Source: Thermus caldilimi
GTDB lineage: Bacteria; Deinococcota; Deinococci; Deinococcales; Thermaceae
DNA length: 64,000 bases
Direction: 5' to 3'
NCBI RefSeq assembly: GCF_004684245.1
Contig: NZ_CP038452.1
Span: 2,280,796-2,344,795 of the forward strand
Under the pieces are notes generated by a model. That model saw only the letters and a list, made by a program, of their open reading frames with translations. It did not search any database and was not told the DNA's origin. The position numbers and the translations under genes were made by a program. Shown piece after piece: positions 1-64,000 of the stretch (positions are counted from its first letter, which is position 1; every line of letters begins with the position of its first letter).

Positions 1-1
1 C

Positions 2-49
2 AACTTCTCCGCCGGGGCCTTCCCCGGCCAGGAGGGCGTGGAGCCCTAG
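2..49 (+). CDS. C-terminal tail of an upstream gene (partial)
   Basis: An open frame enters from the left edge and reads NFSAGAFPGQEGVEP before a TAG stop at 47-49. It meets the end of aroQ tail to tail with a 4-nt overlap, a common arrangement in this window. Only 15 codons are visible, so no function can be given, and the frame could be chance. Confidence 0.35.
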   Translation, partial: NFSAGAFPGQEGVEP

Positions 50-489
50 GGAGCCCCCACCTCCAGGACCTCCGCCAGGTAGACCAGGGCCAGCTTGTAG
101 GAGAGGGGACCGAAGCCGGAGATGATTCCCCGGCAGGCCCCCGCGGTGACGGAGTGCTGGCGGAAGGGCTCGCGGGCGTGGAGGTTGGAGAGGTGCACCT
201 CCACCACGGGAAGGGGCTGAGCCCGTATGGCGTCCAGAAGGGCGTAGGAGTAGTGGGTGAGGGCTCCGGGGTTAAGGACGATGGCCAGGAACCCCTCCCG
301 ATGGGCTTGCTGTACCCATTCGATCAGCTGACCCTCGTAGTTGCTCTGGCGGAAGGCCACCCCCAGGCCCAGCTCCGCTCCCCAGGCCTCGCAGAGGGCT
401 TCCAGCTCCTCGAGGGTGGTGCGCCCGTACACCTCGGGCTCCCGCTGGCCCAGAAGGTTCAGGTTGGGTCCGTTTAGGATCAGCACCAT
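46..489 (-). CDS. aroQ: 3-dehydroquinate dehydratase, type II
   Basis: Catalyses trans-dehydration of 3-dehydroquinate to 3-dehydroshikimate in the cytosolic shikimate pathway. The 147 aa match the usual length of the dodecameric type II enzyme. Visible family motifs are the N-terminal NGPNLNLLGQREPEVYG (with the catalytic Tyr), NPGALTHYS, EVHLSN and the REPFRQHS segment that binds substrate. The ATG start is preceded by a good Shine-Dalgarno (GGAAAGGAG). It stands alone, divergent from the M23 peptidase gene. Confidence 0.96.
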   Translation of the reverse strand: MVLILNGPNLNLLGQREPEVYGRTTLEELEALCEAWGAELGLGVAFRQSNYEGQLIEWVQQAHREGFLAIVLNPGALTHYSYALLDAIRAQPLPVVEVHLSNLHAREPFRQHSVTAGACRGIISGFGPLSYKLALVYLAEVLEVGAP

Positions 490-505
490 AGAGGCTCCTT
501 TCCCC

Positions 506-511
506 TAGGAT
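506..511 (+). promoter_or_regulatory. -10 box TAGGAT, leaderless promoter of the M23 peptidase gene
   Basis: TAGGAT is followed by six bases (AAGGGC) and the ATG at 518, so transcription should begin at or next to the start codon. No clear -35 was seen. Confidence 0.55.
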
Positions 512-517
512 AAGGGC

Positions 518-1483
518 ATGCCCTGGCTACTGGCCCTCCTCCTGGCCTTACCCGCCTTGGCCCAGACCCACACCGTAGCCCCTGGGGAAACGCTTTTTTC
601 CATCGCCCGCCGCTACGGGACCACGGTGGAGGCCCTGGCCCGGCTCAATGGGCTTCAGGATCCCAACCGCATCCGGGTGGGGCAGGTCCTGCGGGTGCGC
701 CCTGGGGGGGAGGTGGCCCTGCCCAGGGGAAGCCTGGTTTATTTCCCCCCGATCCAGGGCCGGGCCTTTGCCCTACGGGTGGAAGGGTACCGGGAGGGGT
801 GGGTGGAGTTTTTGGGGGTGCGCTACCCTCTCCTTTCCGGGGAGGGGGGGCTTTGGGCCCTCCTGGCGGTGGGGGCGATGCAACCCCCAGAGGTCTACCC
901 TTTGCGCCTCCATCTGGATGGGGAGGAGACGGTCCTCCCTCTGAGGGTGCTGGCAGGGGGCTACGCCAAGGAGACCCTAGTCCTTTCCCCTTCTCTGGAG
1001 AAGCTCCTCGAGGACCCTGGCCTAAAGGCGGAGCGGGAGAAGGTGGTGCAGGCCTGCCCTAGGGAGGGGCCCTTGACCTTTTCCCGCTTCCTGAAGCCCC
1101 TGGAGGGTGGGCGCATCACCAGCGCTTTTGGTACCCGTCGGCGCTACGGCACCCTCTTCACCTCCTACCACGAGGGCCTGGACTTCGCCGCCCCACCCGG
1201 CACCCCGGTGCGGGCGGTGGCTGAGGGGGTGGTGGTGCTTTCCGAAAGGCTCAAGGTACGGGGGGAGGCGGTGGTGGTGGCCCACGGGATGGGCCTTTGC
1301 ACGGGGTACTGGCACCTTTCGGAAAGGAGGGTGAGGGTGGGAGAGAGGGTGAAAGGGGGCCAGGTCATCGGCCTTTTGGGGAGCACGGGGCTTTCCACCG
1401 GGCCCCATCTGCACCTGGAGGTGCGCCTTTTCGGCATCCCCGTGGACCCCGCGCCCTTCTTCCAGGGCCTTCCCTCACCCTAG
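518..1483 (+). CDS. Secreted LysM / M23 family metallopeptidase
   Basis: Probable cell-wall endopeptidase acting in the periplasm. Residues 1-16 are a signal peptide ([16 protein letters not shown]). One LysM repeat (about 18-60, [18 protein letters not shown]) should bind peptidoglycan. A low-complexity middle is followed by the M23 domain (about 190-312). The zinc ligands are visible: H218 and D222 in HEGLD, and H297/H299 in the HLH motif. An AHGMG and a YWHLS segment complete the active site, so the enzyme looks intact. It ends tail to tail with the methyltransferase gene, overlapping by 9 nt. The substrate bond is not predictable. Confidence 0.9.
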
Positions 1484-2697
1484 CCGCAGGAGCGAGAGAA
1501 CCTCCACGTGGTGGGTGAAGGGGAAGAAGTCGTAGGGCCGGGCGAAGGCCAGCTGGTAGCCACCCCCCACCAGCTCCCCCACGTCCCTGGCCCAGGTGGC
1601 GGGGTCGCAGGCCACGTAGAGGACCTCCTTGGGCTGGGACTCCAAAAGGTAGGCCCTCACCTCCGGGGAAAGGCCGGTGCGGGGTGGGTCCAGGACCACC
1701 AGGTCAAAGCCGCCGAGATTCCTGGCCTCCTTGGCGTCCCCCCGGTGGAAGCGCACGTTTTCTATGCCAAGCCGCCTCCTATCCGCCTCTCCCCGGCGCA
1801 CGGCTTCCTTGCTGATCTCCACCGCCACCACCTCCTGGAAACGGGGGGCCAGGAGGAGGGAGAAAAGGCCGCTTCCCGCATAGAGCTCCAGGGCCCGCTT
1901 TCCGCCGGAAACCAGGTTCAGGGCCTCCTCCAGGAGTTCCCCCATGGCCAAGGGGTTCACCTGACTGAAGCTTTCCACGCTCACGGTGGCGGTGAGGGGG
2001 CCGAACCGCTCCAGTAGGGTCCTTCCCCCGTAAAGGGGCTGGACCCTTCCCCGGAAGCGGCCCTTGGGGGAGGGTTCGGCCCAGACCACCCCGGCGAAGC
2101 CCTCCCGCACCAGGGCCCTGGCGGGGCGCTTCAGAGCCTCCGGGCTTCCCCCGATGAGGCCGAGGAGCACCCGGCCCTCGTGGAGGCTTCCCCTCAAGGC
2201 CACCTCCTCCACCGGTAAGGGCCAGGCCTTGAGAAGGGCGAAGGCCCAGGCTAGGGGCTCGGCCAAAAGGGGGTCCTCCTCCAGCCGGAAAAGTTCCTGG
2301 GTTTCCGGCAGGCGGTAGGCCAGGCCCCCAGGGGATGGCGGGCGTACTGGGCGGCGGTACGGTAGCCCAGGGGCCTGGGGGAGGGGCGAATGGGGGCCAG
2401 GGGAAGGGAAAGCCTGGCGATGCGCATGAGGGCATCTCGCACCAGATCTTCCTTCAGGGGAAGCTGGCTTTCGTATAGAAGGGGCAGGTCAGCGGAAGGG
2501 GGAAGAGGGTGGGGGTAGCGGTCGGGACGGGGGGTGAGCACCTCCACCTCCTCCAGGAAAAGGGTTCCCTTGCGGCGCACGGGTTTTCCCCGCACCGCCT
2601 CCCCCGGCAGGGCCCCCTTGATGAGGACGGCCCCTTCCCCGGTGCGGGCGAGGCCATAGCCCCCCGGCACCAGCTTCTCCACGGTGAGAACCTTCAC
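1475..2697 (-). pseudogene. Class I RNA m5U methyltransferase (TrmA/RlmD family), frameshifted
   Basis: SAM-dependent 5-methyluridine methyltransferase of tRNA or 23S rRNA. The GTG start at 2697 opens a TRAM-like N-terminal domain ([21 protein letters not shown]). The reading frame then breaks at a C5 run (2325-2329; G5 on the coding strand). Adding one base joins it to the second frame ([12 protein letters not shown]...) and gives a 407-aa protein of family length. The C-terminal half has the SAM motif [11 protein letters not shown], the DPPRTGL motif, the catalytic-Cys segment [12 protein letters not shown] and the C-terminal HHVEVLSLL. No N-terminal [4Fe-4S] cysteine cluster is visible, unlike RlmD. 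Either a pseudogene or a sequencing error. Confidence 0.82.
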
Positions 2698-2727
2698 CCT
2701 TCCACCCTACACCAAGCCCGTCAGCGC

Positions 2728-2733
2728 TAAGAT
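2728..2733 (+). promoter_or_regulatory. -10 box TAAGAT before the response regulator
   Basis: TAAGAT lies six bases before the GTG at 2740. The intervening GGAGGG could also act as a Shine-Dalgarno if transcription started further upstream. Confidence 0.45.
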
Positions 2734-2739
2734 GGAGGG

Positions 2740-3393
2740 GTGATTCGGGTACTGTTAGCGGACGATCATGCCCTCTTCCGCCAGGGGCTCAAAAGTCTGT
2801 TGGAGGCGGAAGGGGATTTCCGGGTGGTGGGCGAGGCCAAGGACGGTTGGGAGGCGCTAAGGCATGCCCTCGAGGCCAGGCCGGATGTCATCCTCATGGA
2901 CATCCAGATGCCGAACCTGGATGGGGTGCAGGCCACCCAGGCCATCCTCAAGGAGTGGCCCGAGGCCAGGGTGATCATCCTCACCATGTACCGCCAGGAC
3001 GCTTACGTCTTCGAGGCGGTGAAGGCGGGGGCCCGGGGCTACCTCCTCAAGGACACGGATGCCAGCGAACTCATCGGGGCCATCCGCCGGGTGCACGCCG
3101 GGGAGGTGCTCTTGGATGCCGATCTGGCCGGGCGGATCATCCAGGACTTCCGGGTCAAGAAGGAGTCTAGCCTTCCCCTTCATGCCGAGCTTTCCGAGAG
3201 GGAGATTCAGATCCTCAAGCTGGTGGCCCAGGGCTACACCAACCTGGAGATCGCCGCCGAGCTTCAGCTCTCCGAGAAAACGGTGCGCAACCGCCTCTCC
3301 GAGATCTTCCAAAAACTCCACCTGAACAACCGCACCCAGGCGGCCCTTTACGCCATCCGGGAGGGGCTGGCCGGACCTGAGCCTCAGGAGTAG
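2740..3393 (+). CDS. NarL/LuxR-type response regulator
   Basis: Two-component transcription factor of 217 aa. The receiver domain (1-120) has the acidic pair D8/D9, the phosphorylatable D54 in [10 protein letters not shown] and the conserved Lys in GYLLKD. The C-terminal LuxR-type helix-turn-helix (about 148-210) shows [15 protein letters not shown] and [14 protein letters not shown]. No histidine kinase gene lies nearby, so it is an orphan here. Its stop overlaps the next start by one base, suggesting co-expression with the M20 peptidase. Target genes are unknown. Confidence 0.92.
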
Positions 3394-4385
3394 TGGACCC
3401 GGTACGGTTCCTCTTAGAACTCTCCCCCCTGGTGGGAGAAGCGGCCCGTGGGGATTTCGTGGCTGCCCACTTGCCCAGGGCGCAAAGAGACGGCCTGGGG
3501 AACGTGTGGGCGGGGGAGGGGCGGGTGTTGCTCCTCGCCCATCTGGACACGGTGTTGCCGCCTAAGCCCCCGAAGCGGGTGGGGGAGAGGCTCTATGGCC
3601 CTGGGGTGGGGGACAACTCGGGCGGGGTGGCCGTCCTCCTCTCTCTTCCCGAAATGCCCGGGGTGGTGCGGGCCTTCACCGTGGGGGAGGAGGGTCTGGG
3701 GAACCTCAAGGGGGCTAGGGCCTTGGTGGAAACCCTGGCTCCGGAGGTGGTGGTGGCGGTGGATGGGTATCTGCCGGGGGTGGTGGACCGGGCCTTGGGC
3801 TCGCTCCGCTTCCGGATCACCCTTCTGGGCCGGGGAGGCCACGCCTGGGGGGACAGGGGGACCCCTAACCCCGTGTTCGCCCTGGCGGAAGGGCTCTCCC
3901 GGTTACACGCCCTCTTTAAGGAAATGGGGGGCGAGGCCAGCCTGAACGCCAGCGGCCTCCGGGGGGGCGAGGCGGTAAACGCCATCCCCAAGGAGGCCTC
4001 GGCCTTGCTGGAGATCCGCGCCTTGGAGGAGGAGGCGCTTCGCGCCCTCTACCACAAGGCCCAGGAGGTCCTGGAGGAGGCGGCCCAACTCCATGGAGTG
4101 GAGGTTTCCCTGGAGGTCCTGGGGACGAGGCCTGCGGGGAGCACCGCCACGCCTAAGCTTCTGCAGGCGGCGGAGATGGCGCTGGCCAAGATCGGGGAGA
4201 GGCCCCAGTTCCAGCCGGGTTCCACCGATGCCAGCGCCGCCATCGAGCGGGGCATCCCCGCCTTGGCCCTGGGGGTGTACCGGGGGGGTGGGGCCCACAC
4301 CCCGGAGGAATGGGTGCTTCCCCAAAGCCTTTGGGAGGGGCGGGAGGTGCTTCTGGCCTTTTTAAAGGCCCTTGGCGTAGGATAG
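3393..4385 (+). CDS. M20 family metallopeptidase/deacylase
   Basis: Zinc-dependent hydrolase of the M20 clan, 330 aa. Metal-ligand motifs are visible in order: LLAHLDT, GVGDNSGG, VGEEGLGN and a late GGGAHTPEEW. The lid/dimerisation domain lies in between (GRGGHAWG... RGGEAVNAIP). The GTG start overlaps the preceding TAG by one base, and CAGGAG just upstream can serve as ribosome site. It resembles LysK-type and PepT-like members, but no lysine-biosynthesis neighbours are present, so the substrate is left open. Confidence 0.85.
   Translation: MDPVRFLLELSPLVGEAARGDFVAAHLPRAQRDGLGNVWAGEGRVLLLAHLDTVLPPKPPKRVGERLYGPGVGDNSGGVAVLLSLPEMPGVVRAFTVGEEGLGNLKGARALVETLAPEVVVAVDGYLPGVVDRALGSLRFRITLLGRGGHAWGDRGTPNPVFALAEGLSRLHALFKEMGGEASLNASGLRGGEAVNAIPKEASALLEIRALEEEALRALYHKAQEVLEEAAQLHGVEVSLEVLGTRPAGSTATPKLLQAAEMALAKIGERPQFQPGSTDASAAIERGIPALALGVYRGGGAHTPEEWVLPQSLWEGREVLLAFLKALGVG
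4378..4383 (+). promoter_or_regulatory. -10 box TAGGAT before the DUF2229-like gene
   Basis: TAGGAT overlaps the end of the M20 gene and sits seven bases before the ATG at 4391. This fits a leaderless start and supports that ATG over longer in-frame options. Confidence 0.5.
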
Positions 4386-4390
4386 GGCGT

Positions 4391-5224
4391 ATGCGCGTGG
4401 GTGTCCTGAGGGCCTTCCTGTCCCGGCGATACCTGGGCTTCTGGGAAGCGTATTTAAAGGCCTTGGGGGTGGAGGTGGTGCGGGTGGAGGTGCCGCCTGC
4501 CCGCCACCAGCCCTACTGCCTGCCGGTGCAGGAGCTTTTGGCCCAGGTGGAGGCCCTGAAAGCCGAAGGGGTGGACTACCTCCTCCTTCCCGACCTCCAG
4601 GGGGCGGTGGAGTCGGAAAAGGGCGGGGGGCAGTGCCCCTGGCTTTTGGACCTCGAGGCCACCCTCCTCCGCTACTTTCCGGGGCTTCCCCCGGTGCTCA
4701 AGGTGCCCGCCGAGCTCTCCGAGCGGGTCCTGGGCCGGGCGGGGGAGGTGGGCCACCTCCTCACCCAGAACCCCATGCTGGTGGGGCGGGCTCTGGACCG
4801 GGTGCGGGGGCTTTTGAAACCTCCTCCTCCCCTCAAGACCCCTCCGGGAAGCGTGGGGGTGGTGGCCCAGCCCTACCTCCTCGAGGACGAGTCCTTCCGC
4901 AAGGCGGTGGAGGAGGCCCTGGCCCGGGAGGGGCTTATCCCCTACTTCCCCGACCTGCCCCCGGAGAAGCTCAGGGAGGAGGGGGATAGGCTCCTCCCCA
5001 TGGACCTTCCCACCGACCGGGAACTGGTGGGCATGGTTCATTACCTCCACCGCCTGGGCCGGGTGAAGGGCCTTTTGCTGGTGGTTTCCTACGCATGCCC
5101 TCCCATCCCTGGTCTCTTGCAGAAGGCGGCCCGGCGGCTCCGCAAGCCCTACCGCCTCCTCACCTTGGGGGAGGACTGGGGCGAGGCCCTGAGGGGACTC
5201 AAGGAAGAGCTGCTCGGTGCGTGA
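4391..5224 (+). CDS. DUF2229/COG3580-like protein (acyl-CoA dehydratase activase-related)
   Basis: 277 aa, no signal peptide. It resembles the family related to 2-hydroxyacyl-CoA dehydratase activators: the opening RVGVLRAFLSRRYLGFWEAY, the Cys-bearing YCLPVQELL, the GGQCPW segment and a C-terminal SYACPPIPGLL. These three cysteines are candidates for an Fe-S site. No dehydratase genes are in the window, so the partner is unknown. The ATG at 4391 was chosen because it lies seven bases after a TAGGAT box; an upstream in-frame start would run into the M20 gene. The family call is from remembered motifs and is moderate. Confidence 0.65.
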   Translation: MRVGVLRAFLSRRYLGFWEAYLKALGVEVVRVEVPPARHQPYCLPVQELLAQVEALKAEGVDYLLLPDLQGAVESEKGGGQCPWLLDLEATLLRYFPGLPPVLKVPAELSERVLGRAGEVGHLLTQNPMLVGRALDRVRGLLKPPPPLKTPPGSVGVVAQPYLLEDESFRKAVEEALAREGLIPYFPDLPPEKLREEGDRLLPMDLPTDRELVGMVHYLHRLGRVKGLLLVVSYACPPIPGLLQKAARRLRKPYRLLTLGEDWGEALRGLKEELLGA

Positions 5225-5255
5225 GCCAGGCCCCCTTCCCCGGGGAAGGATGGGG

Positions 5256-5261
5256 TAGACT
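5256..5261 (+). promoter_or_regulatory. -10 box TAGACT of the tmrBA operon, leaderless
   Basis: TAGACT is followed by seven bases and the ATG at 5269. The TetR-like operator begins at the start codon itself. Confidence 0.55.
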
Positions 5262-5268
5262 GTGGGCT

Positions 5269-7008
5269 ATGACCGGTCGGTCAGTCCTGTTGCGCCGCCT
5301 CCTCCCCTACCTGGCCCGCTACCGGACCCAGTACCTCCTGGGGGTGCTCTCCGGCCTGGCCTCCATCTTCTTCTTCGTCCTCTCCCCGTACTTCCTGCGC
5401 AAGACCATCGACGCCGTGGGGCATGGGGGCCCCTACGGGCTCTACGTCCTCTGGCTCCTCCTCTCCGCCGCGGCCACTGCCCTTCTGGCCTACCTCATGC
5501 GCCGCCTCTCGGTGGCCGCCAGCCGCCAGGTGGAGTACGACCTCAGGAGGGACCTCTTCCGCCACCTCCTCCGCCTGGACCGGGGCTTTTACCAAGAGAC
5601 CCGGGTGGGCGACCTCATGAACCGCCTGAACACCGACCTCTCCGCGGTGCGGGAGATGGTGGGGCCGGGGATCATGATGGGCAGCCGCCTCTCCTTTCTC
5701 GTTCTCCTGGCCTTTGCCTTCATGTACGCGGTTAACCTGCGCCTGGCCCTCTACCTGACCCTTCTTCTCCCCGCCATCGCCGGGGTGATGTTCTACCTCC
5801 TCCGCCTGGTGGACCGCCGCTATCGGGAGGCCCAGGAGGCCTTCGACCAGATCAGCACCCTGGCCCAGGAGGCCTTCAGCGGGGTCCGGGTGGTCAAGGG
5901 GTACGCCCTCGAGGAGCGGATGCTCAGCCGCTTCCGCCGCCTCAACCAGGCCTACATGGCCAAGAGCCTGGCCCTGGCCCGGGTGGAAGGGCCCATGCAA
6001 GCCCTTTTGGGGTTCCTCATGGGCTTTGCCTTCCTCACTGTGCTTTGGGCGGGCGGGGACATGGTCATCCGGGGTAGGCTCACCGTGGGGGAGCTGGTCC
6101 AGTTCAACGCCTACCTGGCCCAGCTCACCTGGCCCATCCTGGGCCTGGGCTGGGTGATGGCCATGTACCAGCGGGGCCTCACCAGTCTGGGGCGGCTTCT
6201 TGAGCTTTTGGACAGGAAGCCCGCCGTGCAGGACCAGAACCCCCTCCTCTTGGGCCTCCAGGACCTCTCCGGGGAGGTGCGCTTCGAGAAGGTGAGCCTT
6301 TACGCCGGGGGGCGTTGGCTTCTCAAGGACATCACCCTCACCGTCCCCAGCGGCATGACCCTGGGCATCACCGGGCCCACCGGCTCCGGCAAGAGCCTTC
6401 TCATGGCCCTGGTGCCCCGCCTCCTGGACCCCACGGAGGGGCGGGTGTACGTGGGGGGGTATGAGGTGCGCCGCATCCCCCTCCCCCTCCTGCGCCAGGC
6501 GGTGGGGGTGGCCCCACAGGAGCCCTTTCTCTTCAGCGAGACCCTCCTTGAGAACATCGCCTTTGGCCTGGACACCCCGGACCGGGAGCGAGTGGAATGG
6601 GCGGCGAGGCTTGCGGGCATCCACGAGGAGATCCTCTCCTTCCCCAAGGGCTACGAAACGGTGCTAGGCGAGCGGGGGGTGACCCTCTCCGGGGGCCAGC
6701 GCCAGCGGGTGGCCCTGGCCCGGGCCCTGGCCAAAGGACCCAAGATCCTCATCCTGGACGAGGCCTTAAGCGCCGTGGACACCGAGACCGAGGCCCGCAT
6801 CCTCCAGGGGCTCAAGACCGTCTTGGGCCGCCAGACCACCTTCCTCATCTCCCACCGCACCGCCACCCTGCGCCATGCGGACTGGATCATTGTCCTGGAG
6901 GAGGGGCGCATCGTGGAGGAGGGCACCCATGAGAGCCTCCTCGAGGCCGGAGGTCTCTATGCCGAGCTGGATCGCATCCAGCGCATGGAGCGGGAGGTGG
7001 AGGGGTAA
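5269..7008 (+). CDS. tmrB: Heterodimeric ABC exporter subunit, TmrB-like
   Basis: One half of a type IV ABC exporter in the inner membrane, 579 aa, close to the T. thermophilus TmrB length of 578. Six transmembrane helices fill residues 1-310. The nucleotide-binding domain has Walker A GPTGSGKS (369-376), signature LSGGQRQRVALARAL, Walker B LILDE (Glu498) and H-loop SHRTAT. A full set is therefore present here. TmrAB is known to export peptides and drugs and is related to TAP. It overlaps tmrA by one base (TAATG). A longer upstream reading was rejected because the ATG at 5269 sits seven bases after a -10 box. Confidence 0.9.
   Translation: MTGRSVLLRRLLPYLARYRTQYLLGVLSGLASIFFFVLSPYFLRKTIDAVGHGGPYGLYVLWLLLSAAATALLAYLMRRLSVAASRQVEYDLRRDLFRHLLRLDRGFYQETRVGDLMNRLNTDLSAVREMVGPGIMMGSRLSFLVLLAFAFMYAVNLRLALYLTLLLPAIAGVMFYLLRLVDRRYREAQEAFDQISTLAQEAFSGVRVVKGYALEERMLSRFRRLNQAYMAKSLALARVEGPMQALLGFLMGFAFLTVLWAGGDMVIRGRLTVGELVQFNAYLAQLTWPILGLGWVMAMYQRGLTSLGRLLELLDRKPAVQDQNPLLLGLQDLSGEVRFEKVSLYAGGRWLLKDITLTVPSGMTLGITGPTGSGKSLLMALVPRLLDPTEGRVYVGGYEVRRIPLPLLRQAVGVAPQEPFLFSETLLENIAFGLDTPDRERVEWAARLAGIHEEILSFPKGYETVLGERGVTLSGGQRQRVALARALAKGPKILILDEALSAVDTETEARILQGLKTVLGRQTTFLISHRTATLRHADWIIVLEEGRIVEEGTHESLLEAGGLYAELDRIQRMEREVEG
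5270..5286 (+). promoter_or_regulatory. TetR-type operator overlapping the tmrB start
   Basis: TGACCGGTCGGTCAGTC contains 6-bp inverted arms TGACCG/CGGTCA around GT. It covers the first codons of tmrB, i.e. about +1 to +17 of the predicted leaderless transcript, a position suited to repression. A near-identical site lies before the MFS exporter (43125-43138). No TetR gene is in the window. Confidence 0.55.
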
Positions 7009-8809
7009 TGCACGAGGACGCCTACAGCAAAGCCTTTGACCGGGTGCTCTTCGCCCGCATCCTGGCCTACGTGAGGCCTTACCGCCTCCAGGTGGGCTTA
7101 GCCCTCCTCTTCCTCCTCCTCACCACCCTCACCGCCGCCGCCACCCCTCTCTTCTTCAAGTGGGCCATCGACGGGGCCCTGGTGCCCAAGGAACCCAAGC
7201 CCCTACCTGAGCGCTACGCCCTCCTCGTCTGGGTGAGCCTGGGCTTCCTTTTGGTGCGCTTCCTCAACTTCGTTGCCACCTACGGCCAGACCTACCTCAT
7301 CCAGTGGGTGGGGCAGCGGGTTCTCTTTGACCTGCGGAGCGCCCTTTTCGCCAAGCTCATGCGCCTGCACCCGGGCTTCTACGACAAAAACCCCGTGGGC
7401 CGCCTCATGACCCGGGTCACCTCGGACGTGGACGCCATCAACCAGTTCATCACCGGGGGGCTGGTGGGGGTCATCGCCGACTTCTTCACCATCTTCGGCC
7501 TTCTGGCCTTCATGCTGGTCCTAAGCCCCAAGCTCACCCTGGTGGTCCTTCTGGTGGTGCCCATCCTCCTCTGGGTCACGGCCTGGGTTCGAAACGGCAT
7601 GCGCACCGCTTACCGGGAGATGCGCCTGCGCCTGGCCCGCTTGAACGCTGCCCTGCAGGAAAACCTTTCCGGGGTGGAAACCATCCAGCTTTTCGTGAAG
7701 GAGAAGGAACGGGAGGAGAAGTTTGACCGCCTGAGCCGGGACCTGCTTAGGGCCTGGGTGGAGATCGTGCGCTGGTTCGCCCTCTTCTTCCCCGTGGTGG
7801 GCTTCCTGGGGGACTTGGCGGTGGCGGGCCTCCTCTTCTACGGCGGGGGCGAGGTGGTGCGGGGGGTGGCCACCTTGGGGCTTCTGGTGGCCTTCGTGGA
7901 CTACACCCGCCAGCTTTTCCAGCCCCTCCAGGATCTTTCGGATAAGTTCAACCTCTTTCAGGGGGCCATGGCCAGCGCCGAGCGCATCTTCGGGGTTTTG
8001 GACACGGTGGAGGAGCTCAAGGACCCGGAAAACCCCAAGCCCATCGCCCGCTTCCGGGGGGAGGTGGAGTTTAGGGACGTCTGGTTGGCCTACACCCCCA
8101 AGGGGGTGGAGCCGGGGGAGAGGGACTGGGTCTTGAAGGGGGTTTCCTTCCACATCCGCCCGGGGGAGAAGGTGGCCCTGGTGGGGGCCACGGGGGCGGG
8201 GAAGACCAGCGTGGTGAGCCTCATCGCTCGCTTCTACGACCCCAAAGGGGCCAGGTGCTCATCGATGGGGAGGATGTGCGGAACTACCGCCAGGAGGATT
8301 TAAGGCGGCACGTGGGCATCGTCCTCCAGGACCCCTTCCTTTTTTCCGGCACGATTCTGGATAACCTACGCCTTTTTGACGAGACCATCCCCGAGGAGAA
8401 GGTGGTGGAGGTGGCTCGGTTTCTGGGGGTACACGAGGCCATCCTGCGCCTGCCCCAGGGCTACCACACCCGGGTGGGCGAGCGGGGGGCGGGGCTTTCC
8501 ACGGGGGAGAAGCAGCTTCTGGCCCTGGTGCGGGCGCTTCTAGCCAGCCCCGACATCCTCCTTATCCTGGACGAGGCCACGGCCAACGTGGACTCAGAAA
8601 CAGAGAAGAGGCTCCAGGAGGCCCTCTACAAGGCCATGGAGGGGAGGACCTCCATCATCATCGCCCACCGCCTCTCCACCATTCGCCGGGTGGACCGTAT
8701 CCTGGTCTTCAGGAAGGGGCGGCTTGTGGAAGAGGGGACTCATGAGGCGCTCTTGGAGCGGGGGGGCTACTACGCCACCCTCTACCGCCTCCAGTACGCG
8801 GAGGGGTGA
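7008..8809 (+). pseudogene. tmrA: Heterodimeric ABC exporter subunit, TmrA-like, frameshifted
   Basis: Partner of the preceding subunit. The membrane domain (about 1-320) and Walker A (GATGAGKTS) are in one frame. The frame breaks at a G4 run (8247-8250), just after RFYDPKG. Restoring one G gives [13 protein letters not shown] and a 600-aa protein, exactly the length known for TmrA. The second frame carries the signature [15 protein letters not shown] (a divergent LSTGE form), Walker [13 protein letters not shown] and AHRLST. As written, the product would lose most of its ATPase domain. A one-base sequencing error in a homopolymer is the simplest explanation. Confidence 0.85.
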
Positions 8810-9978
8810 TGTACCGGGAGGCCTTGGACTGGCTCTTCGCCCAGCGCCGCCAAGGGGCGCGGGGTCTGGGCCGGGTGCGGGCCCTTTTGGAGCGCCTGGG
8901 GCACCCGGAGGCGGCCTTTCAGGCGGTGCACGTGCTGGGCACGAACGGCAAGGGGAGCGTGGTGGCCTACCTCGAGGCCGCCTTCCGCGCCCGAGGCCTC
9001 CCCTTTGGGGCCTACACCAGCCCCCACCTCCTGGACTTTCGGGAGAGGATCCGCACCCACCGAGGCCTCATCCCCGAGGCGGCGGTGGCGCGCTTTGTGG
9101 CCTGGGCCCAGGGGCAAAGCTGGCCTGAGCCCCCGGGGTTTTTTGACCTGGCCACCGCCTTGGCCTTTCACCACTTCCGGGAGGAGGGGGTGGCCCTGGC
9201 GGTGGTGGAGGCGGGGGTGGGGGGGGAGAAGGACGCCACGAACGTCCTTTCCCACGTGGTCCTCACCGTGCTGACCCACGTGGGGGAGGACCACCTGGAG
9301 GCCCTGGGGGGGAGCCTCGAGGCCGTGGCCTGGGAGAAGGCGGGAGCCTTCCGCCCAGGGGTCCCCGTGGTCACGGGGGCGGAAGGGGTGGGCCTTAGGG
9401 TGGCCCGGCAGGTGGCGGCGGCGCGGGGGTGCCCCCTCCATGTCCTGGACCCGGAAGACCCCCTCTTCGCCCTCCCCGTGGCCCCCGCCCTGAAGGGGGC
9501 CTTCCAGGAGCAAAACGCCCGGCTCGCCGCGGCGGCCTTAAGGCTTCTCGGCTTCCCCGAGGAGGCCATCCGGCGGGGCCTGCAGGAGGCCCGGCACCCG
9601 GGGAGGCTGGAGCGCTTTCCCCTAGGGGGGGTGGAGGTCTACCTGGACGGGGCCCACAACCCCCCGGCGGCCCAGGCCCTGGCCCGGGAGTTTCCCGCCT
9701 ACCACATGGTCTTTGGGGCCTTTCCCCGCAAGGACGTGCGAAGGATGCTGGCCCACCTCCTCCCCAAGGCCAAGAGCGTCCGCTACACCCGGGCCGGGGA
9801 GGGGGCCTTGGGGGAGGAGCTGGGCGGGCCCTTCTTTGAGGAGCCCTGGGAGGCCCTGCATCACGCGGTGGAGGCCGCGCGGGTGGACGGCCTCCCCGTC
9901 CTGGCCACGGGCTCCTTGTACCTGGTGGGGGCCCTAAGGGGAAGGTTCCTTAGGAACCTCCCGGCCGAAGAGCCTTAG
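8809..9978 (+). CDS. folC: Bifunctional folylpolyglutamate / dihydrofolate synthase
   Basis: Adds glutamate to dihydropteroate and tetrahydrofolates in the cytosol. The Mur-ligase-type P-loop GTNGKGSV, the SPHLLDFRERI segment, the acidic EAGVGGEKDATNV motif and the C-terminal LDGAHNPPA are all present in about 390 residues. The start overlaps the tmrA stop: GTG at 8806 or ATG at 8809 are both possible, and ATG is preferred. It converges on the ABC ATPase gene, with a 45-nt overlap of the coding ends. Confidence 0.94.
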   Translation: MYREALDWLFAQRRQGARGLGRVRALLERLGHPEAAFQAVHVLGTNGKGSVVAYLEAAFRARGLPFGAYTSPHLLDFRERIRTHRGLIPEAAVARFVAWAQGQSWPEPPGFFDLATALAFHHFREEGVALAVVEAGVGGEKDATNVLSHVVLTVLTHVGEDHLEALGGSLEAVAWEKAGAFRPGVPVVTGAEGVGLRVARQVAAARGCPLHVLDPEDPLFALPVAPALKGAFQEQNARLAAAALRLLGFPEEAIRRGLQEARHPGRLERFPLGGVEVYLDGAHNPPAAQALAREFPAYHMVFGAFPRKDVRRMLAHLLPKAKSVRYTRAGEGALGEELGGPFFEEPWEALHHAVEAARVDGLPVLATGSLYLVGALRGRFLRNLPAEEP

Positions 9979-10848
9979 GAAGACGGTCTCCAGGCTGGGC
10001 TCCCCCCGGGAGACCTCCAGCACCTCCACGGGCACCCGGGGCAGGGCCTCCTTGAGGGCCGCCCACTCCCCCAGGAAGACCAAGCGGTCCTTCCCCTCCG
10101 CCAGCCACCCCGGGCCCAGGGCCTCCGCCAGGGCCTCGGCCACGGGCTCGGCCAGGCGGAGGAGGTACCCTTCCCCCGCCCACTCCCGCAGGAGGGCCCG
10201 GGTGGGTCCTTCCCGAAGGAGCCTTCCCCCCTTGAGGAAGGCCACCCGGTCGCTCACCCGCTCCACCGTGGCCAGGTCGTGGGAGGTGAGGAGGATGCCG
10301 ATCCCCTCCCCCTTGAGGCTCAGGAGGATGGCCTCCAGCTCCCCCCGGCTCACCGGGTCCAAGCCCAGGGTGGGCTCGTCCAGGAGGAGGAAGCGGGGCC
10401 TTAGGGCGAGGGCCAGGGCCAAGGCGGCCTTCTGTTGCATGCCCCGGGAGAGGGAGGCCAAAGGGGCATGGAGGCGCTCCTTCAGGCCAAAGCGCTCCAG
10501 CCAGTGGAGGAAGCGGGGGCGCACCTCCTTGGGGCTGAGCCCCCGGATGCCTCCGAAGTAAAGGGCGTTGGCCAGGAGGGGGAGGTTGAGGTAGAGGTTG
10601 CGGCTCCCCTCCAGGAGGACCCCGAACTCGTGCCCCTGGGGCCTGCGCCGCCTGCCCTCCTCCTCCAGGTAGACCTCCCCCTCCTCCGGCAGGAGGAGGC
10701 CCAGGATCACCTTCACCAGGGTGGTCTTGCCCGCCCCGTTGGGGCCCAAGAGGCCCAGGACCTCCCCCGCCCCTAGCTCCAGGCTCACCCCGGCCAGGGC
10801 CTGCACCGGGCCGAAGCGCTTGTGGACTCCTTGCACCAGAAGGCGCAT
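9934..10848 (-). CDS. ABC-2 type exporter ATP-binding protein
   Basis: Cytoplasmic ATPase of a drug-, lipid- or peptide-exporter, 304 aa. Walker A GPNGAGKTT (about 34-42), signature LSRGMQQKAALAL, Walker B FLLLDEPTLGLD and the H-loop TSHDLATVE are intact. The ~80-residue C-terminal extension is common in this class. It directly follows the permease gene, abutting its stop. The ATPase is healthy while its permease is frameshifted. Substrate unknown. Confidence 0.9.
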   Translation of the reverse strand: MRLLVQGVHKRFGPVQALAGVSLELGAGEVLGLLGPNGAGKTTLVKVILGLLLPEEGEVYLEEEGRRRRPQGHEFGVLLEGSRNLYLNLPLLANALYFGGIRGLSPKEVRPRFLHWLERFGLKERLHAPLASLSRGMQQKAALALALALRPRFLLLDEPTLGLDPVSRGELEAILLSLKGEGIGILLTSHDLATVERVSDRVAFLKGGRLLREGPTRALLREWAGEGYLLRLAEPVAEALAEALGPGWLAEGKDRLVFLGEWAALKEALPRVPVEVLEVSRGEPSLETVFLRLFGREVPKEPSP

Positions 10849-11613
10849 CAGTACCTCCCCAAAAGGCCCCGCAAGCGGACCAATCGGTACATGAAGCTTA
10901 AAGCCAGGAAGCCAGTTCCCAGAAGGAGCAGGCTTTGGACGAGGGCGAAGAAGGCCACCTCACCCCTCCACACCCCTCCCGTGAGGCTTTGAGAAAGCAG
11001 GTGGGCTGCCGGGGCCAGGGGGAGGTAGACCATGTGGTCTTGCCAGTTGACCACAGAGAAGAAGTAGAGGAGAAGACCAAACTGGATGATTATGAAAAAA
11101 CTAAGAATGCGCTTAAAGTAAAGAGCTAGGGCCGCCATGATAAGAGAAAACCCAAGCGCTCCTAACGCTAGCAAGCCGATAGCTACTGGCCAAAAAGTCT
11201 TGGGGTCCAAGGGGATGCCTGTTATCAAGGCCAACACCCCCTATGAGGATGCCTGTTCTGAACAGGTTGAAGAGTGTATCTGCAAATCCTCTTAGAAGGA
11301 GCTGGATCAAGAGACCCCCTCGGGCAAGGGCCAAGTGTTCCAAAGTGCCACGATCCGCTTCCTGTGAAACGGCGAAGGCCAGGGCCTGAAACGTCCCAAC
11401 CACGATATTGAATGCAGCGTACATTAGGAGAATATTTCCCCCGTGACCCACAGATGGACGTGTGTCTGAAGGAGAAAGGGAGTTTGGGGCCATCCATATA
11501 GCATAGAAAAAGACCGCATCCGCAAAAAGACCTGCCAACTGGTTGGGCAGGTAAACCCTTGCGGCATTCAGGGTTAGCCGGACCTCAGCCAGGAGTTGAT
11601 AGGCGAGTTTCAC
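10848..11613 (-). pseudogene. ABC-2 type permease, frameshifted
   Basis: Membrane partner of the adjacent ATPase. A strong Shine-Dalgarno (GAGGAGG) precedes the GTG start at 11613. The first 166 codons encode hydrophobic helices (VFFYAIWMAP, LLMYAAFNIVVG). The frame then shifts at a C5 run (11237-11241): one base too many. Removing it joins ILIG to VLALITGIPLDPKTF and gives a 254-aa protein with about six helices. Base composition of the N-terminal half is lower in GC than its neighbours, suggesting acquired DNA. Pseudogene or sequencing error. Confidence 0.78.
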
Positions 11614-11634
11614 AATGTACCTCCTCTAGAGAAT

Positions 11635-11664
11635 CCCCAAGATGAGCCCGGGCTCATCTTGGGG
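11635..11664. repeat. Perfect 30-bp palindrome upstream of the exporter permease
   Basis: Left arm CCCCAAGATGAGCCC (11635-11649) and right arm GGGCTCATCTTGGGG (11650-11664) pair perfectly with no spacer. It lies between a 36-codon ORF, whose stop falls inside it, and the permease ribosome site. There is no following T-run on either strand, so it is not a standard terminator. It may be an operator or an RNA hairpin that hides the permease leader. Confidence 0.85.
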
Positions 11665-11764
11665 GTCGCTGGATAGGCTCTACAGGGCTGGAATTGCTTC
11701 CGTAGAAAAAGACGATGCACCCTAGAGGCTTAGCAGACCTGGTTGGTTTGACAATGTACCGCAT
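11654..11764 (-). CDS. 36-aa small ORF upstream of the exporter
   Basis: An ATG at 11764 with a strong Shine-Dalgarno (AAAGGAGG, 6 nt away) opens a 36-codon frame. It begins MRYIVKPTRSAKPLG, continues CIVFFYGSNSS and ends in a Pro/Arg-rich tail. The stop lies within the 30-bp palindrome, and the permease start is 40 nt further on. It has one Cys and no recognised domain. It may be a regulatory leader peptide for the exporter or a small secreted/modified peptide; neither is proven. Confidence 0.45.
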   Translation of the reverse strand: MRYIVKPTRSAKPLGCIVFFYGSNSSPVEPIQRPPR

Positions 11765-11780
11765 CCCTCACCTCCTTTCC

Positions 11781-12110
11781 CTAGCCCGTGCAGGGCTTGG
11801 CCGGGCCCATAGCCTCACCTTCCCTGTACAGGACGGCAAGAGCACTGAAAAGGGCATTGTAGGCCAGCTTTCCCCCCGAGGAGAGGGTGTGGAAGTGGTG
11901 GTAGCGGCTCGGGCGGTACCGTTGGATCTCCGGCGCTTCCAGGGTAACTGGCACCTTCTCGTAAGCTTTCCCTTCTATTCCATGTGCTTCCTCCAACCCT
12001 TTGAGGTCAGAATACAGGGGGGAAGGTAACCACCGTCTAACTCATCAGACTCTCATAAACCTCTTTAGGCGTTACGCGGCGGTTGCGTTCCCCGGGGTGG
12101 CTTGGGAGCA
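11781..12110 (-). pseudogene. Decayed gene remnant (possible peptide-maturase fragment)
   Basis: No intact gene is present. The clearest frame (about 86 codons, ending at 11781) contains YEKVPVTLEAPEIQRYR and then SRYHHFHTLSSGGKLAYNAL. The second segment recalls the N-termini of SPASM radical-SAM peptide maturases. Its only usual starts are a TTG at 11996 or non-standard codons. Upstream, a separate frame from an ATG at 12107 reads MLPSHPGERNRRVTPKEVYE and stops. The two could be joined only by two small indels, one near a C6 run. This looks like genuine decay rather than a single error. The assignment is tentative. Confidence 0.4.
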
Positions 12111-12214
12111 TGCGGGTTCTCCTCAAAATGGTGCTCCTCCTGGGCTTTGCCTTGGGGGAGTGGAGGGCGGTCCCGGGTTCCCGCCGCCTGCCATCGGTCC
12201 AGGCCTTGAGCTCC
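12111..12214. other. Noncoding remainder of the accessory patch
   Basis: Between the gene remnant and the BTAD regulator. On the plus strand an ATG at 12110 opens a signal-peptide-like stretch (MRVLLKMVLLLGFALG), but the frame soon runs antisense into the regulator and no domain follows. I see no other structure here. Confidence 0.4.
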
Positions 12215-13712
12215 CTAAAGTTCCCATTCCTGCCTAAGCCGCCCCACCCGGGCCAGGACCCCGGGGCGCCGGGGGTCTTCGGGGGGGAGGCGCTCCAGCA
12301 GGGCCTCCCAGAGATCCAGGTCGTCCTCGAGCCGCTCCGCCAGGGTGTAAAAGGCCTCGAGGCTTCCCCGGCCCAGGACAGCCCTCCTTAGGGTTTCCTC
12401 CAGCTCCCACCGCAAGGCCTCCACCCCCGGGGCCTGGCTCTCGGGGAGGAGGGGGCCCCGGTACAGGTGGAGGGCCCGGGGGAGGTCCCCCTGCTCCAGG
12501 GCTTGTCTCACCTCCAGGAAGTCCGCCCGCAAGGGGGAGGAGGCGGTAGGGGCGGCCCGCTATCGCCAGGCCCCGCGCCCGCAGGCGGTGGAGCTCCATG
12601 CGCAGGGCAGGGGTGTTCCCTTCCCCGTAGAGGGCCTGGGCCAGGGCCTCCCCCCGCCACCCCTCGGGCCGGGCCAGGAGGAGGACCAGAAGCTCCGCTT
12701 GCCGCAAGGGAAGGGGCTTCCCGAAAAGCCGCGCCTCCCCCAGGGCCTGGAGGTGGGGTCCTGGCCTTCCCCAGGGGATAGGCCAGAGGAGCCGCCCTCC
12801 CCTCCTGGAAAGCTCTCCCAGGGCAGGGGCGTCCTCCCCCAGGAAGAGGCAGGCCCGGAAGGCCTCCTCCCCGGCTCCCTCCCGCAAAAGGAGGGGAAGA
12901 ACCTCCCGCACCCCTTCGCCGTCTTCCCATAGCAGGGCCTCCCCCAGGAGGACCAGGGCCTTGGGGAGAGGGTCCTGGGCCCAGGGCCGGGCGGCTTGCA
13001 GGAGAGGGGGGGCCCCCTGGCCCAGGAGGCGCACCCCGGCGGGGGCCAGGTAGGGGAGGGCTGTGGGGGGCGCTTCCTCCAGGGCCTTTTGCCAGCAGGC
13101 CCGGGCGGCCTCCTCCTCCCCCTGGAGGAGGCGGAGGTGAGCCATGAGGAAGCGGGCGTAGAGGCCGGGCCCCGGCTCCAGGGCCAAGGGCTCCACCTCC
13201 TGGAGGAGGTCGGGGAGGGATGGCTCCTCTTCGGCCAGGAGGGTGAGCCAGGCCCACTCCAGGGTGGTAAAAGCCCCCGGGGCCTTGAGGCGGGCCAGGG
13301 CGGCGTGGGCCAAGGCCTCCCGCAGGCGGCCTAGGCGCCGTTTCGTGCGGGCCAGGGCCAGGGTGAGTAGGCCTTGGTCCTTAGGGCTTTGGGTGCGGTG
13401 GAGGGCCTCCTCCAGGGCCACCACCCCTTCCCGCGGGGGCAAGGCGAGGCCCAGATGGTAGAGGGTAAGGGAGGTCTGGGCCCTCCTGGCGGCCTCCAGG
13501 GCGAGCCTCCGGTACCCCTGGAGGTCCCCCCGGCGGGCCTTGGCGAAGCCCAGGAGGGCCAGGCGCTCGGCCTCCTCAGGGCCCTTTCCCTTCCAGGCCT
13601 TTAGGAGGGCCTCCGCCTCCCCCTCCCGCCCCGCCTCCAGGAGGGCCCGGGCCTGGGCCAGGGGGGCTTCCTTCCCCCAAGGGGCCAGGGTGCCCAGGCT
13701 TTCTCCTTCCAT
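12215..13712 (-). pseudogene. TPR / BTAD-type transcriptional regulator, frameshifted
   Basis: Restoring the frame gives 498 aa. The first ~350 residues are Leu/Ala/Glu-rich helical repeats of TPR type (EALLKAWKGKGPEEAERLAL, EALAHAALARLKAPGA). The C-terminus resembles the winged helix plus bacterial transcriptional activation domain of SARP/BTAD proteins: GEARLFGKPLPLRQAELLVL, LRMELHRLRARGLAIAGRPY and DFLEVRQALEQGDLPRALHL. One extra base in a G5 run (12533-12537; C5 on the coding strand) separates the two parts. It has its own TATACT promoter. The regulated genes are unknown; the neighbouring exporter patch is a candidate. Confidence 0.72.
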
Positions 13713-13718
13713 GGAAGC

Positions 13719-13724
13719 AGTATA
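13719..13724 (-). promoter_or_regulatory. -10 box TATACT of the BTAD regulator
   Basis: TATACT followed by six bases and the ATG at 13712, a leaderless arrangement. The expected -35 position falls inside the terminal-repeat element at 13733-13840. Confidence 0.55.
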
Positions 13725-13732
13725 GAGGAAAA

Positions 13733-13840
13733 GCTAAGTACCCGCACGCAAAGCTCGCCCCCTCGGCCAAAGCCAAAGCGGCTTGCTCATGGCCTCTTTG
13801 GGGCCACCGTAGTGGCGCAAGCCACGACGGGGTACTTAGC
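13733..13840. repeat. 108-bp element with 11-bp terminal inverted repeats
   Basis: GCTAAGTACCC (13733-13743) and GGGTACTTAGC (13830-13840) are perfect inverted termini. Inside is a small hairpin GTGGC-GCAA-GCCAC (13812-13825) and a looser CCAAAG/CTTTGG pair. It fills the gap between the lipoprotein stop and the BTAD promoter. It could be a MITE-like repeat or a structured intergenic RNA/terminator. No clear target duplication is visible. Confidence 0.5.
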
Positions 13841-13841
13841 C

Positions 13842-14894
13842 TCACTCCCTGGCCTCCGCCAGCACCCGCCCCGAGGGGTCGGCGAAGACTACCCGGTTCA
13901 CCCTTTCCAGCTCCAGGATCACATAGGGGCTCGTCAGGGCCTGGGTGACGATGGCCCCGGGCCGTGGGCTTTGCAGGTTCAGGATGACCCGGGCGGTTCC
14001 GCCCGCATAGGTAACCCCAATCACCTCGAGGCCATACCCCCCGGTGGGCTTTAAGCCCCAGAAAAAGGCGGCCACGCTCCTCGTGCGGAAGTCCACGCTA
14101 GGGGCGGGTGGGCGGGGGATGCGGTTGGCCACCACCAGATTCCAAACCTCGGCGAAGCGGGTGGGGTTGTTGGCCAGGAAGGCCCTGGCCTCGGTTTCCC
14201 CGTAGGCGGCGTTGCTGCCCCGGTCCAGGATCCGGTAAGGGGGAGAGGGGGGCGTCACCACCTCCACTCTAAGCCCGTACTGCACCTGGAGGGCCCCCAC
14301 CCGGTAGCCGTCGGGGATGGGGTCCAAGGCCAGGGGCTTCAGGACGGGCTCGGAAAGCTCAAACAACACCACTTGCCTCCCTCCCCGCCGGGCCAGGATC
14401 TCCCGAAGGAGGACCTGGGTTTCCGGCCCGGTGAAGGCGTAGAGGTCTGGGGTCTGGTACTGGGCGGGCTGGACCAGGCTCCGGCTTTCCCCTTCCCTCA
14501 GGCTCCCCGTGAGCCGGACCCAGCCCACCCCGTCGTAAAACCAGGTGGCCCGGAGGTTGGCCTGGGCCCGGACCTCGAGGAGGCTCCCCTGGATTCCCCG
14601 CACCGCCTCGGCCAGGGGGCGGAGGGCAGGCCCCACCTCCCTGAGCACGGGATTTCCCCCCACCCAAAGGGCTCCCGGCACCGCCCAGAGGCTTTCTCCC
14701 GAGGCCTTTCCCAGGCGGAGGACCTGGGTGCCGAGCCGGACCTCCCGGGGCTCCCCGTAGAAGTAGGTCCAGCGCTCCGTGGCCTCGGGGAAGAGGAGCT
14801 GGGCCTCGACCACCCGGTAACCCGTGCCTTCCAGAAGCTGGCAGGCGCTGAGGAGAGGCAAAAAAAGCAGGAGAAAGAGGAGGCCTTTTCTCAT
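13842..14894 (-). CDS. Lipoprotein with C-terminal PrcB-like domain
   Basis: 350 aa, exported and lipid-anchored: residues 1-18 form a lipoprotein signal with lipobox LLSAC. The middle (about 30-270) is unrecognised and beta-rich. The last ~75 residues (VAAFFWGLKPTGGYGLEV... VTQALTSPYVILELERV) match the PrcB C-terminal domain seen in protease-complex proteins. Role unknown; possibly envelope-associated protein interaction. It has its own promoter (TATCAT six bases before the ATG). Confidence 0.72.
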   Translation of the reverse strand: MRKGLLFLLLFLPLLSACQLLEGTGYRVVEAQLLFPEATERWTYFYGEPREVRLGTQVLRLGKASGESLWAVPGALWVGGNPVLREVGPALRPLAEAVRGIQGSLLEVRAQANLRATWFYDGVGWVRLTGSLREGESRSLVQPAQYQTPDLYAFTGPETQVLLREILARRGGRQVVLFELSEPVLKPLALDPIPDGYRVGALQVQYGLRVEVVTPPSPPYRILDRGSNAAYGETEARAFLANNPTRFAEVWNLVVANRIPRPPAPSVDFRTRSVAAFFWGLKPTGGYGLEVIGVTYAGGTARVILNLQSPRPGAIVTQALTSPYVILELERVNRVVFADPSGRVLAEARE

Positions 14895-14900
14895 GGTTCC

Positions 14901-14906
14901 ATGATA
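14901..14906 (-). promoter_or_regulatory. -10 box TATCAT of the PrcB-domain lipoprotein gene
   Basis: TATCAT plus six bases to the ATG at 14894, fitting leaderless transcription. Confidence 0.5.
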
Positions 14907-14948
14907 CCCCTTTGGGGCTTGCCTCCTTCTTAAGGCCGCCTTTAGCCT

Positions 14949-15797
14949 TTAGCGGCTTCTCGGGTCCAGGGCGTCCCTGAGGCCATCCCCCAGGAGGTTG
15001 AAGGCCAAAACGGTGAGCATGATGAAAAGCCCCGGGAAGATCATGGTCCAGGGGGCGTTCATGGCGTAGCCTCCCTTGAAGCTGTCGGCGATCATGGCCC
15101 CCCACTCGGGGGCAGGAGGCTGGGCCCCAAGGCCCAGAAAGCCCAAGGCGGCCGCCTCGAGGGTAGCGGTGCCAATGGATAAGGTAGCCTGCACCACCAG
15201 GGGGGCCAGGGTACCCGGGAGGATGTGGCGAAAGAGGATCCGTCTATTCCCCGCCCCCAGGGCGATGGCCGCCTGAACGAAGTCCAGCTCCCTTAAGGAG
15301 AGGACCATGGAGCGGGCCAGGCGGATGTAGACGGGCACCTGCACGATGCCGATGGCCAGCATGGCGTTTTGCAGGCTGGGGCCGGAAACGGCTACGATGG
15401 CGATGGCCAAAAGGGTTCCCGGAAAAGCCAGGAGCAGGTCGGCAAGCCAGCCGATGAGAAGCTCGGTCCTTCCCCGGTAGAACCCGGCCAAGAGGCCCAG
15501 GAGGGTACCCAGGAAAAGGCCGATGCTTACCGAGATCACGCCCACCTGGAGGGAGATGCGGCTTCCGTGGAGGACCCGGGTGAAGACATCTCGCCCCAGG
15601 TGGTCGGTCCCGAAGGGGTGTTCCAGGGTGGGGGGCTTGAGCCGGTTCAGGTAGTCCCGGTCGGTGGTGGGGTCATAGGGCTTGAGCAAGGGGATGAACA
15701 GGGCCAGGAGGACCAGGAAGAGGGTCAGGACCAGGCCCACCTTGCCGGAAGGCGATTTCAGGAAACGCCGAAGAGCTTGACGAGTGGGGGTTTCCAT
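14949..15797 (-). CDS. Peptide/nickel ABC transporter permease, DppC/OppC type
   Basis: Inner-membrane permease of 282 aa. The N-terminal helix (VGLVLTLFLVLLALFIPLL), the HPFGTDHLGRDVFTRVLHG motif typical of DppC/OppC, and the EAA-like loop (ALGAGNRRILFRHILPG) that docks the ATPase are visible. The start METPTRQALRRFL at 15797 is four bases downstream of the dppB-type gene's stop; longer upstream frames run through that gene and were rejected. It is the last gene of a three-gene unit without ATPase genes. Confidence 0.92.
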   Translation of the reverse strand: METPTRQALRRFLKSPSGKVGLVLTLFLVLLALFIPLLKPYDPTTDRDYLNRLKPPTLEHPFGTDHLGRDVFTRVLHGSRISLQVGVISVSIGLFLGTLLGLLAGFYRGRTELLIGWLADLLLAFPGTLLAIAIVAVSGPSLQNAMLAIGIVQVPVYIRLARSMVLSLRELDFVQAAIALGAGNRRILFRHILPGTLAPLVVQATLSIGTATLEAAALGFLGLGAQPPAPEWGAMIADSFKGGYAMNAPWTMIFPGLFIMLTVLAFNLLGDGLRDALDPRSR

Positions 15798-15801
15798 GGG
15801 T

Positions 15802-16812
15802 TCACCTGTACTGGATGCGAGGGTCCAAAAGGGCGTAGGAGAGGTCCACCAGGAGGTTGACCAGGACGAAGACCGTAGCCACCACCAACACCCCAGCCTG
15901 GACCACGGGATAGTCGCGGTTGAGGATGCCCTCGTAGATGTAGGAGCCGATGCCCGGCCAGGAGAAGATGGTTTCCGTGAGGATAGCCCCGCCCAGGAGG
16001 GTGCCAAACTGGAGGCCAATGATGGTGACCACGGGCAGGAGGGCGTTTTTCAGGGCGTGCTTCAGGATCACCTGGCGCTCCGCCAAGCCCTTGGCCCTGG
16101 CGGTGCGCACGTAATCCTGGGAGAGCACCTCCAGCATGGCGCTACGGGTGATGCGGGTGAGGATGGCCAGGGGAATGGTGCCCAGGGTGAGGGCGGGGAG
16201 GATCAGATGTCGTAGGGCATCCGCCAACACCTCTAGCCTTCGGGTTAGAAGCCCGTCCAGCACCAAAAAACCGGTGAGAGGCCGAAAGTCTATCGCTAAA
16301 TCGGTGCTGAGCCTTCCCCCTGTGGGCAGCCAGTGCAGGTTCACGGCAAAGAGGTAGACCAGGAGGAGGCCCAGCCAGAAAACCGGCATGGAGACCCCCA
16401 CCAGGGAGAGGCTCATGGAAAGGGTGTCTAGGATGCTGTTTTTTCGTACCGCCGCCACGATGCCCACGGGAATTCCCAAGACCACCGCCACCAAGGTGGC
16501 GGCCAAGGCCAGCTCAAAGGTAGCGGGCCAGCGCCTTTTTAACTCCTCGGCCACGGGAATGGTGGACACGGCGCTGGTGCCCAGGTCCCCGGTGAGGATG
16601 TTCTTGACAAAGGTGAGGTACTGAACGTATAAGGGCTTGTTGAGCCCGAGCTTTTCCCGGAGGGCGGCAAGCTGCTCCGGGGTGCCCCGCTCCCCCAGAA
16701 TGGCCTGGGCGGGGTCGCCGGGGATGAGCTGCAGGAACAGAAAGACCAAAAGGGTGATCCCGAAGAGGACGGGGACCAGGCCCAGCAGGCGTCGCAGAAC
16801 ATAGCTCCACAT
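15802..16812 (-). CDS. Peptide/nickel ABC transporter permease, DppB/OppB type
   Basis: Inner-membrane permease of 336 aa with the expected N-terminus (YVLRRLLGLVPVLFGITLLV), the LIPGDPA motif, and the EAA loop (RTARAKGLAERQVILKHALK). It forms the translocation path with the following permease and receives substrate from the binding protein encoded just upstream. The ATPases (DppD/F-type) are not in the window and must be encoded elsewhere. A terminator-like hairpin separates it from the binding-protein gene. Confidence 0.93.
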   Translation of the reverse strand: MWSYVLRRLLGLVPVLFGITLLVFLFLQLIPGDPAQAILGERGTPEQLAALREKLGLNKPLYVQYLTFVKNILTGDLGTSAVSTIPVAEELKRRWPATFELALAATLVAVVLGIPVGIVAAVRKNSILDTLSMSLSLVGVSMPVFWLGLLLVYLFAVNLHWLPTGGRLSTDLAIDFRPLTGFLVLDGLLTRRLEVLADALRHLILPALTLGTIPLAILTRITRSAMLEVLSQDYVRTARAKGLAERQVILKHALKNALLPVVTIIGLQFGTLLGGAILTETIFSWPGIGSYIYEGILNRDYPVVQAGVLVVATVFVLVNLLVDLSYALLDPRIQYR

Positions 16813-16823
16813 TTGTCCGCCTC

Positions 16824-16854
16824 AAAAAGCCCGGACCCCCCGCAGGGGGTCCGG
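16824..16854 (-). terminator. Attenuator-type terminator between binding protein and permeases
   Basis: On the minus strand a strong GC stem (arms CCGGACCCCC / GGGGGTCCGG, about 16831-16852) is followed by CTTTTT. It lies 12 nt after the binding-protein stop and before the dppB-type start. It would allow high binding-protein expression with partial read-through into the permeases. Confidence 0.7.
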
Positions 16855-16865
16855 GGCGGAAGCGC

Positions 16866-18449
16866 TTAGCGCTTCTCTATGCTCTCAAAGGACTCGGAAC
16901 CCAAGGGGCTCGGCACCCAGCCGGAGATGTTCTTGCGCTTGGCCAGGAGGGGCTGGGAGTGGACGATGGGGATGCGCAGGGCCAGGTTGAAGGTGACCTC
17001 GTCCGCCTGCTGGTAGAGGCGCTTGCGCTCCTCGAGGTTGGGGGTGGTGGCGGCCTTGGTGAGGATGTCGCCCAGTTCTTTCACGCAAAGGGGCTTGCCT
17101 GCGCTGTCGAAGAGGTCGGCGATGGGGCAGGCGAAGTGCGGGTCGTAGAAGTTCTGCGGGTCGCCGTAGTCCCCGGTCCAGCCCAGCATGTAGGCCTGGA
17201 AGCCAGGGGCCTTCTTGCGGTCCGCCAGGTAGCTGGCCCAGTCCTTGGTCTGGAGCTTGACCCGGATGCCGATGGCGGAGAGGTCAGCGGCCATGGCCTC
17301 GGCGATCTCCTTGGGGGTGGGGAAGTAGGGCCGGGAGACGGGCATGTACCAAAGCTCCAGGTCAAACCCGTTGGGGTAGCCCGCCTCGGCCAGGAGCGCT
17401 TTGGCCTTCTGGGGGTTGAACTCGTAGTCCGTGACCTTAGGGGATTGCGAGGCTTTCATGGAGGGCGGGGTGAAGTGGCCGTCGGTGAGCCCCAGCTTGC
17501 CCCAGAAGGCTTGGACGATGGCCTTCTTGTTCACCGCCATGGCGATGGCCTGCCTGACCCGGGGATCGGAGAGGGGTTTGTGGGAGGGGTTCAGGGCCAG
17601 GTAGCCCACGTTGAAGGAGGGACGGAAGACGGCGTCCAGGTTGCGGTCGGCCTCGACGTCCTTGAGGTTAGCGGGAGGGATGTCGGTGGTGAAGTCAATG
17701 GTGCCCGCCTTCAGAGCCGCCAAGCGGGCGGCGGGGTCCTTGATGACCCGGAAGACCACCCGGTCCACCTTGGGGAAGCCTTTCTTCCAATAGGTGGGGT
17801 TCTTTTCCAGGACCACCTGCTCCCCGGGGCGCCACTCCACCAGACGGAAGGGGCCGGTGCCCACGGCGCTTCCCGTGGGGGAGCCGTACTTGGCCCCATC
17901 CTTCTTGATGGCGGCGGGGCTGGCGATGCCGAAGTAGCCCGAGCCGATGGCGGCAGGGAAAGCAGGGAAGGGCTGGTTAAGGATGAAGCGGATGGTGTAC
18001 TTGTCCACCACCTGGATATCCTTCAGGATGGAGCCGGGATCCCCTTTGAACCCTCCGAAGAGCTCAGGCCAGATCTCGTAGCGGGCGGCGGCGTCGATGC
18101 GGGTGGGGTTCTTGGGGTCCCACCAGCGCTCGATGTTGAACTTGACCGCCTCCGCATCCAGCTCGGTGCCGTCCTGGAACTTGACCCCCTGGCGCAGGCG
18201 GAAGGTCCAGACCTTGCCATCCGGGGAGCTGAACCAGCTGGTGGCCAGCCCAGCGGTCACCTCGGTGGAGCCGGGCTTAAAGTCCACCAGGGTGTCGTAG
18301 ATCTGCCGTTGCACATAGATGGAGATGCCGTCGGTGATGTTGCCGGGCTCGAGGCTCACCGGCTCCCCATTGGACCCGAAGACCAGGGTCTTTTGGGCAA
18401 GCCCTAGGCCCAGAGCGACCACAAGGCCGAGAAGGATTTTCCTCTTCAT
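16866..18449 (-). CDS. Extracytoplasmic peptide-binding protein (SBP family 5)
   Basis: Periplasmic receptor of 527 aa for a Dpp/Opp-type importer. Signal peptide about 1-18 (MKRKILLGLVVALGLGLAQ) with no lipobox Cys. Family-5 hallmarks are RQIYDTLVDFKPG, TFRLRQGVKFQDGTELDAEAV (in parts) and DPRVRQAIAMAVNKKAIV. The ATG at 18449 has a GGAGAG ribosome site; longer in-frame starts lack a signal peptide. Ligand (di-/oligopeptide or other) cannot be told from sequence. Confidence 0.93.
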   Translation of the reverse strand: MKRKILLGLVVALGLGLAQKTLVFGSNGEPVSLEPGNITDGISIYVQRQIYDTLVDFKPGSTEVTAGLATSWFSSPDGKVWTFRLRQGVKFQDGTELDAEAVKFNIERWWDPKNPTRIDAAARYEIWPELFGGFKGDPGSILKDIQVVDKYTIRFILNQPFPAFPAAIGSGYFGIASPAAIKKDGAKYGSPTGSAVGTGPFRLVEWRPGEQVVLEKNPTYWKKGFPKVDRVVFRVIKDPAARLAALKAGTIDFTTDIPPANLKDVEADRNLDAVFRPSFNVGYLALNPSHKPLSDPRVRQAIAMAVNKKAIVQAFWGKLGLTDGHFTPPSMKASQSPKVTDYEFNPQKAKALLAEAGYPNGFDLELWYMPVSRPYFPTPKEIAEAMAADLSAIGIRVKLQTKDWASYLADRKKAPGFQAYMLGWTGDYGDPQNFYDPHFACPIADLFDSAGKPLCVKELGDILTKAATTPNLEERKRLYQQADEVTFNLALRIPIVHSQPLLAKRKNISGWVPSPLGSESFESIEKR

Positions 18450-18488
18450 ACCTCTCCTTTCCGGGGTATTCCCCTTTGATCCGGACCA

Positions 18489-18518
18489 AGTATAAAGCGC
18501 TCCCATAAGGGAGCGCAA
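18489..18518 (-). promoter_or_regulatory. Promoter of the peptide transporter with a palindrome in its spacer
   Basis: -35 TTGCGC (18513-18518), 18-bp spacer, -10 TATACT (18489-18494). The spacer overlaps a perfect inverted repeat GCGCTCCC-ATAA-GGGAGCGC (18497-18516) that includes part of the -35. It may be a repressor site, and as RNA the same hairpin followed by TTTATACTT could end livF transcription. Confidence 0.6.
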
Positions 18519-18545
18519 GCCTGGGTATAAGGCAAGGGATGCGGT

Positions 18546-19255
18546 CTAACCTTCTCCCAGGTAGGCCTTCTGCACCTCGGGGTTCTGGGCCAGATCGCGG
18601 GCCGGGCCTTCCAAGGTGATCTCCCCCGTGGCCAAGACGTAGCCCCGGTGGGCGATCTGCAGGGCCAAGCGGGCGTTTTGCTCCACCAGGAGGATGGTGC
18701 GCCCCTCCCGGTTGAGCTTTTGGATGATCTCGAAGATGAAGTCCACCAGGACCGGGGCCAGGCCCATGGAGGGCTCGTCCATGAGGAGGATCCTGGGGTT
18801 TTGCATCAGGGCCCGACCGATGGCCAGCATCTGCTGCTCCCCGCCCGAAAGGGTGCCTCCCTTCTGCGCCCGGCGCTCGTAGAGGCGGGGGAAGAGGGCA
18901 AACACCTCCTCCTTGCGCTTCTGCACCACCTTGCGATCGTTTTCCAGGTAGGCCCCGATCTCCAGGTTCTCCTCCACGGTGAGGCGGGGGAAAATCTTCC
19001 GCCCCTCGGGCACGTGACCTACCCCCAGGGCCACGATCTGGTGGGCGGGGAGGCGGTGGATGGGTCTGCCCTGGAAGAGGACCTCCCCCTGTCGGGGCTT
19101 GACCAGGCCGCTGATGGTGCGCAGGGTGGTGCTCTTGCCCGCCCCGTTGGAGCCGATGAGGGTCACGATCTCCCCCTCCTCCACCCTCAGGGAGATGCCC
19201 TTGAGGGCGTGGATGTGGCCGTAGTAGGTGTGGACGTCCCTAAGCTCCAGAAGGC

Positions 19256-19259
<4 letters not shown>
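18546..19259 (-). CDS. livF: Branched-chain amino acid ABC transporter ATPase
   Basis: 237 aa cytoplasmic ATPase. Walker A GSNGAGKST, signature LSGGEQQMLAIGRAL, Walker B ILLMDEPSMGLAP. The 'SMGLAP' form after Walker B is typical of LivF. Last gene of livKHMGF; its ATG overlaps the livG stop by 4 nt. Confidence 0.96.
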
Positions 19260-20031
<772 letters not shown>

Positions 20032-20035
<4 letters not shown>

Positions 20036-21360
20036 GCTTCCTCCATCTCTGCCCGATGCCGCTTCTCAGGGATGAGGCCTTCTGGGCGGAAGATCATCAT
20101 CAGCACCAGGATAAGGCCGAAGACCAGCCTTTCGTACTTGGCGGGATCCACCTGGTTGGGGATCTGGGGCAGGCTGGTGCGCACGAACTCGCTGAAGGTC
20201 TTAAGGATGTCCAGGTTGAGGATGGTGAGGGCTGCGGCCCCCAGGATGGCCCCGGGGATGGAGCCCATGCCCCCCAGGATCACCATGCCCAGGATGGTGA
20301 TGGAGGCGAGAAGGGTGAAAGACTCGGGGGAGACGAAGGTGCGCTGGGCGGCGAAGATCACCCCCATGACCCCGGAGAAGGCGGCTCCGGTCATGAAGGC
20401 CAGGAGCTTGGTGGGCAGGAGGGGGATGCCCATGGAGCGGGCGGCGATTTCGTCCTCGCGGATGGCCACCCAGGCCCGGCCGAAGCGGGAGTTGGCCAGG
20501 TTCAGGTTCACCAGCACCACCAGCCCGATCATGAGGAGGACGAGGAAGTAAAAGAAAAGCTGGTAATCGGTGGTCCGGTCCAGGTGTACCCCCAGGGTGG
20601 CCATCAGCTGCCGAAACCAGCCGATGGGGGGGCGCTCGATGGGGGTGATGCCCTGGGGGCCGTTGGTGAAGTTGATGGGATGGTCCAGGTTGTTGGCCAG
20701 GATCCGCACCACCTCCCCCAGGCCCAAGGTGACGATGGCCAGGTAGTCCCCGCGAAGCCTTAGGGCGGGAAGGCCGATGAGCAAGCCGGTAAAGGCGGTG
20801 GTGACGATAGCGATAACCATAAAGAGGTACATGAATTCCCCGGGAAGGGGGAAGGGACCCTGCAGGAAGTTCTTGGCCTGCTCGCTGCCGAAGATGGCCC
20901 AGGTGTAGGCCCCCACGGCGAAGAAGGCGGCGTAGCCCAGGTCCAGAAGCCCCGCCATGCCCACCACCACGTTGAGCCCCAGGGCCATGGCGGCGTAGAT
21001 GCCGATCTGGATGCCGAGCTCGAAGACGAAGGTGTTGGCGAAGCCCGCCAGGGGCACGGAAAGGAGGAGGATGGCCAGGGCCAGGAGCACGCGGATGCCC
21101 GTGGGGATGCGGGACAGGGTGGTGAGGGCCACCAGGATTCCCACCAGGCCGATGAGGCCCAGGGTGTTGCCTGAGCGCATGAGGCCCACGGTGAAGGCCA
21201 GGGTGAGGAGGGCTAGGTTCAGGATCCGCCAGGTGGGGGAAAGCCGCAGGGAGGCGGTAACCCCTAAGGCCGCCAGACCGAAGAGGTGGCTTACCGGGCT
21301 TGGAGCCAGGAAGGCGAGGCCTAGGTAGGCCAGGCTGAGAAGGAAGGAGAGGGCGTTCAT
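20032..21360 (-). CDS. livM: Branched-chain amino acid ABC transporter permease
   Basis: 442 aa, longer than many LivM because of an N-terminal extension of about three or four extra helices (residues 1-120). The core carries ALGLNVVVGMAGLLDLGYAAFF and ALRLRGDYLAIVTLGLGEVVRI, both diagnostic. It forms the membrane channel with LivH. ATGA overlaps with both neighbours indicate tight translational coupling. Confidence 0.95.
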
Positions 21361-22325
21361 ACTTTCTCCTTGACCACCTGTCCCAGAAGGCCTTGGGGCC
21401 GGACCAGGAGGATGAAGATCAGGATGAGGAAGGCCACCACGTCCTTATACTCGGTGCCGAAGTTGCCGTTTGTGAGGATGGGAAGGTAGGTGCCGAAGAA
21501 GTTTTCCAGCTGCCCCAGCACAAGCCCGCCCAGCATGGCCCCCGGGATGTTGCCGATACCCCCCAGCACCGCCGCGGTGAAGGCCTTGATGCCGGGCAGA
21601 AACCCCACGTAGGGGGTGATGGTGGTGTACTGCAGGGCGAAGAGCACCCCGGCCACACCTCCCAAGGATCCCCCGATAAGGAAGGTGCGGGAGATGATGC
21701 GGTCTGGGTCGATGCCCATGAGGCTTGCGGTGTGGAGGTCCTGGGCCACGGCGCGGATGGCCACCCCCAGCTTGGTGCGGTTCACCAGGTAGGTGAGGCC
21801 CACCAGCATGAGGATGGAAACCCCCATGAGGGTGAAGGACTTGGTCTGGGCAAAGATGGCCCCGCCAAAGAGGCTCACCGAGCCCTCGAGGTCCTCCACG
21901 GTGCGCATGCGCAGGAAGAACTCGTTGTGCCAGAGGCCTTCGATGAGGCGCACCAGGTCCTGCAGGATGAAGGAAACCCCAATGGCCGTGATGAGGGGGA
22001 CCAAGCGGTTCGTGGTTCCCCGCTTGCGCAAGGGGCGGTAGGCAAAGCGCTCCACCAGGATGGCGGTGATCCCCGCCACCACCCCACCCAGGATCAGGGC
22101 GAGAAGGAGAAGAAGGAAACCGCTTTCCACCTGGGGAGCCAGGTAGCGGAAGACCTCCACCCCCACCACCGCCCCGATCATAAAGATCTCGGAGTGGGCG
22201 AAGTTGATGAGCTCCAAGACGCCGTAGACCATGGTGTACCCCAGGGCCACCATGGCGTAGACGAAGCCCAGGATGAACCCATCAAAGATCACCTGGGGCA
22301 GTAGGGCTAGGATTTGCTCCAGCAA
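21357..22325 (-). CDS. livH: Branched-chain amino acid ABC transporter permease
   Basis: 322 aa inner-membrane permease. The LivH signature GFVYAMVALGYTMVYGVLELIN is near the N-terminus, and AVLGGIGNIPGAMLGGLVLG near the C-terminus. The start appears to be TTG (22325) with an AAGGAGG ribosome site. It follows livK after a 65-nt gap holding a hairpin. Confidence 0.95.
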   Translation of the reverse strand: MLEQILALLPQVIFDGFILGFVYAMVALGYTMVYGVLELINFAHSEIFMIGAVVGVEVFRYLAPQVESGFLLLLLALILGGVVAGITAILVERFAYRPLRKRGTTNRLVPLITAIGVSFILQDLVRLIEGLWHNEFFLRMRTVEDLEGSVSLFGGAIFAQTKSFTLMGVSILMLVGLTYLVNRTKLGVAIRAVAQDLHTASLMGIDPDRIISRTFLIGGSLGGVAGVLFALQYTTITPYVGFLPGIKAFTAAVLGGIGNIPGAMLGGLVLGQLENFFGTYLPILTNGNFGTEYKDVVAFLILIFILLVRPQGLLGQVVKEKV

Positions 22326-22348
22326 GGTGCCTCCTTTCTCCGGGCCAA

Positions 22349-22372
22349 GGGGGTGGCCTTCAGGCCACCCCC
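22349..22372. terminator. Intercistronic hairpin between livK and livH
   Basis: Perfect 10-bp stem GGGGGTGGCC / GGCCACCCCC around a 4-nt loop. No U-tract follows on the minus strand, so it is more likely a processing or stabilising hairpin (or weak attenuator) than a full terminator. Confidence 0.55.
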
Positions 22373-22390
22373 TCGAGGCTTCTCGCCGGT

Positions 22391-23563
22391 TTACCTGGAA
22401 CCTGGGGCCGCCATCTCGATCACGCGGATCAGCTTGTTGTCGGCCCAGTTGCCGGTGGAGGCCACCTGCATGACGAAGTACTTGGCCTTCTTGTTGTCGC
22501 CCTTGTCGTCAAACTCGATGGTGCCGGTCAGGCCTTCCATCTTCACCTGGCGCACCGCCTGAGCCACCTGCTCCCGGGTGGGCTTCTTGCCCCCCGCAGC
22601 CTTGATGGCGGCCTCGAGGCCAGCCAGGATCACGTTGGCGGAGTCGTAGGCGTAGATGCCGAAGCCCTCCATGTCCTTGCCGTACTTCTGCTTGAAGCGC
22701 TGGGCCACGGCCTTGGCCTTGGGGAAGGCGGATACCGGGCCGGCCACGGTGGTGTAGTAGGTGCCGGCGGCGTTCTCCTTACCCGCCAGGCGGACGAACT
22801 CGCTGGAGTCCAGCCCGTCCCCGCCCATGAGCCTCGTTTTCAGGCCGCGCTCCCGAAGCTGCTTCACGAAGGGGCCGATCTGGCTGTAAATCCCACCGAA
22901 GTAGATGAGTTCGGGCACGGGCCGGGCCGCGCGGATCTGGTTGATGATGGGCACAAAGTTGGAGGTCTCCTCCGTGCCCACGAAGGCCACCGCCTTGCCC
23001 CCCAGGGCCTCGAGGCGCTTCCTGAACTCCTCCGCCAGGCCCTGGCCGTAGGCGGTCTTGTCGTGGATGACAAAGACGTTCTTCACCTTCAGGTTGTTGA
23101 AGGCGTACTCGGCACCCACGGGCCCCTGGACATCGTCGCGCCCGCAGATGCGGTTCACGTTGGGGAGCCTGCGGTCCGTGACCCGAGGGTTGGTGTTGGC
23201 GGGGGAGACCATCACCAGGTTCACCCGGGCGTAGACCTCGCTGGAGGGGATGGCCACGCCGGAGTTCAGGTGGCCCACCACCCCTAGGATGTCGGGGTCG
23301 TTGATGATGCGGTTGGCGTTGGCCACGCCCACGTCGGGGTTGGCCTGGTCGTCGTAGGGCACCAGAACTAGGTCGAAGCCCAGGGCCTTGAACTTGGCCT
23401 TGGCCTCCTCGATGGCCAGCTCGGCTCCCAGCTTAATCTGCTCCCCAAGAGCGGCTTGGGGGCCGGAGAGGGGGGACTGGGTGGCGATCTTGATCACGTT
23501 GGCCTGGCCTAGGGCCATGCCCAGGGCGGCTACACCTGCTACCAGCAAGCCGATTTTCCTCAT
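22391..23563 (-). CDS. livK: Branched-chain amino acid binding protein
   Basis: Periplasmic receptor of 390 aa, type I fold. Signal peptide about 1-20 (MRKIGLLVAGVAALGMALGQ). Features are KIATQSPLSGPQAALGEQIK and VVGHLNSGVAIPSSEVY, with the FVIHDKTAYGQGLAEEF segment between domains. The ATG at 23563 was chosen over a GTG six bases upstream because AAGGAGG lies at the right distance. First gene of the liv operon. Confidence 0.95.
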   Translation of the reverse strand: MRKIGLLVAGVAALGMALGQANVIKIATQSPLSGPQAALGEQIKLGAELAIEEAKAKFKALGFDLVLVPYDDQANPDVGVANANRIINDPDILGVVGHLNSGVAIPSSEVYARVNLVMVSPANTNPRVTDRRLPNVNRICGRDDVQGPVGAEYAFNNLKVKNVFVIHDKTAYGQGLAEEFRKRLEALGGKAVAFVGTEETSNFVPIINQIRAARPVPELIYFGGIYSQIGPFVKQLRERGLKTRLMGGDGLDSSEFVRLAGKENAAGTYYTTVAGPVSAFPKAKAVAQRFKQKYGKDMEGFGIYAYDSANVILAGLEAAIKAAGGKKPTREQVAQAVRQVKMEGLTGTIEFDDKGDNKKAKYFVMQVASTGNWADNKLIRVIEMAAPGSR

Positions 23564-23602
23564 AAGCACCTCCTTAAGAGCACGCGTTCGCGTTGCGGCC
23601 CC

Positions 23603-23633
23603 ATTCTAAGGGGGGGGTACCGGTTCTTGTCAA
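23603..23633 (-). promoter_or_regulatory. Promoter of the liv operon
   Basis: -35 TTGACA (23628-23633) and -10 TAGAAT (23603-23608), separated by 19 bp that include a G8 run on the plus strand. The 5' leader is about 35 nt. Confidence 0.6.
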
Positions 23634-23656
23634 TGCCCCCTCGTAAGTTTATGCCC

Positions 23657-23693
23657 GACCCACGGGTCAGCCCCTCCTCCCGGAGGAGGAGAG
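23657..23693. terminator. Hairpins after glnA
   Basis: Between the glnA stop and the liv promoter are two stems: CTCCTCC/GGAGGAG (about 23674-23690) and GACCC-AC-GGGTC (23657-23668). No T-run follows. They probably end or process the glnA transcript. Confidence 0.4.
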
Positions 23694-23708
23694 GCGCCAT
23701 ACCCACCC

Positions 23709-25049
23709 TCAGTACGTAGCCAGGTACTGGTCCAGCTCCCACTGGTGGACCGTGACCCGGTAGTCGTCCCACTCCATCTGCTTGGCCTGGAGGAAGTGGG
23801 TATAGACGTGTTCGCCCAGGGCCTCGCGGATCACCGGGTCCTTCTTTAGGGCCTCGAGGGCCTCCCGAAGCGTGCCCGGAAGCTCGCGGATCTTGTGCTT
23901 GCGCCGTTCCCGCACGCTCATGTGGTAGATGTTTCGCTGGATGGGGGGCGGGGGGAGGAGCTTGCGCTCGATCCCGTCGATGGCCGCCGCGGCCATCACC
24001 GCCAGGGCCAGGTAGGGGTTGGAGGAGGGGTCGGGCATCCTGAGCTCGGCCCGGGTGCCCACGCCCCGGCGGGCAGGGATGCGAATCATGGCCGAGCGGT
24101 TGGCCGCCGACCAGGCGATGTTGGTGGGGGCTTCGTACCCGGGGGTGAGGCGCTTGTAGGAGTTCACCAAGGGGTTGGTGATGGCCACCATGCCCTCGGC
24201 GTGCTCCAGAAGGCCGGCGATGAAGTGGAGGGCGGTCTTGGAAAGCTGGTACTCGGCCTTGGGGTCGAAGAAGGCGTTCTCCCCGTTCTTGAAGAGGGAG
24301 AGGTGGGTGTGCATGCCGCTCCCGTTGATGCCCTGGATGGGCTTGGGGAGGAAGGTGGCGTGGAGGCCATGGTTCAGGGCCACCTTCTTCACCACCCATT
24401 TGAAGGTGGCGATGTTATCGGCGGTGGTGAGGGCATCCGCATACTTGAAGTCGATCTCGTGTTGGCCCGGGGCCACCTCGTGGTGGGAGGCTTCGATCTC
24501 AAAGCCCATGGCCACCAGGACGTTCACCATGTCCCGCCGGGCTTCCTCCCCCTTGTCGATGGGGGCCAGGTCGAAGTAGCCCGCCCGGTCGTGGGTCTCC
24601 ACGGTGGGAAGGCCCTCGGGGGTCCTGAGGAAGAGGAAGAACTCCGGCTCGGGGCCCGCATACATGTTGTCAAAGCCCAGCTTCTTAAGCCGCTCCACTT
24701 GGCGCTTCAACACGTACCGCGGGTCCCCCTCGAAGGGACGGCCATCGGGGTAGGTCACATCGCAGATGAGCCGGGCCACCCGGCCCCGCCCGGGATCCTC
24801 CAGGGCCTCGGGCAGGATCACGAAGGTGTTGTAGTCGGGCTTGAGGAGCATGTCCGACTCCTCGATGCGGGTGAAGCCCTCGATGGAGGAGCCGTCGAAC
24901 ATGATCTCCCCGTCCAGGGCCTTCTCAAACTGGGATTCGGGGACCTCCACGTTCTTCACCACGCCCAGAATGTCGATGATCTGGAGCCTGAGGAATTTGA
25001 CCTTCTCCGCCTTGAGCGCCTTGAGGATTTCCGCCTTGGTGTACGCCAT
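23709..25049 (-). CDS. glnA: Glutamine synthetase, type I
   Basis: Makes glutamine from glutamate, ammonia and ATP; cytosolic dodecamer. 446 aa, the length of the shorter GSI-alpha group. Visible motifs: [18 protein letters not shown] (beta-grasp), the metal site in GPEPEFFLF, the latch [13 protein letters not shown], the ATP-site segment [12 protein letters not shown] and [21 protein letters not shown]. No clear adenylylation loop insert. A much longer upstream frame was rejected: the ATG at 25049 begins the conserved MAYTKAEIL. It sits between the liv operon and a divergent 5'-nucleotidase, consistent with nitrogen scavenging. Confidence 0.97.
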
Positions 25050-25105
25050 TTTTTGACCCCCTTGACCTGCTGAGGCCGGGCATTTACCCTTTTCCCCAGC
25101 AGATT
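25050..25105 (-). other. glnA 5' leader with a possible hairpin
   Basis: The predicted ~60-nt leader contains CTGCTG near its start and CAGCAG about 25 nt later, able to pair around a purine-rich loop. No known glutamine riboswitch was recognised. Confidence 0.3.
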
Positions 25106-25111
25106 GCGCAA

Positions 25112-25141
25112 AGTGTACAGCAAATATATGCACACTGTCAA
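25112..25141 (-). promoter_or_regulatory. glnA promoter
   Basis: -35 TTGACA (25136-25141), 18-bp AT-rich spacer, -10 TACACT (25112-25117). An inverted pair AGTGT/ACACT spans the same region and could be an operator for a nitrogen regulator. Confidence 0.7.
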
Positions 25142-25236
25142 GCCTTAGGTCGTCATCCGTCAAGCCGGGTCCAGCCTCGAGGTCCCTGACCCTAAGCTGA
25201 CCTGGCCTTGGGTAGACTGAAACCTGGAGGTTGGGT

Positions 25237-26895
25237 ATGTATAAGCGGCGCGAGGTATTGAAGGCAGGAGCAGCTTTAGGTTTGGCGGGCCTGGGCTTGG
25301 GGCGGGCCCAAGGAGGGTTTACCCTCACCCTGGTGCACACCAACGACACCCATGCGCACCTGGAGCCCATGGAGCTCACCCTTTCCGGCAACAAGGTGAG
25401 GGTGGGGGGTGTGGCCCAGCGCATCGCCTTCTTTGACCGGCTTAGGGCCAGTCGGAAAAACCTCCTCTTCCTGGACGCCGGGGACGTTTTCCAGGGCACC
25501 CTGTACTTCAACCAGTACCGGGGCCTGGCGGACCGGTTTTTCATGCACCGGGCCCTTTACCGGGTCATGGCCCTGGGCAACCACGAGTTCGACCTGGGGC
25601 CTGGGCCCTTGGCGGAGTTTTTGAAGGGAGCCCGGTTCAAGGTGGTGTCCGCCAACGTGGGGGTGGAGCGGGAGCCCAGGCTCAAGGGGCTCTTTACCCC
25701 CTATGCCGTGGTGTCGGTGGGCGGGGAAAGGGTGGGGGTGATCGGCCTCACCACCCCGGACACCCGGGAGATCGCCAACCCAGGGCCCACCGTGGACTTC
25801 CTGGATCCCTATGAAACCGCCCAGAAGGCAGTGTACGAGCTCTTAAAAAAGGGGGTGAACAAGATCGTGGTCCTCTCCCACCTGGGCTACGGGGAGGACC
25901 TGAAGCTGGCCAGGAGGCTCGTGGGCGTGCAGGTGATCGTGGGCGGCCATTCCCATACCCTCTTAGGGAGCTTTCCCCACAAGGAGCTCGCCCCGGCGGG
26001 GCCCTACCCCACGGTGGTGAAGAACCCGGAGGGCAAGGACGTGTTGGTGGTGCAGGCCTGGGAGTGGGGGAAGGTGGTGGGCCTCCTGGAGGTCACCTTC
26101 AACGAGAAAGGGGAGGTTGTGGCCTACAAGGGCGAGCCCTTCCTCATGACCCCCGAGGTGGCCCCGGAGGACTTCTTCGCCAAGGAGGCCCTTCTGGCCT
26201 ACGCCCAGCCGGTCATGGCCCTCATGGGCCAGGTGATCGCCCAGGCCAAGGTGGACCTCATCGGCGAAAGGGCCATTGTGCGCAAGCGGGAGAGCAACCT
26301 GGGCAACCTCATCGCCGACGGCATGGTGTGGAAGACCAAAAACGCCGGGGTGCAGATCGCCCTGCAAAACGGCGGGGGGATCCGCACCACCATCCCCAAG
26401 GGACCCATCACGGTGGGCAAGGTCTATGAGGTCCTGCCCTTTGGTAACACCTTGGTGGTCATGGACCTCAAGGGCAAGGAGATCAAGGCGGCCCTGGAGA
26501 ACGGGGTTTCCCAGTGGGAGCAGGGTGCGGGCCGCTTCCTTCAGGTTTCCGGCCTGCGCTATGCCTTTGACCTCGCCCGCCCCGCGGGGGACCGGGTGGT
26601 GCGGGTGGAGGTGAAGACGGAGAAGGGCTTCGTGCCCCTGGACCTCGAGGCCACCTACCGGGTGGTGGTGAACAACTTCATCGCCGCCGGGGGCGACGGC
26701 TTCACCGTTTTGAAGGAGGCCCAGGGCTACCGGGTGGACACCGGCTTCAGCGATGCGGAAAGCTTCATGGACTACCTCAAGGAGCTCAAGGAGGTGGAGG
26801 CGGGCCTCGAGGGGCGGATCGAGGTCCTGAACGAGCCCAAGGGGGAGCGTCCCGCCTACTGGGCCTTCCGGGTGCCAGGCCTGGTGGGGGCCTGA
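25237..26895 (+). CDS. Tat-exported 5'-nucleotidase / 2',3'-cyclic phosphodiesterase family protein
   Basis: 552 aa secreted metallophosphoesterase that hydrolyses nucleotides outside the cytoplasm. The N-terminus [18 protein letters not shown] is a Tat signal. Dimetal-site motifs are all seen: [38 protein letters not shown] and GGHSHT. The C-terminal substrate domain has QNGGGIR and AAGGDGF. ATG 25237 was preferred over a TTG at 25231 because GGAGG lies at the right distance; TAGACT (25213-25218) may be its -10. Divergent from glnA. Confidence 0.93.
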
Positions 26896-26910
26896 GGCCC
26901 TAGAAGTCCA

Positions 26911-26938
26911 AAGCCCCGGGGGTCCCCCGGGGCTTTTC
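26911..26938 (+). terminator. Intrinsic terminator after the 5'-nucleotidase gene
   Basis: AAGCCCCGGGGG (26911-26922) pairs with CCCCCGGGGCTT (26924-26935), followed by a T-rich tail. It lies between convergent genes and may work in both directions. Confidence 0.85.
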
Positions 26939-26954
26939 TCTTCCCTTGCGGGGG

Positions 26955-27398
26955 CTAGGGGGCTTCCACCAGCACCCTGACCGGGTCCCCCAGCCGCACC
27001 AGGCCCCCCTCGAGGACCCGGGCGTAAACGCCCCGGCCTTCATAGAGGAGCTTGGGAAGCCTAAGGTCAAACTGGGAGAGGCTGGAGCAGACCGTGCACA
27101 CATAGGAGAACTTCAAAAGGGCTTCCCCCACCCTTAGCCGGGTACCTGGGGGAAGCGCATGGGGGTCAAGGTCCAGAAGGAGGTTTTCCCCCAAGGCCCC
27201 GAAGGGGAGTTCAATGCCCGACTCCCTAGCCTTCTCGTAAGCGGGAAGCCCGGCCACCAATACGGCCCGCTCGGGGTCCTTGCCCGCATGCCGGTCCCCT
27301 TTGGCCCCGAAGCCGGCGATGAGTTCCAAAACCTCCACCTGGGGCTTGGGAAGCCCCGAGCCCAGGCCCAGGTGGAGGGAGAGCACCTTTCCCCTCAT
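26955..27398 (-). CDS. MOSC domain protein
   Basis: 147 aa, a stand-alone MOSC (molybdenum cofactor sulfurase C-terminal) domain. GFGAKGDRHAGKDPERAVLV is the conserved core, and YVCTVCSSLSQ carries two candidate cysteines. MOSC domains handle sulfur for, or bind, the molybdenum cofactor. Its place next to a molybdopterin sulfite-oxidase-like enzyme and cytochrome suggests a cofactor role for that enzyme. Its start overlaps the cytochrome gene stop by 4 nt. Confidence 0.85.
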   Translation of the reverse strand: MRGKVLSLHLGLGSGLPKPQVEVLELIAGFGAKGDRHAGKDPERAVLVAGLPAYEKARESGIELPFGALGENLLLDLDPHALPPGTRLRVGEALLKFSYVCTVCSSLSQFDLRLPKLLYEGRGVYARVLEGGLVRLGDPVRVLVEAP

Positions 27399-28084
27399 GG
27401 TAGCGGGAGCTCCTTTCTGATTTTCAGGACCTCTTCCGGACCAAGGGGCTTGGCCCGGGCCGCCTCCACCTCATCGGGGGTGAAGGGCTTGAACCCCTGC
27501 GGGGCCCCCCAGGCCGCCAGGTAGTTGAGCACCAGGGCCAACTCCTCATCGGAAAGCCAGGCGAAGCCCGGCATGACGCCGGCATACTTCTGCCCGGAGA
27601 TCTGGATCTCTCCTTGCAGGCCGTGAAGCACGGCCAGGAGGAGGTACTCCCGGCCGCCCCTCGCCTTGAGGAGGTTCTCCACATGCCCTTTGAGGGGTGG
27701 GAAAGCAGGGGGGTTGCCTTCCCCTTGGGGCCCGTGGCACCCCTGGCAGTTGGCGTAGACCTGGGCCCCGGTCTTGGGGCTGGCGATTTGGGCTGGGGCG
27801 GGCGAGGGTTCGGTGCCCAAATAGGTGGCCAGGTAGTCCAGGATCACGGCGCGTTCCTCTGGGGTCACCTGTAGCCCCCGCATGACCATCTCGCTCAAGA
27901 TGGCGTCCCAGCGCTCCCGGGAGAGGCTCTCCCGGGCCACAAAGCCGATGTCGTGGCAGGTCTGGCACTTGGCCAAGACCAGGTCCTTGCCGGGGCCTTC
28001 GGGCAGAGTGTACTGGCTTAGGGCCAGGTAGCCCGCAAGGCTGAGGCCAAAAACGGCGAGGGTGAGGAGGTAGGGCTTTTTCAT
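27395..28084 (-). CDS. Dihaem cytochrome c (SorB-like electron acceptor)
   Basis: 229 aa, periplasmic or membrane-anchored by an N-terminal helix (residues 5-22). Two c-type haem sites: CQTCH (about 40-44) and CQGCH (about 115-119). Met ligands may come from MVMRGLQ and GVMPGFAWLSDEEL. Encoded after the sulfite-oxidase-like enzyme, it probably takes its electrons to the respiratory chain. It has its own possible -10 (TAGTTT). Confidence 0.86.
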   Translation of the reverse strand: MKKPYLLTLAVFGLSLAGYLALSQYTLPEGPGKDLVLAKCQTCHDIGFVARESLSRERWDAILSEMVMRGLQVTPEERAVILDYLATYLGTEPSPAPAQIASPKTGAQVYANCQGCHGPQGEGNPPAFPPLKGHVENLLKARGGREYLLLAVLHGLQGEIQISGQKYAGVMPGFAWLSDEELALVLNYLAAWGAPQGFKPFTPDEVEAARAKPLGPEEVLKIRKELPLP

Positions 28085-28090
28085 GTCGAC

Positions 28091-28096
28091 AAACTA
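28091..28096 (-). promoter_or_regulatory. -10 box TAGTTT before the cytochrome c gene
   Basis: TAGTTT plus six bases to the ATG at 28084. There is no Shine-Dalgarno, and a terminator lies just upstream, so an internal leaderless promoter is plausible. Confidence 0.45.
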
Positions 28097-28131
28097 GATC
28101 CCCTTCACTTAGGGTTTTGCAGGCTCGGACA

Positions 28132-28160
28132 CAAAAGCCCCCGGAAGGGGACCGGGGGCT
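28132..28160 (-). terminator. Terminator after the sulfite oxidase gene
   Basis: On the minus strand AGCCCCCGG / CCGGGGGCT (28136-28160) is followed by TTTTG. It separates the molybdoenzyme gene from the cytochrome gene. Confidence 0.75.
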
Positions 28161-28170
28161 TCCCGAGGCT

Positions 28171-29394
28171 TCAGGCCACCGTGAACTTCACCCGCATCAC
28201 GCCGCTGTACTCGTACCCGCGCTCGTTCCAGGCGATGTTGCCGTCTATGGGTTGGCTGCGGCCCGCAGCGTCCCAAGCCCGGGCCATGACCTCGCGTTCC
28301 CCAGGGCGCAGGTACACGGTGGCCCGCCAACGCACCCAGCCAAAGCTCTTCTCCTTGCGCTCCAGCTCGGCCTGGTGCCAGGTCCGTCCCCCGTTCGTGG
28401 AAACCTCCACGCTCACGATGGGGACGATGCCATCGTTGAAGGCCACGCCTTCTATCCGCACATAGGGACCTTCCACCGTCTGGCCCTCGAGGGGGGCGAA
28501 GATAAAGCTGTTGAGGGTCACCAGCCAGTTGGGGCGGGAGTTTTGGAAGCCGTAGGGGTAGGTCTTGCCCGGTTCCTGGGGCAGGAAGGGAAGATGGGTA
28601 TTGGGGATCGCAGGCACCCGGTAGCGGGGCATTTGCTCGGCGGTGGTGTTCTCCGCTTCCGTAAACTCAATCTTCTCCACCCACTTCACGTTGTTTACCT
28701 CGAAGTACCCGGGGAAGACCAAGCGTACCGGCCCGCCGTGTACGGCAGGCAGGGGTTCCCCGTTCATGGAAAGGGCTAGGAGAGCGTTTTCCAGGGCCTG
28801 GATAGGCACGGAGCGCACAAACTCGGGGGCATTCCCCTGGCGGCTGGCATGGGCGGTGATGAAGTACGCCTTATCCCCAAGCTTCACCCCTCTGGCTGAC
28901 AGCAGATCCTTGAGGCGTATGCCCCGGAACGTCACATTGCCCACACCGCCCCGCTTCCAAGGGTTGCCGGATGTGCGGGGCTGGTATAGGGAGCGCCCAT
29001 TGCCCGAGCATTGGAGGACCATGGTGACCTCGTGCTGGGGGAGGGAGAGAAGCTCTTTGGCCTCGAAGGTGAAGGGCTTGTCCACCAATCCCCCCACCTC
29101 TACCTGCCAGCCGTCCAGGCTGGTTCCCTCCACGGTGTTGTAGCCGGGGAGGTCTACGTTGTTGCGGATGTAGAGGATTTCCTTAGAGGTGCGCTCCGGG
29201 TTGCTGGCCAAAAGGTCATAGGGGGTTTCCAGGACGATAGGGCGCTGAGAAAGGACGATGAGCTTGGGGTTCTTCCCCTTCACCAGCTGGTCGGCGGTGG
29301 GGGCTTGCTGCGCCAGGCTTCTTCCGCCCGTAACCAAGAGGGCTGCTCCCATGCCCATGAGCTTTAGCGTGGTGCGACGGTTCACCTTTTCCAT
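28171..29394 (-). CDS. Sulfite oxidase family molybdoenzyme (SorA/SoxC-like)
   Basis: 407 aa. Tat signal NRRTTLKLMGMG at the N-terminus, so exported folded with its molybdopterin. The Mo-ligating cysteine lies in TMVLQCSGNGRS; HGGPVRLVFPGYFEV is the substrate/cofactor region. The C-terminal Mo-co dimerisation domain shows VSVEVSTNGGRTWHQAEL and RAWDAAGRSQP. With the dihaem cytochrome it likely oxidises sulfite to sulfate in the periplasm. ATG 29394 was chosen because it gives a clean signal peptide; earlier in-frame codons run into promoter DNA. Confidence 0.9.
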   Translation of the reverse strand: MEKVNRRTTLKLMGMGAALLVTGGRSLAQQAPTADQLVKGKNPKLIVLSQRPIVLETPYDLLASNPERTSKEILYIRNNVDLPGYNTVEGTSLDGWQVEVGGLVDKPFTFEAKELLSLPQHEVTMVLQCSGNGRSLYQPRTSGNPWKRGGVGNVTFRGIRLKDLLSARGVKLGDKAYFITAHASRQGNAPEFVRSVPIQALENALLALSMNGEPLPAVHGGPVRLVFPGYFEVNNVKWVEKIEFTEAENTTAEQMPRYRVPAIPNTHLPFLPQEPGKTYPYGFQNSRPNWLVTLNSFIFAPLEGQTVEGPYVRIEGVAFNDGIVPIVSVEVSTNGGRTWHQAELERKEKSFGWVRWRATVYLRPGEREVMARAWDAAGRSQPIDGNIAWNERGYEYSGVMRVKFTVA

Positions 29395-29420
29395 CACGCT
29401 ATCCCCTCCTCGGAGTCCGG

Positions 29421-29454
29421 GGGGACATTTGTCCCCATTTTCCGGTTGTCCCCA
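29421..29454. promoter_or_regulatory. Repeated TTGTCCCCA operator-like motif before the sulfite oxidase gene
   Basis: TTGTCCCCA occurs at 29429-29437 and 29446-29454, 17 bp apart. The first copy is also half of a palindrome GGGGACA-TT-TGTCCCC (29421-29436). The second abuts the -10. This array suits a dimeric regulator. Confidence 0.5.
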
Positions 29455-29483
29455 ATTTAGACAAGGTACCCTACCCGTGTCAA
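29454..29483 (-). promoter_or_regulatory. Promoter of the sulfite oxidase gene
   Basis: -35 TTGACA (29478-29483), 18-bp spacer, -10 TAAATT (29454-29459). The IS element was inserted about ten bases upstream of the -35 and left the promoter whole. Confidence 0.65.
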
Positions 29484-29493
29484 GGAAGGGGTA

Positions 29494-30680
29494 CTGAGCT
29501 CCCCCTCTAAGTTCGGACATCCTTTACCTCCTGGGGATGAGGGGGAACAGGAAATAGCCTGTGCCACCAGACCTCCAAGGCTTGGCGCAGGATCCCTTCC
29601 CATTCTTCCCGGGAAAAGCGCACAGGCCCTCTCAAGAGGACAAAGAGCCCCGAGTATACCCCCCACTTCCGCCTTCCCTTCGCGCCCCCCCTTTCAGGCG
29701 CCTCCGCGCCTCCTCCCCCACCAAAAGCCCCACCCCGTAGGCCAACGCCACCAGGGCCAGCGTCTTCTCCATCGCTTCCCACCCCTTGCTCATCACCCCA
29801 GCAAACCCCATGTGCCCCTTCAGGTCCCTGAACCCCTCCTCCATCTTCATCCTCTCCTCGTACACCCCAAGAAGCTCCTCCGGAGGCAGGTTCCCCATCA
29901 CCCAAAGCGCCTCCCGCATCCCCTCCCGCCACACCCCCACCAGGTTCACCTCCACCTCCCCCCGGTACCTCACCCCCTCGTACCTCACCTCCCGCCCCCG
30001 ATCCACCCAGGGCACCAACCGCTCCCCTCTCCATTCCAACCGCGGCCTCGTCCCCAGGTTCAACCGCACCGCATACCTCACCCCCGCCCGCTCCAGCACC
30101 TCCAGCCACCCCGCAAAGGAGAACTCCCGGTCAAATACCCACACCGTCTCCTCCTCCACGTATTCCCGCACCGCCTCCACCCAATCCTCCCACGTCCGGT
30201 TCCTCCCCTCCGGCTTCCCCTCCCAGTAGCTCCCCACGTACACCGGCACCGCCCGGCCCTCGTAGGGTTGGGCCAACACCACCGCCCAAAAGCCCAGGGT
30301 CTTGCCGTCGGAAAGCCGGCCCACGTAGGGGGTCCGTTTCGCCTGGGGACGGGGTACCTCCGTGGGGTCCACCAGGAGGAAGGGGGTCTTGGGGTCCAGG
30401 AGGCGCAGGAGGTAGCGCTGGGGTTCCAGAAGGGGAAGGAGTCGGTCAATGGCCTTGTAGTTGGCTTCCTCCGTGGCCTCTTGGCGGTAGGCTCTGGCCC
30501 AATCGCTCTTGCGGGCAGAACCTGAGGCCAGGATCGCCCAGAGCAACCGGGCTACCTTCTCCTCGTGGCGCTCCAGCCAGGCATCCAGCAGAGGGCTCAC
30601 GAAGGGGCGTAAAGCCTCCGGTCCAAACGGCAAGCTCCTCATACAGCCCCATTTTGTCTGAACTCAAAGGGGGAGCTCAG
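29494..30680 (-). mobile_element. IS4-like insertion sequence, about 1.19 kb
   Basis: Imperfect 26-bp terminal inverted repeats lie at 29494-29519 and 30655-30680 (three mismatches; both begin CTGAGCTCCCCCT when read inward). The element is flanked by a 7-bp direct repeat AGGGGTA (29487-29493 and 30681-30687), a probable target-site duplication, so the insertion looks intact and fairly recent. One DDE transposase is encoded. It separates the sulfite oxidase promoter from mutS. Confidence 0.88.
29507..30642 (-). pseudogene. IS4-like DDE transposase, frameshift near the C-terminus
   Basis: The DDE triad is visible: LLVDPTE, WVFDREFS and the YEERMKMEEGFRDLKGHMGF segment (Y-R-E signature of IS4). 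The uninterrupted frame ends at 29632 after 336 aa in a Gly/Ser-rich tail. Adding one base at a G7 run on the coding strand (plus 29685-29691) continues in RRKWGVYSGLFVLLRG and ends inside the inverted repeat after 378 aa, which looks like the native C-terminus. It could be a damaged copy, a sequencing error, or slippage-dependent expression. Confidence 0.75.
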
Positions 30681-30751
30681 AGGGGTACCCTTGTTGAGCC
30701 CTACGAGGAAGGGGTTATCCGGGCAGCTTATGGGAGGGGTATGGCAGGGGT

Positions 30752-30757
30752 TAAGAT
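30752..30757 (+). promoter_or_regulatory. -10 box TAAGAT of mutS, leaderless
   Basis: TAAGAT plus seven bases (AAGGGCC) to ATG 30765. Supports the start at MLKGEGPGPLP. The whole promoter lies 70 bp beyond the IS end. Confidence 0.55.
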
Positions 30758-30764
30758 AAGGGCC

Positions 30765-33191
30765 ATGCTCAAGGGCGAAGGCCCAGGCCCCTTACCCCCT
30801 CTTCTCCAGCAGTATGTGGAGCTAAGGGACCGCTACCCCGACTACCTCCTCCTCTTCCAGGTGGGGGACTTCTACGAGTGCTTCGGGGAGGATGCGGAAA
30901 GGCTGGCCCGGGCTTTAGGGTTGGTGCTGACCCACAAGTCCAGCAAGGATTTCACCACCCCCATGGCGGGGATACCCATCCGGGCCTTTGACGCCTATGC
31001 GGAAAGGCTTTTGAAAATGGGTTTCCGCCTGGCGGTGGCGGACCAGGTGGAACCGGCGGAGGAGGCTGAGGGTCTGGTGCGGCGGGAGGTGACCCAGCTC
31101 CTCACCCCCGGAACCCTGGTACAGGAGACCCTCCTTTCCAAGGAGGCCAATTACCTGGCGGCCATCGCCACCGGGGATGGTTTCGGGGTAGCCTTTTTGG
31201 ATGTATCCACTGGGGAGTTCAAAGGCACCTTGCTTAAGAGCAAAAGCGCCCTCTACGATGAGCTATTCCGTCACCGGCCCGCGGAGGTGCTCCTGGCCCC
31301 AGAGCTCAGGGAAAACCAGAAGTTTGTAGAAGAATTCCAGAAGCGCTTTCCCGTTATGCTTTCGGAGGCTCCCTTTGAACCGGTAGGGGAAGGGCCCTTG
31401 GCCTTGCGCCGGGTCCAGGGGGCGCTCCTTTGGTATGCCCGCTGGACCCAAGGGGAGGGGTTCAGCCCCAGGCCCTTCCGCCCCTACGATCCCGGGGCCT
31501 TCATGCACCTGCCCGAGGCCACCTTAAGGGCCCTCGAGGTCTTCGAGCCCATCCGGGGCCAGGACACCCTCTTCGGCGTTTTGGACGAAACCCGCACCGC
31601 TTTTGGTCGCAGGTTGTTGCAAAGCTGGCTGCGCCATCCCTTGCTGGAGGCGGGTCCCTTGGAGGCCCGGCTGGACCGGGTGGAGCGCTTGGTGAGGGAA
31701 GGGGCCCTGCGGGAAGGGGTGAGGCGGCTCCTCTTCCGCCTGGCGGACCTGGAAAGGCTGGCCACCCGCCTGGAGATGGGGCGGGCGTCTCCGCGGGACC
31801 TGGGTTCCTTGCGCCGGAGCCTGGAGATCCTGCCCGAGCTCCGGGCCCTCTTGGGGGAGGAGGTGGCCCTTCCCGATCTGGGTTCCCTCCTGGAGGAGTT
31901 GAGGGCGGCCTTGGAGGAGGAACTTCCCCTGAAACTTTCCGAGGGAGGGCTGATCCGCCAGGGCTACGATCCCCATCTGGACGCCCTGCGGCAGGCCCAC
32001 CGGGAGGGGGTGGCCTATTTCTTGGAGCTGGAGGAGCGGGAGAAGGCCAGAACCGGCATCCCTACCCTGAAGGTGGGCTATAACGCCGTTTTCGGCTACT
32101 ACCTGGAGGTGACCCGACCCTACTACGAAAGGGTTCCCCCGGAGTACAGGGCCATCCAGACCCTGAAGGACCGGCAGCGCTACACCCTGCCGGAGATCAG
32201 GGAGAGGGAAAGGGAACTCTACCGCCTCGAGGCCCAGATCCGCCGCCGGGAGGAGGAGGTCTTCCTGGAGCTCAGGGAGAAGGCCAGGAAGGAGGCGGAG
32301 GCCCTCCGGGAGGCGGCCAGGGTCCTGGCGGAGCTGGACGTCTATGCCGCCTTGGCGGAGGTGGCGGTGCGCTACGGCTACGTGAGGCCCCGCTTTGGCG
32401 ATCGGCTTCAGATCCGCGGGGGACGCCACCCGGTGGTGGAAAGGCGTACCAGCTTTGTCCCCAACGACCTGGAGATGGCCCACGGGCTCGTCCTGGTCAC
32501 CGGGCCCAACATGGCGGGGAAGAGCACCTACCTGCGCCAGACGGCCCTCATCGCTCTTCTGGCCCAGATTGGAAGCTTTGTGCCGGCGGAGGAGGCCATC
32601 CTCCCCCTCTTTGACCGGATCCTTACCCGGATCGGGGCCTCCGATGACTTGGCAGGGGGGCGGAGCACCTTCATGGTGGAGATGGAGGAGGTGGCCCTGA
32701 TCCTCAAGGAGGCCACGGAGAGAAGTCTGGTCCTTCTGGACGAGGTGGGCCGGGGGACGAGCTCCTTGGATGGGGTGGCCATCGCCACCGCCGTGGCCGA
32801 GGCCCTTCACGAGAGGCGGTGCTACACCCTTTTCGCCACCCACTACTTTGAGCTCACCGCCCTGCCCCTGCCTCGACTGAAAAACCTGCACGTGGCCGCC
32901 AAGGAGGAGGAAGGGGGGCTGACCTTCTACCACCAGGTGCTGCCCGGGCCCGCCTCCAAGAGCTACGGGGTGGAGGTGGCCAGAATGGGCGGGCTTCCCG
33001 AGGAGGTGGTGGAACGGGCCAAGGCCCTCCTCCAGGTCCTCACGGCCCGCAGGGAGGGGGTGGCGGAGGCGGTATTGGAGAAGCTCATCTCCCTGGATCC
33101 CAACACCCTGACCCCCCTCGAGGCCCTCCGCTTCCTGCATGAGCTCAAGGCCTTGGCCCTAGGGACTCCCCTGGATACCATAAAGGGGTGA
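30765..33191 (+). CDS. mutS: DNA mismatch repair protein MutS
   Basis: Recognises mismatches and small loops. 808 aa, near the 811 aa of T. aquaticus MutS. The mismatch-binding FxE motif is in QVGDFYECFGEDAERL (Phe and Glu). Clamp and lever domains follow. The ATPase has Walker A TGPNMAGKST, Walker B LVLLDEVGRGTSSLDG and signature DDLAGGRSTFMVEM. The ATG at 30765 matches the family start (MLKGEGPGPLPPLLQQY) and follows a -10 box; in-frame codons further upstream would extend into the IS end. Its stop overlaps mutL. Confidence 0.97.
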   Translation: MLKGEGPGPLPPLLQQYVELRDRYPDYLLLFQVGDFYECFGEDAERLARALGLVLTHKSSKDFTTPMAGIPIRAFDAYAERLLKMGFRLAVADQVEPAEEAEGLVRREVTQLLTPGTLVQETLLSKEANYLAAIATGDGFGVAFLDVSTGEFKGTLLKSKSALYDELFRHRPAEVLLAPELRENQKFVEEFQKRFPVMLSEAPFEPVGEGPLALRRVQGALLWYARWTQGEGFSPRPFRPYDPGAFMHLPEATLRALEVFEPIRGQDTLFGVLDETRTAFGRRLLQSWLRHPLLEAGPLEARLDRVERLVREGALREGVRRLLFRLADLERLATRLEMGRASPRDLGSLRRSLEILPELRALLGEEVALPDLGSLLEELRAALEEELPLKLSEGGLIRQGYDPHLDALRQAHREGVAYFLELEEREKARTGIPTLKVGYNAVFGYYLEVTRPYYERVPPEYRAIQTLKDRQRYTLPEIRERERELYRLEAQIRRREEEVFLELREKARKEAEALREAARVLAELDVYAALAEVAVRYGYVRPRFGDRLQIRGGRHPVVERRTSFVPNDLEMAHGLVLVTGPNMAGKSTYLRQTALIALLAQIGSFVPAEEAILPLFDRILTRIGASDDLAGGRSTFMVEMEEVALILKEATERSLVLLDEVGRGTSSLDGVAIATAVAEALHERRCYTLFATHYFELTALPLPRLKNLHVAAKEEEGGLTFYHQVLPGPASKSYGVEVARMGGLPEEVVERAKALLQVLTARREGVAEAVLEKLISLDPNTLTPLEALRFLHELKALALGTPLDTIKG

Positions 33192-34810
33192 TCCGCCCGC
33201 TTCCTGAGGAGCTCCGGGGGCTCCTGGCCCGGGGCGAGGTGGTCTTTTCCCTCAGAGACGTGGTGCGGGAGCTTTTGGAAAATGCCCTGGACGCAGGGGC
33301 CAAGAGGGTGCGGGTGGAGCTTTATGGCGGGGGACGGGAGAGGATTGCGGTGGAGGACGATGGCCAGGGGATTCCCTTGGCCGAGCTTCCCTTGGCGGTG
33401 GAACCCTTCGCCACCAGCAAGCTTCTGGACCCGGGGAGGATCACCACCCTGGGCTTTCGCGGCCAGGCCCTTTACGCCCTAAGGCAGGCAGCCCTCCTCA
33501 GGATCCGCTCCCGGCCCCGCTTTCAGGTGGGCGGGGGGCTCCTCCTGGCCCAGGGGGAGCGGGTGGAGGTTAGGGAGGTACCCGCTCCCCCTGGGACCCG
33601 GGTGGAGGTGGTGGGGTGGGAAGGGGAAGGCTCGGAGCGGGAGGTGGCGGAGCTTTTAAGGCGCTACCTCCTCCACTACCCTTGGCTTTCCCTGGCCTTT
33701 TTCGCAGGGGGGGAGGCCCGGCTCCTCTTCCCGGGTGCGGGGCTTAAGGAGGCCGCTCGGCTGGCCTTTGGCCGGGTCCTGGCGGAAAGGCTCTTGCCCC
33801 TGGAGCGGGAGGCTGGGGGCATGCGCCTTCAGGGCTTACTTTCCGGACCTCAGGCCTCTCGCACGCGGCCCGACCTTCTCTTCCTGGCCATTAACGGCCG
33901 CCCCGTGGCTTGGCCGGAGGGTTTGCTGAAAACCCTGCGCCGGGCCTACCGGGAGCTTCTTCCCGAGGGGCATTTTCCCGTGGGTGTCCTGAACCTCGCT
34001 CTGCCCCTCGAGGCCTTCCGCCTGCGGCTGGATGCCAGGAAGGAGGAGGTGGCGGTCTTGGAGGGGGTGGAGGCCTTTGTGGAGGAAGGTCTGAGGGAGG
34101 CCTTCCAAAGGCATAACCTGGCCCGTAGCCTCCCCGAACCTAGGCCCCTCATGCCCTTAAGCCCGCCCACGCCTTCAGGGCTTCCCCCTGTGCGGTACCT
34201 GGGGCAGTTCCGGGGCAGCTATCTTCTGGCGGAGGCGGGGGATACCCTCTACCTGGTGGACCAGCATGCCGCCCACGAGCGGGTCCTCTATGAGGAGTTT
34301 CAAAGGCGCCTTAGGGACGAGGGGTTAAGGGAGCTTCTCTATCCGGTTCTGGTGGAGCTTTCCCCTGCGGAGGAGGTGCTTTTGCCGGAAAGGCAGGAGG
34401 CCTTGGCCTCCCTCTTTGCCCTCGAGGCCTTTGGCCCAGGCAGGGTCAGGCTCCTGGCGGCCCCCTCCTTTCTCCATCCCTATCCCCTCCTCCTTCCGGA
34501 GATCTTCCGCGAGGCCCTGAGGGGAGAGGGGAAAAGCCTCACGGAGCTTCTGGCCCGCCTGGCCTGCCTGCCGGCGGTGAAGGCAGGGCACCCCCTGTCC
34601 CGGGCCGAGGGCCAGGCCCTCCTGGATGCCCTCCTCCAGTGCCAAACCCCTTGGGTCTGCCCTCATGGCCGGCCCACCCTGCTGGCCCTTAAAGAGGAGG
34701 ACCTCATACGGCGCTTTGGACGCCGCTCTGGGGCGAGGGCAGGAGAAGAATCCCGTCCTCGTCAGCCAGAAGAAGGTTTCCCGGAAGAACCCTGGCCCAG
34801 GGGAGGCTAA
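33188..34810 (+). CDS. mutL: DNA mismatch repair endonuclease MutL
   Basis: 540 aa. N-terminal GHKL ATPase: RDVVRELLENALDAGAK, EDDGQGIP and TLGFRGQALYAL. The C-terminal dimerisation domain has DQHAAHERVLYEEF, the metal-binding endonuclease motif of MutL from bacteria lacking MutH, plus CPHGRPTLLAL. GTG start overlaps the mutS stop by 4 nt, so the two are translated together. The 3' end overlaps the convergent RraA-like gene by 107 nt. Confidence 0.96.
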   Translation: MIRPLPEELRGLLARGEVVFSLRDVVRELLENALDAGAKRVRVELYGGGRERIAVEDDGQGIPLAELPLAVEPFATSKLLDPGRITTLGFRGQALYALRQAALLRIRSRPRFQVGGGLLLAQGERVEVREVPAPPGTRVEVVGWEGEGSEREVAELLRRYLLHYPWLSLAFFAGGEARLLFPGAGLKEAARLAFGRVLAERLLPLEREAGGMRLQGLLSGPQASRTRPDLLFLAINGRPVAWPEGLLKTLRRAYRELLPEGHFPVGVLNLALPLEAFRLRLDARKEEVAVLEGVEAFVEEGLREAFQRHNLARSLPEPRPLMPLSPPTPSGLPPVRYLGQFRGSYLLAEAGDTLYLVDQHAAHERVLYEEFQRRLRDEGLRELLYPVLVELSPAEEVLLPERQEALASLFALEAFGPGRVRLLAAPSFLHPYPLLLPEIFREALRGEGKSLTELLARLACLPAVKAGHPLSRAEGQALLDALLQCQTPWVCPHGRPTLLALKEEDLIRRFGRRSGARAGEESRPRQPEEGFPEEPWPRGG

Positions 34811-35198
34811 GGGGTACGTCCACCTCTCCCAGGCCCTCCTTGGCGCTTTTCCTGGGAGTGGCCGCCAGGGCCAGGATGCCGATGGGCACTTCCCTGAGCT
34901 CCTCGGTATCCCGCACGGCCCCGTGGATCACCACCCCGGCCCAGCCCCGCTCCCAGGCCAGCCGGGCCAGGTTGCCCCCCAAAAGGGCGGTCTTCAGGGA
35001 GCCTCCCCCGTCCACCACCAGCACCTGGCCTCGGCCTTCCTCCTCCAGCACCCTTCGCACCAGGGCGTTGTCCTGGAAGACCTTCAGGGTGCGCACCCGC
35101 CCTTGGAAGCGGGTCTTGCCGCCGAAGCTCCTGAAGACCATGGGCAGGGTTACCGCCTCGGGATGGGCGTCCGATAGGTCGGTGGTTCGCCAGTCCAT
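34704..35198 (-). CDS. RraA family protein
   Basis: 164 aa. The family fold signature is present: LVVDGGGSLKTALLGGNLARLAW, GVVIHGAVRDTEEL and the C-terminal PGNLLLADEDGILLLP. RraA members either inhibit RNase E or act as 4-hydroxy-4-methyl-2-oxoglutarate/oxaloacetate aldolases. The G-G-N...R-D residues of the aldolase site are seen, so both remain possible. Start ATG 35198 lies seven bases after a TACTAT box; longer frames run antisense into purU. Confidence 0.88.
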   Translation of the reverse strand: MDWRTTDLSDAHPEAVTLPMVFRSFGGKTRFQGRVRTLKVFQDNALVRRVLEEEGRGQVLVVDGGGSLKTALLGGNLARLAWERGWAGVVIHGAVRDTEELREVPIGILALAATPRKSAKEGLGEVDVPLSLPWARVLPGNLLLADEDGILLLPSPQSGVQSAV

Positions 35199-35204
35199 TG
35201 GGGA

Positions 35205-35211
35205 TATAGTA
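35205..35211. promoter_or_regulatory. Overlapping divergent -10 boxes for purU and the RraA-like gene
   Basis: Plus strand TATAGT (35205-35210) is seven bases before ATG 35218. Minus strand TACTAT (35206-35211) is seven bases before ATG 35198. The two -10 boxes share five base pairs, so the promoters should be mutually exclusive. Confidence 0.6.
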
Positions 35212-35217
35212 GCGCCT

Positions 35218-36075
35218 ATGGAAGAGGCGCGGCTCCTCATCACCTGCCCGGACCGGCCCGGGATCGTGGCCGCGGTTTCCGGGTTCCTGTACGCCCATGG
35301 GGCCAACATCACCGATTTGCAGCAGTATTCCACCGATCCCGAAGGCGGAACCTTTTTCATGCGCCTGGCCTTCACCACCCCTCACCTGGACCTTTCCCGC
35401 CCTGCCCTGGAAAGGGCCTTCCAGGATGTGGTGGCAAGCCGCTTCCAGATGGAGTGGCGCCTGGCCTATGCCTCGGAAAGAAAGCGAGTGGCCATTTTAG
35501 TCTCCAAGCCGGCCCATGCCCTTTTGGAACTCCTCTGGCGCTACCGGGTGGGGGAGCTTTCCATGGACCTCCGGATGGTGATCTCCAACCACCCCCACCA
35601 CCAGGAGGAAGTGGAGCGCTTCGGTATCCCCTACCACCACGTGCCGGTGGAGAAGGGAAGGAAAGAGGATGCGGAGGAAAGGATCCTGGCCCTTCTGGAG
35701 GAGGAGAGGGTGGAACTGGTGGTTCTGGCCCGCTACATGCAGATTCTCTCCCCCGGTTTCGTGGCCCGCTACCCCATGCGCATCATCAACATCCACCATT
35801 CCTTCCTGCCGGCCTTTGCCGGGGCCGACCCCTACCGCCAGGCCCACGAGCGGGGGGTGAAGCTCATCGGGGCCACCGCCCACTATGTCACCGAGGAGCT
35901 GGACCAAGGGCCCATCATCGAGCAGGACGTAGTGCGGGTATCCCACCGCCAAGGGGTGGCGGAGATGCGGCGGCTTGGGCAGGAATTGGAACGCACCGTC
36001 TTGGCCCGGGCGGTACGCTGGCACCTCGAGGACCGCATCCTCGTCCACGGCAACAAGACCGTGGTCTTCGTCTAA
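35218..36075 (+). CDS. purU: Formyltetrahydrofolate deformylase
   Basis: Hydrolyses 10-formyl-THF to THF and formate, balancing one-carbon pools for purine synthesis. 285 aa. N-terminal ACT domain (CPDRPGIVAAVSGFLYAHGAN) binds an amino-acid effector such as Gly/Met. The formyltransferase-fold domain has ISNHPHH, LARYMQILSPGF, INIHHSFLPAFAGADPY and the catalytic Asp in EELDQGPIIEQDV. A leaderless start at ATG 35218 is indicated. Confidence 0.95.
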   Translation: MEEARLLITCPDRPGIVAAVSGFLYAHGANITDLQQYSTDPEGGTFFMRLAFTTPHLDLSRPALERAFQDVVASRFQMEWRLAYASERKRVAILVSKPAHALLELLWRYRVGELSMDLRMVISNHPHHQEEVERFGIPYHHVPVEKGRKEDAEERILALLEEERVELVVLARYMQILSPGFVARYPMRIINIHHSFLPAFAGADPYRQAHERGVKLIGATAHYVTEELDQGPIIEQDVVRVSHRQGVAEMRRLGQELERTVLARAVRWHLEDRILVHGNKTVVFV

Positions 36076-36121
36076 TCGGTGCCTAACCGGGAAGGCGTAA
36101 GGTAAGTTCGGGAGGTAGTGT

Positions 36122-37339
36122 ATGAACCTAGCCCGTTCCTTTGTGGGTTTTCTGGTGCTTTCCCTGATGGCGGGGGCTGTGCTCTGGTGGGGGTTGAGCA
36201 ACGGCCAGACCCAGCGCTCCCAGCCTACTCCCGCACCTGCCGAGACAGGGCTTTTGGAGTACGAGCGCAACACCGTGGAGATCGTGGAGAAGTACGGGGA
36301 CGGGGTGGTCTACGTGGGGGTGGTGACCCGCCCCCAGAACGTCCAGCTTCCCCCCGGATTTGAGTTTTTTGCTCCGTTTTTGCAAATGCCCCCGCAGGAG
36401 GGCACGGGCTCGGGCTTCGTGATCGATAAGGAGGGGTACATCCTCACCAACTACCACGTGGTGGAGGGAGCCAGCCGCATCACCGTGAAGTTCCACAACG
36501 ACCCCAAGGAGTACCAGGCCCGCCTGGTGGGGGCGGCCCCGCCTTTGGATCTGGCCCTCCTCAAGGTGGAGGCGCCCAAGGAAAAGCTGGTGCCCCTGGT
36601 TCTGGGGGATTCCGACCGCATTAGGGTGGGACAGAAGGCCATCGCCATGGGGAACCCCTTCGGGCTGGAGTTCACCGTGACCCAGGGGATCGTATCCGCC
36701 ATCCGGGAAAACCCCGGGGCCATCGGGGACGAGTCGGGTCTGGTGCCCCAGGTGATCCAGACGGATGCTGCCATCAACCCTGGCAACTCCGGCGGGCCCC
36801 TCCTCAACTCCCGCGGAGAGGTAATCGGCATCAACACCGCCATCTTCACCCCTACGGGCCAGTTCGGGGCCGCCCAGTTCGCCGGGGTGGGGTTTGCCCT
36901 GCCCATCAACCTGGTGAAGCAGTACCTGCCCGAGCTGAAGGCGGGGAAGACCCTCAGCGCCGAGGAGATCGTCAAGAACCGCCCCCGGCTTGGGGTGTCC
37001 CTCATCCCCCTTTCCCTCTACCCAGAGAGGCTTCGCCAGCAGTACGGGCTTCCCGCCTCCGGCCTCATGGTGCAGGAGGTGGAGCGGAATAGCCCCGCCC
37101 AGCGGGCGGGGCTAAGGGCCCCAAGCCGCTTCGCCTACATCCAGCTCCCCACCGGGGAGACCCTGCAGGTGGGGGTGGACGGGGACGTCCTCCTAAAGGC
37201 CGATGGGGTAACCCTCTCTTCCATCGTCCAGCTCCGCCAGGTGCTCTACAGCAAGAAGCCAGGGGAGGCGGTGAGCCTCGAGGTCTGGCGCCAGGGCCGC
37301 ACCCTCACCCTGAAGGTGGTCCCCCAGGTCCTCCGTTAA
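36122..37339 (+). CDS. HtrA/DegP-type periplasmic serine protease
   Basis: 405 aa, membrane-anchored or secreted through an N-terminal helix (about 5-27). Trypsin-like triad: His in LTNYHVVEGA, Asp in PLDLALLKVE, Ser in NPGNSGGPLLNSRG. One C-terminal PDZ domain (about 290-400, LMVQEVERNSPAQRAGL). Degrades misfolded envelope proteins. ATG 36122 has a GGGAGG ribosome site and a possible TAAGGT -10 at 36100-36105. Its end overlaps the DUF1850 gene by 4 nt tail to tail. Confidence 0.93.
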   Translation: MNLARSFVGFLVLSLMAGAVLWWGLSNGQTQRSQPTPAPAETGLLEYERNTVEIVEKYGDGVVYVGVVTRPQNVQLPPGFEFFAPFLQMPPQEGTGSGFVIDKEGYILTNYHVVEGASRITVKFHNDPKEYQARLVGAAPPLDLALLKVEAPKEKLVPLVLGDSDRIRVGQKAIAMGNPFGLEFTVTQGIVSAIRENPGAIGDESGLVPQVIQTDAAINPGNSGGPLLNSRGEVIGINTAIFTPTGQFGAAQFAGVGFALPINLVKQYLPELKAGKTLSAEEIVKNRPRLGVSLIPLSLYPERLRQQYGLPASGLMVQEVERNSPAQRAGLRAPSRFAYIQLPTGETLQVGVDGDVLLKADGVTLSSIVQLRQVLYSKKPGEAVSLEVWRQGRTLTLKVVPQVLR

Positions 37340-37758
37340 GGAGGCCAGAGGAGGCGGAGGCGAAGGCACCCCTTTTCCACGCGGAACCAGGTACCTCCCA
37401 GCTTTAAGGCCAGGCCCACCTCGGAGCAGTAGGCCAGGGTTTTTCGCCTCTCCCTGGCTAGCGCCTGGTTCCAGGGGTATTCGCCTGCGGTGTAATAGGC
37501 TTCCGTTTCCGGGTCGGTGAAGGCCCGGAAGCCCTGGAAGGCCCAGGGCAGGTGGAACTCCAAGAGGACGGGCTTCCCCGTCACCGAGTTGACGAACTCC
37601 ACCCGTCCCTGTTCCCAGGCGCTCAGGAAGAGGTACCACGTTTTCTGTCCGTCCTCCACCACCACCACCCGGACCAGGCCAAGAAGGACTAGGGTCAGCC
37701 AAAAGGCCCAGCTCCTAGGGAGCTGGGCCAGCTTGGTGCGGAAAATGGCGGGTTTCAC
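37336..37758 (-). CDS. DUF1850 protein of the TAXI-TRAP locus
   Basis: 140 aa with one N-terminal membrane helix (AFWLTLVLLGLVRVVVV) and a small outer domain (FVNSVTGKPVLLEFHLPW). DUF1850 proteins are typically encoded beside TAXI-type TRAP transporters, as here. Molecular role unknown; perhaps an accessory of uptake. GTG start follows the TAXI binding-protein stop by 4 nt. Confidence 0.75.
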   Translation of the reverse strand: MKPAIFRTKLAQLPRSWAFWLTLVLLGLVRVVVVEDGQKTWYLFLSAWEQGRVEFVNSVTGKPVLLEFHLPWAFQGFRAFTDPETEAYYTAGEYPWNQALARERRKTLAYCSEVGLALKLGGTWFRVEKGCLRLRLLWPP

Positions 37759-37762
37759 CGGC

Positions 37763-38740
37763 CTACTTCAGGGCCCCGGCTTCCCGGAAGTAGCGCAGGG
37801 CCCCCTCGTGGTAGGGGATGGTGCCCCCCACGAAGCGGACGGCGTTTTCCAAGGTGGTGTCCCGGGCGGCGGTCACCGCCTGGCGCAGGGTGGCCAGGTT
37901 CTCAAAGGTGGCCTTGGTTAAGGCATACGCAGCCTCTTCGGGTAGGCTTTGCGGACAGACGAAGAGGTTCCAGAAGGTGAGGGTGGGGGTGTCGGCCCGG
38001 GCCCCGTAGACCGCCTTGGGGATCCCCCCAGGGCCGGCGAGGCCGGGAAAGCGCTTCTGGAAGGTCTGCACCACGGTGCTCTTGGGGTCTAAGGGAACCA
38101 AGTGAATCCTCTGCCCCTTTCGGGCCAGGGCGGCGGAAAGCTCGGTGATGGCCCCGGTGGGGAGGCCCCCCGACCAGAAGAAGGCGTCGATATTGCCCTC
38201 GGCTAGGGCGTTGGCGCTTTCCTGGGCCCCCAGACGCTCCTGCTTGGCGAAGTCCTTGGGGGAGATCCCAGCGGCCTGCAGGACCAGCAAGGCCTCCACC
38301 TCCGTGCCCGAACCCGGAGCCCCGGTGGACACCCGCTTCCCCTTCAGATCCTGCACCACCCGGATGCCTGTTCCCTCCCGGGTGACGATGTGCAGGAAGT
38401 TGGGGTACATGGCGAAGAGGATGCGCACGTTTTTGGCAGGTTTGTCCTTAAAGCGGTCGTGCTGACCGGTGTAGGCCAGGTAGGCGGAATCGGGCAACAC
38501 GGTGCCGCAGTAGTAGGTGCCTCCGCCTGTGCGGTTTTCCAAAAGGAGCAGGTTGTCAATGGAAGCCGCAGTCTGGATGGCCTGGGCCTCGGCTACCCCG
38601 GCTTTGTTCCAGATTTCCGCCAGTGTGGTGCCGTAGTAGAAGTAAACCCCTCCCACACCCCCGGTGGCGATCACCACCTTGGGCTTCTGGGCCAACCCCA
38701 AACCCGCCAAGGCCAAGAGGATCAACAGGGCTCTCTTCAT
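37763..38740 (-). CDS. TAXI-family TRAP binding protein (copy 1)
   Basis: Periplasmic receptor, 325 aa, signal peptide about 1-17 (MKRALLILLALAGLGLA). TAXI hallmarks are VVIATGGVGGVYFYYGTTLAEI, RTGGGTYYCG and KRVSTGAPGSGTEVEALLVLQAAG. A SD (GGAAAGGAGG) precedes the ATG. It lies between the fused permease and the DUF1850 gene. A paralogue lies on the other side of the permease. Ligand probably glutamate or another small carboxylate, not shown here. Confidence 0.92.
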   Translation of the reverse strand: MKRALLILLALAGLGLAQKPKVVIATGGVGGVYFYYGTTLAEIWNKAGVAEAQAIQTAASIDNLLLLENRTGGGTYYCGTVLPDSAYLAYTGQHDRFKDKPAKNVRILFAMYPNFLHIVTREGTGIRVVQDLKGKRVSTGAPGSGTEVEALLVLQAAGISPKDFAKQERLGAQESANALAEGNIDAFFWSGGLPTGAITELSAALARKGQRIHLVPLDPKSTVVQTFQKRFPGLAGPGGIPKAVYGARADTPTLTFWNLFVCPQSLPEEAAYALTKATFENLATLRQAVTAARDTTLENAVRFVGGTIPYHEGALRYFREAGALK

Positions 38741-38769
38741 AGCCTTACCTCCTTTCCTTCGGCCTTACC

Positions 38770-40884
38770 CTAAGGCTTCCCGCGTGCTCCCGTCAACCCT
38801 TTGCGGAAGAAGGGAAGCCCGAGCAGGAAGGCTGCCAGGTTCAGGGGTCCGTAGGGCACGAAGAGGAAAACCGCCAGGATGCCCAAAGCCCAGGCCTCCC
38901 AGCGCGCCAGGGGCCTGCGGGTATACCCTGCGGCGGAGGCCGAAAGGTAGACGATGCCGATGGCCACGGAAAAGAAGCGCTCCAGGATCATGCCCCAGGC
39001 CTCGCCGGCAGGGGAGTTCTCCAACACGGGCACGATGAGGAGGGCGGTGCCCGAGTAGGAGAGCAGGAAGAAGAAGCCCACCAGGTATTTGGCGAGGGCC
39101 ACCCGGGCGGCATAGACCCCGGTGAGCAGGGGGTTGGTGCCGAAGACGCTGGCTGAGGCATAGGCGGAAAGGGCCACGGGCGGGGTTACGTCGGCCAGGA
39201 CCGCGTAGTAGAAGAGGAACATGTGGGTGGCGAGGATGGCGGCGGAGTCGGGGATGCCGTTTTGCTTGGCCAGGGCGATGATGGCCGGGGCGGTGAGGGC
39301 TGAGGTGAGCACGTAAGTGGCGGTGGGGGGCACCCCCATGCCCAGGATCAGGCTGAAGAGGGCGGTAATGAGGGTGGCGAGAAGGAGGCTTTCCCCCGAT
39401 ACCTGCTGGAGAAGCTGGCTGAACTTCGAAGGAAGGCCGCTGATCACCATCATGGCGAAGATGAGGTTGGCGGCGGTCACCGCCGTGCCGATGGGCAAGA
39501 GGGTGCGGAAGCCCTCGGAAAGCCCCTGGAAGATGGGGGCCAGGTTCTTAGGCCTCAGGGTGGGGTCCAGATAAGTGAGAAGGATGAAGAAGAGGAGGGC
39601 CAGGCTGGCAGCGGTGCGCACCTCGTAGCCCATGTAGAGCATGGCGACGATGAGGAGGATAGGCAAAAACAGGGTGCTGTAGCGGAGGATATAGGCCCTC
39701 CGGCTCATGCCCAGCTCCGCTCCCACGGGGGGAAGGCCGGCCTTGCGAGAGTAGAACTCGTTGAAGGCTAAAACGGCGGTCAGGTAAAGCAAGGCCGGCC
39801 CCAGGGCCATGATGATCACCTTCAGGTAGGGGATCTGGAGGATCTCCACCATGATGAAGGCGATGGAGCCCATGACCGGGGGGGTGATGAGGGCGATGGT
39901 GCCTGCGGTGGCCACCAGACCCGCGGCCACCAGGCGATCGTAGTTGGCCCTCTCGTAAAGGGGCTTGGTGAGGGCGGCCACAAACTGGGTGTCCGCGGCC
40001 CCAGAGCCGGAGAACATCCCCATGAACACGCTGGCCAGGCCGGTAACCCGTCCAGGGGTGGCGGGGTGCTTGCCCACCAGGGCCAGGGCCAGGTTGGCCA
40101 CCACTTTCCCCAGGCCCAAGGCCCCGATCATGCCGGAAAGCAAGGTGAAGTAGACCAGGTACTTGGCGGAGACCCCGGTGATGAGGCCGTAGATGCCGGC
40201 CTCGGTTTCGTTGAAGGTTTTGCCCAGAAGGAGGTCTATTCCCTGGCGGCTTCCCCTGAAGGCCCCGGGGAAGAGGTCGGCATAGAGGTTGTAGCTGAAG
40301 AAGAAGAGGACCAAGACCGGCATCACCGGCCCCAGAAGGCGGTAGACCAGGCCCAGGACCAGCATGATGAGCCCGAAGGACATGGCCATGTCCCAGGGCT
40401 GGGGCAGGACCGCCCGGTAGACCAGCTCCTCAAAGAAGCGGAGCTGATAGAGGGTGGGGAAGAGGGCCAGGAGAGCCGCCAGGAGGTCGGCGGGCGGTTT
40501 TAAGCGCGGAAAGATGGTGGGCAGGGCCGCCACCGCCCAGTACAGGAGGCCCACCGCCTTGGCCTCCCACGGCAGGTTTACCCCGGGGACGCTGGGGAAA
40601 AGAAAGTTATATAGGGGGATCAAGGTGAAGACAAAGTACACCCACGCTCCGAGGGTACGCTTCCGGGGGAGGTAGAAAGAAACCAGGTAGCCTCCCAGCA
40701 GGAGGAAGAGCACGTGGGTGCTCCGCTGAAGCTGTACGATGTCCAGGATGGGAATCTCCGCCCTGGCCAAGGGGGTGAAAGGATGAAGGACCAAGTAGAG
40801 GCTATAAAGGGCCCCCAGGATCAGGATCCAGTTGGTCAGCCGGGTCAGAGGGGTGGATGGGGTCTTGGGATGTTCCAGCTCCAT
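38770..40884 (-). CDS. TRAP transporter fused 4TM/12TM permease
   Basis: 704 aa inner-membrane protein combining the small (DctQ) and large (DctM) subunits, as usual for TAXI systems. GVSAKYLVYFTLLSGMIGALGLG, MGMFSGSGAADTQFVAALTKP and LGMGVPPTATYVLTSALTAPA are DctM-type motifs. Ion-coupled uptake is expected. ATG 40884 is preferred over a TTG 12 nt upstream because GGAGG lies 5 nt before it. A terminator-like hairpin precedes it. Confidence 0.94.
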   Translation of the reverse strand: MELEHPKTPSTPLTRLTNWILILGALYSLYLVLHPFTPLARAEIPILDIVQLQRSTHVLFLLLGGYLVSFYLPRKRTLGAWVYFVFTLIPLYNFLFPSVPGVNLPWEAKAVGLLYWAVAALPTIFPRLKPPADLLAALLALFPTLYQLRFFEELVYRAVLPQPWDMAMSFGLIMLVLGLVYRLLGPVMPVLVLFFFSYNLYADLFPGAFRGSRQGIDLLLGKTFNETEAGIYGLITGVSAKYLVYFTLLSGMIGALGLGKVVANLALALVGKHPATPGRVTGLASVFMGMFSGSGAADTQFVAALTKPLYERANYDRLVAAGLVATAGTIALITPPVMGSIAFIMVEILQIPYLKVIIMALGPALLYLTAVLAFNEFYSRKAGLPPVGAELGMSRRAYILRYSTLFLPILLIVAMLYMGYEVRTAASLALLFFILLTYLDPTLRPKNLAPIFQGLSEGFRTLLPIGTAVTAANLIFAMMVISGLPSKFSQLLQQVSGESLLLATLITALFSLILGMGVPPTATYVLTSALTAPAIIALAKQNGIPDSAAILATHMFLFYYAVLADVTPPVALSAYASASVFGTNPLLTGVYAARVALAKYLVGFFFLLSYSGTALLIVPVLENSPAGEAWGMILERFFSVAIGIVYLSASAAGYTRRPLARWEAWALGILAVFLFVPYGPLNLAAFLLGLPFFRKGLTGARGKP

Positions 40885-40894
40885 GGCTTCCTCC

Positions 40895-40936
40895 AAAAAA
40901 GCCCGGGGCCTGGAGGGTTCCAGGGCACCCGGGCTA
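40895..40936 (-). terminator. Attenuator hairpin between TAXI receptor 2 and the permease
   Basis: On the minus strand the stem AGCCCGGG...CCCGGGCT (about 40900-40935) is followed by TTTTTT at 40895-40900, just before the permease ribosome site. It would let the receptor be made in excess over the permease. Confidence 0.7.
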
Positions 40937-40945
40937 AGGCATGGC

Positions 40946-41929
40946 TTACTTGATGAGGCCTTTCTCCTTCAGGTACCGCTCGGCTCCCGGGTGGAAGGGG
41001 ATGGGGAGCCTGCCATGCAGCCTGGCGGTGGCCTCGAGGCTGGTGTCCTTGGCGGCAGCCACGGCGGTGCGGAGGGTGTCCAGGTTCTCGAAGACGGCCT
41101 TCACGATGGCATAGCCGGCCTCCGCGGGGAGGGTGTCCGGGCAGACCACGATGTTGCCCGTGGCCAGGCCGCGCACGTCGGTGCGGGTGTTGTAGACGCT
41201 CTTGGGCACGGTGTAGGGGTCCACCAAGCCCGGGAACTTCTTCATGGCCACTTGGGCGGTGGTGCTCTTGGGGTCGATGGGCACCAGGTAGATGCGATCT
41301 CCCTTACGGGAGAGGGTCTGGGAGAGCTCCACGATGGAGCTGGTGGGCACGCCTCCCACCCAGAAGAAGGCGTCCAGGGTGCCCTCGGCCAGGGCCTTGG
41401 CCCCCTCGGCCACGGGCAGGCGCTCCCGCTTGGCGAAGCTTTCGGGCTTCACCCCCGCTCCTTGGAGCACCAGGAGGGCCAGGTTTTCCGTGCTGGAGCC
41501 GGGCTGGCCGGTGGAGACCCGCTTCCCCTTAAGGTCCTGCACCACCTTGATGCCAGACTTTTCCGTGGTCACCAGGTGGATGAAGGAGGGGTACATGTAG
41601 AAGAGGACCCGCTGGTTTTTGGCCGGCTTGTCCTTAAAGCGGGGCTCCTCCCCAGTGTAGGCCACATAGGCGGAATCGGTGGTGGTGAGGGCGCAGTAGT
41701 AGGTGCCACCCCCGGTGCGGTCCCGGAGGAGCTGGAGGTTGTCGTAGGAGCCCCCGGTCTGCACCGGCTGGGCCTCGGCCACCCCGGCCTTGTTGAGGAT
41801 GTCGGCCAGGGCGGTGCCGTAGTAGAAGAATACGCCGCCGGTACTCCCCGTACCTATCACCACCTTGGGCTTCTGCGCCAGGCCTAGGCCTAGGGCTGCC
41901 AGACCGATGAGGATAAAGACTCTCTTCAT
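40946..41929 (-). CDS. TAXI-family TRAP binding protein (copy 2)
   Basis: 327 aa, signal peptide about 1-18. Same motif set as copy 1 (VVIGTGSTGGVFFYYGTALADI, RTGGGTYYCA, KRVSTGQPGSSTENLALLVL), with about half the residues the same by eye. First gene of the unit receptor 2 - permease - receptor 1 - DUF1850. Duplicate receptors may widen the range of substrates. Confidence 0.93.
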   Translation of the reverse strand: MKRVFILIGLAALGLGLAQKPKVVIGTGSTGGVFFYYGTALADILNKAGVAEAQPVQTGGSYDNLQLLRDRTGGGTYYCALTTTDSAYVAYTGEEPRFKDKPAKNQRVLFYMYPSFIHLVTTEKSGIKVVQDLKGKRVSTGQPGSSTENLALLVLQGAGVKPESFAKRERLPVAEGAKALAEGTLDAFFWVGGVPTSSIVELSQTLSRKGDRIYLVPIDPKSTTAQVAMKKFPGLVDPYTVPKSVYNTRTDVRGLATGNIVVCPDTLPAEAGYAIVKAVFENLDTLRTAVAAAKDTSLEATARLHGRLPIPFHPGAERYLKEKGLIK

Positions 41930-41958
41930 GGTCGCCTCCCGTATACTTTTGCGCCCCT

Positions 41959-41987
41959 AACCTACCCCACCCTTCGGTAACTGTCAA
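41959..41987 (-). promoter_or_regulatory. Promoter of the TAXI-TRAP operon
   Basis: -35 TTGACA (41982-41987), 17-bp spacer, -10 TAGGTT (41959-41964). A second box, TATACG, lies closer to the start. A GGGAGG ribosome site follows. The -35 overlaps the stop of the upstream site-2 protease gene. Confidence 0.65.
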
Positions 41988-43075
41988 GGTGAGGGATGCC
42001 CCAGCATCCGCACCTGGAAGGCCCTTAGGAGATCGGTTTTGCTGAGGATGCCGAGGAGCTGGTCCCCTTCCATGACCAAGGCCCGGACATACCCCCGTTC
42101 GGCCATCCGCTCCAGGGCAGCAAGGGCCTCCTCCTCCGGGGAGAGGATCAGGGGTTCTTTTAGGTAGTGAGCCACGGGGGCCATGGGGTCGGCGCCCTCC
42201 AACCCCTCGAGGCCCACCACCCCCAGGACCCGCCCCTCCTCCACCACGGGGAAGCCGGAAACCTTGTGGGCTAAGGCCAGGCCCAAGACTTCCTGGACCG
42301 TAAGCTTTGGGGGGATAACCAGGGGGTTTGGGGTCATGAGGTCCTTGGCCTTCAACCCGCTTAAGGCCTGGGCCAGCAGAGTGCCCTCTACCTCGGCCCT
42401 CGAGGCCATGTACACGAAAAAAGCGATGAGGACCAGGAAGGGATTGAAGGCCAGAAATCCGAACAGCCCCAAGGCCCAAGCCAGGGCCTGGCTCAGGGCC
42501 AAGGCCTGCCGGGTGGCCTGGAGGTAGGGCTTGCGCAGGGCCAAAAGCGCCCGGTAGACCCGGCCTCCATCCAAGGGCAGGGCAGGGAGGAGGTTGAATA
42601 GCCCCAGCATCAGGTTGACCAAGGCCAAATAGTGGGTGAGAAACCCCAAGGCCCCGGATTCCGCCTGCACCAAACGGAAGAAGAGGGCCAGGGCAAAGCT
42701 CACCGCTGGGCCCGCCAGGGCGATCCAGAGTTCCTTTTGGGGTTCCCTGGGGATCCTTTCCATCTGGGCTACCCCGCCCAGGAGCCACAGGGTGATCCGC
42801 TTGGTCTCCACGCCGAAGCGCCGGGCCACCAGGGCATGCCCTAGCTCGTGTAAAAGCACAGAGGCGAAAAGCCCTAGGGCCGCGGAAAGTCCCAGGAGGA
42901 AGGGCAGGGTGCCCTGGAGCAGGGAGGGGTCCTGGGGAAGTCCAAATAGTTCCAGATAAAGGGGAAGGTTGTTACCGATGAGAAAGGCTAGAAGGGGGAG
43001 AATTAAGAGAAAGGAAAGGTCCAGGTAGAGGGGTATCCCCAGAACGCGGAACAAGGGAAAGCCGCGCTGGAGCAT
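41984..43075 (-). CDS. Site-2 protease family (M50) with CBS domains
   Basis: 363 aa membrane zinc protease (Rip3/SpoIVFB-like group). HELGH in LASVLLHELGHALVARRFG supplies zinc ligands and Glu; NLLPALPLDGGR supplies the third ligand. Several helices, then two C-terminal CBS motifs (KDLMTPNPLVIPP, SGFPVVEEGRVLGVVGL). CBS domains suggest control by adenine nucleotides. Target substrate unknown. Tandem TATACT boxes precede the ATG. Confidence 0.92.
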   Translation of the reverse strand: MLQRGFPLFRVLGIPLYLDLSFLLILPLLAFLIGNNLPLYLELFGLPQDPSLLQGTLPFLLGLSAALGLFASVLLHELGHALVARRFGVETKRITLWLLGGVAQMERIPREPQKELWIALAGPAVSFALALFFRLVQAESGALGFLTHYLALVNLMLGLFNLLPALPLDGGRVYRALLALRKPYLQATRQALALSQALAWALGLFGFLAFNPFLVLIAFFVYMASRAEVEGTLLAQALSGLKAKDLMTPNPLVIPPKLTVQEVLGLALAHKVSGFPVVEEGRVLGVVGLEGLEGADPMAPVAHYLKEPLILSPEEEALAALERMAERGYVRALVMEGDQLLGILSKTDLLRAFQVRMLGHPSP

Positions 43076-43079
43076 GCCT

Positions 43080-43101
43080 CAGTATAGCCGCAGTATAGCC
43101 G
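43080..43101 (-). promoter_or_regulatory. Tandem duplicated -10 boxes of the site-2 protease gene
   Basis: The 11-bp unit CGGCTATACTG occurs twice in direct succession on the minus strand (43080-43090, 43091-43101). The nearer TATACT is 5 nt from the ATG, giving two promoters one helical turn apart. Confidence 0.65.
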
Positions 43102-43124
43102 TAGACCGGGGATAGGGTTGGTAA

Positions 43125-43138
43125 TGACCGGTCAGTCA
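43125..43138 (+). promoter_or_regulatory. TetR-type operator before the MFS exporter
   Basis: TGACCGGTCAGTCA includes the perfect 10-bp palindrome TGACCGGTCA. It lies just upstream of the -10 (TAGGAT, 43143-43148), where a bound repressor would block polymerase. It matches the site at the tmrB start in 13 of 14 positions. Confidence 0.6.
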
Positions 43139-43142
43139 GCCG

Positions 43143-43148
43143 TAGGAT
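43143..43148 (+). promoter_or_regulatory. -10 box TAGGAT of the MFS exporter gene
   Basis: TAGGAT plus six bases to the GTG at 43155. TTGGTA at 43118-43123 is a possible weak -35. Confidence 0.5.
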
Positions 43149-43154
43149 AAAGGG

Positions 43155-44322
43155 GTGCTGGCCTTGGCCCTCCTGAAAGACCCTCTTTATCGTTCTTACT
43201 GGCTCGCCCTTTTCACCTCCCAGATGGGCACCTGGATGCAGTCGGCAGCCCAGGGATGGCTGGTCCTCCTCCTTACGGGAAGCGCGGAGAGGCTTGGGCT
43301 GGTGGTGGCCCTGCAGTTCCTGCCCTCCTTGCTCTTCTCCCTCCCCGCCGGGGTGCTGGCCGACCGTTACCCCAAGCGGAACCTTCTTCTTTTTACCCAG
43401 GGGGGCATGATGGCTCTGGCCTTCCTCATGGCCTTCCTCATCCTCACCGGGCAGGTGCGCTACGGTCACGTGCTCCTCTTCGCCTTCCTCTATGGGGCCC
43501 TCAACGCCATGGACCTGCCGGTGCGCCAGAGCTTCACCGTGGAGCTGGCGGGAAGGGAGCGCTACCCTGGGGCGATCGCCCTCAACTCCTTTGGTTTTAA
43601 CACGAGCCGCCTCCTGGGCCCGGCTGTTTCCGGTGTGCTGATCGCCCTTTTCGGGGTGGGGGTGGCCTATTTGGCCAATGCCCTCTCCTTTCTGCCCCTT
43701 CTCCTCGTCCTCCGAGGCCTGCCTCCGGGGCCCGGAGGCGAGGGGAACGGGCGCTGGTGGGGGGAGGCCCAGGAAGGGGTGCGGTTTGTCCTCGAGCATC
43801 CCGTGGTGCGCCGGGTGGTGGGGTTGGTTCTCTTCGCTAGCCTCTTGGGCATGAACTTCCAGACCCTGGTGCCGGCTTACGCCCGCCTGGTTCTTGCCCT
43901 CTCCGCCGCTGGCTACGGGTTTCTGATGTCCAGTGTGGGGCTTGGGGCCTTAGGGGCGGCCTTGGTCATGGCCTTCACGGGGAGGCCTAAGCCCTCTCGC
44001 CTCCTCCTCGGGGTTTTCTCCTTGGCTCTGGCCCACCTGGGCCTTTTCCTTCCCATCTCGCCCCTGGTGCCTCTCTTCCTGGCCTTTGGGGGCTTTGGCA
44101 TGATCTCCGTGCTCATCAACGCCAACACCCTGGTGCAGCTCGCCGTGCCCGACCGCCTCAGGGGACGGGTCATGGCGGTCTACAGCCTGGTGATGCTGGG
44201 CACGGGGCCCCTGGGGGCCTACCTTACTGGTTTTCTCTTTCAACTTCTCGGCGGGCGCCTGGCTGCCTTGGTCCTGGGAGGGGCGGTGCTGATGGTGGGG
44301 CTTTACCAGCTGCGCTCCTGGC

Positions 44323-44348
<26 letters not shown>
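43155..44348 (+). CDS. MFS exporter (DHA3/enterobactin-exporter-like)
   Basis: 397 aa with about 12 membrane helices. The opening [23 protein letters not shown] and the loop-2 motif [17 protein letters not shown] are typical of DHA3-type drug or siderophore exporters. A TetR-type operator covers the promoter, suggesting drug-induced expression. GTG start; 3' end overlaps wecB by 26 nt tail to tail. Confidence 0.9.
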
Positions 44349-45441
<1,093 letters not shown>

Positions 45442-45442
45442 G

Positions 45443-46531
45443 CTATTCTGCCCCCCTCCAAAGGGCCCTGAGGCGGCGGTAGGTCACCCACCCCAGGCCG
45501 GAAACCGTGGCGAAAAAGCTTGCCAGGATGGCCTCCTTGGGCATGCCCAGGTAGGCCATGGCCAGAAGGTTAAAGAGGAGGGCCAGCCCCCACAGGAGGA
45601 AGGCCACCCGCCTTTGGGAAAGTCCCCGGGCGAGAAGGCGGTGGTGGATGTGGTCCTTGCCGGGGGTGGAAAGGGGGTTTTGCCCCCGCAATAGCCTTCG
45701 CACCACCACCTGGGTGGTGTCCAGGATGGGGAGGAGGAGAAAAAGGGCCGGGGGCAGGAGGCCCAAAAAGGTGGTGAGCTTCAGGTTGCCAAGAAGGGAG
45801 GTGGCCGCCAGGGTGAAGCCCAGGAAGTAAGCCCCCGCATCCCCCAGGATGATGCGGCTCGGGTGGAGGTTGTGCCGCAAGAAGCCCAGGGCTGCCCCGG
45901 CTAGGGCCGCCAGGACCAGGGTGCCTGCCGCCCAGTAGGGAAACTGGGCGCTCACGAAGAGGAGGCTCATGGCGCTGATGTACGCCACCCCGCCCGCCAG
46001 CCCATCCAGGCCGTCCATGAGGTTCAGGGCGTTGGTAATGCCCACCACCCAGAGCCAGGTGAGGAAAAACCCCAAGACGGGATCCAGGGGGGTGCCGAAG
46101 GCGGCTTCGAACCGCACCCCCACGGCCATCAGGAGGAGGGCGGCGAGGGTCTGGACGAAGAGGCGGAAGAGGGGGGGGAGGCCGAACTGGTCGTCGATGA
46201 AGCCCACCAGCACCAGCCAGGCCCCGCCCAGGAGGATGGCGAGGACCTGGATAAGAACGTGCTCCACCAGGATGGGCCTTAGGAAGGCGGCCACCACCAG
46301 GGCCAGCACCACCCCGGCGTACACCGCCAGGCCCCCGGCGTTGGGCAGGGGCTCCCGGTTGAGGCGCCTTTCGTTGGGCATGTCCGCCCAGCCCACCTTG
46401 AGGGCGAAGCGGCGCACATGGGGCAGGAAGCGCCAGGTGAAGAAAAGGGCCACCAGGAAGGCGAAGACCACGGTAAGCCAGCCTGTGCCCGTGGGTTCAG
46501 CGATGCCTATCTTCTTCAGAAGCTCGGTCAT
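45443..46531 (-). CDS. Undecaprenyl-phosphate GlcNAc-1-phosphate transferase (WecA/MraY family)
   Basis: 362 aa integral membrane enzyme that loads a sugar phosphate on the lipid carrier. Conserved cytosolic loops: [37 protein letters not shown] and the His loop [15 protein letters not shown]. The His loop and wecB neighbour favour WecA over MraY. ATG 46531 overlaps the upp stop (ATGA); longer frames run through upp. Confidence 0.92.
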
Positions 46532-47154
46532 TTGGTCCCGTAGATCCGGTCTCCGGCGTCTCCCAGGCCGGGAACGATGTAACCGTGGTCGTTCAGGCGC
46601 TCGTCGATGGCCGCCACCACCACCTCCGTGTCGGGGTGGTCCTGGGCGATGCGCTCCAGGCCCTCGGGGGCGGTGATGAGGCACATGAGCTTAATCCCCG
46701 TGGCCCCCTTCTCCTTAAGAAGGGTAAGGGCGTGGCTGGCGCTTCCGCCCGTGGCCAACATGGGGTCCAGGAGGAAGACCCGGCGCTCGTGGATGTCCGG
46801 AGGTAGCTTGGCGTAGTACTGAACGGGCTTTAGGGACTCGGGGTCACGGTAGAGGCCAATGTGCCCCACCCGGGCATGGGGCACCAGCTTGAGGATGCCC
46901 TCGACCATGACCAGTCCAGCCCGCAAGATAGCCACCAGGGCCAGTTTCTTGCCGGAAAGCACCTTCACCCTCGCGGGGGCCACGGGGGTTTCCACGGTGG
47001 TTTCGGTAAGCTCCAGGTCCCGCATGGCCTCGTAGGCCATGAGGAGGGAGAGCTCTTCTGCTAGCTCCCGGAAGTCCTTGGCGCCGGTGCGCTTGTCCCG
47101 CAGGTGGGCCAGCTTGTGCTGGACCAAGGGGTGGTCCACCAGGGTGATCCTCAT
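46528..47154 (-). CDS. upp: Uracil phosphoribosyltransferase
   Basis: Salvages uracil to UMP using PRPP; 208 aa, full family length. The PRPP-binding [18 protein letters not shown] and the uracil-binding C-terminus [16 protein letters not shown] are present. First gene of upp-wecA-wecB, which links uridine nucleotide supply with UDP-sugar use. Leaderless start indicated. Confidence 0.97.
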
Positions 47155-47161
47155 CCCCCAA

Positions 47162-47167
47162 AGCCTA
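47162..47167 (-). promoter_or_regulatory. -10 box TAGGCT of upp
   Basis: TAGGCT plus seven bases to ATG 47154. It overlaps the stop codon of the upstream kinase-fold gene. Confidence 0.5.
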
Positions 47168-48064
47168 ACACGTCCGGTTTCGTGGGGGAAAGCAGTCTTG
47201 GAAAAAGCCCAGGGCCCGGGGGAGCTTGTCCGCCAGGGCCTCGAGGAAGCCCTCGGGCTTTTTCGTGCGGAACCAGTGGAGGTCGTGGAGGTAGGTGAGG
47301 GGGACGTAAAAGGCCAGGCGCTCCCGCACCTCTTTGGGGTAGAACTGCACCAGGCGGAAAAGGGTCTCCCGGGCCCTTTCTTCCCCCAGAAGGTCCAGGC
47401 TTCCCGTCTTGAGGAGGGCGAGGTCGCGGGCAGGATCGTCCCCCCCAGCGCGGACCCAGTCCACCAGGATCACCTCCGGGTCCTCACGGGAGGGGTTTCC
47501 CTGGGTTTTAAGCAGGAGGTTCCCCGCCCAGGCGTCCCGGTGGCAGAAGCGCTTTTCCACCCCCGCCACCCAGGCCACCTCCCGCATGAGTGCTTTGATG
47601 AGGCTTGAGGCCTCGGGCACAGAGCCCAGGCTTTCCGCGAAGCGCTCTAGCCTCTCCAAAAGCTCTTCCCGCTCCACATACCCCGGCTCGGGGAGGCGGT
47701 GGAGGGAGAGGAAGAGGTGGGAAAGGGCGGCGAGGGCCTTGGGGGTGAAGGCTTCGGGGCGGAAGGGCCTTCCGGGAAAATGGCGGATGACCAGGACCCC
47801 TTGTCCCTCCACCTGGGCCACCCCAAGGACGAAGCTTCCCAAGCCGGCGCGGGCCATCCTTTCCGCCTCGAGGGCCGCTAGGTGGGCCTCGCCAGGCCGG
47901 TAGACCTTGTAGACCCTTTCCCCATCCGTGTACACCCGGGCTTCAAAGCCGCCCAGGGGGGTAAGGCGAGAGAGGGTATCGGGGGAGAGGAGGCCCTTCA
48001 GGGCCGAGAGCACCACGGGGCTTATTCTAAGGGCCTCGAGGGGGAGGAAATGCCCCGTGAGCAT
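47165..48064 (-). CDS. Aminoglycoside phosphotransferase (APH) family kinase-fold protein
   Basis: 299 aa, cytosolic. Kinase-like features: [26 protein letters not shown] (nucleotide-binding lobe), catalytic [12 protein letters not shown] (Brenner-type HxDxxxxN) and metal-binding [18 protein letters not shown]. The family covers antibiotic, choline and sugar kinases; nothing in the context picks one. ATG 48064 was chosen because upstream sequence is antisense to the divergent radical SAM gene. Confidence 0.85.
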
Positions 48065-48097
48065 GGCTTTGAATAGGACCCCATTCCCGGGAGCGCG

Positions 48098-48103
48098 TAA
48101 CCT
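48098..48103 (+). promoter_or_regulatory. -10 box TAACCT before the radical SAM gene
   Basis: TAACCT plus six bases (AAGGGC) to GTG 48110. The AAGGGC spacer is the same as before the M23 peptidase gene and close to that before mutS. Confidence 0.45.
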
Positions 48104-48109
48104 AAGGGC

Positions 48110-49183
48110 GTGGAGCTTTTGCGGCCGGAGGCCACAGTCCTTTCCCTGGGGGACAGGGTCCTTTCCTTTGACCGGGAGGGTCGGCCTTACCACTACTTCC
48201 GCCAGGGGCTCACCTACAAGAGGGCCCTGGACGGGAGCCTGCACCTGCGCTACCGGGAGGGGGAGAGGAGGAGGCGACGCCTGGTGGAGGCGGAGGCCCT
48301 GGAGGTCTACCGCGAGATCCTGGGCATAGCGGAGGTCCATCTCCAGGATCCCGGACGCCGGGAGGAGGTGCTTCGCTGGACCCCGGAGGCCCTTTCCGAC
48401 CCCACCCCCTATCGCCGGGCCTACGCCTGGCCCGTGAGCATTCTTCCTCCGGATGCCTACCTTTCCGTGGTCCTCCAGGCCACCACGGGATGCACCTGGA
48501 ACCGGTGCGCCTTTTGCTCCTTCTACCAGGACCGCCCCTTTCGGAAGCGCAGTCCCGACGCCTTCCGGGAGCATGTGGAACGGGTTTTGGAGCTTTTGGG
48601 GAGGGGAAGGCTTTTAAGGAGGGGGGTTTTTCTGGGAGATGGCAACGCCTTGGCCTTGGGCGAGCCCCTTCTTCCCCTTCTGGAAGAGGTCCGGCTGGCC
48701 TTTCCCGGGGAGCCCATCCTGGGCTTTTTGGACCTCTTTACCGGGTTGAAGAAGGAGGCGGCTTGGTGGGGAAGGCTTAGGGACTTGGGGGTTAGGCGGG
48801 TTTACATTGGCCTCGAGACCGGGCATGCTCCGTTGCTTGCCCTCCTGAACAAGCCCGGGCACCCCTGGGAGGCCTTACCCCTGGTGAACGCTTTAAAGGA
48901 AGCGGGGCTTTCCTTGGGGGTAATCCTCATGATGGGGGCTGGGGGCCTAACCTACGCCGAGGCCCACCGCCGGGAGAGCCTGGCCCTTTTGGCCGAGCTC
49001 CCCTTAGGGAAAGAGGATGTGGTTTACCTATCCCCTTTTCAGGAGGAGCCGGGTACCCCCTACGCCCTCCTGGGCCTAAAGCCTCTTCCCGATGTGGAGG
49101 GGGAACTTGCCGCTTGGGCCAGGGAGCTCCGCCGCTTGGGCCTGCGGGTGGCCCGGTACGACATCCGGGAATTCCTCTATTAG
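48110..49183 (+). CDS. Radical SAM protein, unknown function
   Basis: 357 aa. The cluster motif is TTGCTWNRCAFCSFYQD, i.e. CX4CX2C, the spacing seen in several COG1032-like proteins rather than the canonical CX3CX2C. YIGLETGH and the LMMGAGGLTYAEAH region fit the TIM-barrel. An N-terminal ~110-residue domain is unrecognised. No obvious substrate or partner gene. GTG start after a TAACCT box. Confidence 0.85.
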   Translation: MELLRPEATVLSLGDRVLSFDREGRPYHYFRQGLTYKRALDGSLHLRYREGERRRRRLVEAEALEVYREILGIAEVHLQDPGRREEVLRWTPEALSDPTPYRRAYAWPVSILPPDAYLSVVLQATTGCTWNRCAFCSFYQDRPFRKRSPDAFREHVERVLELLGRGRLLRRGVFLGDGNALALGEPLLPLLEEVRLAFPGEPILGFLDLFTGLKKEAAWWGRLRDLGVRRVYIGLETGHAPLLALLNKPGHPWEALPLVNALKEAGLSLGVILMMGAGGLTYAEAHRRESLALLAELPLGKEDVVYLSPFQEEPGTPYALLGLKPLPDVEGELAAWARELRRLGLRVARYDIREFLY

Positions 49184-49207
49184 GGCCAGCGTGCCCTAGC
49201 CTCCTGG

Positions 49208-49213
49208 TATACT
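49208..49213 (+). promoter_or_regulatory. -10 box TATACT, leaderless promoter
   Basis: TATACT plus six bases to ATG 49220, one of the clearest examples in the window. Confidence 0.6.
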
Positions 49214-49219
49214 CGGGCC

Positions 49220-49609
49220 ATGAGCGCCTCGCACGAACGGGAACTCTATGAGGCCTGGGTGGAGCTCCTTTCCTGGATGCGGGAATACGCCAGAGAGAAG
49301 GGGGTCCGGTTCGAGAAGGAGGCGGACTTCCCCGATTTCATCTACCGCATGGAGCGCCCCTACGATCTTCCCACCACCATCATGACCGCTTCCCTCTCCG
49401 ATGCCCTGGGGGAGCCCTTCCTCCTGGCGGACGTTTCCCCTCGCCACGCAAAGCTGAAGCGCATCGGCCTTCGCCTTCCCCGGGCCCACATCCACCTGCA
49501 CGCCCACTACGAGCCAGGGAAAGGCTTGGTGACGGGGAAAATCCCCCTTACCAAGGAGCGCTTCTTCGCCCTGGCCGACCGGGCGCGGGAGGCCTTGGCC
49601 TTCGCCTAG
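49220..49609 (+). CDS. Conserved-looking small hypothetical protein
   Basis: 129 aa, no signal or membrane helix. Mostly helical ends around a beta-rich centre. The HIHLHAHYEPGKG stretch has four alternating or near-alternating histidines and could bind a metal. I do not recognise the family. Its own strong -10 box and good codon use argue that it is a real gene. Confidence 0.7.
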   Translation: MSASHERELYEAWVELLSWMREYAREKGVRFEKEADFPDFIYRMERPYDLPTTIMTASLSDALGEPFLLADVSPRHAKLKRIGLRLPRAHIHLHAHYEPGKGLVTGKIPLTKERFFALADRAREALAFA

Positions 49610-49613
49610 ACCT

Positions 49614-49647
49614 TGGCGGTGGCCTCTCGTCTCGAGGCCGTCCGCCG
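49614..49647. terminator. Hairpin between convergent genes
   Basis: GGCGGTGGCCTC and GAGGCCGTCCGCC (about 49615-49645) can pair with small mismatches. No T-run. It lies between the hypothetical gene and hemW, which converge. Confidence 0.4.
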
Positions 49648-49651
49648 GGGT

Positions 49652-50800
49652 TCAGGTTCCTCGTTCCTCGTCGGTGCCAACCCGGCCATGGACCTCCAGG
49701 GGTTCCATGGCCTCCCAAAGCTTCAGCACCACTCCGTGGAGCACCGGAAACGCATGGCGGGTGGGTCTAAGGCGGCGGCCTTCCACCGTCAGGTAGCCTT
49801 CTTGCGCCAGGGCCTCTGCCGGGCTTTCCAGGAGGGGCCAAAGGCTTAGGCCCGTCCGCCTCTCCAGGGCCTCCACGTCCACCCCTTCCCGCAGGCGTAG
49901 GCCCAGCATGAGGCTTTCCTTGGCGTGCTCTAGGGGGGAGATGGCTTCCTCCTGCGGGGGTTCCCCCAGGAGCCAGCGGGGGAGGGGAGGGTTGGTGCGG
50001 CGGAGGGCGTACACCGGTCCCGTGCCCGGGTACTGGCCTGCGGCGCTGGGACCCAGGGCCAGCCAAAAGCCATTCCGCCAGTAGGCTAGGTTGTGGCGGG
50101 CCTCCTCGCCGGGCCTTGCGAAGTTGGATATTTCGTAGCGCACAAGGCCAGCACCCTTCAGGATCTCTTCCGCCTTCCCCATGGCCCAGGCTTCCCGTTC
50201 CGGATCCTCCTTCAGGCCCGAAAGGGCGAAGGGGGTACCCTTTTCCACCTGCAGGATGTAGGCGGATACATGCCCTATTCCTAGGGAGGCGGCTTCCTTT
50301 AGATCCTTCTCCACCTCCTGCATGGGCAGGCCCAGGATGAGGTCTAGGGAAACCCGGAAGCCTTCTTCCAAGGCCATCTCCACTGCCTTCAAGGCTCCCT
50401 TGCGCCCATGGGCCCTTCCCAGGAACCGAAGGACGGGGTCCTGGAAGCTTTGCACCCCCAGGGAGAGGCGGTTCACCCCTAAGTCCTTGAGAAGGGCAAG
50501 CCTTTCCCGGTTGAGGGTGCCGGGGTTGGCCTCGAGGGTCACCTCTGCCCCCCGTTCCAGCCTCCAGGGGAGGGCCTGGAAAAGGGCCACCAGCTCCCGG
50601 TCCCGCAGAAAGCTGGGGGTGCCCCCGCCCAGGTAGAGGGTGGCGAGGGGCTCGGGATAGCTTAGGTGAAGCCCTTGGGCTTCTTCCCTCAGGCGCCCCA
50701 GGTAGGCCTCCACCCAGCCCGGGGCCCGGCGCACCACGTGGAAGTCGCAGTAGGGGCACAGGGTGGGGCAGAAGGGGACGTGGACGTAGAGGCTAGCCAT
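49652..50800 (-). CDS. hemW: HemW-like radical SAM haem chaperone
   Basis: 382 aa. Begins LYVHVPFCPTLCPYCDFHV with the CX3CX2C cluster motif; the Phe/His after the third Cys and the absence of a fourth cluster Cys are like HemW rather than HemN. TLYLGGGTPSFL and RLSLGVQSFQDPVLRFLGR are further family motifs. HemW inserts or delivers haem; older annotations call it coproporphyrinogen III oxidase. Start overlaps the HEPN gene by 8 nt. Confidence 0.92.
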   Translation of the reverse strand: MASLYVHVPFCPTLCPYCDFHVVRRAPGWVEAYLGRLREEAQGLHLSYPEPLATLYLGGGTPSFLRDRELVALFQALPWRLERGAEVTLEANPGTLNRERLALLKDLGVNRLSLGVQSFQDPVLRFLGRAHGRKGALKAVEMALEEGFRVSLDLILGLPMQEVEKDLKEAASLGIGHVSAYILQVEKGTPFALSGLKEDPEREAWAMGKAEEILKGAGLVRYEISNFARPGEEARHNLAYWRNGFWLALGPSAAGQYPGTGPVYALRRTNPPLPRWLLGEPPQEEAISPLEHAKESLMLGLRLREGVDVEALERRTGLSLWPLLESPAEALAQEGYLTVEGRRLRPTRHAFPVLHGVVLKLWEAMEPLEVHGRVGTDEERGT

Positions 50801-51188
50801 GGCCTTGGGACAGGAGGGCTTCCACCCAGGCCACCACCCGCCTGGCCAGCGCTAGGGCCTCTTCCCATTCCTCCCGGGTGAGCTCGGGAAGCCCCGCGGG
50901 GTAGCGGCCCCTGAGGGTGTACTCCATGAGGAGGGTGGCCTCCTTTATGGCGTCGGGAACAGGGAAGCCTGCGCCTTCCAAAAGCTCCAGGAGGTAGTCC
51001 AGATTATGGGTTTTGGGAAAGGGGATGCCCTTGCTCACGAGGAGAGCCTTTAGGGCTTTCTCCGCCGCCTGCTCTGCCAGGAAGGCGGAGGGCTCGAACA
51101 GGGCTTCTTTAGGCGTTTGGGTGGCGTAGGCCAGATCGCTTCGGGCAAGGCGTAGCCAGGACCAGGGGTCCGTGGGTTCAAGCGGCAT
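50793..51188 (-). CDS. HEPN domain protein (toxin-like partner)
   Basis: 131 aa, all-helical. LARSDLAYATQTP, FLAEQAAEKALKALLVSKG and KTHNLDYLLELL are HEPN features. It overlaps the nucleotidyltransferase gene by 11 nt, forming a MNT-HEPN pair. In such pairs HEPN is usually an RNase toxin. A clear RX4-6H motif is not seen, so activity is uncertain. Confidence 0.85.
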   Translation of the reverse strand: MPLEPTDPWSWLRLARSDLAYATQTPKEALFEPSAFLAEQAAEKALKALLVSKGIPFPKTHNLDYLLELLEGAGFPVPDAIKEATLLMEYTLRGRYPAGLPELTREEWEEALALARRVVAWVEALLSQGHG

Positions 51189-51495
51189 AAAGGGTTCTCC
51201 CCTCCCTTAGGGCTTGGGGATAGATGGTCATCCAGGCATCCTTGTACCTTTCCAGGTCCTCTGGATGGGCTACCACCAGGTCCACGGCAAAACCCTTGCG
51301 TACCTTGGCTAGGGCAAGGTAAAGGGATCGCGCCGCCGAGCGCTTGTCCACTTCCCGAGGCACCACCACGAGAAGGTCGTAGTCGCTTTCCGGGCGGGCC
51401 TCTCCCCGGGCCCGGCTGCCGAAGAGGATGATCTTCCGCGCCGGGACAGCTTTGAGGATGGCCTCGAGGACCGGGGCCAGCTCCGGGTACTCCAC
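51178..51495 (-). CDS. Minimal nucleotidyltransferase (MNT antitoxin-like)
   Basis: 105 aa. ILFGSRARGEARPESDYDLLVVV holds the GSxR and DxD catalytic residues (in parts), and the third Asp is in AVDLVVAH. MNT enzymes can AMPylate and silence a partner HEPN toxin. GTG start 4 nt after the glycerate kinase stop; likely co-transcribed. Confidence 0.87.
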   Translation of the reverse strand: MEYPELAPVLEAILKAVPARKIILFGSRARGEARPESDYDLLVVVPREVDKRSAARSLYLALAKVRKGFAVDLVVAHPEDLERYKDAWMTIYPQALREGRTLYAA

Positions 51496-51499
51496 CTTC

Positions 51500-52719
51500 T
51501 CAGTCTACAAAGAGGAGGCGGAAGTCGTTGAGGTTGGTGCCGGTAGGACCGGTTGTTAGGAGGGTTCCCGCCCGTTCAAAGAAGCCGTAGCTGTCGTTGG
51601 CTTCCAGGAAGGGCCTGGGGTCCAGGCCCAGGGCCCAGACCTCCGGGGTGAGGAGGGCCCCCGCCGCCCCCGAAGGCCCGTCCAGCCCGTCGGAATCCGC
51701 GGCCAGGGCGTAGAGGGGGGCCTTCAGGTGGGCGTAGAGGGCCAGGAGGAACTCCAGGTTCCTTCCCCCAAGGCCCCTTCCCTCCACCCGCACCTGGGCT
51801 TCGCCCCCGGAGAGGAGGAAAAGGGGCTTTTTGAAGGGAAGGCCATGGGCGCGGAGGGTTTCCACCAGCTCCGCATGGAAGCGGGCCAGGGCCCGGGCCT
51901 CGCCGCCGAAGCGGTCGGAGAGGATCACCGCCCGGTAGCCTTGCCGCCTTAAGAACCCTTGGGCGGCCTTCAGGAGGTCCAGGTTGCCCCCGGCCATCCG
52001 CCAGGAAAGCCGCCTTAGGGCGGGGTGGCCCGGCTTGAGGGTCTCCGGGAGCTCCCCCCTGGCCCCCCGCTCCAGCGCCCGCCGGGCCCCCTCGAGGTCC
52101 AGGCGGTAGCGGTCCAGGATGGCCAGGGCATCGGCGTAGGTGGTGGGGTCGGGGTGGAAGGGCCCCGAGGCAACGACGCTGGGGTCGTCCCCCGGCACGT
52201 CGGAGAGGAGGAGGACGTGGACCCTGGCCCTGGTGGCCAGGAGGAGCCTTCCCCCTTTCACCCGGGAAAGGTGCTTGCGCACCGCGTTCACCTCCCCGAT
52301 GCTGGCCCCGCTTTTGAGGAGGTCCTGCGTGAGGGCCTGCTTCTCCTCCAGGGAGATCCCCAGGGGCAGGCACCAGAGGGCGCTTCCGCCTCCCGAGATC
52401 AGGGCCAGGACCCGGGCCCTGGGGGAAGCTCCTGGAGGAGCCCCAGCACCTCCTGGGCGGCCCTCAAGCTTTCCCCATCGGGAAGGGGATGGCTGGCGAA
52501 AATCGCCCTCAGGCCCAGGGTGTCTTGGCCCTTGGGCAGGGTGAGGTGGTAGGGCACCTCCCCATAGCGGTCCAAAGCGGCCCGGAGCATCCAGGCCGCC
52601 CCCTTGCCCACCGAAAGAATCAGGTCCGGTTTCCAGGAAGGAAGTGCCCTTTGCGTGAGGCGGTAGGGGTGGGCGGTCCGCAGGGCCTCGAGGAAGGCAG
52701 CCTCCAGAAGCCTCTTCAT
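51500..52719 (-). pseudogene. Glycerate 2-kinase (MOFRL/GckA family), frameshifted
   Basis: Phosphorylates glycerate to 2-phosphoglycerate, linking glyoxylate metabolism to glycolysis. The first frame (106 codons) has SVGKGAAWMLRAAL and ends at LLQELPPGPG. Adding one base at a G5 run (52421-52425; C5 on the coding strand) continues to VLALISGGGSALWCLP, NAVRKHLSRVKGG, and the MOFRL end LSGGEAQVRVEGRGLGGRN and ADSDGLDGPSGAAG. Restored length is 406 aa, normal for the family. Start overlaps the vapC stop by 4 nt (ATGA). Confidence 0.85.
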
Positions 52720-53102
52720 CCGTTCCCCAGGTCCGTTTTGCGGAAGTCCCCCCCTTTGTAGAGCAAGGGTTCCCCCTCGACCCGAGCCACAGCGTAGCTC
52801 AGGCAGTCCCCTAGGTTGAGCCCGGCGGGGTGGCGGCCCTTGCCGTAGCGGGCGTAGGCCCTCACCGCTTCCCGGTAGTGCTCCTTGGTGAAGGGCAGGA
52901 CCTCGAGGCCCAGCTCCTCCACCAGCCTCTCCACCAGATGGGTCTGCTCAAAGCCTACCCGGCGGCCAAAGACCACTGCGGTTTCCACCAAGGTGGGCGC
53001 GCCCAAAGCGGCTTTGGGAGCTCCCTGGATGGCCTGGAGAAGGGCCTCGTACCCCTCTTCTTGGAAGAGGATGGCCAGGAGGACGGAGGAATCCACCACC
53101 AT
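52716..53102 (-). CDS. vapC: PIN-domain toxin, VapC type
   Basis: 128 aa endoribonuclease. Acidic metal ligands: D4 in MVVDSSVLLA, Glu in TLVETAVVF, Asp in LNLGDCLSYAVA and in YKGGDFRKTD. All four are kept, so it should be active. Its ATG follows the vapB stop with no gap, and its own stop overlaps the glycerate kinase start. Confidence 0.93.
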   Translation of the reverse strand: MVVDSSVLLAILFQEEGYEALLQAIQGAPKAALGAPTLVETAVVFGRRVGFEQTHLVERLVEELGLEVLPFTKEHYREAVRAYARYGKGRHPAGLNLGDCLSYAVARVEGEPLLYKGGDFRKTDLGNG

Positions 53103-53348
53103 CTAGCCCTCCCAGAGCTCGTCCATCTCCTCCTTGCTGACCCCCTTTCCCAAAAGCTCAGGAGGGATTCGAGGCCACACCTCCTCCTCCAAAAAGCGAA
53201 GCACCCGATCAGGGCGCCGCTTACGGGTCAGCTCGGCCAGGCGGAGCTCCAAGGCCTTACGCACCGCCTCGGTCTTGGTTTCGCCCGTCAGGCGGGCCAC
53301 CTCGCTGGCCAAACGTTCTACTTCCCGGTTGCGGATGGTGAGGGGCAT
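53103..53348 (-). CDS. vapB: VapB-type antitoxin
   Basis: 81 aa, Rv0623/PSK type. The N-terminal part (MPLTIRNREVERLASEVARL...KTEAVRKALE) should form the DNA-binding ribbon-helix-helix and the C-terminal half (FLEEEVWPRIPPELLG) should wrap the toxin. Expected to repress its own promoter. Confidence 0.9.
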   Translation of the reverse strand: MPLTIRNREVERLASEVARLTGETKTEAVRKALELRLAELTRKRRPDRVLRFLEEEVWPRIPPELLGKGVSKEEMDELWEG

Positions 53349-53354
53349 GGTTTC

Positions 53355-53360
53355 AGCATA
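53355..53360 (-). promoter_or_regulatory. -10 box TATGCT of vapBC
   Basis: TATGCT plus six bases to ATG 53348, leaderless. A loose inverted repeat AGTAT...ATGCT overlaps it and could be the VapB operator. Confidence 0.45.
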
Positions 53361-53380
53361 GATGCATACTTTTCATTACG

Positions 53381-54643
53381 TCAATCCACGGAGTCCCTTC
53401 CTTCGTAGAGCAACTCCAGGAACTCCGCGGTGTGTAACACGGGGATGCCCTGGTCCAAATAGGCCTGGATCTGGGTGAGGCAGCCGATGTTGCCCGTGAC
53501 CACCAGTTCGGGCTGGGTGGCCTGAAGATTTTCCGCCTTTCTCCTGCCCAAAACCTCGGCGATCTCGGGCTGGAAGAGGTTGTAGGTGCCGGCGCTACCG
53601 CAGCAGATCTCCCACTCCTTGGGCTCCAGCACCTCCATCCCAGAGGCCTTAAGGATCCTCCTTGGGGCTTCCCGCACCCCCTGGGCGTGGGCCAGGTGGC
53701 AGGCATCGTGGTAGGCCACCCTGAGGGGCCTTGGGGGCGGGGAAGGGGGGATGAAGCCCAGCTCGTCCAGGATAACGGTGAGGTCCTTCACCTTGACGGC
53801 CAGGGCCTTGGCTTCTTCCTCCTCGGGTTCCCCCAGGAAGAGAAGAGGGTATTCCTTCATCCCCGAGCCGCACCCGGCGGCGTTGGTGACAACGAAGTCC
53901 ACGTCTTGGAAGACCCGCATGTTCTGCCGGGCCAAGCGCCTTGCCCCCTCCTTGTCCCCCGCGTGCAGGTTCAGGGCTCCGCAGCAGACCTGTTCCTTGG
54001 CAGCTATCACCTCCACCCCGTTTTCCTGGAGGACCCGGATGGTGGCCCGGTTGATGGAGGGCCTCAGAACCTGCTGGGCGCAGCCCAGGAGGATGCCCAC
54101 CCTGGCCCGCCTTTGGCCCTTGGCGGGGTAGACCTCCTGGTAGGATTCCCTGCCCGGTAGGCGGTCCGGGAGCAGGGCGATGGGAGCCTTAAGGGCCTTG
54201 GGCAGGGGAAGGGGCTTGAGGAGGGGTTTTAGCCGGCTTCCCAGCTCGACTAAGGGCCGGAAGCGTTCCGGGTAGGGAAGGATACGGAGGAGGGACTGGC
54301 GATAGACCAGTTCCAGGGGGTAGCGGTGGCGCTTGCTCTCGGTGTGCAGGCGGAAGGTGGCGATGAGCTCGCCATAGGGGACGCCGCTTGGGCAGGCGGT
54401 GACGCAGGCCTGGCAGGCCAGGCAGCGGTCCAGGTAGGGGAGGGCCTCCTCTAGGGGGAGGTTTCCCTCCAGCACCTCCTTCATGAGGAAGATGCGCCCC
54501 CGGGGGGAGTCCATCTCCTCCTGCAGGACCAAATAGGTGGGGCAGGTGGGGAGGCAGAAGCCGCAATGGACGCAAGCCTCGATGGCGTGGGCCATCACCT
54601 CCCCTTCCTTGCCCAGGGTTTCCACGGGTATGCGGTGCTGCAT
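53381..54643 (-). CDS. glcF: Glycolate oxidase iron-sulfur subunit
   Basis: 420 aa. Two [4Fe-4S] motifs, CVHCGFCLPTCP and CLACQACVTACP, at about 20-90, then two CCG domains (VCCGALN, ICCGSAGTYN). It passes electrons from GlcD to the quinone pool. Last of glcD-glcE-glcF; only 32 nt separate its stop from the vapB start. Confidence 0.95.
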   Translation of the reverse strand: MQHRIPVETLGKEGEVMAHAIEACVHCGFCLPTCPTYLVLQEEMDSPRGRIFLMKEVLEGNLPLEEALPYLDRCLACQACVTACPSGVPYGELIATFRLHTESKRHRYPLELVYRQSLLRILPYPERFRPLVELGSRLKPLLKPLPLPKALKAPIALLPDRLPGRESYQEVYPAKGQRRARVGILLGCAQQVLRPSINRATIRVLQENGVEVIAAKEQVCCGALNLHAGDKEGARRLARQNMRVFQDVDFVVTNAAGCGSGMKEYPLLFLGEPEEEEAKALAVKVKDLTVILDELGFIPPSPPPRPLRVAYHDACHLAHAQGVREAPRRILKASGMEVLEPKEWEICCGSAGTYNLFQPEIAEVLGRRKAENLQATQPELVVTGNIGCLTQIQAYLDQGIPVLHTAEFLELLYEGRDSVD

Positions 54644-54647
54644 GCTC

Positions 54648-55694
54648 TCACCCTAAGGGAAAACGGCTCCTAGGGTCCAGGGCCAGCTTAAGCTGGCGGA
54701 AAAAGGCCTCGGGCGGGTGGGGGAAGAGGGCATCCCCGGCGCCCTTTAGGACCAGGTGGGGAATCCCTGCCTGCCTAAGGGATGCCAGTCCCTTGGCCTC
54801 CATCCCGGCGTAGAGGAGTTCCCCTCCCGCCAGGTACCGCCTAGGACCTAGGGGCAGGTCTTCCAGCTTGGGTACCCAGGCGGGGGTGGAGGGAACCTTG
54901 ACCCAGATGGGGGCCTCCTCCAGGAAGCGGAGGTTCCGCACCCCTTCCCAGTGGGCTTCGTCCTCCGCCAGCACCTCGCCTTCTTTTTGCAGGATTTCCT
55001 GTAGTCGCTTTAGCCTTTTTCCCAGGCTTTCGGGGAACCCCCCTAGGCGGATCTCCAGGGTGGCGGGGGGAATAAGGTCCAGGGCCAGAAGATCCAGGGG
55101 AAGCACCCGGAGGCGTTCCATAGCGGCAAGGGCTTCCGCTAGGTTCCCATAGGTGAGCCGCAAGGTTTGGGTGGCCCTGGGGGAGGGGAAGACCTTGAAG
55201 GAAAGCTCCACCATGACCCCGAAGGCTCCCAGGGAACCTACCATGAGGCGGTGGAAGGGGAAACCGGCGGCGTTTTTCACCACCTGGCCCCCGCCCCGCA
55301 CCACCCTTCCTTCCCCATCCACGAAGCGCACCCCCAGGAGGAAGTCCCTCAGGCCCCCAAACCGTTCCCGCATGGGGCCGGAAAGCCCCGCGGCCACCGT
55401 GCCCCCTAAGGTGGCCCCCCGGCCTGCCAGGGGCGGGTGGAAGGGGAGGTACTGGCCGTGGGCCCTTAGGACCTCTTCCACCTCCTTGACCGGGGTGCCC
55501 GCGTAGGCGGTGAAGACGAACTCCTCGGGCTCGTACTGGAGGAGGCCCCGGAGGCCCGAGAGGTCCAGGACCACCTCCCCCTCCCGGGGGGCGGAGAGGG
55601 CGGGCTTGGTCCCCGCGCCCTTGGGGCGCAGGCGGGGGTGGAGGCGCACCGCCTCCTGCACCTCCAATAGGCTGGTGGGGCGCACCTCAGCCAT
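54648..55694 (-). CDS. glcE: Glycolate oxidase subunit GlcE
   Basis: 348 aa FAD-linked subunit, shorter than Glc[22 protein letters not shown] and [16 protein letters not shown] are FAD-binding type 4 motifs. ATG 55694 overlaps the glcD stop by 8 nt; a longer frame lies in glcD. Confidence 0.92.
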
Positions 55695-57090
55695 GGGCCC
55701 CCTCGAGGCAGGGGTCCACCACCCCCTCCGGCAGGACCTTACCCCGGTTGGCAAGGCCCTTGGGGTCCAGGGCCTCCTTGACCCGTTCCATGGCCAGGAG
55801 GTCTTCCGGGGCGAACATCTCCGGCATGTAAGCCTTCTTCTCCACCCCGATGCCGTGCTCCCCCGTCAAAGAGCCCCCCAGGCGTACGCAGAGCCTGAGG
55901 ATTTCCCCCGCCAGCTCCTCGGCCCGCTCCAGCTCCCTGGGTTTTTTGCCGTCGTAGAGGACCAGGGGGTGGAGGTTCCCGTCCCCCGCGTGGAAGACGT
56001 TGGCCACCCTAAGGCCGTATTCCTGGGAAAGCCTTCCGATCTCCTTCAGGGCCTCCCCCAGGCGGCTTCGGGGCACTACCCCATCCTGGACGATGTAATC
56101 CGGGGAAAGCCTTCCCACGGCGCTGAAGGCCGCCTTGCGCCCCTTCCAGATGGCCTGGCGCTCGGCCTCGCTTTGGGCGATGCGCACCTCCAAGGCCCCG
56201 CTTTCTTCAATCACCTGGGCCAGGAGTTTGGCTTCCTCCTCCACCTCCTCCTTGGGGCCTTCCAGCTCCACGATGAGGAGGGCCTCGGCTGGGGGGTAAC
56301 CGGCCTTCACCGCGGCCTCGGCGGCTTCTATGGCCAGGCGGTCCATGATCTCCATGGCCCCGGGGAGAAGCCCACTGCGGATCACCTGGCTCACGGCGTT
56401 ACCGGCGGCCTCGAGGCTCCCGTAGGCGGCCAGCAGGGTATGGTAGGCCTCGGGCCTGGGGAGAAGCCTTAGGGTGATTTCCAGGGTCACTCCCAAAAGC
56501 CCCTCGGTGCCCACGAAAAAGCCGTGGAGGTCGGGGCCCACACCCTCTAGGCTCTCCCCGCCCAGGCGCACCACCTCCCCCGTGGGGGTGACCACCTCGA
56601 GGGCCAGCACGTGGCCGGCCGTCATCCCGTACTTCAGGCAGTGGGCCCCGCCGGAGTTAAAGGCCACGTTCCCGCCAATGGTGGAGATGGGCTGGCTGGA
56701 GGGATCGGGGGCGTAATAGAGGCCAAAAGGGGCCGCCTGCCGGGAAACCTCCAGGTTTACCACCCCGGGCTCCACCACGGCGATCTTGGCCTTGGGGTCC
56801 AGGCGCAGGATGCGGTTCATGCGATTGAGGGCGATGACCAGGCCCCCTTCCACGGGCAAGGAGCCTCCCGAGAGGCTGGTGCCGCTTCCCCGGGCCACAA
56901 AGGGCACCCCGTGGCGATAGCAGAGCCTGACCGCCTCCACCACCTCCTCCTTCCGCTCGGGAAGCACCACCGCCAGGGGGCGCTTGCGGTAGGCCGTGAG
57001 GGCGTCGGACTCGTAGGGAGCCAGCTCCGCCCCCTTGCTCAGCAACCTCCCCGGGGGAAAGAGGGCCCTAAGCTCTTCCAGGAACCCCAT
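55687..57090 (-). CDS. glcD: Glycolate oxidase subunit GlcD
   Basis: 467 aa flavoprotein that oxidises glycolate (or D-lactate-like acids) to the 2-oxo acid. [20 protein letters not shown] binds FAD; the C-terminal domain has [17 protein letters not shown] and [24 protein letters not shown] 57090 with AGGAGG just upstream is preferred over a GTG two codons earlier. With malate synthase it makes a glycolate-to-malate route. Confidence 0.95.
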
Positions 57091-57166
57091 TGCCACCTCC
57101 TATCCCACTTTACCGGAAGGGGTGGGTGGCCTGTCCCATCCCTTCCTAGCCCGGATCCTTTTGACC

Positions 57167-58729
57167 TCAGTCCAGGTAATCGTAGGCCACCAGGGTCAGG
57201 AACTCGATGAACTCCTCCGAGAGGACCAGCTTATCCAGGATCTCCTCAGCCTCCTTATAGCGGCCCACCTCCCGTCCTCCCAGCTTGGCGAGCTCCTCTT
57301 CCTTGATCTTTTGGTAAAGCTCGGCGGTGACCGGGCGGCCGTCCTCCAAGGTGGCCTGCCGGTGCACCCATTGCCAAAGCTGCGCCCTGCTGATCTCCGC
57401 GGTGGCGGCATCCTCCATGAGGTTGAAGATGGCGGCGGCCCCGTTGCCGAGAAGCCACTGGTTCAGGTACTGGAGGGCCACGGAGATGTTGTTGCGAAGG
57501 CCTGCCTCCGTCACCTTGCCCCCTGGGACCTCAAAGCTCAGAAGGTCTTCCGCCCTCACCTGGACGTCCTCCCGCTTCACGTGCTTCTGGTGGGGCTTGT
57601 CCCCCAGGTGGCGATCAAAAACCTCCATGGCCACGGGCACCAGGTCGGGGTGGGCCACCCAGGTGCCGTCAAATCCCTGGGAGGCTTCCCTTTCCTTGTC
57701 GGCCCGCACCTGCTGAAAGGCCTTTTCGTTCACCTCGGGGTCCTTACGGCTGGGGATGAAGGCGGCCATACCCCCGATGGCGTGAGCCTCATGGATATGG
57801 CAGGACTTGACCAGAAGCTCGGTGTAGGCCTTCATGAAGGGTACGGTCATGGTCACCTGGGCCCGGTCGGGGAAGATGGGGGCGGTGGTGGCGAACTTCT
57901 TGATGCAGCTGAAGATGTAGTCCCAGCGGCCGGCGTTGAGCCCGGCGGCGTGCTCTTTAAGCTCGTAGAGGATCTCCTCCATCTCAAAGGCCGCCAGGAT
58001 GGTTTCAATGAGTACCGTGGCCCGGATGGTACCCCGGGGGATGCCCAGGTAGTCCTGGGCGAAGTTGAAGACCTGGTTCCAAAGCCGGGCCTCCAGGTGG
58101 CTTTCCAGCTTGGGCAGGTAGAAGTAGGGGCCGCTGCCCCGCCTTAGGAGCTCGTGGGCGTTGTGGAAGAAGTAAAGGCCAAAGTCAAAGAGGCTTGCGG
58201 AGATGGGCTCCCCGTCCACCCGCACATGCTTTTCCACCAGGTGCCAGCCCCGGGGCCGGACCACCAGGGTGGCCACCTTTTCCTTCAGCTTGTACTCCTT
58301 CCCCTCGGGGCTTACAAAGTCAATCTGGCGGCGGACGGCGTCATAGAGGTTCTTCTGCCCCTGGATCACGTTGTCCCAGGTGGGGGAGAGGGCGTCTTCA
58401 AAGTCCGCCATGAAGACCTTGGCCCCGGAGTTCAGGGCGTTCACCACCATCTTGCGGTCCGTGGGGCCGGTGATCTCCACCCGGCGGTCCAAAAGGTCGG
58501 GTGGTGCCTCCGCCACCTGCCAGGACCCGCCCCGCACGAAGGCGGTTTCCTCAAGAAAGTCCGGCTTTTCCCCGGCCTTGTACCTTTCCCAGAGGGTTTT
58601 CCTGCGCTCCAAAAGCGCCTTGCGCACGGGGTTGAACTCCCGTTGCAGGGCCACCACGAACCTCAGGGCCTCTTCCGTGAGCACCTCTCCCAAGAGGGGA
58701 TGGTCATTGAGGATCTCCACGCCTTTCAT
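57167..58729 (-). CDS. aceB: Malate synthase A
   Basis: Condenses glyoxylate with acetyl-CoA to malate. 520 aa, typical of isoform [50 protein letters not shown] (in parts), and the C-terminal [27 protein letters not shown] are family motifs. Preceded by a clear promoter; upstream of glcDEF in the same direction. Likely controlled by the divergent IclR protein. Confidence 0.96.
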
Positions 58730-58738
58730 GGTGGTTTG

Positions 58739-58768
58739 AGCCTAAGGGAAGGGATGGGGATTTGTCAA
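58739..58768 (-). promoter_or_regulatory. aceB promoter
   Basis: -35 TTGACA (58763-58768), 18-bp spacer, -10 TAGGCT (58739-58744), 9 nt before ATG 58729. Confidence 0.65.
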
Positions 58769-58772
58769 GAAG

Positions 58773-58802
58773 CAAAATGATTTTTTGTTATTTGAAAAAC
58801 AA
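58773..58802. promoter_or_regulatory. AT-rich operator-like region between aceB and iclR
   Basis: In otherwise GC-rich DNA, runs TTTTTT and AAAAA face each other about the sequence GTTATTTG (58781-58799), with a nearby AAAATGATTTT. This symmetry fits an IclR-type regulator site controlling both divergent genes. Confidence 0.45.
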
Positions 58803-58814
58803 CCCAGCGGGTGC

Positions 58815-58820
58815 TAGCCT
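58815..58820 (+). promoter_or_regulatory. -10 box TAGCCT of the IclR regulator
   Basis: TAGCCT plus seven bases to ATG 58828, fitting a leaderless start. Confidence 0.45.
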
Positions 58821-58827
58821 GGAGCCT

Positions 58828-59586
58828 ATGCCACGACCCAGGAGGAAAGGAGCCGAGGAGGTGAAGACCTTGGAGCGGGGCCTAAGTGTCCTCGAGGCCC
58901 TGGCGGAGCTTAAGGAGGCTGGGCTTTCCCCCCTGGCGGAGCGGACGGGGCTTACCAAGAGCACCCTTTACCGCCTCCTCCAGACCCTGGTTCGCCACGG
59001 CTTCGTGGAGGAGGAAAGGGGCCTTTACCGGGTGGGTCCCAAGGCCTTCGCTGTGGGCCAGGTTTATCCCAGGCAGAACCTGCTTCTTGCGGCGCATCCG
59101 GAGATGGAGGCCCTGGCGGCGGAAACGGGGGAGAGCGTGAACCTGGCGGTGCTGGCGGGAAGGGAGGCCCTCTATCTGGACCAGGCGGAGGGGGCCAGGT
59201 TGGTCCGGCTCTTCACCGCCCCAGGCTCCCGGGCTCCCCTGCACGCCACGGGGGTGGGGAAGGTCCTCCTCGCCTTCCGGGGCCTTCCCGAGGGGCTTTC
59301 CCTGGTGCCCTACACGCCCTTTACCCTGACCCGCCTCGAGGACCTGAAGCGGGAGCTGGAAACCGTGCGCCAGAAGGGCTACGCCCTGGACAACGAGGAG
59401 AGGGAGCTGGGAGTGCGCTGTGTGGCCGCTCCCGTCTTCGGCCCCGGGGGAGAGGTGGTGGCCGCCTTGTCCCTCTCCGCTCCCGCCAGCCGCCTTTCCC
59501 TAGAGGAGGCCCACCGCCTGGCTCCCCGGGTGGTGGAGGCGGCCAGAAAAGCTTCCTTGCGCCTAGGCTTCGTGTCCGCCTTATAA
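58828..59586 (+). CDS. IclR family transcriptional regulator
   Basis: 252 aa. Winged helix (about 10-75: TLERGLSVLEALAELK, LAERTGLTKSTLYRLLQTL) and an effector domain with PLHATGVGKVLLAF and ALDNEERELGVRCVAAPVF. IclR proteins often sense glyoxylate or aromatic acids. Divergence from aceB and the glc genes points to glyoxylate or pyruvate as signal. ATG 58828 is supported by the -10 box. Confidence 0.93.
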   Translation: MPRPRRKGAEEVKTLERGLSVLEALAELKEAGLSPLAERTGLTKSTLYRLLQTLVRHGFVEEERGLYRVGPKAFAVGQVYPRQNLLLAAHPEMEALAAETGESVNLAVLAGREALYLDQAEGARLVRLFTAPGSRAPLHATGVGKVLLAFRGLPEGLSLVPYTPFTLTRLEDLKRELETVRQKGYALDNEERELGVRCVAAPVFGPGGEVVAALSLSAPASRLSLEEAHRLAPRVVEAARKASLRLGFVSAL

Positions 59587-59587
59587 T
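59582..59587 (+). promoter_or_regulatory. -10 box TATAAT of hspR
   Basis: Consensus TATAAT overlaps the IclR stop codon. The leader is about 35 nt with a GGAGGG ribosome site. No HAIR-type (CTTGAGT-N7-ACTCAAG) sequence was found nearby, so autoregulation is not obvious. Confidence 0.55.
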
Positions 59588-59627
59588 GACATTGGTTAGG
59601 AGGGTTTAGCGGAGGGAGCTAAAGGCC

Positions 59628-60326
59628 ATGAACAAGGACCGTCCCGTGTACGTGATCTCGGTGGCGGCGGAGCTTTTGGAGATGCACCCGCAGACCCTAA
59701 GGCTTTACGAGCGGAAGGGTTTAATTAAGCCGAAGCGGTCTGGGGGGAAGACCCGGCTTTACTCGGAGCGGGACATTGAGAAGCTCCGGGAGATCCGCCG
59801 CTTGACGCAGGAGCTTGGGGTGAACCTGGCGGGGGTGGAGGAGATCATGCGGCTTCGCTCGGAGCTGGAGGCCCTGCAGGCCCGTTTTGAGGCCGAGGTG
59901 GCCCGGCTGAAGGAGGAGATCGGGGCCCGTTTTGCGGAGCTGGAACGCCCGGCCCTTCCCCCTCCCGGGGCCACGGCCAGGCCCTCCCCCAAGGACCGTC
60001 CCGTGTACGTGATCTCGGTGGCGGCGGAGCTTTTGGAGATGCACCCGCAGACCCTAAGGCTTTACGAGCGGAAGGGTTTAATTAAGCCGAAGCGGTCTGG
60101 GGGGAAGACCCGGCTTTACTCGGAGCGGGACATTGAGAAGCTCCGGGAGATCCGCCGCTTGACGCAGGAGCTTGGGGTGAACCTGGCGGGGGTGGAGGAG
60201 ATCATGCGGCTTCGCTCGGAGCTGGAGGCCCTGCAGGCCCGTTTTGAGGCCGAGGTGGCCCGGCTGAAGCTCCTTCTCTTGGAAGAGGGCAAGACCCTTC
60301 CCGAAGGGAGTAGCATGGGGGCGTGA
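59628..60326 (+). CDS. hspR: HspR-like MerR family regulator, tandem-duplicated in one chain
   Basis: 232 aa carrying two complete HspR units. Each has [20 protein letters not shown] (HTH), [20 protein letters not shown] (wing) and [20 protein letters not shown], then a coiled coil. HspR represses chaperone genes, usually as a dimer on HAIR sites. The units are encoded by direct repeats 59633-59912 and 59990-60269, apparently identical over 280 bp. They are joined by a 26-residue linker rich in Pro/Ala, with a further short tail [13 protein letters not shown] after unit 2. An ordinary HspR is about 110-140 aa. Stop overlaps the next start by 4 nt. Confidence 0.88.
59633..59912 (+). repeat. 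Direct repeat, copy 1 (280 bp) in hspR
   Basis: Matches 59990-60269 with no difference that I can see; period 357 bp, an exact multiple of three. Confidence 0.9.
59990..60269 (+). repeat. Direct repeat, copy 2 (280 bp) in hspR
   Basis: Second copy of the repeat; the 77 bp between copies encodes the linker between the two HspR units. Confidence 0.9.
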
Positions 60327-61633
60327 GCGCGTTAGAGCCCCTTTTGGAGTTCCTCTCCATCCCCTCCGTATCCACCGACCCGGCCCACAAGGAAGACGTT
60401 CGCAAGGCGGCCCTCTGGCTTGCGGAGAGGCTGAGGGAGCGGGGTTTCCGCACGGAGCTCCACGAGACCCCGCTGCACCCCATCCTCTACGCGGAGCGCC
60501 TCCTGGATCCCAAGGCCCCCACGGTCCTGGTCTACGGCCACTACGACGTCCAGCCCCCAGATCCCTTGGAGCTTTGGGAAACCCCCCCTTTCGTTCCCAC
60601 GGTGCGGGAGGGAAGGGTCTACGCCCGGGGAGCCTCCGACGACAAGGGGCAGCTTTGGGCCCATGTGGCGGCCCTCGAGGGCCTGCCCGCCCGGGTGAAC
60701 GTGAAGTTCCTGGTGGAGGGGGAGGAGGAGATCGGAAGCCCGAGCCTTCTGCCCTTCGTGCGGGAGCACCGGGAGAAGCTCCAAACCGACGTGGTCCTCA
60801 TCTCCGATGGCGCCATGTTCGCTCCCCTCACCCCTACCCTCACCTATGGCCTGAGGGGCCTGGCCTATTTGGAGGTGCGCCTGAAGGGGGCCCGTCGGGA
60901 CCTCCACTCCGGAAGTTTCGGTGGTGTGGCTCCGAACCCCATCCAGGCCATGGGATGGATTCTCTCCAAGCTAAAGGACGAGAAAACCGGGAGGATCCTG
61001 GTTCCCGGCCTTTACGACCGGGTGCGGCCGGTTTCGGAGGAGGAAAGGAAGCTCTGGCCCTCCTTGGACGAGGAGGCCTTGAGACAGGAGCTCGGGGTGG
61101 AGGTGCTGCCCGGGGAGGAGGGCTATAGCCTCCTGGAAAGGCTATGGGCCCGGCCCACCCTGGACCCCAACGGCATTTGGGGAGGGTACCAGGGGGAGGG
61201 CTCCAAGACGGTGATCCCCGCTGAGGCGGGCTTCAAGGTTTCCTTGCGCCTGGTGCCGGACCAGGACCCCGAGGAGGTGGCCAGCCAGGTGGAGGCTTAC
61301 CTGCGGGAGATCTGCCCGCCCGGCTACACCATGGAGATCCTCCGCCTTCACGGGGGCAGGCCCGTCCTCACCGATCCCCATAGCCCCCCCATGCGCCTCA
61401 TGGCCAAGGCCCTGGAGGAGGTCTGGGGCAGCCCCCCCGTGTACACCCGGGAGGGAGGGACCATCCCGGTGGTGGCGGAGTTCCAGGATGCCCTTCATGC
61501 GCCTGTGGTCCTCCTGGGCCTAGGGCTTCCTGACGACAACCTCCACGCCCCCAACGAGAAGTTGGACCTGATTAACCTGGAGAAGGGCATCGCTACCCTG
61601 AGGCGCTTCTACGAGCTCCTGGCGGAGGCTTAG
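60323..61633 (+). CDS. M20 family dipeptidase
   Basis: 436 aa dizinc peptidase of the CNDP/PepV-like group. [21 protein letters not shown] (bridging Asp), [12 protein letters not shown] (catalytic and metal Glu) and LHSGSFGG are visible. Probably degrades dipeptides in the cytosol. GTG start overlaps the hspR stop, so its expression may follow heat or protein stress. Confidence 0.92.
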
Positions 61634-61640
61634 GCCAAGG

Positions 61641-62591
61641 GTGTCGGCCCTGGAGCATTTCCAGTTGCCCCTGTACCTGTTGGCGGCCCTTTTGGGGGCG
61701 GGGCTTGGCTTTTGGGCTCCGGGGCTTTCCCCGTGGGGGGAGGTCCTGCTCTGGCCTGTCCTCATGGTTCTCCTCTTCGCCACCTTTCTCCAGGTGCCCC
61801 TCCTCGCCCTGCGGCGAGCTTTCCGCGACCGGGCCTTCCTCCTTGCCGGGCTGGTGGGCAACTTCTTCCTCGTGCCCCTTCTCGTCTACGCCCTTCTCCA
61901 GCTCCTCCCTCCGGAGCCGGGCCTCCGGCTTGGGGTGGCCCTGGTCCTCCTTGTGCCCTGCACGGACTGGTTTCTGGCCTTCGCCCACCTGGGCCGGGGG
62001 GACATGGCCCGGGCCCTGGCCCTTACCCCCCTAAACCTCTTCCTGCAGCTTCCCCTCCTGCCCCTTTACCTCCTCCTCCTGGGAGGACGCGTGGGTGGCC
62101 TCCCTTCCGAGGCCCTGGTTCAAGCGGCCTTGGTGGTCCTGACGCCCCTCCTCTTGGCCCCCTTCCTCCAGGCCCGCTCCCTAGGGCCAACCCTCGCCGC
62201 TAGGACCGTCTCCTGGCCGGTTCCCCTTCTGGCCCTGGTGGTCTTTCTGGTAGCCCTAGGGTACGCGGGCCACGTGGGCGGGTTCCAGGTCCACCTTTGG
62301 GGCCTTGTGGGGGTCTTCGCCCTTTTCCTCCTCCTGGCCCTGGGCCTGGCCTGGGTTCTGGCCCGCCTCTTCCGCCTCGAGGCCAAGACGGGGCGGACCC
62401 TCGCCTTCAGCCTGGGCACCCGCAACTCCTTTTTGGTCCTGCCCCTGGCCCTAGCCCTTCCGGAAGGGATGGCCCTTGCGCCTTTGGCCGTCGTCCTTCA
62501 AGCCTTGGTGGAGCTCTTGGGGATGGGGGTGGCGGTTCGGCTCGTCCCCAGGCTCTTCCCTAGCCCGCTTGACCCGGGTGGGCCCTCTTGA
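61641..62591 (+). CDS. ACR3-like / bile acid:sodium symporter superfamily transporter
   Basis: 316 aa with about 10 membrane helices. [18 protein letters not shown] and the later [15 protein letters not shown] are typical of ACR3 arsenite exporters and relatives. The conserved Cys of ACR3 is present in VPCTDW. No arsR or arsenate reductase lies nearby, so arsenite is only one possible substrate. GTG start 7 nt after the dipeptidase stop. Confidence 0.78.
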
Positions 62592-63291
62592 AGATGAGGG
62601 CCTCTCCCACCCGGCCCGTGAGGGTGGGGACCACGGCGCTTTTGGCCACCTGGGCGCAGAAGGGTACATCGGCCTCGAGGCCCATACCTTTCAGGGCGGT
62701 GGCGGCGGCGGAGAGGGAGAGGGCTTCCAAGGGGTCCTGGTAGTTCCGCTTCACCGCCAAAGCGATCCTGGCCCCATCCTCGGGCTCCACCTCCCCCAAA
62801 AGGCCCAGGTACTCCGCCAGGACCCCGGCGGTGTAGAGGTCGTCCAGGCCCACCCGCCCCTCCTTGCCGGCGGCCAGAATGGCCACTTCCTCTGTGGCCA
62901 GCTCCCGGGCCAGGCGGGCGGCCGCGTGGGCGTTGAAGAGGGAGGCCAAAAGCACGTGCTTGGCGGTCCTGGCGGCCACATGGGCGGCCTTGGTGCCGTT
63001 GGTGGTGCTCATCACCACGGTCTTGCCGCCCACAGGGGCCTCGAGGGCCTCCCGGGGGGAGTTGCCCAGGTCGAACCCCGGGGGTTTTAACCCCCCCACC
63101 TCCCCTGCCAGGAGCACGTCCCGGTCCTTGAAGGCCCGGGCGGCCTCGAGGCTTGGGACCCAGTACAGGGCCTCGGCCCCCGCCTCCAGGAAGGCAACCG
63201 CGGTGGTGGTGGAGCGGATCACGTCCACCACCAACACCACATCGGGGTAGACCAGCTCCTCCGCGGGGAGAACATCCACCTTCAAGCGCAT
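62560..63291 (-). CDS. comB: 2-phosphosulfolactate phosphatase family protein
   Basis: 243 aa, COG2045. [26 protein letters not shown] and [14 protein letters not shown] are conserved family segments. In methanogens ComB makes sulfolactate for coenzyme M; in bacteria its substrate is often unproven. Overlaps the ACR3-like gene by 32 nt tail to tail. Follows the Crp-type regulator in the same direction (24-nt gap). Confidence 0.87.
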
Positions 63292-63315
63292 GGAAGGCCC
63301 TCCGATTGGGTTTCT

Positions 63316-63966
63316 TCAAACCAGGCCAAAGGCCACCTCCTCCAAAAGCCTGGGGTCCACCACCTCCACCACCCCTGAAAAAAGCCGCAGGACGCCTTGG
63401 TCTTTGAGCTCGTGGAGGACCCGGGTGGTGGTTTCCCGGCTCACCCCGGCCAGGGCGGCCAGGTCCTGGTGGCGGAGCTGGAAGTGGGGCCCATATCCTT
63501 GGCGAAGGAGCTTTAAGAGGGCGTAGGCTACCCGGCTTCTTGCCTCCTCAAAGGCCAGAAGGTCCAGCTCCAGGTTGAGTTCCCGCAGGCGGTGGGCCAG
63601 GATGCGGGCCAGGTTGTGGGCAAAAAGGGGCAGGCGGCGGATGAGCCCAAAGTAGGCTTCCCGGTAGAGGGCAAGGAGAAGGGTTTCCTCCTCCGCCAGG
63701 GCGCTGGCGCTTCGTTCCCTCCCGTCCAAAAGGCTCATCTCCCCAAAAACCTCCCCAGGCCCCAGGAACCCCAGGATCTTTTCCTGGCCTCCCAGGTGGG
63801 TGCGGTAGAGGCGCACCCGACCCTCCTCCACCAGGTAAAGGGCCTGGCCCAGATCCCCCTGGTGGAAGATGGCTTTGCCCTTGGGGTAGCTCAGGGGCTG
63901 GAAGTAGGAGCGGGCCAGGCGGGTTTCCTCCGGACCCATATCCTGGAAGAGGGGGGATGCCGGCAT
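63316..63966 (-). CDS. Crp/Fnr family transcriptional regulator
   Basis: 216 aa. Cyclic-nucleotide-binding-type beta roll (about 5-115, YPKGKAIFHQGDLGQALYLV, LGPGEVFGEMSLLDGRERSA), long dimer helix, and C-terminal HTH (RHQDLAALAGVSRETTTRVL). GEMSLLDGRERSA resembles the cAMP-pocket phosphate-binding loop, so cAMP binding is possible. No Fnr-type cysteines. Own leaderless promoter; comB follows it. Confidence 0.92.
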   Translation of the reverse strand: MPASPLFQDMGPEETRLARSYFQPLSYPKGKAIFHQGDLGQALYLVEEGRVRLYRTHLGGQEKILGFLGPGEVFGEMSLLDGRERSASALAEEETLLLALYREAYFGLIRRLPLFAHNLARILAHRLRELNLELDLLAFEEARSRVAYALLKLLRQGYGPHFQLRHQDLAALAGVSRETTTRVLHELKDQGVLRLFSGVVEVVDPRLLEEVAFGLV

Positions 63967-63973
63967 CGGCCTT

Positions 63974-63979
63974 ACTCTA
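63974..63979 (-). promoter_or_regulatory. -10 box TAGAGT of the Crp/Fnr regulator
   Basis: TAGAGT plus seven bases to ATG 63966, leaderless arrangement. Confidence 0.5.
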
Positions 63980-64000
63980 ACCGAGGCTTCATCTTTTGCC

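Follow-up and report, generated by a model that had tools for sequence, protein, structure and literature searches.

A fused two-unit HspR in Thermus and the concerted evolution of its units

A single gene with two identical HspR units

The hspR gene of the Thermus genome analysed here encodes two complete HspR units in one chain, and we consider it likely that its product is an old and genuine fused HspR, which would act as a covalent pseudo-dimer on one HAIR dyad to repress heat-shock genes and whose units have been homogenised in Thermus. In a repeat search of the window (the whole 64-kb stretch of DNA analysed), we found a direct repeat of 280 nt whose copies, at 59633-59912 and 59990-60269, are 100% identical and spaced by 357, exactly the perfect, in-frame repeat that a sequence-only reading of the window had described. 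This is the longest exact repeat of the window (the runner-up has 27 bp), and a perfect match over 280 bp excludes a chance origin. The repeat unit occurs exactly twice in the 2.45-Mb single-contig genome when searched as a whole, both times within hspR, and the ORF list places both copies in frame within a single 232-aa ORF (59628-60326), laid out as follows.

59628..60326 including the stop, + strand: hspR, two-unit (fused homodimer type), 232 aa (ORF; NF047377; MerR_1 in two stretches)
59633..59912, + strand: repeat copy 1, corresponding to unit 1, with HTH, wing and alpha5 helix (280-nt direct repeat, 100% identical)
59913..59989, + strand: unique linker region of 26 protein letters (homologous across Thermus and other fused HspRs)
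59990..60269, + strand: repeat copy 2, corresponding to unit 2 (280-nt direct repeat, 100% identical)
60270..60323, + strand: leucine-rich C-terminal tail of 18 protein letters, after unit 2 only (sequence)

Pfam recognises two MerR HTH domains (PF13411, MerR_1) in the hspR product, and the NCBIfam HspR equivalog NF047375 matches it in two stretches (244.1 bits, cut-off 105), which bears out the proposal of two full HspR units joined by a Pro/Ala-rich linker; each unit thus matches HspR as known from the single-unit proteins of Streptomyces, Mycobacterium and Trueperaceae. A MerR-type HTH-wing is followed by a long helix, and the GlnR DNA-binding domain superposes at an rmsd of 1.2-1.7 Å. The protein also scores 388.3 bits against NCBIfam NF047377 (curated cut-off 300) over model positions 1-214 of 214. 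Since this family, whose full name is 'heat shock protein transcriptional repressor HspR, fused homodimer type', already models the architecture, the two-unit HspR protein is not new as such but a member of a classified, curated family, with the same two units over the full 214-position model and no family-level difference. Neither the near-identity of the units at the DNA level nor an evolutionary cause for it is mentioned in the family description that we consulted. A literature search found no paper on fused HspR or on Thermus HspR, an absence that is weak evidence, and the mode of evolution of the HspR units seems to be unreported. As for the C-terminal tail of unit 2, it may be a candidate contact for DnaK, by analogy with the hydrophobic tail of mycobacterial HspR (reference within PMC10415612).

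Distribution and age of the fusion

When hspR length was compared across Thermus, as the sequence-only reading had proposed, an intact two-unit ORF was found in 15 of 27 species genomes, and the linker sequence additionally in G012, G013 and G020. In other Thermus drafts, contigs end inside a unit, as two nearly identical copies would lead one to expect. One unit without the linker is seen in four Thermus assemblies (G004, G010, G019 and G024), which could reflect either real contraction or assembly collapse; with four genomes showing a single unit in a form indistinguishable here from collapse, the fusion may not be essential. Caution is due with short-read Thermus assemblies, which often break at hspR and may collapse it. 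In one fragmented draft, 65% complete, the two-unit hspR (L105, G020:C20) is apparently frameshifted in the linker, probably through sequencing error.

Across the phylum, 50 of 111 genomes passed the NF047377 cut-off, and these fall in four family-level groups of Deinococcota (f1-f4); a further family-level group, f5, is largely single-unit. Named records link the groups to Calidithermus, Thermaceae, Deinococcales and Trueperaceae, the genus Deinococcus itself being left out, and 'Meiothermus-like' for group g4 is our own reading. Judged by its being shared by four family-level groups, the fused architecture is ancient. A PALPxP linker is common to the fused proteins and resembles the ALPA(P) tails in which single-unit Trueperaceae HspR end, from which we infer that the linker probably derives from what was once the C-terminal tail of unit 1. 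On this view, tandem duplication of an ancestral single-unit hspR, with in-frame joining of the copies, would have turned the tail of the first copy into the linker.

Concerted evolution of the units

Within Thermus genomes, unit 1 and unit 2 differ on average at 3.7 of 276 sites, compared with 26.4 between species, and for third positions the corresponding values are 2.2 and 17.8. The two units carry the same base in 1160 of 1215 variable-column cells (978 in the best of 1000 shuffles), and the ratio of within-genome to between-species differences is 0.03-0.08 in the core, with higher values of 0.28 and 0.65 at the repeat edges. For 14 of 15 Thermus genomes, a nucleotide tree groups unit 1 with unit 2 of its own genome, with high support; the units of all 20 g3/g4 genomes form instead a unit 1 clade and a unit 2 clade. 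The divergence between units of one genome, over a core of 246 sites, is 0-9 in Thermus, 2 in g5 and 6-7 in f4, and 26-68 in g2-g4, f2 and f3. Paralogous units accordingly group by genome despite a duplication that is older than the species, the pattern that defines concerted evolution. Read from these sequence patterns, the units are subject to concerted evolution in some lineages, by gene conversion or by unequal exchange (to three units, then two), and to divergence in others; the present pattern does not separate the two processes. Gene conversion, one of three options that the sequence-only reading had left standing, fares best as an account of the identity, given the pairing by genome, the synonymous pattern and the edge gradient. 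In Thermus, the related genus g5 and the f4 family, recombination between the copies would keep the units identical, and in the Meiothermus/Calidithermus-type genera homogenisation would have stopped and the units specialised.

The other two of those options do not stand up to the distribution of the gene. A single-unit gene wrongly duplicated in assembly might be suspected from the four one-unit Thermus assemblies and from the error-proneness of perfect repeats, but the chance of this is next to negligible: at least 15 independent genomes carry the two-unit gene, a unique linker of 77-81 nt is present in 15 independent Thermus assemblies, diverged two-unit versions exist in other genera and families, a curated family is built on the form, and the contig breaks of several drafts fall exactly within the repeat, as two copies predict. 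Scarcely more credible is a very recent duplication, be it confined to this species or dating from the ancestor of Thermus, whose copies would not yet have had time to diverge. It would suit the 0 differences between units in the window genome, but the fusion and its linker are found throughout the genus and in other families, the units pair by genome, and up to 44 sites differ between species as against 0-15 within a genome. We give equally little credence to extreme purifying selection on both units without recombination, for which the strongly conserved protein core could be invoked, as third positions vary freely between species and yet match within the genome. Separate cycles of loss and re-duplication in each lineage, in place of conversion, have rather more in their favour, as possible single-unit genomes exist, and are nevertheless quite improbable: recombinational loss removes the linker, which is absent in single-unit Thermus, re-duplication would not restore a homologous one, and the edge gradient is in line with conversion. 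Expansion to three units, followed by contraction to two, is compatible with these observations and is itself a form of concerted evolution.

Concerted evolution within a genome is known for duplicated bacterial genes such as tuf and rRNA genes. Like these, the hspR copies are more alike within than between genomes but, unlike them, they share the reading frame of a single regulator. The fused HspR of Meiothermus/Calidithermus-type genera has its fusion, linker and clpB site position all as in Thermus, and differs from it in that the units have diverged (26-68 of 246 nt) and bear fixed asymmetric helix residues. The hspR gene studied here would encode a naturally occurring MerR-type dimer made of one chain, and the fusion has had opposite fates in sister genera, homogenised in one and specialised in the other; this contrast is the part worth following, and opens to experiment the question of whether covalent linkage is important in a repressor that senses heat.

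In two g2 genomes (G049 and G050), unit 1 falls inside the unit 2 clade by DNA but with unit 1 in the protein tree, perhaps owing to an old conversion event. As a possible driver of conversion, the polyploidy of T. thermophilus finds no direct support in PMC6469415, which reports random segregation, with gene conversion excluded, at its marker locus.

Probable pairing of the units

The alpha5 helix is the dimerisation helix of MerR proteins, and single-unit HspR, with one unit per chain, dimerises between chains. In 22 g2-g4 genomes, mid-alpha5 positions hold fixed, opposite residues in the two units: W/Y77, L79 and E80 in unit 1, and D77, Q79 and Q80 in unit 2. Since alpha5 is where MerR proteins dimerise, these residues are consistent with unit 1 pairing with unit 2, most simply within the chain, so that the two long helices would form a covalent MerR-type pseudo-dimer. 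The single-chain dimer suggested in the sequence-only reading appears to be the likeliest form, in keeping with the 'fused homodimer type' in the NCBIfam family name.

It is also conceivable that chains dimerise with one another, unit 1 contacting unit 1 and unit 2 contacting unit 2, one complex then binding two operators in a bridging or cooperative manner. An AlphaFold model of middling quality (pLDDT 73.7, pTM 0.59, 4 sequences) shows two MerR-like DNA-binding domains and leaves the packing of the halves undecided, and cooperative binding of H. pylori HspR to its own promoter is reported (PMC6102357). We regard this arrangement as unlikely, however, as the opposite alpha5 residues fit unit 1-unit 2 pairing and a single 21-bp dyad is conserved at the clpB promoter. 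On the single-chain reading that we favour, the pseudo-dimer would bind one 21-bp, 7-7-7 HAIR-type dyad, such as that over the clpB -35 box, and clpB-type heat-shock genes would stay repressed until heat or loss of DnaK releases HspR.

A HAIR-like operator at clpB

The genes reported to be under HspR control in D. radiodurans include clpB and dnaK, among others (PMC2687793), with HAIR sites as the reported targets (PMC6888292). In the window genome, a HAIR-like 21-bp dyad, CTTGACA-N7-TATCAAG (7-7-7), overlaps the clpB -35 box, and CTTGA-N11-TCAAG has three exact sites genome-wide, that at clpB included.

L139:4384-4404, equal to G000:C1:1368083-1368103: the HAIR-like dyad that overlaps the -35 box of clpB (conserved throughout the phylum)
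G000:C1:359106-359126 and G000:C1:1260340-1260360: the other two exact CTTGA-N11-TCAAG sites, near a tatA-like gene and at the start of a cupin gene, respectively

The clpB dyad is conserved in nearly all Thermus genomes, and a HAIR-type dyad before clpB is common to genomes with fused HspR and to single-unit relatives. No HAIR-like site was found before hspR in the window genome and only a weak one before dnaK; a loose HAIR search allowing 3 mismatches was swamped, with 2036 matches.

The right arm of the clpB dyad varies between lineages. Those with near-identical units (Thermus, g5 and f4) have T(A/G)TCAAG, which makes the dyad more symmetric, and this differs from the (A/G)CTCAA(G/C) of Meiothermus-like, f2, f3 and f5 genomes, the half-site that lineages with diverged units keep and that we take as ancestral. 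Unit identity and operator may have changed together, tying the homogenised regulator to its DNA target, a very doubtful proposition: it involves only about two independent contrasts, and the asymmetric site is shared by single-unit relatives, in which the subunits are necessarily identical. The idea that operator asymmetry follows from unit divergence was largely rejected, since these relatives share it.

Sequences flanking hspR

Two features upstream of hspR stand out.

59582..59587, + strand: -10-like TATAAT, the likely hspR promoter, overlapping the stop codon of the preceding iclR-type gene (conserved when Thermus upstream regions are aligned)
59604..59624, + strand: inverted repeat GTTTAGC-N7-GCTAAAG, 7-7-7, with the hspR Shine-Dalgarno at its centre (conserved in most Thermus)

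The inverted repeat has the spacing of HAIR but another sequence, and its arms show a compensatory change from TTTAGC/GCTAAA to CTTAGC/GCTAAG in four genomes (G006, G016, G026 and G013); as an RNA hairpin at the Shine-Dalgarno, its stability is not unusual (fold z +1.37). Downstream, the GTG start codon of an M20-type peptidase gene shares bases with the stop of hspR (GTGA, 60323-60326), an overlap that is conserved in most Thermus and suggests translational coupling of the two genes.
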